Part shown: in pieces, positions 1 through 31,519 of the stretch
Numbering within the stretch: the stretch's first letter is position 1
Layout of the letters: each line of letters begins with the position of its first letter
IMG/VR virus record: IMGVR_UViG_3300027710_000090
Span: 1-31,519 of that record
DNA: 31,519 nt
Reading direction: 5' to 3' (one strand)
Source of the DNA: a virus
Made by a program: the position numbers and the translations under genes
Notes under the pieces: model-generated
Database searches by the model: none
The model's input: the letters and a program-made list of their open reading frames with translations, nothing else
Told to the model about the DNA's origin: nothing

Positions 1-108
1 ATAACTGATTACCCTGTAAGTGTTGCCCTCCCAGTATCCCTTTAGGCTGTTGCCTGTAAAGGGTTGGCGGTTGGCTAACTTGGTTTCAATAGTCTTGTAG
101 CTGTCCAC
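1..108 (-). CDS. Small phage protein of unknown function, partial (runs off the left edge)
   Basis: A minus-strand frame opens with GTG at 108 and reads 36 codons to the window edge without a stop. An AAGGAGA Shine-Dalgarno sequence (minus strand, about 113-120) sits at normal distance from this GTG and decides the start. The visible N-terminus begins VDSYKTIETKLANR and continues with PFTGNSLKGYW. The pattern 'xxLANRxPFxGNS' followed by a short beta-like stretch resembles small uncharacterised actinophage proteins I recall, but I can give no function. It is the last visible gene of the minus-strand run that starts at 733, and it is separated from the previous gene by a 94-nt structured gap. 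Confidence 0.6.
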   Translation of the reverse strand, partial: MDSYKTIETKLANRQPFTGNSLKGYWEGNTYRVISY

Positions 109-127
109 TGTATCTCCTTTGTTATGG

Positions 128-196
128 TTAGGCGGTTGCCTAAGCCGTCCCGTGTTGGGTCTCGCTCCCAAGTGTTAGCCGTTAGCTAATCACGGG
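128..196 (-). other. Structured RNA candidate: three-way junction plus hairpin between two minus-strand genes
   Basis: The gap between the genes at 203-352 and 1-108 is filled with perfect complementarities. CCCGTG (149-154) pairs with CACGGG (191-196) and encloses two helices: TTGGG (155-159) with CCCAA (167-171), a 5-bp stem with a 7-nt loop, and TTAGC (175-179) with GCTAA (185-189), a 5-bp stem with a 5-nt loop. Beside it TTAGGC (128-133) pairs with GCCTAA (138-143) around a 4-nt loop, just upstream of the Shine-Dalgarno sequence of the partial gene. I do not recognise a known riboswitch or tRNA; the T-arm a tRNA would need is absent. The minus orientation is inferred from the flanking genes. 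Confidence 0.5.
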
Positions 197-202
197 TTGG
201 GG

Positions 203-352
203 TTAGATTAGTTGCCCCGTTGGTGATTCTATTCCCAATACCTCGCCACGGGTTGCCCAATTCCAGCGTGCCGTTAGTGCCTCTTGCTCTGTTGCGAATT
301 GTCCACAATAGCGCCGTTCACCTGTTGATAGTTGCCAGTAAAGCCTAAACAT
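203..352 (-). CDS. Small hypothetical phage protein (49 aa)
   Basis: Minus-strand ATG at 352, stop TAA at 205-203, preceded by AAGGAGAG at good spacing. The product begins MFRLYWQLSTGERRYCGQF and continues with an EALTARW stretch. The N-terminal half looks like a compact beta sheet with many aromatics, followed by an amphipathic helix, as in many tiny early proteins of actinophages. No catalytic motif is visible. It belongs to the minus-strand run read from the promoter near 777-804. Coding status rests on the clear ribosome-binding site and on the tight tiling with the neighbouring minus-strand frames. Function unknown. Confidence 0.65.
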   Translation of the reverse strand: MFRLYWQLSTGERRYCGQFATEQEALTARWNWATRGEVLGIESPTGQLI

Positions 353-410
353 TACTCTCCTTAGTTAGTTGGTTGGTTGGGCAGTTTAGAGAGTTGCCCA
401 GCTCTTGTTT

Positions 411-590
411 TTAGTTGCCTCGGTAGTAACTTATCGTTAGCTCGTCCCGTTGCTCGTCAATTACTCGTTCAGCGTATCGGTCAGCTTCACGCTCACAGCA
501 CTCGTCACAGCAACCGCCTTCCGCTTCCCAGTCTTGCGTGTTGCTTTTGGTTAGTGTTGCTTCGCATAGCCAGCAGTCCCAGCCTAGCAT
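411..590 (-). CDS. Small cysteine-rich, probably zinc-binding protein (59 aa)
   Basis: Minus-strand ATG at 590 overlaps the TAA of the preceding gene by one base (TAATG), a typical translational-coupling junction. The protein has CWLC at residues 6-9 and CCDECC at 27-32, so six cysteines are spaced like a zinc ribbon or zinc knuckle, followed by a charged helix (EREADRYAERVIDEQRDE) and a short tail ending YYRGN. Such small zinc-binding proteins are common in early regions of actinophages and often bind nucleic acid or host proteins, but the specific role here is unknown. The paired cysteines and the coupled start are what support it being a real gene. Confidence 0.7.
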   Translation of the reverse strand: MLGWDCWLCEATLTKSNTQDWEAEGGCCDECCEREADRYAERVIDEQRDELTISYYRGN

Positions 591-733
591 TAGTTGCCCT
601 CGCCGTATGGCTCAAACTCGATAACCTCGACACTATCGCCGAATACTGACCGAATTACTTCGTTGATGTTGAACCGCTCGTCTAGGTTAGCTTGCTCAGT
701 TCGCAAGTCTAGAATCTCGAACACTTCGTCCAT
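590..733 (-). CDS. Small acidic hypothetical protein, first gene of the minus-strand run (47 aa)
   Basis: Minus-strand ATG at 733 is preceded by GGAAGG (746-741) at a 7-nt spacing, and the frame ends at TAA 592-590, overlapping the next start. The product begins MDEVFEILDLRTEQANLDER and ends EFEPYGEGN. It is strongly acidic and probably helical in its first half. As the first gene after the promoter at 777-804 it should be the most highly expressed of this run. No family recognised. The ribosome-binding site, the promoter and the coupled downstream start together make a good case for a real gene. Confidence 0.7.
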   Translation of the reverse strand: MDEVFEILDLRTEQANLDERFNINEVIRSVFGDSVEVIEFEPYGEGN

Positions 734-749
734 TTTGATACCTTCCTAA

Positions 750-787
750 TCTGCTAGACATTTTCTAGCTAAGTAAAATCTAGCAGA
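750..787. promoter_or_regulatory. Inverted-repeat operator candidate over the leftward promoter
   Basis: TCTGCTAGA (750-758) and TCTAGCAGA (779-787) form a perfect 9-bp inverted repeat separated by 20 nt. The right half-site overlaps the -10 box of the leftward promoter and the left half-site lies in the initially transcribed region, just upstream of the first minus-strand Shine-Dalgarno sequence. This is where a phage repressor would block transcription. The same repeat could form an RNA hairpin in the leader. No repressor gene is in the window, so the binding protein is unknown. Confidence 0.55.
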
Positions 788-804
788 CTTGCTAACCCTG
801 TCAA
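777..804 (-). promoter_or_regulatory. Leftward promoter: TTGACA, 16 bp, extended -10 TGC-TAGATT
   Basis: On the minus strand a perfect TTGACA (804-799) is followed after 16 bp by TAGATT (782-777), with TGC directly before it as an extended -10. The predicted start near 770 leaves a leader of about 37 nt before the ATG at 733. It is the only site in the window where I see a consensus -35 box. It drives the minus-strand small-gene run and is divergent to the plus-strand start at 958. Confidence 0.65.
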
Positions 805-942
805 GACCAAAAACGCAACCTAGACGTACCAAACAAATCATTTTATTAGCCAGTTTACAGGGGATTCCCCCGCGGCACACCCGTATCCACTTCAGCGCCT
901 TTTCCAATCTTTTCAGCAACTGTAGCCACAATTATTACTATA

Positions 943-951
943 TGCTAAGAT
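943..951 (+). promoter_or_regulatory. Extended -10 promoter placing transcription start on the ATG at 958
   Basis: TGC-TAAGAT (943-951) ends exactly 6 nt before the ATG at 958, so a start 7 nt after the box would coincide with the A of the ATG. No Shine-Dalgarno sequence is present in this gap, which fits a leaderless mRNA. No convincing -35 box is visible. Confidence 0.5.
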
Positions 952-957
952 AGCACT

Positions 958-1191
958 ATGTCAGAATTAATCGTAAACATAGAAGGCTACGGGGACTACA
1001 CCCTAAGCCTAGATTTGCACGACCCAGGGGAGACCGAGGTGTGGTCAGCTACCTTTGCCGAACGCACACTTGGGGACGAGTGGACGGTGTTCTTTGAGAT
1101 GGAGGAAGGTGACTACGAGGTCTGGGACCTGATTGACGTAGCCATTGAAACCTATCGAGACGAATACACACCCAACGAAAACCAAGACTAA
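958..1191 (+). CDS. Acidic hypothetical protein (77 aa), first gene of the plus-strand region
   Basis: ATG at 958, stop at 1191. The protein begins MSELIVNIEGYGDYTLSLD and is very rich in Asp and Glu, with several tryptophans and alternating hydrophobic residues that suggest a small beta sheet followed by a helix near IDVAIETY. There is no Shine-Dalgarno sequence; a TAAGAT box lies 6 nt before the ATG, so translation may be leaderless. It is the first gene before the terminase block. Acidic small proteins at this position sometimes mimic DNA or bind host enzymes, but nothing here shows that. No family recognised. Confidence 0.7.
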   Translation: MSELIVNIEGYGDYTLSLDLHDPGETEVWSATFAERTLGDEWTVFFEMEEGDYEVWDLIDVAIETYRDEYTPNENQD

Positions 1192-1229
1192 AAAAAATTT
1201 CTGCATATTTTTAAAACTTAAGGAGCAAT

Positions 1230-1433
1230 ATGTCTAGAGGATTGACCGACCCGATTCCAGAACCAGAAGAGCAAAAGCCCAATGAGGTTGAAGCTGTGAT
1301 TCGGGATATCATCTTGGGGCAAAATAAACTCCATGACCGCCTTGTGCAGTTAGAGAAACAGATTGACCATCTGGTTGATAGCTGGCAAGCTGTGCCAAAA
1401 CCACCAAAGAAAAAATGGCGTAAGGGACTCTAA
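1230..1433 (+). CDS. Small hypothetical protein with coiled-coil helix and basic tail (67 aa)
   Basis: ATG at 1230 is preceded by AAGGAG at good spacing. The protein has a Pro/Glu-rich N-terminus (about residues 6-18), a long amphipathic helix with heptad-like leucine and isoleucine spacing (about 22-50, including DRLVQLEKQIDHLV) and a strongly basic end (PPKKKWRKGL). The stop TAA shares its last base with the ATG of the terminase small subunit, so the two are probably translationally coupled. A helical oligomer with a DNA-binding tail would fit a packaging-related partner, but this is inference from position and composition only. Confidence 0.7.
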   Translation: MSRGLTDPIPEPEEQKPNEVEAVIRDIILGQNKLHDRLVQLEKQIDHLVDSWQAVPKPPKKKWRKGL

Positions 1434-1936
1434 TGGGAAAAGAAGTTTCAGTACTAGATGAGATGCTGATTAAAGCTGCAGCAGGTGGCAAGTCGGGCAC
1501 GGAAATGGAAAAGCTAACTGGCATACCTGCAGCTCAAGCTGTGCTACACGTAAAGCAGTTACTTTCAACCCGTGACATCTGGACTGAACACGAACAGCGT
1601 CAGCTACTACTTGCAGAGATGCACGAACTAAAAGAATCCTTAGCACCACACGCAATCCAAGCTGGTGACCCAGAATCAGCTAGGCTACTACTTAAGACTC
1701 TAGAAATAATCGGCAAGCGTCTGGATGGGCAACAGCAGGTGCTGGATGAGAATATGATTAAGCTAAGCCACTTCCAAGAACGAGTTCTACTTCGAGCAAT
1801 GGATACCGCACTAAACTTTGCCAAAGAACAGCTTGCAGAAAAATATCCAAACATAACAAGAAGCGAACTAGAGGAATTAGTTGCCGATGGTTTACAAAAA
1901 GCAAAGTATGAGATAGAAGATAATGAGCCTGTCTGA
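1433..1936 (+). CDS. Terminase small subunit (probable)
   Basis: A 167-residue protein directly upstream of the large terminase subunit, about the usual length for a small terminase. Residues 1-45 can fold as a helix-turn-helix (the segment GTEMEKLTGIPAAQAVLHV reads as a recognition motif), and residues 55-150 are almost continuous helix, as in the oligomerisation region of the ring-forming small subunits that recognise the pac or cos site. The assignment rests on size, predicted architecture and position; there is no single diagnostic motif. The start ATG overlaps the previous stop by one base. The end overlaps the next gene by 14 bases. Confidence 0.7.
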   Translation: MGKEVSVLDEMLIKAAAGGKSGTEMEKLTGIPAAQAVLHVKQLLSTRDIWTEHEQRQLLLAEMHELKESLAPHAIQAGDPESARLLLKTLEIIGKRLDGQQQVLDENMIKLSHFQERVLLRAMDTALNFAKEQLAEKYPNITRSELEELVADGLQKAKYEIEDNEPV

Positions 1937-2144
1937 AGTCTGTAGCTGTGGGGCTTCTTTCACGGCAGAGCGTAGTGATGAACTAAAACTACTAAACTCT
2001 TGGCGTACCTCTCATAAGTGCTCCACGCCTAAGCATGGTGACTTGGCAATTGTAGACATGGCTAGAAGCGACATAGCACCTGACCTTACTGAGCCAGAGT
2101 TGCACATTGGATTTAGAAGACTAGAGCCAGACGAAGATGATTGA
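1923..2144 (+). CDS. Small putative zinc-binding protein between the terminase subunits (73 aa)
   Basis: ATG at 1923 lies inside the end of the small terminase gene, and the frame ends inside the start of the large terminase (8-base overlap), so it is packed into the packaging operon. Residues 7-9 are CSC, followed about 22 residues later by a HKC motif (residues 31-33), a spacing compatible with one zinc site of type CxC...HxC; the remainder is acidic. Tiny proteins with this 'CxCGxxF' start occur in actinophage genomes, and their function is not known to me. It could act with terminase, but position is the only evidence. Confidence 0.65.
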   Translation: MSLSEVCSCGASFTAERSDELKLLNSWRTSHKCSTPKHGDLAIVDMARSDIAPDLTEPELHIGFRRLEPDEDD

Positions 2145-3648
2145 TAACGTTATTGACGGTGTTATCGCTGACCTACGCAAGCGTAGCAAAAACTCAGTTT
2201 ACCTAACAGACCCAGAAGCTTGGGCTTCGGACGTACTGGGTAAAAGCCTGTGGTCTAAACAGCAGGCAATTGCAAAAAGCGTAGTTGAGAACACTCACAC
2301 CGCTGTAGTAAGCTGTAACGGTGCAGGTAAGTCTGCGCTAGCAGGAATACTGGGAGCTTGGTGGGTTGCAGTTCACGACCCGTACGAAGTTGCTTTGATT
2401 TGTTCCGCACCTACCTATCCACAGATTGCACGTGTTTTATTTCGTGAACTAAAAGACAATCACAAGATTGCAGCGGAGCGTGGCTTCTCACTTCCTGGGC
2501 ACATCAACCAGTCAGAAGAATGGAAGCTTGAAGATAATTACGGCACCCTGATTGGCTTTGGTCGTAGGCCTGCTGATACTGACATCGTGTCTGCGTTCCA
2601 GGGTATCCACCGTAGATTCGTGTTTGTAATTTTGGATGAGGCTGGTGGTATCCCGCTTGATTTGTACACCGCTACCGAAGCTGTTACCAACACCGCAGAT
2701 GCTAGAGTACTTGCAATTGGAAACCCTGACCGCCGAGGCACAGAGTTTCACCGCATCTTCCGTGAGGACCCGACTTGGAATAAGATTTCTATTTCAGCGT
2801 ATGACACACCTAACTTTACATCAGAGGTTGTGCCAGAAACTTTAAAGCCTTTGCTAATTCAAAAAGAGTGGGTGGAGAAGCAGAAGATTTCCTGGGGAGA
2901 AGAATCTGCTAGATTCAAATCTAAGGTGCTTGGCGAGTTCCCAGATGAAGCTGACAACACATTCTTTTCTCAAAGCACTATTGACAAAGCAATTGACACT
3001 GAGATTGTAGATGACAATGAGAACACAGCTGTTCTCGGCGTTGACCTTGCACGTTTCGGTGAAGATGAGTCTGTTGTGTACATAAACCGTGGTGGTAGAT
3101 GTCGCAAGCTAGAAACCTGGTCTAAAGCCACAGCCGTAGAGTCTGCTAACAGGGTTCACAGGATGGCACTTGAGCATGGAGTATCAGAGGTTCGAGTGGA
3201 CGCTGCAGGTTTGGGTGGCCCAGTTGTGGATATGCTGGCTAACCTAGCAGGCGAGAAGTACATTGTTATTTCTATGCTGGGTTCTGCAGCTAGCCCAGAC
3301 AGGATGCGCTGGCTAAACGCCCGTGCCCACATCTACGATACCCTTAGAGAAGCTATGTCTGATGGTAGGCTAGATTTAGACCCAGACGATAAGAGCCTGC
3401 TAGATGAAATGCTTATGATTCAATATAAGTTTACATCTAAGGGTGCAATACAGATTGAATCTAAAGATGACATGCGTTCTCGTGGCGTTAGCTCCCCTGA
3501 CAGCCTGGATGCACTGACATATGCTGCAGCAGACCTATCTCACATAGTAAATGGCAGCTATAAAGATAAGAAAGCTGGCGATTTAATCAGCTACGACTAC
3601 AACATATTGGACTCTCAATACCCTTTCTATAAAGACTGGGTATGGTAA
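2137..3648 (+). CDS. terL: Terminase large subunit (packaging ATPase and nuclease)
   Basis: A 503-residue protein with the full two-domain layout of the phage DNA-packaging motor. Walker A is SCNGAGKSA (residues 59-67, Lys65). Walker B is VFVILDEAGG with Asp167/Glu168. The C-terminal RNase H-like nuclease has its first acidic residue in GVDLAR (about Asp303), a second in VRVDAAG (about Asp355) and a third in DSLDALTYA (about Asp455-458). The motor docks on the portal, pumps DNA into the prohead and cuts the concatemer. It sits between the small terminase and portal genes, as expected. No sign of truncation, and the length matches the family. Confidence 0.95.
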   Translation: MIDNVIDGVIADLRKRSKNSVYLTDPEAWASDVLGKSLWSKQQAIAKSVVENTHTAVVSCNGAGKSALAGILGAWWVAVHDPYEVALICSAPTYPQIARVLFRELKDNHKIAAERGFSLPGHINQSEEWKLEDNYGTLIGFGRRPADTDIVSAFQGIHRRFVFVILDEAGGIPLDLYTATEAVTNTADARVLAIGNPDRRGTEFHRIFREDPTWNKISISAYDTPNFTSEVVPETLKPLLIQKEWVEKQKISWGEESARFKSKVLGEFPDEADNTFFSQSTIDKAIDTEIVDDNENTAVLGVDLARFGEDESVVYINRGGRCRKLETWSKATAVESANRVHRMALEHGVSEVRVDAAGLGGPVVDMLANLAGEKYIVISMLGSAASPDRMRWLNARAHIYDTLREAMSDGRLDLDPDDKSLLDEMLMIQYKFTSKGAIQIESKDDMRSRGVSSPDSLDALTYAAADLSHIVNGSYKDKKAGDLISYDYNILDSQYPFYKDWVW

Positions 3649-3657
3649 ACTATACCT

Positions 3658-3663
3658 TATAAT
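3658..3663 (+). promoter_or_regulatory. -10 box before the portal gene
   Basis: TATAAT followed by AG (TATAATAG, the form repeated in several gaps) lies 10 nt after the terminase stop. A start near 3670 would give a leader of about 23 nt carrying the AGGA Shine-Dalgarno sequence at 3681-3684. No TG extension is present here and no -35 box is evident. Confidence 0.45.
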
Positions 3664-3692
3664 AGTTTTTATATAACTTTAGGATGTTTTTA

Positions 3693-5105
3693 ATGGACTT
3701 TACCAAACTTTCAGAACAGTTTAACGCAACTTTAGCAGAGAATGAATTGCTTCGTGAGAGCTATACTTCCATGGCTCAGGCAGTGCTTGCCTTCGATGAA
3801 GCAGGCTGGAACCCATCTGGTGCAGTAACCGAAACAGGATTTACGCTAACTCAGATAAAAGATATCTCCAAGAAGGCAAGACAAACAGCAGAAGGTAACC
3901 CGCTGCTAAAGCGTGGCTCTGCACTTCGCACTTCCTACATCTTTGGTCGTGGCATTAACTTTAATGAACAGCCACCAAGAGTTAAAAGACTTATGGAGCT
4001 ACAGCAGAACCAAGATGTTCTATTCTCCCCAGAAGCTCAGGTAATTAACGAGCGTAGCCACTTCACAGATGGACAGTTCTTTGTTCTTGGAAACATAAGC
4101 ACTAAAGCTTTTCAGCGTATTCCCTTCACTCAGGTCTCTGCTGTAGTTACAAACCCAGATGACGATGAAGACATTTGGTACTACCGCAGGACTTGGACAC
4201 GTAAAGCATCGAACCTAGTTGGTTCTGGTGGTTCAGATGAGCTACTAAACGTTTGGTATCCAGCTGACACTTACAACCCAGCCAACGGAAGATACGTTGC
4301 AAGAATTGAAAACCAGCCAGTTGACACAACTTTCAGAATGTTTGCATCCCGTGTAAACCGTAGAGCTGGTTCTATCTGGGGTATTCCAGATGCTTTCCCA
4401 GCTTTACCTTGGGCACACGCATACAACGAGTATCTAAAAGATGGCTCACGTATGCTCAAGGCACTGGCTATGTTTGCTTGGCAACTAAAGAGCAAGACAC
4501 GTGCTGGTGCAACTAACGCAGCTGCAGCTATTGCAACACCTGCAACTTCTGCTTCTACCGCAGTTGTTGGAAACGACATGGAGCTATCAAGCTTACCTCG
4601 TGCAAACTCAATTGACCTAAGCGATGGTAGACCACTTGGTTCTATGGTTGCGAGCGCATTAGAAGTTTCAGTTGTAGCTTTGCTTTCAGACCCAGGAACT
4701 TCTGGTGCCTATGGAACTGCACAGACTTTAGATATTCCAACCATTAAAGCAATGGAAGCTAGACAGCACGTCTGGACCATGTTCTACAAGAGAGTTATGG
4801 ACTTCCTTGGTTCTAGAGATGTAGAGATTAACTGGCCTAAGATTGAAACCGAATCAAGCCAGAGAATGATGCAGGCCCTAGCTTTGGCTAGAGAGACTAA
4901 TGCTATCTGGGATGACGAATACCGTGAAGCTGTCATCGAAACCCTTGACATTCCAAGGCTACACGCAGGCTTACCTCCAGTTGCTGGAGACCAAGCACAA
5001 GACGCTGGTTCTGCAATTCCATCTCAGGGTAACACTGGAGCAGTTGGTTCTTTGCAAGACAACGCAAATGATTTGAGAGACGCAGACGCAGCTCCCTTAG
5101 CATAG
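3693..5105 (+). CDS. Portal protein
   Basis: A 470-residue protein directly after the large terminase and before the protease/scaffold gene, the standard place and size for the dodecameric portal through which DNA enters and leaves the capsid. The sequence has the usual features: an N-terminal helical region, a central beta-rich part around residues 120-215 (including the VTNPDDDEDIWYYRRTW strand pair), a stem region, and a helical crown with a low-complexity Ala/Gln/Asp tail. An upstream in-frame ATG at 3684 is unlikely because AGGA (3681-3684) would overlap it; the ATG at 3693 has correct spacing. No catalytic motif is expected. Assignment is by context and overall pattern. Confidence 0.85.
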   Translation: MDFTKLSEQFNATLAENELLRESYTSMAQAVLAFDEAGWNPSGAVTETGFTLTQIKDISKKARQTAEGNPLLKRGSALRTSYIFGRGINFNEQPPRVKRLMELQQNQDVLFSPEAQVINERSHFTDGQFFVLGNISTKAFQRIPFTQVSAVVTNPDDDEDIWYYRRTWTRKASNLVGSGGSDELLNVWYPADTYNPANGRYVARIENQPVDTTFRMFASRVNRRAGSIWGIPDAFPALPWAHAYNEYLKDGSRMLKALAMFAWQLKSKTRAGATNAAAAIATPATSASTAVVGNDMELSSLPRANSIDLSDGRPLGSMVASALEVSVVALLSDPGTSGAYGTAQTLDIPTIKAMEARQHVWTMFYKRVMDFLGSRDVEINWPKIETESSQRMMQALALARETNAIWDDEYREAVIETLDIPRLHAGLPPVAGDQAQDAGSAIPSQGNTGAVGSLQDNANDLRDADAAPLA

Positions 5106-5114
5106 TTCGTAGTA

Positions 5115-5123
5115 TGCTATAAT
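5115..5123 (+). promoter_or_regulatory. Extended -10 promoter before the protease/scaffold gene
   Basis: TGC-TATAAT (5115-5123) in the gap after the portal gene, followed by AG as at several other sites. The predicted start near 5130 gives a leader of about 27 nt containing GGAG at 5147-5150. This would let the capsid genes be transcribed independently of the terminase-portal mRNA. Confidence 0.6.
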
Positions 5124-5156
5124 AGTATTTGTACGTATAACTATATGGAGAATTTT

Positions 5157-6131
5157 ATGAGCGTTGAGCTAAGAGAAAATCTTGGTCTTACCTTTGAACC
5201 CGCCAAGGGCAATAAATGGAAAGTCAAAGTCATTGAGGCTGGTTGGGGTAGCTCAGGTTATTACCCAGCAGAAATGCTTCGTGAGTATGGACCAAACGTA
5301 TTTAAAAAGGGTACTAAAGTTTTTATGAACCACCCTTCAATCAATGAAGAGAATGACCGTCCTGAAAGAGACGTTGAGAAGCTAGCTGGTAAACTTACCT
5401 CAGATGCTTACTTTACCGAAAACGGACTTGTCGCAGAAATCCAATTTTACTCCCACTACGCTCCTATCATCAAGGAGATGTACGAGGATGTAGGTTTGTC
5501 TATCCGTGCACTTGGCGAAGCCAGTCTTGGAGAAGCAGAGGGTCGTGAAGGACCTATCATCGAAAGCTTAGTAGCCGATGCGCTAACAAGTGTAGATGTT
5601 GTAACCGTAGCTGGAGCTGGAGGGAAATTTATTTCTCTTCTTGAAAGCTACACCAGAAAAGATGCTGGTACCGTTGAGGTAACAGAATCCTTATCGGAAG
5701 GAAATGGAATGTCCATTAGCAAGGAAGAATTTGACGCAGCTATTGCTGACCTCAAAGCAGCCTTCGTTGAGGCAATCTCGCCTGTTATCGAATCAGTTTC
5801 GATTTTGGCGGAAGCAGCTAAGCCTGCTGAGGAAGAAGTTGCAGCTGAAGAGGAAACTCTTGAGCCAGCTATTGACCCAGTAGATGTAGCTACTAAATTC
5901 AACGAGTCAGGCCTACCTAAGCTTGCCCTTCAGCGTGTAGCTGAGGCAATGAAGGCTGGTTCTGAAAAGTCCGTAGATGAACTAATTGAAGACGAGAAAG
6001 CATACGTCACCGCAGTTAGCGAGTCTGTATCAACCCCCGCAGCTGACACCTATGGTGTTATCCACGAGGCATCAAACATCAGCCCAGTTGACGAGCTAGA
6101 CGCAATTGTGTCTCGCATCGCTGGCAAGTAA
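5157..6131 (+). CDS. Capsid maturation protease with fused scaffold-like C-terminus
   Basis: A 324-residue protein immediately upstream of the decoration and capsid genes. Residues 1-165 resemble the actinophage prohead protease family: KVFMNHPS carries the candidate catalytic histidine, VGLSIRALG the candidate nucleophilic serine, and SVDVVTVAGAGG closes the domain. The remainder (about 180-324) is Glu/Ala-rich and helical, as in internal scaffold domains that the protease digests during maturation. GGAG at 5147-5150 is correctly placed for ATG 5157; an in-frame ATG at 5145 lies on top of that sequence and is not preferred. The protease fold (S14, S78 or herpesvirus-like) cannot be decided by eye. 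Confidence 0.8.
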   Translation: MSVELRENLGLTFEPAKGNKWKVKVIEAGWGSSGYYPAEMLREYGPNVFKKGTKVFMNHPSINEENDRPERDVEKLAGKLTSDAYFTENGLVAEIQFYSHYAPIIKEMYEDVGLSIRALGEASLGEAEGREGPIIESLVADALTSVDVVTVAGAGGKFISLLESYTRKDAGTVEVTESLSEGNGMSISKEEFDAAIADLKAAFVEAISPVIESVSILAEAAKPAEEEVAAEEETLEPAIDPVDVATKFNESGLPKLALQRVAEAMKAGSEKSVDELIEDEKAYVTAVSESVSTPAADTYGVIHEASNISPVDELDAIVSRIAGK

Positions 6132-6147
6132 AGTAAGGAATAAGTAA

Positions 6148-6498
6148 ATGGCTCTTAATGAAATTTACAAATATGCCAACGAGCTAGTATTCCCAGTTAA
6201 CACCGCTGTCGTATCTGGCAACGCTGTGAAGGTTGGGGACATTGTTGGTGTTGCACAAAACACAGCAGTAACTGGCGAAGATGGCAACAAGTATGCTACT
6301 CTAAAGCTAGATGGTGCTTTTAAAATTGCATCGAAGTCTGGTGACACATTTACCGTAGGCGCAAAGGCATATGGAGTTGCTAACTCAACCACTGGAGTTA
6401 TTCCAGAGGCCCAGGTTTCCGCAACTAGCGCAAAGCTAATGGGACACGTAGTCGAGGTTCTAACTGGCTTCGTTGTTGTCCGTCTAGCGCAGAACTAA
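6148..6498 (+). CDS. Capsid decoration/stabilisation protein, DUF2190-like
   Basis: A 116-residue, beta-rich protein between the protease/scaffold and the major capsid gene. It begins MALNEIYKYANELVFPV and shows the pattern of DUF2190-type decoration proteins: an early GDIVGVA strand, a central repeated strand region with GDTFTVGAKAYG, and a C-terminal VEVLTGFVVVRLAQ strand. Such proteins bind the outer capsid surface, usually as trimers, and stabilise the expanded head. The gaps to both neighbours are very short (16 and 12 nt), with AAGGA and AAGGATAGG ribosome-binding sites, so it is co-transcribed with the capsid gene. Confidence 0.75.
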   Translation: MALNEIYKYANELVFPVNTAVVSGNAVKVGDIVGVAQNTAVTGEDGNKYATLKLDGAFKIASKSGDTFTVGAKAYGVANSTTGVIPEAQVSATSAKLMGHVVEVLTGFVVVRLAQN

Positions 6499-6510
6499 GG
6501 ATAGGTAAAA

Positions 6511-7614
6511 ATGACAGAAAACACTACATCAAGACAGGTTGAAGCAGCTAAGCTTCTCGAAGGTGCACTTCGTGGAGACCGCCGTGACAAGCTAAAGCTA
6601 CAAGAAGGTATTTCCACAAGCGACCTACCTATTCAACTAGCACCAGTAATCAACAAGATTCTATTGCAGAACTACGAGTCCACTCCAAAGGTGTGGGACA
6701 GATTTGCAACTCGTCTAGTTGTTGATGACTTCCGCAAGCAGCAGTTCCTAAACCTTCGCTACGAGGACGCAGGACTCGACAACCAGGGAGACAAGTTCCG
6801 TGAAGGTTCACTTCCTACCGTTGGCGAGTACGATGAGTACCCAAGCGCTGGTTTCTTCTCGGTAACCGAGGCAGACTTCGCAGTTAAGAAGGCTGGACAG
6901 AGAGTACGTTTCTCATGGGAAGCTGTTGTTAACGATGGAAACATCTCACTACTAGAGCGTCTACCAATCGAGCTAGGCCTAAAGGCTGCTGGAAAAGAAG
7001 ACGAAGAAGTTACCAAGCAGCTTGTTGCAAGCTCAGGTCTAAACACTTCTAACTTCAAGTCAGGAAACAACAACTTGTTCTCTGGCAACGGTGCGCTAAC
7101 TCTAGAGAACCTAGAGAAGGCTATCGAGGCTGCAAACCTACAGCAGTACAACGGCAAGCTAATCCAGCCTGTAAGCCGCTTCGCATTGGTAATCCCACGT
7201 GCGCTTGAGCTTACTGCACGCAAGATTCTTGCAGTTCAGACTGTTGAGACATCAGCGACTGTTGGTTCAATCGTAACCAAGACCATCACTGGAAACCCAA
7301 TCGGTTCTCAGGTTGAGGTTGTTGTTAACGACTGGATTACAAAGATTAACTCTGGTGCAGGTGCCTACTGGTTCCTAATCCCAGTACCAAGCGCAACCCT
7401 AAACCCAAGCGTAGTTCTTGGCTTCCTTCGTGGCTTCGAGGCTCCTGAGCTTCGTGTCAAGTCTGCAGCTGGAGTTGCTCTAGGTGGCGGAGATGTTCCT
7501 GAGAACTACGGTTCATTCGATAACGATGACTGGCAGATGAGAATCCGCCACATCGCTACTGGTGGATTCTTTGTTCCTGCTGGAACTATCGCTTCAACTG
7601 GTGCAGGTAGCTAA
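6511..7614 (+). CDS. Major capsid protein (HK97 fold, inferred)
   Basis: A 367-residue protein in the capsid position, followed directly by a strong terminator. The N-terminal part (about 1-55) is charged and helical; residues 70-140 contain a long beta segment resembling the E-loop/spine-helix region, and the C-terminal third ends with DDWQMRIRHIATGGFFVP, a typical HK97-fold capsid ending with the final strand of the P-domain. Codon choice is visibly more restricted than in neighbouring genes (for example CTA and CTT for leucine, AAC for asparagine, CGT and CGC for arginine), as expected for the most abundant virion protein. No separate delta domain is obvious; the scaffold function is probably in the preceding gene. 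Confidence 0.85.
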   Translation: MTENTTSRQVEAAKLLEGALRGDRRDKLKLQEGISTSDLPIQLAPVINKILLQNYESTPKVWDRFATRLVVDDFRKQQFLNLRYEDAGLDNQGDKFREGSLPTVGEYDEYPSAGFFSVTEADFAVKKAGQRVRFSWEAVVNDGNISLLERLPIELGLKAAGKEDEEVTKQLVASSGLNTSNFKSGNNNLFSGNGALTLENLEKAIEAANLQQYNGKLIQPVSRFALVIPRALELTARKILAVQTVETSATVGSIVTKTITGNPIGSQVEVVVNDWITKINSGAGAYWFLIPVPSATLNPSVVLGFLRGFEAPELRVKSAAGVALGGGDVPENYGSFDNDDWQMRIRHIATGGFFVPAGTIASTGAGS

Positions 7615-7638
7615 TAGCCCTACATCCCAATAAGATTG

Positions 7639-7665
7639 CCCCCTCTTCGGAGGGGGTTTTCTTTT
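7639..7665 (+). terminator. Intrinsic terminator after the capsid gene
   Basis: CCCCCTC (7639-7645) and GAGGGGG (7650-7656) form a 7-bp GC stem closed by a TTCG tetraloop and followed by TTTTCTTTT. This is a textbook rho-independent terminator and isolates the head genes from the accessory block. Confidence 0.9.
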
Positions 7666-7677
7666 ATCCGCACAATG

Positions 7678-7686
7678 TGCTATAAT
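7678..7686 (+). promoter_or_regulatory. Extended -10 promoter before the NlpC/P60 gene
   Basis: TGC-TATAAT (7678-7686) followed by AG, 12 nt after the terminator. It leaves a leader of about 60 nt. In that leader GACCA (7721-7725) and TGGTC (7745-7749) can pair with AAAGG in the loop beside the start, a weak hint of translational control. Confidence 0.6.
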
Positions 7687-7751
7687 AGATGAATAATTTA
7701 ATAGGGGCATAATTACAAAAGACCAGCACTAAGGAAACGAAAGGTGGTCCA

Positions 7752-8324
7752 ATGAAAAAGCTTATAATAATTTTAACGCTAGCACTAGCTCTCGTAATTT
7801 GGGGGCCAGAAGCTTACGCAGATACTCCTGAGAAAAACCCTAATCCTAAACAAAGTTATTCTTCTTTTATTCAAATGTTAATAGAAAATAAAAAAGCTGA
7901 AGAACTTAGAATTAAAAATGAAGAAATTAGCAATCAGTTAAAAATCAGAACTGAAAAAACAAATAACAGAATAGCAGAACTAAATACTTATGTTGGTAAA
8001 ACGTGGTATGTATTTGCTGGCTCTACACCTAAGGGTTGGGATTGTTCTGGATTGGTTAAGTGGTTTTACGCTGACCTTGGAGTAGACCTTTACCACTCAG
8101 CTGCAATACAAATGTTATCTGGAAATTTAGTGCATGAACCACTTCCTGGGGACATTGTTTCTTTTACATCTAGCAACGGCAAAACTGCCTACCACAACGG
8201 TATTTATATTGGCGATGGTTTTTACATTCATTCTCCAAGACCTGGAGTAAAAACAAAAATATCTCATCTGTCAAGTTACGGTGAAAACTACCCAGGAATT
8301 ACGTTTACAAGGATAGAATACTAG
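7752..8324 (+). CDS. Secreted NlpC/P60 cell-wall peptidase
   Basis: A 190-residue protein with an N-terminal signal peptide (KK, hydrophobic core about residues 4-18, AYA cleavage site near 21-23), a charged helical stretch (about 45-78) likely to form a coiled coil, and a C-terminal NlpC/P60 domain. The domain shows GWDCSGLVKWFY with catalytic Cys98, and AYHNGIYIGDG with His148. NlpC/P60 enzymes cut peptide bonds in the peptidoglycan stem. The coiled coil plus NlpC/P60 layout resembles a shortened RipA-type endopeptidase. Base composition is more AT-rich than the head genes, and it has its own promoter and upstream terminator, so it may have been acquired. It may help lysis or entry; export by the host Sec system is inferred. 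Confidence 0.85.
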   Translation: MKKLIIILTLALALVIWGPEAYADTPEKNPNPKQSYSSFIQMLIENKKAEELRIKNEEISNQLKIRTEKTNNRIAELNTYVGKTWYVFAGSTPKGWDCSGLVKWFYADLGVDLYHSAAIQMLSGNLVHEPLPGDIVSFTSSNGKTAYHNGIYIGDGFYIHSPRPGVKTKISHLSSYGENYPGITFTRIEY

Positions 8325-8328
8325 ACAA

Positions 8329-8337
8329 TGGTATAAT
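8329..8337 (+). promoter_or_regulatory. Extended -10 promoter for the ribonucleotide reductase
   Basis: TGG-TATAAT (8329-8337) followed by AG. The predicted start near 8344 falls inside the upstream arm of the inverted repeat described at 8338-8380, so a transcript from this promoter would lack most of that arm, while readthrough RNA from 7681 would contain it. Confidence 0.6.
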
Positions 8338-8380
8338 AGTCCTCCAACCCCAAACTAGTAATTAACCTTAAAGGAGGACT
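8338..8380 (+). promoter_or_regulatory. Inverted repeat that can sequester the reductase Shine-Dalgarno sequence
   Basis: AGTCCTCC (8338-8345) is the perfect complement of GGAGGACT (8373-8380), which contains the core of the Shine-Dalgarno sequence. The loop is 27 nt. The downstream arm is followed by a T-rich stretch (TTTAAATTTTTT), so the element could act as a ribosome-binding-site switch or as a weak terminator/attenuator. The loop is too small for a cobalamin riboswitch. Confidence 0.55.
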
Positions 8381-8384
8381 TTAA

Positions 8385-10418
8385 ATTTTTTCATTCAAAC
8401 TAACAGAAGAATTTGTATCAGAATACCGCACCAAGAAAGCACCGTTTGGCTACCAAGATGTAGCTGGTAACTCGGTTGGTGAAATAACTTTTCTAAGAAC
8501 CTACTCACGCCTTAAAGAAGACGGCACCAAGGAAACTTGGGCTGATGTCTGTGAACGTGTTATCAACGGAATGTACTCACTTCAGAAGGACCACGCAAAG
8601 CAAAGCCGTCTACCTTGGAACGACAGCAAGGCTCAGGCCTCTGCCAAGGAAGCTTACGCAAGATTGTTTGACCTAAAGTGGACCCCACCAGGCCGTGGCC
8701 TTTGGGTCATGGGAACTGATATTGTAAATAGGCAGAAGAACTCTGCAGCACTTCAGAACTGTGCTTTCGTTTCTACTAACGAAATGACCAAGGCAAACCC
8801 AGGAAAGCCATTTGCTTTCTTGATGGAAGCATCTATGCTTGGGGTGGGTGTAGGCTTTGATGATAAGGGTGCAGACAAAGGCTTTGACATTTACGAGCCA
8901 ACTGGCACACAAGAATACCTAATCCCAGACACACGTGAGGGCTGGCAGGAATCTACAGTCGCACTTATCAACTCATACCTAAAAGCTGACCAGCAGGCCC
9001 TAGAGTTTGACTACAGCGAGGTTCGTCCTTATGGTAGCCCAATTAAAAGCTTTGGTGGAACTGCATCTGGACCTGAGCCACTAATTAAGTTGCACGACCA
9101 CATTAGAAAACTATTCACTGGCAGGGCTGGCGAAAAGCTTACTCGCAGAGACCTAGCAGACATTGGAAACATGATTGGTGTTTGCGTGGTTTCTGGAAAC
9201 GTTCGCCGTTCAGCAGAGCTTCTAATCGGTAGGATTGATGATGAGGATTTCCTGAATCTTAAAAACGCAGAGAAGTTCCCAGACCGCAACAGCTACGACC
9301 CTGCTAACCCAGGTTGGGCTTGGATGTCCAATAACTCTGTAGAGGTTTCTGTTGGCACTGACTTTAGCCCAATTGTGGACCACATTGCAATGAACGGTGA
9401 GCCAGGAGTTATCTGGATGGACATGAGCCGTAAGTACGGAAGACTAGCTGACCCAGCCAATAACAAAGACCACAGAGTGGTCGGCTTTAACCCTTGTGCC
9501 GAGCAGAGTCTTGAAAGCTTTGAGATGTGTACACTGGTCGAGACCTACCTAAACCGTCACGAGTCATTAGAAGATTACAAGCGTACTTTAAAGTTTGCTT
9601 ACCTTTACGCAAAGACTGTAACCTTGCTCCCAACCCACTGGGAGGAAACAAACGCAATCATGCAGCGTAATCGCCGTATTGGAACTTCAATGTCTGGTAT
9701 TGCAAACTTTGCCGATATCCATGGTCTACCTGCACTAAGCAAGTGGATGGATGAAGGCTACGCAGTTGTCAAAAAGTACGATGAGACCTACTCAGAGTGG
9801 CTAGGCGTTCGTGAGTCTATTAAGACTACAACCGTAAAACCATCTGGCACAGTTTCAATCCTTGCTGGAGAATCCCCAGGAGTTCACTGGACCCCAGGTG
9901 GCAAGTACTTCCTTCGTGCAATCCGCTTTTCAAACACTGACCCAATGTTGCCACTATTTAAAATGGCTAACTATACAGTTGAGCCAGCCAGTGAATCACC
10001 AGACAGTACATCCGTTGTATTCTTCCCAGTCAAATCTGATGCCGAAAGAGCAGAACGAGATGTCTCAATTTATGAGAAGATGGCTCTAGCTGCAACCGCA
10101 CAGAAGTGGTGGTCAGATAACTCGGTGTCTGTGACTATTACTTTCGACCCTGAGACTGAATCCAAGGATGTTGGAAGCGTGCTTCACATGTACGATGGTC
10201 AGCTAAAGACCGTCAGCTTCCTGCCTTCTGGAAACCACGTTTACCCACAGATGCCTTACACGCAGATTACACAGGCTGAGTATGACCAGTATGCAATGAA
10301 GCTATTTGAGATTGACCTAGCTGGCGTTTACGCTGGCATGGCAGCCGATGCAATTGGAGACGCTTACTGCACCACAGATGCCTGTGAGGTTAAATTTGTT
10401 GTGGAGAATAACAAGTAA
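8385..10418 (+). CDS. nrdJ: Class II adenosylcobalamin-dependent ribonucleotide reductase, probable ATT start
   Basis: A single-chain B12-dependent reductase making deoxyribonucleotides, about 677 residues against 739 in the Lactobacillus enzyme. The catalytic motif NPCAEQSLESFEMC places the thiyl cysteine at Cys371, Glu373 two residues later and the second disulfide cysteine at Cys382; its partner is Cys126 in QNCAF. The C-terminal shuttle pair is Cys662 and Cys667. The first ATG (8571) is too late: 62 upstream codons in frame encode the conserved N-terminus (FKLTEEF, EITFLRTYSR, ETWADVCERV). No ATG, GTG or TTG occurs there, and the frame opens after a stop with ATT at 8385, seven bases after GGAGG. 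It has its own promoter and sits in the accessory block. Confidence 0.9.
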   Translation: MFSFKLTEEFVSEYRTKKAPFGYQDVAGNSVGEITFLRTYSRLKEDGTKETWADVCERVINGMYSLQKDHAKQSRLPWNDSKAQASAKEAYARLFDLKWTPPGRGLWVMGTDIVNRQKNSAALQNCAFVSTNEMTKANPGKPFAFLMEASMLGVGVGFDDKGADKGFDIYEPTGTQEYLIPDTREGWQESTVALINSYLKADQQALEFDYSEVRPYGSPIKSFGGTASGPEPLIKLHDHIRKLFTGRAGEKLTRRDLADIGNMIGVCVVSGNVRRSAELLIGRIDDEDFLNLKNAEKFPDRNSYDPANPGWAWMSNNSVEVSVGTDFSPIVDHIAMNGEPGVIWMDMSRKYGRLADPANNKDHRVVGFNPCAEQSLESFEMCTLVETYLNRHESLEDYKRTLKFAYLYAKTVTLLPTHWEETNAIMQRNRRIGTSMSGIANFADIHGLPALSKWMDEGYAVVKKYDETYSEWLGVRESIKTTTVKPSGTVSILAGESPGVHWTPGGKYFLRAIRFSNTDPMLPLFKMANYTVEPASESPDSTSVVFFPVKSDAERAERDVSIYEKMALAATAQKWWSDNSVSVTITFDPETESKDVGSVLHMYDGQLKTVSFLPSGNHVYPQMPYTQITQAEYDQYAMKLFEIDLAGVYAGMAADAIGDAYCTTDACEVKFVVENNK

Positions 10419-10422
10419 TATA

Positions 10423-10431
10423 TGGTAGAAT
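10423..10431 (+). promoter_or_regulatory. Extended -10 promoter for the non-coding segment after the reductase
   Basis: TGG-TAGAAT (10423-10431) followed by AG. A start 7 nt after the box is base 10438, the first base of the first hairpin. The fit between predicted start and hairpin supports a dedicated non-coding transcript. Confidence 0.5.
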
Positions 10432-10437
10432 AGCACT

Positions 10438-10513
10438 ACACGATGTACCTCCTTTCATCGTGTGTGTTGTGTGAGGACCGCCCTGTCGAGTTTTCTCTGG
10501 GGTGGTCCTCCTT
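10438..10513 (+). ncRNA. Candidate small RNA with anti-Shine-Dalgarno loop
   Basis: Two strong hairpins fill this gap. ACACGATG (10438-10445) pairs perfectly with CATCGTGT (10456-10463) and displays TACCTCCTTT in its loop, close to the CACCTCCTTT at the 3' end of bacterial 16S rRNA. GAGGACCGCCC (10473-10483) pairs with GGGTGGTCCTC (10500-10510) with one G-U pair. No reading frame with a ribosome-binding site is present. CCTCCTTT (10448-10455) and GTCCTCCTT (10505-10513) are perfect complements of AAAGGAGG and AAGGAGGAC in the reductase ribosome-binding site. No clean U-tract follows, so the 3' end is unclear and it could instead be part of a longer leader. Confidence 0.5.
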
Positions 10514-10521
10514 ACATTGAC

Positions 10522-10530
10522 TGATAGAAT
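10522..10530 (+). promoter_or_regulatory. Extended -10 promoter 9 nt before the first fibre gene
   Basis: TGA-TAGAAT (10522-10530) with 9 nt to the ATG at 10540 and no Shine-Dalgarno sequence in between. The same TGATAGAAT-to-ATG geometry occurs at 12722-12740 and 16509-16527, which suggests a near-leaderless start with about 3 untranslated bases. Confidence 0.5.
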
Positions 10531-10539
10531 GGGTATATC

Positions 10540-12519
10540 ATGATAATTTGGCCTGATAACAACCTACCCACGCAATCTCGTGAATGGGCAGAAGTTGTCG
10601 AAGACGAAATTGAGCGCATTGATAAAAAGGGTTCAGGCGGAGGCGGTGCTTCTGGGGATGGTGCTGCTGGACCAGCGGGACCACAAGGACCTCAGGGACC
10701 ACAAGGACCTGCTGGTGCTAATGGGGCGCAAGGTCCTCAGGGGCCACAAGGACTTCCAGGATTAGATGGCTCTGACGGGGCACAGGGTGCTCCAGGAGCC
10801 ACTGGTGCTCAAGGACCCCAGGGTGTCCAGGGTATACAAGGAGAAGTCGGTCCACAGGGCGTACAGGGCCTAACAGGGCCTCAGGGTCAGACTGGTCCTA
10901 AGGGTGATACTGGAAACACTGGCCCTCAAGGTATCCAAGGTATCAAGGGAGATACTGGTTTAACTGGTGCAAAGGGAGATACTGGAGACCAAGGCCCTCA
11001 AGGGGTTGCAGGTCCTAAGGGTGACACAGGTGATACTGGACCTCAAGGAGCTACTGGACCTCAGGGTCCAACTGGCGCTCAAGGTGGCAATGGTTTCTCG
11101 GCATACCAAGTTGCCGTCATTGAAGGCTTTGTCGGAACCGAAGCTGAGTGGCTTGCAAGTTTAGTTGGGGAAACGGGTTCCACTGGTCCTGCTGGTCCTC
11201 AAGGTATTCAGGGTATCCAAGGTGCTACTGGACCAGCGGGAGGGGGAGGCAACCTAGACAGCCTAACTGACGTTGTTGTTTCATCACCCTTTAACAATCA
11301 TGTTCTTCAGTACAACGGAACAAACTGGGTTAATAGAAACATTTCACTTTCAGGGTCGTCGCAAACAATGAATAGCCTTACGACTGATTCACACGCAAGT
11401 CTTGGTGGGGTTTATCCAGCCTCCCAACCTGCTTTAAAAGTTTATGGAAATAACGACCTTGATTCTGAGTACGCTATAGCAGAATTTTACAGTACCTCGG
11501 ATGTAAAAGTTGCTGACATTGACCCATCTGGTAGGATAACCGCGGCAGATTTTATTACAACTGGTAGATATGAAGGAAATGGAAACTTTTTAACTGCAGT
11601 CTCTGGCTCAAGGAACCATATTCTAAATGGGGCTTTTGATATTTGGCAACGTGGAACAACTGGTTTTACAACAAATAACTCTTACACCGCAGACCGTTGG
11701 ATTGCTTCAAGTTCTGCTGGTTCTTTTACGGTTTCAAGGTCTCTAAATCCACCAAGAGCTGCTCTATCTTTTGGTTATGCTGAACCAAGGTCGGAAAGCC
11801 TCTATGCTTTATCGTTTGTTTCAAATAGCGGAACTAATCCAACAATTACGCAACGAATTGAATCTTCAAATTCTGTTGCTTTTGCTGGAAGAGCTGTGAC
11901 TCTTTCGGTGTGGGTTAATGCACAAACTGGAAGTAGTGGAATAAACTGGTCTACTTCATACCCAAATTCTGATGATAACTGGGTCTCGGAAACAGCAGAC
12001 AAAAATGGAGTTTTTGCAGCAACTGCAACTGTTAATTCTTGGGTTAGGTACACAGCAACTTTTCATGTAAATCCTCTTGCAAGTAGAGGCTATGCTATAA
12101 AAATCTTTAGAAACGCAACAACTACCTCAACTCAAACTTTATACGCTGGCGTTCAGCTAGAGATTAATTACAACAATGAACCAAATAAGACCCCACTTGC
12201 TAGCCCATTCCAAAGAAACTCTCCAAGCATCCAAGCTGAGCTTGCTGCTTGTCAAAGGTACTATCAAGCATCTCCCACAATAAACTTTGGTTATCAAACT
12301 GACACCAACGGTTTTGGAGCTGTGGTTTTTCTTGGCTTTCCAACCACTATGAGAATCGCTCCAACTGTATCAACAACATTTACAAATGGTGACAATGCTA
12401 CTAACGGTGGAATACAGAGCACCGTAGCAAGCGGATTTGTTCATAGAGGCGCTAGGGCAAACGCAGGTTTTGGTTACTTTAGCTACAGCCTTTCATACAC
12501 AGCAACGGCGGAGTTATAA
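10540..12519 (+). CDS. Collagen-like tail fibre / receptor-binding protein
   Basis: A 659-residue fibre. Residues 1-33 ([20 protein letters not shown]...) form a short N-terminal segment probably used for attachment; a Gly/Ser linker follows. Residues about 40-237 are Gly-X-Y triplets (GPQ, GAQ, GDT, GIQ) forming a collagen-like triple-helical shaft, interrupted near 184-211 by [19 protein letters not shown], a motif often found between collagen blocks of phage fibres. The C-terminal 400 residues are beta-rich, including a [15 protein letters not shown] start and a strand-rich jelly-roll-like part suited to carbohydrate binding. Attachment to host surface glycans is inferred. No Shine-Dalgarno sequence; promoter 9 nt before the start. 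The stop overlaps the next ATG. Confidence 0.85.
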
Positions 12520-12710
12520 TGTATATGAAAATGGGGCAAATTTTGCCAGACGGTAGAACAGTTAACTTTGATGCAGTAGTAAGACTCTCTGATTTAGCTA
12601 CGATTCCTTTTGTTGAAGGCAATACAGATTACGCTGAATATCTTGCGTGGCTTGGCGAGGGTAATGAGCCAATTGACTTTGATATTCAAATTTTGCAACC
12701 CGAAAACTAA
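12519..12710 (+). CDS. Small fibre-associated protein (63 aa)
   Basis: ATG at 12519 overlaps the fibre stop (TAATG), so it is translationally coupled; GGAG about 8-11 nt upstream also serves it. Further in-frame ATGs at 12525 and 12531 are possible starts, the last giving MGQILPDGRTVNFDAVVRL. The protein is acidic, with a YAEYLAWLGEGNEPID segment resembling the short repeat found in fibre-assembly and tail-fibre accessory proteins of several phages, which often follow the fibre gene and help it fold. This role is inferred from position, size and that segment. Confidence 0.65.
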   Translation: MYMKMGQILPDGRTVNFDAVVRLSDLATIPFVEGNTDYAEYLAWLGEGNEPIDFDIQILQPEN

Positions 12711-12721
12711 TTACCTAGCTA

Positions 12722-12730
12722 TGATAGAAT
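12722..12730 (+). promoter_or_regulatory. Extended -10 promoter before the second fibre gene
   Basis: TGA-TAGAAT (12722-12730), 9 nt before the ATG at 12740 and with no Shine-Dalgarno sequence in the gap. Same geometry as at 10522 and 16509. Confidence 0.5.
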
Positions 12731-12739
12731 TAGATTATA

Positions 12740-13495
12740 ATGCCTAACATTCCAAGCAACTTATCCTACGGAACCGTGGGTGGTAGATTTATCGTTGCAT
12801 ACCAAGACTCTGCAGACTCTGGGTCTGAGCCAGACGCAATTGCTGCATCTGGTAGTATATTTTTTACGCCCTCAATAACTATTCTTAAAGACGTAACAGC
12901 CTCTCCAGACCCAGTTAGTGTGCTTCCAGTTACGGTTGAAGCTACTCTAGATTCTGAAGGCTATCTCTGTGGCTACGGAACAACAAGAGGCATTAACCTT
13001 ATAGCAACCGATGACCCACAGGGCAACCCAGTGAACTGGACCTGGAGAGCAGAGTTTAGATTAACCGACCAAAGCGGAGAATCTTTTGCTATAGAGCCTT
13101 TTAGTTTTTCACTACCGAGTGGTGGCAGTGTTAATTTAACAACAGCTGCTCCTGTGCCAGATGCTAATGGAACTTTTTATAATCTAGGCACTCCAGGCGA
13201 TTGGAGTTCGGCACAGTTTGTGAATGAATTGTCTTCTAACATTACCCTTACATCCACTAACGCTGGTCAGCTAATTACAAACTCTGCACCTATAACCGTA
13301 ACTGTTCAAGGGCTTGCATCTGGTCAGGAAGTAAACTTTTTACAAACGGCATCTGGTCAAATTACTTTTCAGGCAGGAGCTGGTGTTACCTTAAGTTCTA
13401 AAAATGCTAAACTAAAAACAGCACAACAGTGGTCAGCTGCATACATTAAATGCCTCGGAAGTACTTACGTGCTTATTGGGGACATAGGAGACTAA
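12740..13495 (+). CDS. Minor tail/fibre protein with the N-terminal domain shared by the next gene
   Basis: A 251-residue protein. Residues 1-150 (from [13 protein letters not shown], with the SGSIFFTPS strand and the [23 protein letters not shown] block) match the first 150 residues of the following gene closely, so the two are paralogues. I recognise this module as an N-terminal domain of actinophage fibre proteins, probably the virion-attachment end. Residues 165-251 differ: a strand-rich segment ([16 protein letters not shown], then [13 protein letters not shown]) resembling the C-terminal beta repeat of short tail fibres, where the final strands end in a VLIGDI-type edge. It lacks collagen repeats. 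No Shine-Dalgarno sequence; near-leaderless promoter. Confidence 0.75.
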
Positions 13496-13497
13496 AT

Positions 13498-15972
<2,475 letters not shown>

Positions 15973-15983
15973 GAGTTAATTAA

Positions 15984-16490
15984 ATGGCAGCTAACGAAGT
16001 AACTTCTGGCTCTCGTGCCATATTGCGCATAGAAGTTTATGTAGAGCAAAACGACCCAGCAAATAACCGAAGTCTAGTAAGGCTTATTGGTAGCACTAGG
16101 GACGGAAGCACCACTCTTGGTGGTACTGGTACTGGTAGCTGGAACATAGGCATCGATGGTGCTGAGCGCGGTGCTGGTTCCTTCGGATATAACTTCACTG
16201 GTAACTCTGGAAACAACTATGTTTACTATAACGCAACTGAGTGGCTAACTCACAGTGCAACTAATGGTAGCAGGACCATATCGGCTTACACAAACTTTAA
16301 CTGGTTTAACAGCTTTATTCCAGCTACTGGTGTAAGTGTTGGATTAACCCTTACGGATTATGAGCTTTCTACTGGAAACATATGGAACGGAACTGGTTTT
16401 GTTAAGGGCGTTGCTTACATGTGGAACGGAACAGCATTCGTTCAAGTAGTTCCCAAGTTGTGGGACGGCTCAAACTTTATTGGTGTTTAA
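15984..16490 (+). CDS. Minor tail protein with C-terminal WNGTxF repeats
   Basis: A 168-residue beta-rich protein directly after the large fibre gene; GGAG overlaps the previous stop and is well placed for the ATG at 15984. Residues 1-128 look like an immunoglobulin-like or jelly-roll fold (ILRIEVYVEQND, then SLVRLIGSTRDG strands). Residues 133-168 hold three copies of a short unit: WNGTGFVKG, WNGTAFVQV and WDGSNFIGV. Such Trp-Asn/Asp-Gly-Thr repeats occur at the ends of phage tail and baseplate proteins and may bind sugars or cap the fibre. Exact role unknown. Confidence 0.7.
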   Translation: MAANEVTSGSRAILRIEVYVEQNDPANNRSLVRLIGSTRDGSTTLGGTGTGSWNIGIDGAERGAGSFGYNFTGNSGNNYVYYNATEWLTHSATNGSRTISAYTNFNWFNSFIPATGVSVGLTLTDYELSTGNIWNGTGFVKGVAYMWNGTAFVQVVPKLWDGSNFIGV

Positions 16491-16508
16491 TTCAGTAATC
16501 ACTCTTTA

Positions 16509-16517
16509 TGATAGAAT
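16509..16517 (+). promoter_or_regulatory. Extended -10 promoter before the endolysin
   Basis: TGA-TAGAAT (16509-16517). It lies 9 nt before the ATG of the 11-codon frame at 16527 and 54 nt before the endolysin ATG, so it probably drives the endolysin mRNA with that short frame in its leader. Confidence 0.5.
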
Positions 16518-16526
16518 AGGTCTATA

Positions 16527-16562
16527 ATGGCACAGAGTGGGTCAGCGGAACATAATAGATAG
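16527..16562 (+). CDS. Possible 11-codon leader peptide or gene remnant before the endolysin
   Basis: ATG at 16527 reads MAQSGSAEHNR and stops at TAG 16560-16562, 9 nt before the endolysin ATG. The distance from the TGATAGAAT box to this ATG is the same 9 nt as for two real fibre genes, which is the only reason to list it. It may be a leader peptide coupling translation to the endolysin, or the scar of a lost gene. No ribosome-binding site is visible. Confidence 0.3.
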   Translation: MAQSGSAEHNR

Positions 16563-16571
16563 GAAAATAAA

Positions 16572-17330
16572 ATGACATGGTACCCAAAGGTAGCTAGTAT
16601 TCAGGATAACGGATTTGGCGGTTCTCGTAACGGTAGAGCAGTTAACGGAGTTGTAATTCACCACGTAGCTGGCACAAACGGACTTAGCTATGTGGCAAAC
16701 AAAAACAGCAGAAACTCTCACCCGACCTATCACGTCTCAAACTCAGGTGCTGTAACAGGGATTGTAAATCCAGAGCGTAGGCCCTTCTCAACGGCTGGAG
16801 AGCCTGACCCTAGTGCTATTAGCTTTGAGATTGATAACTCATCCATAGGTGGGGACTGGCCTATATCGCCAGCTGCACTTGACGCATTGATTGATGTTAT
16901 TGTATTTCATGCAAGCATTTCTCCTAGAGCCAACCGAGGCTTTGCTAAGAACATTAAGAACCAAGTTCAATCAGAATTTTTTATTGCTTGGCATCAGCAG
17001 TACGTAGCAACAGCTTGCCCAGGACCCTTTGTAATCTCACAACTTGATTACATTGTTGCCGAGTGCAACAAAAGAGCCAACCAAGCAGTCGCACCTGTTG
17101 CACCAGTTATTCCAACCCCACCACCCGCCAGCAGAAAGCCAAGACTACTTAGATTCTTGAAGCGTGGGTCAACAGGCTCAAATGTCAAGTACCTTCAAAG
17201 CGTTCTAGGTATCAAGGCTGACGGCATCTTTGGTCCAATAACAGATGCTAGAGTAAAGCAATTTCAGCGTGAACAGGGTCTTAAAGTAGACGGCATTGTA
17301 GGCTGGATTACTTGGGGCAGACTTCCGTAA
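16572..17330 (+). CDS. Endolysin: N-acetylmuramoyl-L-alanine amidase with peptidoglycan-binding domain
   Basis: A 252-residue lysin. Residues about 20-165 form an Amidase_2 (PGRP-like) zinc amidase: VIHHVAG (His30/31), TYHVSNSG and FEIDN in the core, then AWHQQYVATACPG with His141 and Cys149 as the remaining zinc ligands. After a Pro-rich linker (about 172-190), residues about 197-252 form a PG_binding_1 domain (KRGSTGSNVKYLQSVLG, then ADGIFGPIT and VDGIVGWITW). It cuts the bond between MurNAc and L-Ala. It has no signal peptide, so it should depend on the holin candidates at 29743-30216. It is unusually placed, between fibre and connector genes. Confidence 0.92.
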   Translation: MTWYPKVASIQDNGFGGSRNGRAVNGVVIHHVAGTNGLSYVANKNSRNSHPTYHVSNSGAVTGIVNPERRPFSTAGEPDPSAISFEIDNSSIGGDWPISPAALDALIDVIVFHASISPRANRGFAKNIKNQVQSEFFIAWHQQYVATACPGPFVISQLDYIVAECNKRANQAVAPVAPVIPTPPPASRKPRLLRFLKRGSTGSNVKYLQSVLGIKADGIFGPITDARVKQFQREQGLKVDGIVGWITWGRLP

Positions 17331-17355
17331 TCCAAGTTAATTATTCAAGGTAAGG

Positions 17356-17361
17356 TACAAT
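17356..17361 (+). promoter_or_regulatory. -10 box placing transcription start on the ATG at 17368
   Basis: TACAAT preceded by AAGG and followed by AG, exactly 6 nt before the ATG at 17368. AAGG could be mistaken for a Shine-Dalgarno sequence but is 12-15 nt from the ATG. The same AAGG-TAnAATAG-N4-ATG layout occurs at 29291. Predicts a leaderless connector mRNA. Confidence 0.45.
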
Positions 17362-17367
17362 AGAAAC

Positions 17368-17775
17368 ATGGCTCAGACACCAGACATATATCCTCCAAAT
17401 TACGCAACTGCAATTGGGCAAGTTCGTTTGCTTATTCCAGACACAGAGCAACTTGACAACCTAGCCAACCCATCTGTGGCGGATGCGTATATTTTTGATG
17501 ACTACCAGATTCAAGCCTTCCTAAGTCTATACTCTAATAACGTAAAGAGGGCGGCTGCTCAGGCTAAGCTTGTGCTTGCTACCTCTGAGGCACTGATAAA
17601 CAAAGTTATCCGTACAGCCGACTATACAACTGATGGTGCCAAGCTTGGTGCTGAGTTACGTGCTCAGGCCAAGGCTCTTCAGGATGAGGCTGACAAAGAT
17701 GACCTTGCTGACGCTTATGAGACTAGCTTTATTGTTGTACCTCAAACAACTAAGTGGGATAACAGTTGGCTCTAA
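17368..17775 (+). CDS. Head-to-tail connector (adaptor) protein
   Basis: A 135-residue helical protein opening the connector module. It has an N-terminal ATAIGQVRLLIPD helix followed by an 'FDDYQIQAFLSLYS' segment, a pattern I recognise in gp6/gp15-type adaptors that form the ring below the portal ('yxdeeIxaxLxxy'), then a long helix (VKRAAAQAKLVLATSEALI) and a charged helix. Next to it lie a stopper-like, a gp10-like and a terminator-like gene in the conventional order. Assigned by pattern and gene order. It ends in NSWL and overlaps the next gene by 10 bases. Confidence 0.8.
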   Translation: MAQTPDIYPPNYATAIGQVRLLIPDTEQLDNLANPSVADAYIFDDYQIQAFLSLYSNNVKRAAAQAKLVLATSEALINKVIRTADYTTDGAKLGAELRAQAKALQDEADKDDLADAYETSFIVVPQTTKWDNSWL

Positions 17776-18236
17776 ATACTAGAGGCTCTGTACATCCTAA
17801 GTGGCCTACGCATAACCAAGGCGTTGGCTACGGACTCATGCTTGCTTCTGTGCAGATTTATAACCCAAGTTCTGGAAGCCAGCAATACAATGCAACCACC
17901 AACTCTTGGACTGGTAACGTAACTGCTCTTTACACAGGCAAGGCTAGGATACAGCCAATCAATGCAGTCAACGAAGTTAACGATGCCTATAACCCAACTT
18001 TCATTAAGACTGTTAGGGTGCAAATTGCTTACAATAAAAATCAGATAACAGGCGCAACTGCAGCAATGCCAGACATTAGACCAAACGACAGGATGAAAGT
18101 AACATCCTCTCCATTTAACTTAGCCCTTGAAAAGTTTGTTTATGTTGTTACAGATGTAATGAACTCAAGCAACTCTTGGGAAAGAACTTTAATCTGCAGA
18201 GTTGACTCAGAGCTAGACCCAACGGTGACCAGCTAA
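17766..18236 (+). CDS. Head-tail stopper/connector protein with TTG start
   Basis: A 156-residue protein second in the connector set. TTG at 17766 gives MALNTRGSVHPKWPTHNQG, an N-terminus typical of actinophage stopper proteins; the first in-frame ATG is about 23 codons later and would remove it. A weak GTGGGA precedes the TTG. The body contains GKARIQPINAVNEVNDAYNPTFIKTVRVQI, the beta-barrel core expected of gp16-type stoppers that seal the portal channel until tail attachment, and a RPNDRMKV segment. It starts inside the adaptor gene and shares a base (TAATG) with the next start. Confidence 0.75.
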   Translation: MALNTRGSVHPKWPTHNQGVGYGLMLASVQIYNPSSGSQQYNATTNSWTGNVTALYTGKARIQPINAVNEVNDAYNPTFIKTVRVQIAYNKNQITGATAAMPDIRPNDRMKVTSSPFNLALEKFVYVVTDVMNSSNSWERTLICRVDSELDPTVTS

Positions 18237-18886
18237 TGCCATCGAGGTTCCCGTCAATAAGTGCAAATGGTAGCGTTGGTTACGAGACTAGCGATAAAGA
18301 AGAGTTTGATAATTCTCTAGAATTTAGATTTGATTACAGTGATGTTGATACTACCGTGAGGGAAGTTAAGAAGCAGCTTTCTGATTTGGGTTACGAAATA
18401 CATAAGACCTTTAAAGAGATGTCAATACCAATAAGTAGAAGTGCAAATAAGCAGTTTACTATCTCTCCTAAAATATCAGGTGACCTTGATAGGTCAACCG
18501 CTGGAATAATGAGATACGATATCGCTATGCTTGCAGATGGTAAGAGAATTGCAGATGCGCTAGCGCCAGCAATGAGTCAGATTGGTCAAGAAGGAAAAGA
18601 GACCATGAAGAAATACGCCAATAGAATTGACACTGGATTAATGAATAGTAAAATCTTCTACAAAACAAGAAGATTGAAAAGTTCTTATGTTGTAACAATT
18701 GGTTGGACAGAGCTTTGGTACAAGTACTTTGGTTTCCAGGAAAACGGAACTGAAAAGATAAACCCAATGCGCTCTGTGCTTAGGACTTACATGGAAATGT
18801 TGCCAAGATTTAGAGAGTTTGCCAGCAAGTTCATTTTAAATTACAAGAGAACTGGAAAGAATTCTGGAGGTGTAAACTACAGATGA
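18236..18886 (+). CDS. HK97 gp10-like neck protein
   Basis: A 216-residue, basic, largely helical protein at the third connector position. The C-terminal half contains SSYVVTIGWTELWYKYFGFQENGTEKINPM, the characteristic 'YxxFQExGT..i.PxPf' region of the HK97 gp10 family, which sits at the neck between the connector ring and the tail terminator. The N-terminal 110 residues are longer than in the usual family and are predicted helical. Its start overlaps the previous stop by one base and its end overlaps the next start by four (ATGA), so expression is coupled. Confidence 0.8.
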   Translation: MPSRFPSISANGSVGYETSDKEEFDNSLEFRFDYSDVDTTVREVKKQLSDLGYEIHKTFKEMSIPISRSANKQFTISPKISGDLDRSTAGIMRYDIAMLADGKRIADALAPAMSQIGQEGKETMKKYANRIDTGLMNSKIFYKTRRLKSSYVVTIGWTELWYKYFGFQENGTEKINPMRSVLRTYMEMLPRFREFASKFILNYKRTGKNSGGVNYR

Positions 18887-19308
18887 GCCTAGACCTATTA
18901 TCCGTACAAGACGCAATTGTAACTAAGATTAATGAACTGGCCCAAGATGTCTACGAGACTACGGCACCAGATGATTCAAAGCTTAGGTTTGATATTAACG
19001 GAATGATTTTGCCATACATAGTTGTAGAATTTGCAGACATGTATGACGATACAACTGCATCAGGAATACTATCTAGTAGGTATGACGTGAAGTCATCTTA
19101 CATAGTTGTCTCCTGTGTTGGTCCTACCCAGCGTTCTGCTAGGCAGGTAACTCAGTTAGTAAGAGATAAACTTACTGGCTTCGCACCATCTAACGCTGGC
19201 GAATTGACGCTAGCTGGCGGTGGACTATCCTATACGGTTGCAGACTCAAAGCCCAACCGCTTTGTCTCTGAAATTGGGTTTACCTTTAAGGTGAACACCG
19301 TATGGTAA
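18883..19308 (+). CDS. Tail terminator protein
   Basis: A 141-residue protein at the end of the connector set and just before the tail-tube region. Pattern: an N-terminal helix (LLSVQDAIVTKINELAQDVYETT), strands around ILPYIVVEFAD, a SSYIVVSCVGPTQRSARQVTQLVRDKLTGF strand-helix unit, and a final strand pair. This alpha/beta fold and the 'aR.la..vrd.L.Gf' helix match tail terminators such as gpU-like proteins that cap the tube and join it to the head. ATGA overlap with the previous gene. The final stop codon forms part of the next -10 box. Confidence 0.8.
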   Translation: MSLDLLSVQDAIVTKINELAQDVYETTAPDDSKLRFDINGMILPYIVVEFADMYDDTTASGILSSRYDVKSSYIVVSCVGPTQRSARQVTQLVRDKLTGFAPSNAGELTLAGGGLSYTVADSKPNRFVSEIGFTFKVNTVW

Positions 19309-19311
19309 AAT
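19303..19311 (+). promoter_or_regulatory. Extended -10 promoter for the tail-tube genes, overlapping a stop codon
   Basis: TGG-TAAAAT (19303-19311), where the TAA is also the stop of the tail terminator gene. A second box, TAGAAT, follows at 19311-19316. GGAAGGA at 19323-19329 then serves the ATG at 19336, so the leader would be about 18 nt. Confidence 0.45.
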
Positions 19312-19335
19312 AGAATATAGTATGGAAGGATTATA

Positions 19336-19578
19336 ATGGCTTTCGCTAAAAACACACGTACTGGCAAAACTACCAGTGTCCCTGAGCACTACCTTGGACA
19401 CCCAGTTTTGGGCAAAGACCTTGTTGCAATTGATGATAAGGTTGAGGCTGCACCAAAAGAAAAAAACAAAAAAAATGAATCTACTAGCTTCTTTAAAAGC
19501 AAAGCAGTAGAGGAAGTCCAGGAGCAGCCTGCTCCAACAATCAAATTAGAGAACGAGGAAAACGAAGATGCCCACTAA
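19336..19578 (+). CDS. Small hypothetical protein before the major tail protein (80 aa)
   Basis: ATG at 19336 with GGAAGGA upstream. Residues 15-30 (SVPEHYLGHPVLGKDL) match a short conserved element of small actinophage proteins encoded just before the tube gene; the rest is a highly charged, low-complexity Lys/Glu tail that is probably disordered. The gene overlaps the tail-tube gene by 11 bases. A role in tail assembly is suggested only by this location and by the tight coupling. No enzyme motif. Confidence 0.7.
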   Translation: MAFAKNTRTGKTTSVPEHYLGHPVLGKDLVAIDDKVEAAPKEKNKKNESTSFFKSKAVEEVQEQPAPTIKLENEENEDAH

Positions 19579-20650
19579 GCTACTCCGCCCTAACGTTGGT
19601 ATTTATGTTGCTACCGCAGACGCATTTGTTAACTACAAGACCCCAACGCTAGCCGAAATTACCGCAGTAACAAAGGTGTTTAACATTTCGCCAGCAGTTA
19701 CTGACGATTACACACTGAACATGACCGAATCCGACAGCGATGACTCACTAGCCATCGTGGACAACGCATCCGTTCAGACACCAACCTACTTTAACTACGA
19801 GGCATCTCTTGATGGATTCCGTGATGAGAACCCAGCAGCAGCCTCAGTTTACAACAAGTTCCGTGACTTGTTCAAGGCTCCAGATGTAAAGTACTACCTA
19901 ATCAAGCGTGTTGGTTACGCACACAATGCAGCTTTTGCTGCTGGACAGCTAGTATCAATCTACGGCGTAAAGACCGACTTCCCAGTCGAGCTAGTCGGAG
20001 ACGGCGAAATGATTCGTGACGGTGCTCGCTTCCTAACTACTGGTGAAGTAGCAGTTAACGTTGCAGTCACCGCTGGAACAATCGGAACTGGTCCAGAGCT
20101 AAAGTCAATTGTTGGAACCAAGACCACAGCTAACGGTAAGATTAGAGTTTACTGGGTCCCAACCGCAAACATTACTGGAACTGAAGACGCTTGGCTTGCA
20201 GCGCCAGACATCACTGACTTTACTGCAGCTGGCTCAGTTGACCTAACCTCAGCAATTGCTTGGGACTCATACGAGCTTGGCTCGACTGACTCAAACAAGA
20301 TTGATGACCGTGGAATTGTTGACGAAGGTGCAGTGCAAGAGCGTGGATTCGCTCAGTTCACTGGCTCCCTAATGTTCTTCCGTGGAATTACATCTGAGTC
20401 ATCTGGTGCTTACTACAACGCATTTGAGGCTTTCAAGGCTGCAACTGATGGCTCACGCCCAGTTGGATTCTTGGTAACTCGCATTGGAATACCTGCAACA
20501 ACTGCACTCGCTGCTGCCCAGACCGTATCTGCTTACAAGTTTATTGCAGACGCTTTCATGGACAACACCGAAGGTGAAGACTCTGTTAAGTTCATGGTCA
20601 ACTTTGCCCCTCAGGGTAAGCTTGGCGTAAACGTAGCAACAGTAGCTTAA
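19568..20650 (+). CDS. Major tail (tube) protein
   Basis: A 360-residue, beta-rich protein followed by a strong terminator and then by the chaperone pair, the position of the major tail protein. It begins MPTKLLRPNVGIYVATADAF; the central part has typical tube strands (AVTDDYTLNMTESDSDD, YNKFRDLFKAPDVKYYLIKRVGYA), and residues about 275-320 resemble the closing strands. Codon choice is restricted like that of the capsid gene, fitting high expression. There are no sheath or contractile-tail genes nearby, so the tail is non-contractile. At 360 residues it is long for a tube protein; the middle region (about 155-250) may be an inserted domain. Confidence 0.85.
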   Translation: MPTKLLRPNVGIYVATADAFVNYKTPTLAEITAVTKVFNISPAVTDDYTLNMTESDSDDSLAIVDNASVQTPTYFNYEASLDGFRDENPAAASVYNKFRDLFKAPDVKYYLIKRVGYAHNAAFAAGQLVSIYGVKTDFPVELVGDGEMIRDGARFLTTGEVAVNVAVTAGTIGTGPELKSIVGTKTTANGKIRVYWVPTANITGTEDAWLAAPDITDFTAAGSVDLTSAIAWDSYELGSTDSNKIDDRGIVDEGAVQERGFAQFTGSLMFFRGITSESSGAYYNAFEAFKAATDGSRPVGFLVTRIGIPATTALAAAQTVSAYKFIADAFMDNTEGEDSVKFMVNFAPQGKLGVNVATVA

Positions 20651-20664
20651 CTAATATAGACTGG

Positions 20665-20710
20665 TTGGGGGGAGTTTTGCGCCCATTCACTCCCCCCAAT
20701 CTCTAATTTT
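20665..20710 (+). terminator. Terminator after the tail-tube gene
   Basis: TTGGGGGGAG (20665-20674) pairs perfectly with CTCCCCCCAA (20690-20699), a 10-bp stem with a 15-nt loop, followed by TCTCTAATTTT. The T-tract is imperfect, so partial readthrough into the chaperone and tape-measure genes is likely, letting the tube gene be expressed at a higher level. Confidence 0.8.
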
Positions 20711-20736
20711 AAAATGGCGCAAACGAAAGGCGTAAA

Positions 20737-21312
20737 ATGAGCGAAGAACCAAACGAGTTCCAAGAGGTCTTAGACCTTGTTGAGGATGCACAGAAGCCAG
20801 GCAAGTTTAACCTTGGCGAATTTGTAAAGGGTAGGGGCTACCCTCAAGACACCGTAGAGGTCTACGTTGATGTCGAAAGTGCCTATGAGCTGTCAAAGCT
20901 AAATGATAAACTTGTGCAGACTACTGACACAAAGGAATCCGAGAAGCTTGAAGCTGAAGCAAAAATTCTATCTGACAAAATCCTAGCATCTAAGCTTACT
21001 TTTAGTATGCGTGGTATTGACCAGAAGCAAGTAGAAAACATTGAAGACAAGTCTAAGAAAAAGTTTGACGATAATGACTCTGACTGGATTATTGACTACA
21101 TGTGCGAACTTGTTGCGGCAAACATTGTTAGCGTCACTGACGCAACTGGCAAAGTTGATGAAAGAGTTTTTACTGGCGAAGATGTTGAAGAACTTCGTTC
21201 TTACCTAAGCTCTGAAGCTTGGGAAAAAATTGTTGCAACTATGCAAAAATTAACCCTAGCCACTGGCTACTTTAAGGGGTTAACTGATGCAGGTTTTTTA
21301 CAGAAGTCCTAA
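20737..21312 (+). CDS. Tail assembly chaperone, short (gpG-like) form
   Basis: A 191-residue acidic helical protein between the tube and tape-measure genes, where phages encode the chaperone that holds the tape measure during tube polymerisation. ATG 20737 has AAAGG at good spacing. About residues 28-75 and 80-135 are helical and charged, with SMRGIDQKQVENI in the middle; the C-terminus ends TDAGFLQKS. Near its end the heptamer TTTTTTA permits a -1 shift into the downstream frame (see 21300-21716), as in lambda gpG/gpGT. Sequence conservation in this family is low, so the call is mainly from position, size and the shift site. Confidence 0.85.
   Translation: MSEEPNEFQEVLDLVEDAQKPGKFNLGEFVKGRGYPQDTVEVYVDVESAYELSKLNDKLVQTTDTKESEKLEAEAKILSDKILASKLTFSMRGIDQKQVENIEDKSKKKFDDNDSDWIIDYMCELVAANIVSVTDATGKVDERVFTGEDVEELRSYLSSEAWEKIVATMQKLTLATGYFKGLTDAGFLQKS
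21294..21300 (+). other. Programmed -1 frameshift site TTTTTTA
   Basis: The upstream frame reads GGT TTT TTA CAG, giving the ideal slippery form T TTT TTA, the same heptamer as in HIV-1 gag-pol. The upstream frame stops 10 nt later (TAA 21310-21312), and the -1 frame is open from just upstream to 21716. GTCC (21306-21309) and GGAC (21317-21320) could form a small stem after the site, but no strong stimulatory structure is obvious. Confidence 0.85.
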
Positions 21313-21716
21313 CCTGGGACGGTAACAGGCAGTATATCGTAAAGATAAAAGCTGCACTCAAGGTTGGGATTAGACCCACTGCTATGTTGTTTCACGAACA
21401 GCCCAGCCAAGACTGGACAGAGTTTGACTTTATGCTAATTGAAGCACTCCAGATTCTTGAGGACGAAACTTGCTCAGAGTGCGGCAATCCCATTTGGGTA
21501 TGCAGAAACGAAACTGCAAGTAACATTGGTTTTAAGATTAAGATTACAAGGTGCTTTGCAAAGGGCGAACTAGAAAAATGGCGAGATAAACAGGACAAGA
21601 AAAAGAGTAAAGCAAACCACGGTGAGCTTCCCTACATAGTATCCTATACTTATGATGATGGCCCATTGCCATCTAGGTCTAGCTATTATAAGGGCCTATC
21701 AGATAAGATAGAATGA
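21300..21716 (+). CDS. Tail assembly chaperone C-terminal part (gpT-like), made as a -1 frameshift fusion
   Basis: This segment has no ribosome-binding site at its first ATG (21384) and is best read as the extension of the upstream chaperone: 188 codons from 20737 through TTA (21298-21300), then 138 residues from ACA at 21300, about 326 residues in all. The junction reads ..AGFL then TEVLTWDGNRQY. The domain includes LKVGIRPTAMLFHEQPSQDW, an EALQILEDETCSEC region with CSECGNPIWVC (two CxxC-like pairs that may bind zinc), and a basic stretch. The frameshift fusion recruits the tape measure in lambda-like tails. It ends 4 nt before the tape-measure start. Confidence 0.85.
   Translation, partial: TEVLTWDGNRQYIVKIKAALKVGIRPTAMLFHEQPSQDWTEFDFMLIEALQILEDETCSECGNPIWVCRNETASNIGFKIKITRCFAKGELEKWRDKQDKKKSKANHGELPYIVSYTYDDGPLPSRSSYYKGLSDKIE
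21709..21714 (+). promoter_or_regulatory. -10-like box 6 nt before the tape-measure ATG
   Basis: TAGAAT (21709-21714) inside the end of the chaperone fusion, exactly 6 nt before the ATG at 21721, with no Shine-Dalgarno sequence in between. Same geometry as the boxes at 946, 17356 and 29291. It lacks a TG extension, so confidence is lower. Confidence 0.35.
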
Positions 21717-21720
21717 AATA

Positions 21721-24700
21721 ATGGATAAGCAACGCTACGACATAATGATTGGCATGCAAGCTGGAGAGCTTGCAGCTGGCGTTAAGTCGGCAAAAAAAGA
21801 CCTTGGCAATTTAAAGCAAGCTTTCAAGGATACGCTAGATGTTTTAAATACATCACCAGAACGCTTTGGTCAGAAGCTTACAAAGGAGCTTGAGACTGCT
21901 AGAAAGAAAGCAGCTCAGCTAGTTGCAGAAGTAGAAAAACTTCAAAAAGCTGGAAAGGTAAGCCTAGCTGGTACTGGCGCAAAGGGAACCCAGGCTACTG
22001 TAAAACAATCATCCATGCTTATGGCTGGAGTTTCAGACACACAGTCAGCAATTCGTGCAGCACAGCCTAGTCTCATAGATTCAACTCAAGCTAAGATTAA
22101 GCAAAAAGCACTCTCTGAGTTGCAGAACAAATCTATCACGCTTAGGTATGCCCTTTATGATGTGGCCTCAGCGACTCAGCAGGCCTCTCAAGCTTTGATG
22201 CAATATGCATCTGCAAGCGTAATGGCGGCAGCTGCCCAGGAATCTGCTTTCTCTCAAATTCAAAAAACTCTTATTGGAGATGTAACCACAGAGCAACTTG
22301 AATCTCTGAGAAAAGAATTACTAGCCCTCTCAACTACAATACCAGTTTCATTTGCTGAGTTAACAAAAATAGGTATGCTTGGTTCTCAGCTTGGTATTCA
22401 GGCTGCTGACATAGCTAAGTTTACCGAGGTGGTTGCAAAGTTTACGGCAATTACTGGAATGTCTGCTGAAGAAGCATCAATGGGTTTTGGTAAGTTACAA
22501 AATCTATTGGGATTAAATGGTAAACAATTTGAGTCCCTTGGCTCTGCAATTGCTAAAGTAGGTGTGGAATCAGCTGCTACTGAGCAACAGATTATTAATA
22601 CCGCTGGTCAATTTGCAGCAGTAGCAAAAGCTGCAGGTCTAAGTGCTTCTGAAATTATTGGACTATCCGCATCATTCGCATCCCTAAAAATTGCACCAGA
22701 GGAAACACGTGGGGTTATTGTAAGAACCTTTAGCGAGATTAGCACAGCCGTTGCTAGCTTTAGTAAGGTCACGGAAACTGGAAACCAAAGGTTGCAAAGA
22801 TTTGCACAAATTTCTGGAATGTCAGCTAAAGACTTTGCTGATGGATGGTCAAATAAAGACGGTGGAGCATCGAAGGTATTTGAAGAGTTTGTTCGGGGTT
22901 TATCCGACAGCGACATACCAAAAGAATTAAGAGCAATTGGTTTAGACGGCATTAGAACATCTAAGGGTCTAACTGCACTGGCGGGAGACGTTGATTCAAT
23001 CTTTGGCAGTAGAGATAAGATAGGTGCTGTTGGCGAGCAGATAAAGGGTACAATTGAAATTGCAAGAGAGGCTGGTCTAGAGGGTACTTTCCTTGACGTT
23101 TCTTTTGGTGCAATCGTAGAGGACCTCACATCAAAACTTGAAATGCTCAAAAACTCTTTTGAGAACTTACTTGCTTCCGCAGCTGGTGACGAAAGTTTTA
23201 TGAATTTAATTGGCGGAATAGTTGACACTATAACAAGATTTAACGATGTACTTACACGCGCCTCTGAAAACAGTGAATTTTTTAGAGGTTTTGTTCAGGC
23301 TACAATAGTTATATCCGCACTAGGTGCAGCTTTTCTTGGTCTACTTGCAATATTTGCACTAAGCGGTGCTGGCTTTGCGGCAATGAGGACAGCGTTTGTT
23401 TCATTACAAGCAATGAACATTAGCTTTAGCGGCTCAGTACTTTTTCTAAAAACTCAGTTAGCAACACTAACTGGAACTACAGCTGCAGCAACCACTGGGT
23501 TTGTTGGTATGGGTGGTGGTGCTACAGTTGCCGCTGGTGGAGTTGGCCTACTATCTAAAGCACTTAGTGTATTTAAATTAGCACTAGCAGCTACTGGTAT
23601 TGGTCTTGCTGCAGTTATTATTGGAGAGATAGCCTCAGCTCTTATTCAAGCCTCAGATGCTTCAGAGGGTTCAGTAGTTGGACTTGATGCAGTAACTGAT
23701 GCTGAAGAAAAATTAATAGCAGAAACTAAAGCAGCAAAAGAAGAGCTTATGGCCTTTATTAAACAAGGTCTTGAACCAATTGCAAACTCAGTTAAAGCTC
23801 AAGACTCTCTATTTAATTTGGGCAAAGCCTTAAAGGAAAACGGTGCAGCCTGGGACGAATACAGCGTAAGCGGAAGGGCAAACATAACAGCCCTTCAGTC
23901 TACAATTGAATCTTACGTAACGGCTTTTGGTGGAGACGCTCAGCTATTAGCTAATAACCTTCTTGCTCTTCGTGAGTATATGATTCAAATGGGTATGGGT
24001 GGTGCCTTAGCTTTCGACATGTTAGACATGGCAATTGCCGAAACTGGTGTAGTTGCACAGAAAGCTGTTATAAACTTTGCTTCTTTGGATTCTGGATTTA
24101 AATCAGTATCCACTGGAGCTGGTAAAGCTCAGACCGCTTTGGAAAAAATGACAAAAGCTTTTGAAAAAGCTTTCGAAAAACTTGATGCTACTACCGACCT
24201 AGAAACTTCCTTTGATTCACTTGGTAAATCATTAGAAGAAAACGGAAAAGCAGTAAACAGCTTTACTGATACTGGAAGGTCAAATCTTAAATCACTTCGT
24301 GATGTAATCTTTAGCCTAAAAGATAGCTTAGCTGGAAGTCCTCAATCCCTAGCAAACAACCTTGCATCTTTACGTCAAGCGATGATTAGACTAGGCATAA
24401 CATCTCAGACTGCATTTGAAATGGTTGACCAAGCAATAAAAGCAACTGGTAAAAGCGGCACCGCAACAAGTGATGTAATTCAGGCTATGGTTGATACCAT
24501 AAACGAAGCTGGTCAAGCATCTAAGAAGCTGACTACAATTACCGATTACGTTAGTGACCTAGCCTCTGTGCTTGATGATGCACTTAATAACAGATACGCA
24601 AGACAAGACGCAAGGGACTCAATTAGTAGCGCTTGGGATGCAATTGCTGAATCTGCAGAGACAGCCAGAAGGTCAATTGATGAAGCCAACGCCTCTATAA

Positions 24701-25860
24701 ATGAAATGGGCGCAAACAAGTCTGTTCTAGAATACCAGCTAAGAATCGCAATTAGATATGGAGACACCCTTCGTGCAGAAGCATTAAGGGCACAGATTGC
24801 AAGAACTGAATCGGATATTGCTGAGAAACAACAAGAAATTGCAGATGCTCAGCAAATAACAAACAAGAGCCTGGTTGGAAACAGTAAGTATGCAATAGAG
24901 AACAGGTCAACTATTCGTGGTCTGGTCAGTAGCTATAACGAATACTTAACATCACTTGCTGCTACTGGTATTTCCTCAGAAGCCTTAAACACAAAAGCTG
25001 CTGAGCTTGCAGATGAGTTCTTGGCTCAGGGTGAACAGATGGGCTTTGCAAGAGAAGAGCTTATTGATTACACTGACGCATTTAAAAAAGACTTTACCAC
25101 TATAATAAATAACCTACCTAAAGATATAGTACTAAAAGTAAATACTGACCCAGCCAAGCAAGCTATTATTGACTTTGTAAAAGATGCAAATGCTGAACTT
25201 GCAAGATTACTTTCAGCAACGCCAAGCTCTCCAGCTCCCGCACTACCAATAACGCCAAATCCTGGTAGATTTGGTGGAGCTGGTGGAGCTGGTGGACCAG
25301 GCTCCCCTTCAGCACCTATACAAGTAAGTGACGCTGACAGAGTACGTGCAAACATGGGTGACTCCAGGGTGTCTAACGAGGTCAGAAGACTTGCTGGGGC
25401 TACTAGCGGAACCGCTGATTCTATGGAAAGAAAAATTAACTCATTCCTTGCAACAATAACAACAGCTCAGGCAAATGCAATTTTGTCTCTTTTGACAGCT
25501 CGTGGTGGCGGTGGTGGCGGAATCGGCTATTTAAAGTTAGCCAGCGGAGGTCTAGTTCAAGGCCCAGGAAGTTCAACATCAGACTCTGTTCCAGCAAGAC
25601 TGTCAAACGGAGAATACGTTCTAAGGGCTAACGCTGTTAAGTATTACGGCACAGATTTTATGAACTCACTAAATCAAATGCAAGTTCAGATGGGTGGTTC
25701 TGGTGGCGGAATGGGTGGTATGGTATACTTATCTCCAGAAGACAGGGCCTTGCTAAGAAACGCTATTGACAGGCCAATCTCACTATACACAGAAAACGCC
25801 AAAATTGCATCTTCAGCTAATGCTGGAAACGTGCTACTGGCACAGAGAGGCGCTAGATAA
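21721..25860 (+). CDS. Tape measure protein
   Basis: At 1379 residues it is the largest protein of the window; at about 0.15 nm per residue it would set a tail length near 200 nm. Residues 1-150 are helical and Lys/Ala-rich; about 150-470 match the phage tail tape-measure core (ASVMAAAAQESAFSQIQK, then EEASMGFGKLQNL). Two hydrophobic stretches near 535-560 and 615-640 (LALAATGIGLAAVIIGEIAS) suit membrane insertion during DNA ejection. Residues about 690-910 contain an ungapped internal repeat with a 134-residue period. The C-terminus has KLASGGLVQGPGSS and ARLSNGEYVLRANAV, a frequent tape-measure ending. It follows the chaperones and precedes the distal tail genes. Confidence 0.95.
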   Translation: MDKQRYDIMIGMQAGELAAGVKSAKKDLGNLKQAFKDTLDVLNTSPERFGQKLTKELETARKKAAQLVAEVEKLQKAGKVSLAGTGAKGTQATVKQSSMLMAGVSDTQSAIRAAQPSLIDSTQAKIKQKALSELQNKSITLRYALYDVASATQQASQALMQYASASVMAAAAQESAFSQIQKTLIGDVTTEQLESLRKELLALSTTIPVSFAELTKIGMLGSQLGIQAADIAKFTEVVAKFTAITGMSAEEASMGFGKLQNLLGLNGKQFESLGSAIAKVGVESAATEQQIINTAGQFAAVAKAAGLSASEIIGLSASFASLKIAPEETRGVIVRTFSEISTAVASFSKVTETGNQRLQRFAQISGMSAKDFADGWSNKDGGASKVFEEFVRGLSDSDIPKELRAIGLDGIRTSKGLTALAGDVDSIFGSRDKIGAVGEQIKGTIEIAREAGLEGTFLDVSFGAIVEDLTSKLEMLKNSFENLLASAAGDESFMNLIGGIVDTITRFNDVLTRASENSEFFRGFVQATIVISALGAAFLGLLAIFALSGAGFAAMRTAFVSLQAMNISFSGSVLFLKTQLATLTGTTAAATTGFVGMGGGATVAAGGVGLLSKALSVFKLALAATGIGLAAVIIGEIASALIQASDASEGSVVGLDAVTDAEEKLIAETKAAKEELMAFIKQGLEPIANSVKAQDSLFNLGKALKENGAAWDEYSVSGRANITALQSTIESYVTAFGGDAQLLANNLLALREYMIQMGMGGALAFDMLDMAIAETGVVAQKAVINFASLDSGFKSVSTGAGKAQTALEKMTKAFEKAFEKLDATTDLETSFDSLGKSLEENGKAVNSFTDTGRSNLKSLRDVIFSLKDSLAGSPQSLANNLASLRQAMIRLGITSQTAFEMVDQAIKATGKSGTATSDVIQAMVDTINEAGQASKKLTTITDYVSDLASVLDDALNNRYARQDARDSISSAWDAIAESAETARRSIDEANASINEMGANKSVLEYQLRIAIRYGDTLRAEALRAQIARTESDIAEKQQEIADAQQITNKSLVGNSKYAIENRSTIRGLVSSYNEYLTSLAATGISSEALNTKAAELADEFLAQGEQMGFAREELIDYTDAFKKDFTTIINNLPKDIVLKVNTDPAKQAIIDFVKDANAELARLLSATPSSPAPALPITPNPGRFGGAGGAGGPGSPSAPIQVSDADRVRANMGDSRVSNEVRRLAGATSGTADSMERKINSFLATITTAQANAILSLLTARGGGGGGIGYLKLASGGLVQGPGSSTSDSVPARLSNGEYVLRANAVKYYGTDFMNSLNQMQVQMGGSGGGMGGMVYLSPEDRALLRNAIDRPISLYTENAKIASSANAGNVLLAQRGAR
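23800..24450 (+). repeat. Internal repeat in the tape measure, two copies 402 bp apart
   Basis: The protein segment around LFNLGKALKENGAAWDEYS...LANNLLALREYMIQMG...AIAETG (about 23800-24048) recurs as FDSLGKSLEENGKAVNSFT...LANNLASLRQAMIRLG...AIKATG (about 24202-24450). The offset is 402 bp (134 residues) at both the LGK and the terminal TG positions, so the roughly 80-residue units align without gaps. DNA identity is low enough to show an old duplication. Confidence 0.8.
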
Positions 25861-26765
25861 TGGCAGGTAAAGTCTACTTTGGCAACGACCAAAAGCAGCT
25901 ATGGATAAATGCCCCTCAATCGGGCATGAAAGCCTCGTCAGCGGGTTATATTTCAGAACAACAACTTCTTAGCGGAAGTACTTTTGTAAGGCGTTCTGAT
26001 GCCTCTCACAGGCGTTTTGAGATGTCTTGGGTGGGGTCAATAAATGCACCTAACCTAGAAGACAGCCTTCAGGTTATAAAAGATTTTTCAGATGGGCTAT
26101 ACGGAAACAGCAAGCTGTTCTGGAACGACCCATATGCTACTACTAGCAACCTTTTTTCTCCAGCCTGGGCCGCACCTTTCATGTCAATCGAAACAGACTG
26201 GGAGGCAATTTGCCCAGACGCTGCTCCTGTGACAAAAGAAGTAGTAACAACCGCTAGCATATCTGGTTTAGTGGGTGCCAACACGCAAGGCTATCCAGCT
26301 CAATCCGCAAAGTTCACTGCTGCGGGTGCGCCAACAGCGGAAAGTGAAAGGGTTACATTTTACATCCCAGCAGGTTACACGCTCTGGCTTGGTTTTCATG
26401 GTCAGCATGGTGTGACTGGAGCTGTTCGTGCTCAACCATATAAAAATGGTGCGACTGGAACACTAACTACGATTACTCCACTTGGTGTAAACTCAAGCAC
26501 TAGAGTCAACACTTCTTTTTCTAGCACAGTTGCAGACAAGGTTGAATTTTATTTAGCCAAGATAGCTACAGCTTCTTGCACCTTTCACATTAGTGGCTTA
26601 ATTGCACAGATATTGCCAACTGGGACATTTCCACAAACTGGCGAATTTCTTTCTGGTAGGGGAACTACTGGCCTGCAGTTTGCTTCATTTCCAGAAATAG
26701 AATACTACTCAGCCAACATCAATGATGGACAGATAGGTATGTCTGCAACATTTGCGGAGGCGTAA
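25860..26765 (+). CDS. Distal tail protein / first minor tail protein
   Basis: A 301-residue protein directly after the tape measure, where siphophages encode the distal tail protein that forms the ring joining the tube to the tip. Residues 1-110 (RRSDASHRRFEMSWVGSI, then IKDFSDGLYGNSKLFWNDPYATTSNLFSPAWAAP) look like the conserved N-terminal ring domain of actinophage minor tail proteins; residues about 130-260 read as a galectin-like beta sandwich (ERVTFYIPAGYTLWLGFHG). Start and stop overlap the neighbours by one base (TAATGG and TAATG). Role inferred from position and pattern. Confidence 0.75.
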   Translation: MAGKVYFGNDQKQLWINAPQSGMKASSAGYISEQQLLSGSTFVRRSDASHRRFEMSWVGSINAPNLEDSLQVIKDFSDGLYGNSKLFWNDPYATTSNLFSPAWAAPFMSIETDWEAICPDAAPVTKEVVTTASISGLVGANTQGYPAQSAKFTAAGAPTAESERVTFYIPAGYTLWLGFHGQHGVTGAVRAQPYKNGATGTLTTITPLGVNSSTRVNTSFSSTVADKVEFYLAKIATASCTFHISGLIAQILPTGTFPQTGEFLSGRGTTGLQFASFPEIEYYSANINDGQIGMSATFAEA

Positions 26766-28387
26766 TGCCAGTAAAATTAACCAACGTATCTGGTAATGGT
26801 TCTGTAAAACCAAACAGTATTATCAACTATAATTACTCGGAAGAAGTTACCTCACTTGAGCCAAGCTCTTCTGCTGGTGCAACAAGCCAAGTAACTATTA
26901 CCGCACTTTCTGCTGATGGAGAAACTGACCCGTTTGTAGACAGTAAACTATTAATCAACAATGAAATGACACTAAGTAACGACTTGCTTGGTGATGTTAA
27001 GTTTACAGTAAAGAGTGTTTCAAAAAACTTAGACACTACTTATATAACTGGTGACACGATTCAGTCAAGGCTAAACTCAGAAAGACAATCACCTCCAGTT
27101 GGAGGAGCTGGTGCTACTCTACTTACGGCAATAGAGTTTTACTGCGAGTTAGTAAATGTTACCCCAGTAATTGACACAGCCTTTAGAACCGAACTATCGG
27201 CTGTTCCAGTAAACTTTATCGGCTGGAAGGGAATTGTCTGGCAAAAGCTAAAAGAGTTATGCTCTGGAGTTAGTGCAAGCACAACGAACAATGTTGGTAT
27301 AGAAATGCTAATTGTAGAAGATGACCTTGTTTTTAGAAAAGCTAATCAACAACAAAAAGACATTAAAAGAAACTTGATATCTGAGTCAATAAACATAGAG
27401 TCTTTTGAGACTACCGAGTCTGTAAGTGTATTTAATTACAACACCTCTTTTGGAACTAATAAAGTATTTTACGAGTTATCTAACTACGATAATTCTAAAC
27501 CATTAAAGGAAAGATTTAACTCAAGCATTAGCGACTCAATGCAAGTAAATCCTGGTGAGGTTCTTAGAAAAAGGTTTACAGTAGACGTTAGTTTTACAGA
27601 CTTTAATCAACCAGTATGTGTTGAGCAAATATCTAGAACATTTCCAGACCCATACGTAAGTGGTCCTATAAGCGGCACACGTGGGGAGTATGTAATTGTT
27701 GGAGTGGATAATTTGCCAATTAAACCAGAGCAGTGGACTAGTAACGGTGGCTCTGTTATTCTAACAGACATAGATGAAAGCGGGAATGGGTTACCTGCTG
27801 GACAAATAGACTTGGTTATTACAGCACCAAAACTTACTGGTTTGCCTAGAGCAGCAGATGAAACTCAAACGGCCTTTGCTCCATACAAAATTGGAGTAGA
27901 ATCTTCTGGTGACACAGATTATCCAGCTCTTTGGCTAACTGGGACTGGTGTATTCTATGACAAAAAAGAAACTGTTTTTCTTACTGGCTCATCATCTGAA
28001 TACACCTCAGCCGCAGCAGCGCCAACGATTGATAACATATTTATAACTAACGGTTTTAACTGTAGCACACGCGGGGTGGCTGCAGCTCAAAGGAACTGCG
28101 GCCCTGTGCTGACGCTAAACCAGCAGGTGGCTCAGGGTGTTATCTTTGGAGACGTAGGCTCTATGACTCAATTTGAGCTAAACCAGTACAGAATAGAAAC
28201 AGCCAGCTTTACAGATGCCTCTACAAATCTAAAAAGTTCTCCCAATCTGTCGTTTACTGAGTGGAACGCAATTTGGTCTGGTAAAACTTTTAACAATTTT
28301 AAAAGCGTAGTTAAAGACCCAGCTTTATATCCAAATGAAGCCTTAAAGTTTAATGAGTTTACAGTAATACCAAAGATTGGAGCATAA
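26765..28387 (+). CDS. Minor tail protein, probable tail hub/tip component
   Basis: A 540-residue protein, second after the tape measure. GGAGG lies 6 nt before the ATG, which overlaps the preceding stop. N-terminal residues 1-100 form beta strands (SIINYNYSEEVTSLEPSSSAG, then a KFTVKSVSKNLDTTY strand pair) as in hub proteins; about 115-200 is helical with an FIGWKGIVWQKLKELCSGV motif, and the rest is beta-rich. In tail tips this gene usually encodes the hub that closes the tube and attaches fibres (gp27/Tal-like). No catalytic motif is visible. Function inferred by order. Confidence 0.65.
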   Translation: MPVKLTNVSGNGSVKPNSIINYNYSEEVTSLEPSSSAGATSQVTITALSADGETDPFVDSKLLINNEMTLSNDLLGDVKFTVKSVSKNLDTTYITGDTIQSRLNSERQSPPVGGAGATLLTAIEFYCELVNVTPVIDTAFRTELSAVPVNFIGWKGIVWQKLKELCSGVSASTTNNVGIEMLIVEDDLVFRKANQQQKDIKRNLISESINIESFETTESVSVFNYNTSFGTNKVFYELSNYDNSKPLKERFNSSISDSMQVNPGEVLRKRFTVDVSFTDFNQPVCVEQISRTFPDPYVSGPISGTRGEYVIVGVDNLPIKPEQWTSNGGSVILTDIDESGNGLPAGQIDLVITAPKLTGLPRAADETQTAFAPYKIGVESSGDTDYPALWLTGTGVFYDKKETVFLTGSSSEYTSAAAAPTIDNIFITNGFNCSTRGVAAAQRNCGPVLTLNQQVAQGVIFGDVGSMTQFELNQYRIETASFTDASTNLKSSPNLSFTEWNAIWSGKTFNNFKSVVKDPALYPNEALKFNEFTVIPKIGA

Positions 28388-29295
28388 TGAGTAGCGTATT
28401 CCCATACAGCAATCTGCCAATTTCATCTCAACAATGGGGTAGACAAATTCAAGAAAGACTAGAGCTTTTAGAGACCGAAGCTGCTAAACAAAAAAGAAAC
28501 ACTAACTCAGCAGACTCGCAACTACAAGCCTCTTACAATAGACTAGATGAAACCGTAACAGAAATTGAAAAACTTTCTGAAGTTGACAGTAAGTATAAAG
28601 TTAATCTTGATAATTTAACTGGTGAAATTTTAACATCTCCAAGAATTGATTTTCAAATAACTAACCCAACAGAAAGAGTAGAATACCCAGAGAGAATAGT
28701 TTCTAAAATTTACAATCAAAGCGATGGTTTTGCCAGCAAATCTGGTATTATAAATATTGATGGCTCTCTCGTTTCTTCTAGTGAATTTATTCTTAGGTAT
28801 GCAATGGTTCTAGAAAACCTACCAACATCTTTTCCTTCGGGCGGTGCGCCCATACCAGCAAGTCCAGTAATTATTAAACCTAGTTTAATTATAAGCGGTC
28901 TTAGTGGTGGCGGAACTACTGGTGCTTCGATTGATAATACTGGTCAGGTCATTAGAACAACGTCTTCTGAAAGGTATAAGCAAGACATAGAACCACTACA
29001 GGTTAATTACAATGAACTTTTATCGCTAGAGCCTAAAAGATTTAGACTTAAAAACGAAGCAAGTAATGATGAGGATGCAAGATACTATCCTGGCTTTATA
29101 GCTGAGGACTTGGCGGAAACATCTCTTACTGATTTTGTTGCTTATACCACAGATGAAGATGGTAAAAAAATACCAGATGGTGTTTACTACGCAGAGTTAT
29201 CAACGGCATTACTATCAGCAATTAAACATCAAGATGAATTAATTAAATCACTGTCAAGTAGAATCAAATCTCTTGAGGATAAGGATAAGGTATAA
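28387..29295 (+). CDS. Tail protein with C-terminal S74 intramolecular chaperone
   Basis: A 302-residue protein. Residues 1-60 are a coiled coil (RQIQERLELLETEAAKQKRN). About 60-190 is a beta segment with a Gly-rich part. Residues 190-302 match the peptidase S74 chaperone of endosialidase-type spikes: SSERYKQDIEPL holds the candidate nucleophile Ser193/194 with Lys198, then LEPKRFRLKNE, GFIAEDLAE, YYAELSTALLSAIK and a terminal LSSRIKSLED helix. This domain trimerises the spike and then cuts itself off. ATG 28387 has TTGGAG upstream and overlaps the previous stop. The stop codon lies within the next -10 box. Confidence 0.88.
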   Translation: MSSVFPYSNLPISSQQWGRQIQERLELLETEAAKQKRNTNSADSQLQASYNRLDETVTEIEKLSEVDSKYKVNLDNLTGEILTSPRIDFQITNPTERVEYPERIVSKIYNQSDGFASKSGIINIDGSLVSSSEFILRYAMVLENLPTSFPSGGAPIPASPVIIKPSLIISGLSGGGTTGASIDNTGQVIRTTSSERYKQDIEPLQVNYNELLSLEPKRFRLKNEASNDEDARYYPGFIAEDLAETSLTDFVAYTTDEDGKKIPDGVYYAELSTALLSAIKHQDELIKSLSSRIKSLEDKDKV

Positions 29296-29296
29296 T
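29291..29296 (+). promoter_or_regulatory. -10 box placing transcription start on the ATG at 29303
   Basis: AAGG-TATAAT-AG with exactly 6 nt from the box to the ATG at 29303; the TAA inside the box is the stop of the S74 gene. GGATAAGGTATAATAG closely resembles the minus-strand GGATAAGGTATACTAG at 30937-30952, suggesting a shared promoter type. A leaderless mRNA is predicted. Confidence 0.55.
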
Positions 29297-29302
29297 AGAG
29301 CT

Positions 29303-29725
29303 ATGGCACAAACATCAAGGGGAATAACCTACCCAACATCAGGTGATAACATTGCTCCACTGGAGACTCATTTTGCTTCGCTGGCTGGAACAACTAATAC
29401 TGCAATAGGCGTTGTTCAGGCTGATGTTGATTCAGTTGATGCTGACCTACAAGATTTTAAAAGTCAAGTTTCCCTTCCAGCATCTGGTTCATTTTCCTTT
29501 ACTGGACCAAGCGATACATCTACTGCTGTAAATATAACGGTACCATTTCCATCTGGATATTTTAGTGCTGCACCAGTAGTTGTTGCCTGTATCTCTGGTC
29601 CAAGCACCGCAAGTCCCCACACTGCCACAATTCACAGCGTAACATCAAGCCAGTTTCAGGCTAAAGTAGTTAGAATCAGCGGAACTACAGCGCAAAGCCT
29701 TGCTTTAAAATGGATAGCTCTATAA
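29303..29725 (+). CDS. Small tail protein with lectin-like C-terminal domain (140 aa)
   Basis: The chosen start is ATG 29303, giving MAQTSRGITYPTSGDNIAPL, a common opening of actinophage minor tail proteins; an in-frame TTG at 29273 would only add a basic stub inside the S74 gene. Residues 1-55 are a spacer with a short helix; about 56-140 form a beta domain with FPSGYFSAAPVVVACISG and a closing ALKWIAL strand, resembling the H-type lectin domain seen at the tips of phage fibres. Sugar binding is inferred. No Shine-Dalgarno sequence; the promoter suggests leaderless translation. Confidence 0.72.
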   Translation: MAQTSRGITYPTSGDNIAPLETHFASLAGTTNTAIGVVQADVDSVDADLQDFKSQVSLPASGSFSFTGPSDTSTAVNITVPFPSGYFSAAPVVVACISGPSTASPHTATIHSVTSSQFQAKVVRISGTTAQSLALKWIAL

Positions 29726-29742
29726 TAACGAAAGAAGACAAA

Positions 29743-29940
29743 ATGAAATTAAACCCAACACCAGAACAGCGCAGATGGATTTACGGAATCATCGTAGCAG
29801 TTGTACCACTACTAACTGTACTTAACATTGTTTCGGGGGATGTTGCTGGACACATTATTGCCATAGCAACAGCAATTCTAGGCTTGAGCGGTTCCGCCAT
29901 GGCATTTAGAAATGTTCCAACTGGAGACGACAAAAAGTAG
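29743..29940 (+). CDS. Holin candidate with two membrane helices (65 aa)
   Basis: ATG 29743 is preceded by AACGAAAGAAG, the purine-rich type of site also seen before the genes at 7752 and 20737; an in-frame ATG at 29710 overlaps the previous gene and is less likely. After a short MKLNPTPEQRRW head come two hydrophobic helices, WIYGIIVAVVPLLTVLNIV (about residues 12-30) and HIIAIATAILGLSGSAMAF (about 37-55), then a polar tail ending GDDKK. This is the layout of small class II-type holins of actinophages, which permeabilise the membrane so that the endolysin can reach the wall. A coiled-coil membrane protein follows. Confidence 0.75.
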   Translation: MKLNPTPEQRRWIYGIIVAVVPLLTVLNIVSGDVAGHIIAIATAILGLSGSAMAFRNVPTGDDKK

Positions 29941-29946
29941 TTTAAA

Positions 29947-30216
29947 ATGCCAGAAGATTACACAGAAGTTCTAGTTGCTATTGGGCGCATTGAGGAAGGT
30001 ATTAAGTCAGTGCGTAGTTCCATCGAGCGTCTAGAGCGCAAGTCCGATGCACAGGATGTGCAGATTACAGAGATTAAAAATGATATGCAGGACCTTGAGC
30101 TTGACGTTCAGAAGCTAGAAACTCAGCGTAGTCAGACTAAAGAAAACTTAGCTCTATTATTTGCTTTCATTGCACTTGGAGCAACTATGTTTAATCTTGT
30201 TATTTCAAATATGTAA
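29947..30216 (+). CDS. Coiled-coil membrane protein, holin-like / XhlA-like (89 aa)
   Basis: An 89-residue protein with a charged amphipathic coiled coil (about residues 8-62, with heptads such as EEGIKSVRSSIERLERK and VQKLETQRSQT) followed by a single C-terminal transmembrane helix (NLALLFAFIALGATMFNLVI, 66-85). This matches XhlA-type or DUF2746-like lysis accessory proteins that work together with a holin. It is the last plus-strand gene and is followed by a strong terminator. It starts 6 nt after the holin candidate stop, so the two form a lysis pair. Confidence 0.7.
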   Translation: MPEDYTEVLVAIGRIEEGIKSVRSSIERLERKSDAQDVQITEIKNDMQDLELDVQKLETQRSQTKENLALLFAFIALGATMFNLVISNM

Positions 30217-30228
30217 TTACAAAAATAA

Positions 30229-30262
30229 TAAAACCCCCAGCGTAATTTACTGGGGGTTTTAT
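30229..30262. terminator. Bidirectional intrinsic terminator between convergent gene sets
   Basis: ATAAAACCCCCAG (30228-30240) pairs with CTGGGGGTTTTAT (30250-30262) around a 9-nt loop. The A-tract on one side and the TTTTATTTTT on the other give U-tracts on both strands, so it stops the late mRNA from the left and the minus-strand mRNA from the right. Confidence 0.9.
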
Positions 30263-30271
30263 TTTTGCCCT

Positions 30272-30919
30272 TTACTTATCGTCTAACTTAATCCTGTTTA
30301 CCCAAGCCTGTCCTGCTGTGCCACCCCAAGCATCCCAAGCAACACGGCCTGGTGATGGGTATCCTTCTTCGCCTGAGTTAAATCCTGTTGCCTTCTTGTC
30401 TCCATTGTGTCTTGCAAGGTACGACTTCATTCTTGCAACCACATCTCTAGTAACACTTCCGCCAGCAGCTAGCTGAGAAGCTCTACGTCTGCCAGTTGAG
30501 GTAAATCCACTTCCTGCTTTACCTTCGCCAATCCACTTTAATGCTCTCTTTGCAGCAGACTGCACTCCAGCTGGCACCTTGTAAGTTTCTGCTTCGCTCA
30601 TGGTAGCTTCACGAACACTAACTAATCCTGGTGGGATAGCTGCAAATCTACAAGCGCCATCTTCTTCAATGTCTTGCTCAATTGCTGAACATTCAATATC
30701 TTCGCCCTCACCCATGTGAAATACACAGTTGCCACACTTGACACCAATCTCTAGGTTTGGATTATTCTGTGCGTTGTCATAGCCAGCATTGATTGAGCTA
30801 CCCTCAGACTGGAACTTGCCAAACTCCTCTACAACCGCTAGCATTGCGTCAACAAGGGCCTTTTCGTCACCAGAAGTCTGGTCGTATAGGTCTTGGCTAA
30901 ATTCTTGTAGTCTTTTCAT
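30272..30919 (-). CDS. Phage protein with cysteine cluster and conserved C-terminal 'YPSPGRVAWDAWGG' domain (215 aa)
   Basis: The ATG at 30919 has GGAAAGG upstream. Residues 1-40 are helical; about 58-100 hold CGNC, then ECS and ACR, four cysteines spaced like a metal or iron-sulfur site (I recall a similar CGNCxF...C...C block in phage head-region proteins). Residues about 115-210 (VPAGVQSAAKRALKWIGEGKAGSGFTSTGRRRASQLAAG, ending GEEGYPSPGRVAWDAWGG) form a conserved domain of unknown function seen in phage proteins, often next to head-maturation enzymes. Here it is on the strand opposite to the head genes, with its own promoter. No activity assigned. Confidence 0.75.
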   Translation of the reverse strand: MKRLQEFSQDLYDQTSGDEKALVDAMLAVVEEFGKFQSEGSSINAGYDNAQNNPNLEIGVKCGNCVFHMGEGEDIECSAIEQDIEEDGACRFAAIPPGLVSVREATMSEAETYKVPAGVQSAAKRALKWIGEGKAGSGFTSTGRRRASQLAAGGSVTRDVVARMKSYLARHNGDKKATGFNSGEEGYPSPGRVAWDAWGGTAGQAWVNRIKLDDK

Positions 30920-30934
30920 TTGCTACCTTTCCAA

Positions 30935-30949
30935 TATACTAGTATACCT
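30935..30949 (-). promoter_or_regulatory. Minus-strand promoter within a 12-bp palindrome
   Basis: TATACTAGTATA (30935-30946) is a perfect palindrome; on the minus strand it reads AAGG-TATACT-AG, like the plus-strand AAGG-TATAAT-AG at 29291. The predicted start is about 15 nt before the ATG at 30919, with GGAAAGG between. The palindrome may also be an operator. Confidence 0.5.
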
Positions 30950-31149
30950 TATCCATTAAACTCTATTGTTGTCTTCTTGTCATTCGAGTAAAAGCCATCC
31001 CCCCTAAAGGATATACCCCTTACCTCGTAAAGCCTGATAACTGGGAGCTTGCAGTCTGTACAATTGCCCATTCTGGACTCCTCCTGCATACCCCTAGTTT
31101 CGCTATAAACCTTCAAGCATTGCTTGCACTTATAGTTATAAATTGGCAT
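30949..31149 (-). CDS. FmdB-type zinc ribbon protein (66 aa)
   Basis: Starting at ATG 31149 gives MPIYNYKCKQC, the canonical opening of the FmdB/CxxC regulatory zinc ribbon family (usually MPxYxYxCxxC); an upstream in-frame ATG at 31170 would add seven non-conserved residues. The first pair is CKQC, the second pair CTDC, followed by IRLYEVRGISFRGDGFYSND, matching the typical end (xFxGxGFYxTD). Such ribbons occur in bacteria and many actinophages, where they probably bind nucleic acid or a protein partner; the role is not established. It overlaps the preceding minus-strand frame by 14 bases. Confidence 0.85.
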   Translation of the reverse strand: MPIYNYKCKQCLKVYSETRGMQEESRMGNCTDCKLPVIRLYEVRGISFRGDGFYSNDKKTTIEFNG

Positions 31150-31504
31150 CAGACCACAAATCCCTTTCATTCAAAGCTTGACATATAGCGCAACCTTTTT
31201 GCTTGCAAATTGAATCACAGTGGATGCAAGCAAAGCTACCTTCAACGTTCATCTCATAAACGTATTCATCACAGGAGCATATGTACTTAACGTTAATCTC
31301 TATATCCTCCTCCTCGTCATACATGGTGGAAGTCATGTATGACAAGGAGTTGCGGTTGGCTTTATAAAACGGGCCTTCAGGATATTCAACAGACTTTGAC
31401 TTTAACTTCTTTATCTCACCCTTGATAAGAAATTCACCTAGTCTATTATATAGACTTATAAGTAGTTTTCTCAATAGCTTTATCTCCTCTGAGCCACTTG
31501 CCAC
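31136..31504 (-). CDS. Cysteine-rich hypothetical protein (up to 122 aa, start uncertain)
   Basis: The frame ends at 31136 and is open through the right edge; the farthest start inside the window is GTG 31504, and ATG 31336 is the first internal ATG. The C-terminal half carries CSC, FACIHC, SICKQKGC and CAIC, at least seven cysteines that suggest two zinc sites, ending in an ERDLWSDANL tail. The N-terminal part (LLRKLLISLYNRLGEFLIKG) is a basic helix. Because another frame is also open at 31446-31519, the N-terminus should be treated as unproven. Function unknown; it precedes the FmdB gene and overlaps it. Confidence 0.55.
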   Translation of the reverse strand: MASGSEEIKLLRKLLISLYNRLGEFLIKGEIKKLKSKSVEYPEGPFYKANRNSLSYMTSTMYDEEEDIEINVKYICSCDEYVYEMNVEGSFACIHCDSICKQKGCAICQALNERDLWSDANL

Positions 31505-31519
31505 AATCGTTACACTGGA
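31446..31519 (-). CDS. C-terminal end of a zinc-finger protein, partial (runs off the right edge)
   Basis: A second minus-strand frame enters from the right edge and reads QCNDCGKWLRGDKAIEK then TTYKSI to TAA at 31448-31446. The CxxCGKW core is a typical zinc-ribbon half and reads as a genuine protein end. Being only 24 residues, it could be chance, but it overlaps the other open frame in a way compatible with two short overlapping genes. A TATAAT box on the minus strand (31450-31445) coincides with its stop, as at other gene ends of this window. Confidence 0.45.
   Translation of the reverse strand, partial: QCNDCGKWLRGDKAIEKTTYKSI

What the first reader, a model, noticed from the sequence alone, without database searches (positions are those of the whole stretch)
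8338..10513. The reductase gene is bracketed by complements of its own ribosome-binding site
The site AAAGGAGGACT (8370-8380) has a perfect 8-nt complement upstream (AGTCCTCC, 8338-8345) and two downstream: CCTCCTTT in a hairpin loop (10448-10455, 8 nt) and GTCCTCCTT (10505-10513, 9 nt). The dedicated promoter (TATAAT 8332-8337) would start within the upstream arm, so its mRNA would escape sequestration, while readthrough RNA from the NlpC promoter would fold shut. Downstream complements could act in trans as feedback. Together with the ATT start this looks like a multi-layer translational control circuit.
Basis: partly seen in the sequence, partly recalled or inferred. Interest (0 to 1): 0.72.

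Follow-up and report, generated by a model that had tools for sequence, protein, structure and literature searches.

The report
Phage small RNA mimicking ribosomal anti-Shine-Dalgarno
The 'complement of the ribosome-binding site' downstream of the reductase gene is the exposed loop of a strongly conserved phage small RNA, absent from the RNA-family library searched, that copies the mRNA-grabbing end of 16S ribosomal RNA and probably shuts off translation of messages with strong ribosome-binding sites while the phage makes its virion proteins.

Summary
All coordinates check out, but the three complements are three different things. (1) 10448-10455 is the apical loop of a ~75-80-nt sRNA (about 10438-10515) with its own extended -10 promoter and terminator. 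It recurs between the capsid and tail-fibre genes in 34 distinct sequences: CCUCCUU loop in 33, stem rewritten with full compensation (180 double-changed cells in 43 sequences; 0/500 shuffles). It does not depend on the reductase. Comparable RNAs follow the capsid gene in phages CN1A, Jojan60, Wolfstar and, as variants, Amigo and Molivia. In carriers, late genes are depleted of GGAGG (environmental 6/220 versus 44/197; Jojan60 1/20 versus 47/72; Wolfstar 0/26 versus 15/53); three related phages without it show the opposite trend. Best model: a late anti-Shine-Dalgarno sRNA silencing strong-SD early or host messages, an RNA counterpart of T4 RegB. (2) The upstream arm has local support: two compensatory changes in relative L207, and it occurs only where no terminator separates NlpC from the reductase. 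That is the known T4 gene e / I-TevI device. (3) 10505-10513 is the sRNA terminator's 3' arm, a coincidence. Nothing has been shown by experiment.

The parts
10423..10431 (+). extended -10 promoter of the sRNA (TGG TAGAAT)
   Evidence: a TANAAT-class -10 precedes the loop motif by 10-19 nt in 34 of 34 distinct elements
10438..10515 (+). anti-Shine-Dalgarno sRNA; 5' end predicted from the promoter spacing, 3' end approximate
   Evidence: covariance model matches at 10436-10511: R1 40.9 bits, R2 55 bits; fold -41.4 kcal/mol, z -7.5
10438..10463 (+). stem 10438-10445 with 10456-10463, loop 10446-10455 (TACCTCCTTT) exposing the anti-SD
   Evidence: compensatory changes in all six modelled pairs of this stem
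10473..10510 (+). terminator-like hairpin of the sRNA; its 3' strand contains most of the 10505-10513 complement
10522..10530 (+). extended -10 promoter of the tail-fibre gene; the ATG at 10540 lies 9 nt behind it (near-leaderless mRNA predicted)
8329..8337 (+). extended -10 promoter of the reductase (TGG TATAAT)
   Evidence: position kept in relatives
8338..8345 (+). 5' arm complementary to the reductase SD; present only in transcripts that begin upstream
   Evidence: two compensatory changes in L207
8370..8380 (+). reductase Shine-Dalgarno sequence; 8373-8380 pairs with the 5' arm
   Evidence: strongest predicted SD among the listed starts of the window
8385..10418 (+). class II ribonucleotide reductase gene with ATT start codon
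   Evidence: PHROG 367, E 2e-141; reading frame

Best explanation
The downstream complement is the apical loop of a conserved, independently transcribed phage sRNA of about 75-80 nt whose exposed CCUCCUU copies the 3' tail of 16S rRNA. It most likely acts in trans during the virion-building phase: it pairs with GGAGG-type Shine-Dalgarno sequences and blocks 30S binding on messages with strong SDs (early phage genes, the reductase, probably host mRNAs). Late structural genes, which are depleted of GGAGG and in part near-leaderless, would be spared. In effect it would be an RNA version of the early-to-late translational switch that T4 makes with the RegB nuclease. Separately, in this small clade, the upstream arm folds the reductase SD shut in NlpC readthrough RNA but is missing from RNA started at the reductase's own promoter, a T4 gene-e type device. 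Shown by sequence: the sRNA unit, its covarying stem and constant loop, its independence from the reductase, the SD polarity of carriers and non-carriers, and the compensated arm. Inferred: expression, timing, pairing with SDs and the physiological outcome.
For: Recurrent promoter-hairpin-terminator unit upstream of the tail-fibre gene in dozens of relatives. Covariation with 0/500 shuffles on an alignment not fitted to the structure and on 43 model-aligned sequences. CCTCCTT in 33 of 34 distinct elements while the stem changes freely. One strong match per searched record. Not tied to the reductase. Same RNA after the capsid gene in CN1A and Jojan60, related forms in Wolfstar, Amigo and Molivia. 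GGAGG depletion of late genes in carriers: 6/220 versus 44/197 (p 2e-10), Jojan60 1/20 versus 47/72 (p 1e-6), Wolfstar 0/26 versus 15/53 (p 0.0016), CN1A by pairing energy p 0.015. Opposite polarity in three related-capsid phages without the RNA. Upstream arm.
Against: No expression or function data. Molivia shows only a trend and CN1A no difference in GGAGG counts. Most late genes keep moderate SDs, so sparing cannot be complete. The SD comparison involves few independent lineages, and classes were set by strand or annotation (the six environmental records by strand of mechanically called ORFs). The upstream arm rests on one informative comparison, and its fold is not better than shuffles (z -0.95).
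Confidence: 0.58

Rival explanations
1. The sRNA is a dedicated feedback repressor of the reductase, and the whole locus is one translational circuit.
For: The reductase has the strongest SD in the window, 8 nt of it match the loop exactly, and the two are neighbours in several relatives.
Against: The same sRNA lies 73-84 nt behind the capsid gene in phages with no reductase there. The loop does not follow the flanks of the reductase SD: only the core is shared. Other reductase-bearing phage loci lack it.
Confidence: 0.1
2. The RNA acts mainly as a host-shutoff agent, masking the SDs of host mRNAs; effects on phage early genes are secondary.
For: The loop is generic for SDs, so any GGAGG-led host mRNA would be bound; the late-gene depletion of GGAGG is equally expected.
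Against: Host SD usage was not tested here. Whether the RNA reaches amounts comparable to host mRNA is unknown.
Confidence: 0.2
3. The hairpin works in cis or with a protein: an RNA-polymerase, processing or packaging signal, or a decoy for a factor that binds the 16S 3' end, rather than base-pairing with SDs.
For: Fixed genomic position, constant loop, and a stem that begins at the predicted transcription start.
Against: The conserved letters are exactly the SD complement, loop variants in diverged members keep UCUCC or CCUCC, and late genes avoid the matching SD, which a protein decoy would not predict.
Confidence: 0.12
4. The upstream arm is a chance inverted repeat around a promoter and has no regulatory role.
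For: Missing from all but the closest relatives; the fold is no better than shuffles.
Against: Two exact compensatory changes in L207 (1/252); the arm coincides with absence of a terminator.
Confidence: 0.35

Closest known systems
Phage T4 RegB endoribonuclease (PMC3014915)
   Same: Inactivates early mRNAs at GGAG in their Shine-Dalgarno sequences and so helps the early-to-late transition; the proposed outcome here is the same
   Different: RegB is a protein that cuts; here an RNA loop would mask the SD. The comparison is of function only, with no homology
Streptococcal csRNAs (PMC4438229)
   Same: A CCUCCU anti-SD motif is conserved in the first loop of csRNA1-3 and 5; small, two stem-loops, low overall sequence similarity
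   Different: Chromosomal, CiaR-controlled and not phage-borne; two stem-loops separated by about 40 unpaired nucleotides; no Rfam match linking them to this RNA
CyaR (E. coli sRNA, Rfam RF00112)
   Same: C/U-rich apical loop, CUCCC in the Rfam consensus, known to pair with SD regions (general knowledge)
   Different: Weak match of 16.5 bits against a gathering score of 47; not a member; CyaR is Hfq-dependent (general knowledge)
Cuckoo / CcsR RNAs of alphaproteobacteria
   Same: Hairpins with C/U-rich anti-SD-like loops next to a terminator (general knowledge; the family is named in papers found)
   Different: Chromosomal and usually with tandem hairpins; not compared by sequence here
T4 genes e, soc, 49 and I-TevI (PMC3014915)
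   Same: RBS sequestered in long upstream transcripts and free in RNA from a promoter that omits the 5' strand: the same layout as 8329-8385
   Different: T4 uses early versus late promoters; here both promoters look like extended -10 sites, so a timing difference is not evident

Membership tests
Conserved structured small RNA (general class) | Secondary structure kept by compensatory base changes | tested here: met
   A4: 10 pairs and 28 cells changed on both sides, 0/500 shuffles; A5: all six stem-1 pairs, 180 cells in all
Conserved structured small RNA (general class) | Own promoter and terminator | tested here: met
   Sequence patterns in 34 of 34 distinct elements for the -10 box; terminator stem 99-100% paired. 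Transcription itself not tested
Anti-SD loop sRNA (csRNA-like mechanism) | CCUCC-type motif exposed in an apical loop | tested here: met
   33 of 34 distinct elements carry CCTCCTT in the loop
Anti-SD loop sRNA (csRNA-like mechanism) | Represses SD-led target mRNAs | not testable with these tools
   Only indirect: GGAGG depletion of late genes in carriers
Streptococcal csRNA family | CiaR-controlled promoter and csRNA sequence family | not tested
   No CiaR site search made; the phages infect other bacteria; Rfam scan gave no match at gathering score
CyaR (RF00112) | Rfam gathering score | tested here: not met
   16.5 bits against 47
T4 gene e / I-TevI-type RBS sequestration | 5' strand complementary to the RBS and excluded from the RNA of the proximal promoter | tested here: met
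   8-bp pairing in readthrough RNA, absent from RNA started near 8344; start site predicted, not mapped
T4 gene e / I-TevI-type RBS sequestration | Pairing kept in relatives | tested here: inconclusive
   Two compensated pairs in one relative, L207; only one independent comparison is available

The most novel reading that the evidence does not exclude
A widespread group of tailed phages, mainly of actinobacteria, carries a capsid-linked sRNA that acts as a global anti-Shine-Dalgarno switch: late in infection it silences GGAGG-led early and host mRNAs, and the phages' late genes have co-evolved to do without strong SDs (weak or near-leaderless starts), so that the genome is split into SD-dependent and SD-resistant halves.
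Probability: 0.45. Interest if true: 0.92.

Novelty: new variant of a known kind. Interest (0 to 1): 0.8.

Why it matters
Anti-SD loops are known in a few bacterial sRNAs, and T4 inactivates early mRNAs at their SDs with a protein. A phage RNA with a strictly conserved anti-SD loop, kept near the capsid gene and mirrored by loss of strong SDs among late genes, would be an RNA-only early-to-late translation switch and possibly a host-shutoff agent. Related RNAs occur in culturable Arthrobacter and Microbacterium phages, so the idea can be tested directly. It would also help explain why late genes of some actinophages have poor ribosome-binding sites.

Tried and rejected
Reductase-specific feedback as the primary role: rejected because the sRNA follows the capsid lineage, not the reductase. 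A functional role for 10505-10513: rejected because it is a terminator strand not conserved as an anti-SD. Membership of Rfam families. A 16-base DNA pattern scan of viral contigs gave loci that were not examined further beyond re-finding two known relatives. The first MAFFT alignment (A2) slid loop against stem and was replaced by a cleaner seed and a covariance-model alignment. DSL-LC01, the nearest named phage by reductase, has a different gene neighbourhood and no R2 match. MinS1, TripleJ, LuckyBarnes, RcDormio and Cassita show no such hairpin after the capsid gene; Kradal and CMP1 are unclear. Literature searches for a phage anti-SD sRNA found none in the held library, which does not prove absence elsewhere.

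Full report
CHECK. The three places are the only ones on the + strand of the window with at least 8 nt complementary to the reductase ribosome-binding site; about one such 8-mer is expected per 31.5 kb and about 0.002 per 60 nt. The reductase (PHROG 367) starts at an ATT codon, 8385-8387, behind AAAGGAGGACT, the strongest predicted SD among the listed starts in the window (-11.7 kcal/mol).

THE LOOP COPY IS A SMALL RNA. Relatives found through the reductase and through the major capsid protein (alignment A1) carry, upstream of the collagen-like tail-fibre gene, the same unit: a -10 promoter box, usually extended; a hairpin with loop NNCCUCCUU; a spacer; a terminator hairpin with a conserved GUUGAG...CUCC core; then the next promoter. 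The distance from the capsid stop codon is 73-84 nt where nothing lies between, about 185-1155 nt with small genes, and about 2170-2860 nt with the reductase (4119 nt in one case), so the unit is independent of the reductase. Stem sequences differ completely (GTCCCA/TGGGAC, GTCGCG/CGCGAC, AGTTGCGG/CTGCAACT, ACACGATG/CATCGTGT) while the loop stays fixed. In a 12-sequence MAFFT alignment not fitted to the structure, 99.1% of cells pair, and 10 pairs and 28 cells change on both sides (0/500 shuffles; slid controls at most 4 pairs). In 43 sequences aligned by the covariance model all six pairs of stem 1 are double-changed, 180 cells in all (this alignment leans towards the structure).

Model R1, built without the window, finds the window copy at 10436-10511 (40.9 bits); R2, which includes it, gives 55 bits and no second copy in the window. 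Six of seven longer environmental records searched have one strong R1 match each; the seventh (L256) was missed at that setting although its element is visible by eye. Of 34 distinct elements 33 have CCTCCTT and all 34 a TANAAT-class -10. In 24 of 34 the stem begins at the 6th-7th base after the -10 box used, the expected transcription start. Elsewhere in these loci CCTCC hairpins of 6 bp or more are rare (2 among 30 loci). The window RNA folds at -41.4 kcal/mol, z -7.5. No Rfam family fits.

OTHER PHAGES. In the gap after the homologous capsid gene, Clavibacter phage CN1A has GTGGTCG-TTTCCTCCTTCT-CGACCAC and Jojan60 has TTGTTGGCG-TTTCCTCCTTTC-CGCCAACAA, each between a promoter-like site and a terminator-like hairpin. 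Arthrobacter Amigo and Molivia carry TTCCTCC as the loop of a 14-bp terminator hairpin, Wolfstar a CTCCTCCTCCTTC loop, ASegato a C/U-rich loop. R2 scores CN1A at E 8.7e-7 but Jojan60 only at 0.1, and does not find the Amigo, Molivia, Wolfstar or ASegato RNAs, so those are resemblances in place and loop, not proven homologues. No convincing match appears within about 4 kb of the reductase in 59 loci of other phages (two matches of E 0.01-0.05 in L017 lie on opposite strands of one spot and look like a terminator).

WHAT IT PROBABLY DOES. The conserved letters are the SD complement. If the RNA masks SDs, late genes made alongside it should avoid strong SDs, and in carriers they do. GGAGG within 20 nt upstream, late strand versus the other strand: 6/220 versus 44/197 in six environmental records (p 2e-10; ORFs called mechanically, so both classes contain spurious ones); 1/20 versus 47/72 in Jojan60 (p 1e-6); 0/26 versus 15/53 in Wolfstar (p 0.0016). 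CN1A shows it by pairing energy (p 0.015) but not by GGAGG count; Molivia shows only a trend. Three phages with related capsids but no such RNA (Montesquieu, TripleJ, LuckyBarnes) show the opposite, late SDs stronger (p 0.006, 0.009, 0.008). In the window five starts (958, 10540, 12740, 17368, 21721) sit 6-9 nt behind a -10-like box, i.e. would be near-leaderless. The best model is a late anti-SD sRNA that frees ribosomes from strong-SD early, reductase and host mRNAs. T4 reaches the same end with RegB, which cuts GGAG in early initiation regions (PMC3014915). The loop resembles that of streptococcal csRNAs (PMC4438229). Expression, timing and action are inferred, not shown.

THE UPSTREAM ARM. 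Most relatives lack it, but the nearest informative one, L207, has GGTTCTCC/GGAGAACC in place of AGTCCTCC/GGAGGACT: two pairs exchanged on both sides, 1 of 252 possible two-substitution arms. L206 is identical to the window; L205 keeps the arm but lacks the SD and start region. Where NlpC precedes the reductase, L234/L003 and L004 have a terminator between them and no arm, while window, L206 and L207 have no terminator and the arm; relatives without NlpC have the capsid terminator there instead. Readthrough RNA folds the SD shut (-12.7 kcal/mol, but z only -0.95), while RNA started near 8344 lacks the arm. This is the layout of T4 genes e, soc, 49 and I-TevI. The support is real but rests on one comparison.

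THE THIRD COMPLEMENT (10505-10513) lies in the 3' strand of the sRNA terminator. In relatives that strand reads GGGGCGGG or similar, so its anti-SD character is coincidental.

VERDICT. The important result is the conserved anti-SD sRNA. I put its existence as a conserved RNA at about 0.95, SD pairing as its function at about 0.7 and the early/late switch at about 0.5.

Noticed in passing
window 8385-8387; L207, L206, L234/L003, L239, L004, L241: The reductase start codon is ATT, directly behind a strong SD, and ATT is kept in several relatives while others have ATG or TTG at the same place. It is therefore unlikely to be a sequencing error.
   Followed up: partly
window 958, 10540, 12740, 17368, 21721: Five late genes start 6-9 nt behind a -10-like box, so their mRNAs would be nearly leaderless.
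   Followed up: partly
L205 around 2385: This close relative keeps the upstream arm but lacks the reductase SD and start region: a short deletion or an assembly variant.
   Followed up: no
L283/L299 (Jojan60): Recorded as a Stenotrophomonas phage, yet it carries a WhiB-like gene, described as exclusive to Actinobacteriota (PMC10202952); the host label may be wrong.
   Followed up: no
L282 7290-7325 (Molivia), L296 around 3834 (Amigo): The anti-SD sits in the loop of a 14-bp terminator hairpin instead of a separate 5' hairpin.
   Followed up: partly
L293 (ASegato) about 3745-3780: A terminator-like hairpin after the capsid gene has a long C/U-rich loop with several UCUCC/CCUCC copies, possibly a multi-site version of the same RNA.
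   Followed up: no
sRNA terminator, window 10482-10499 and relatives: The terminator has a conserved GUUGAG...CUCC core with a 2-nt bulge, more constant than a terminator needs; a second function or protein site is possible.
   Followed up: no
upstream of the reductase in L001, L003, L004, L239, L246, L250, L255: A TAGACC motif follows the reductase promoter in most relatives, in the place where the window has the SD-complementary arm.
   Followed up: no
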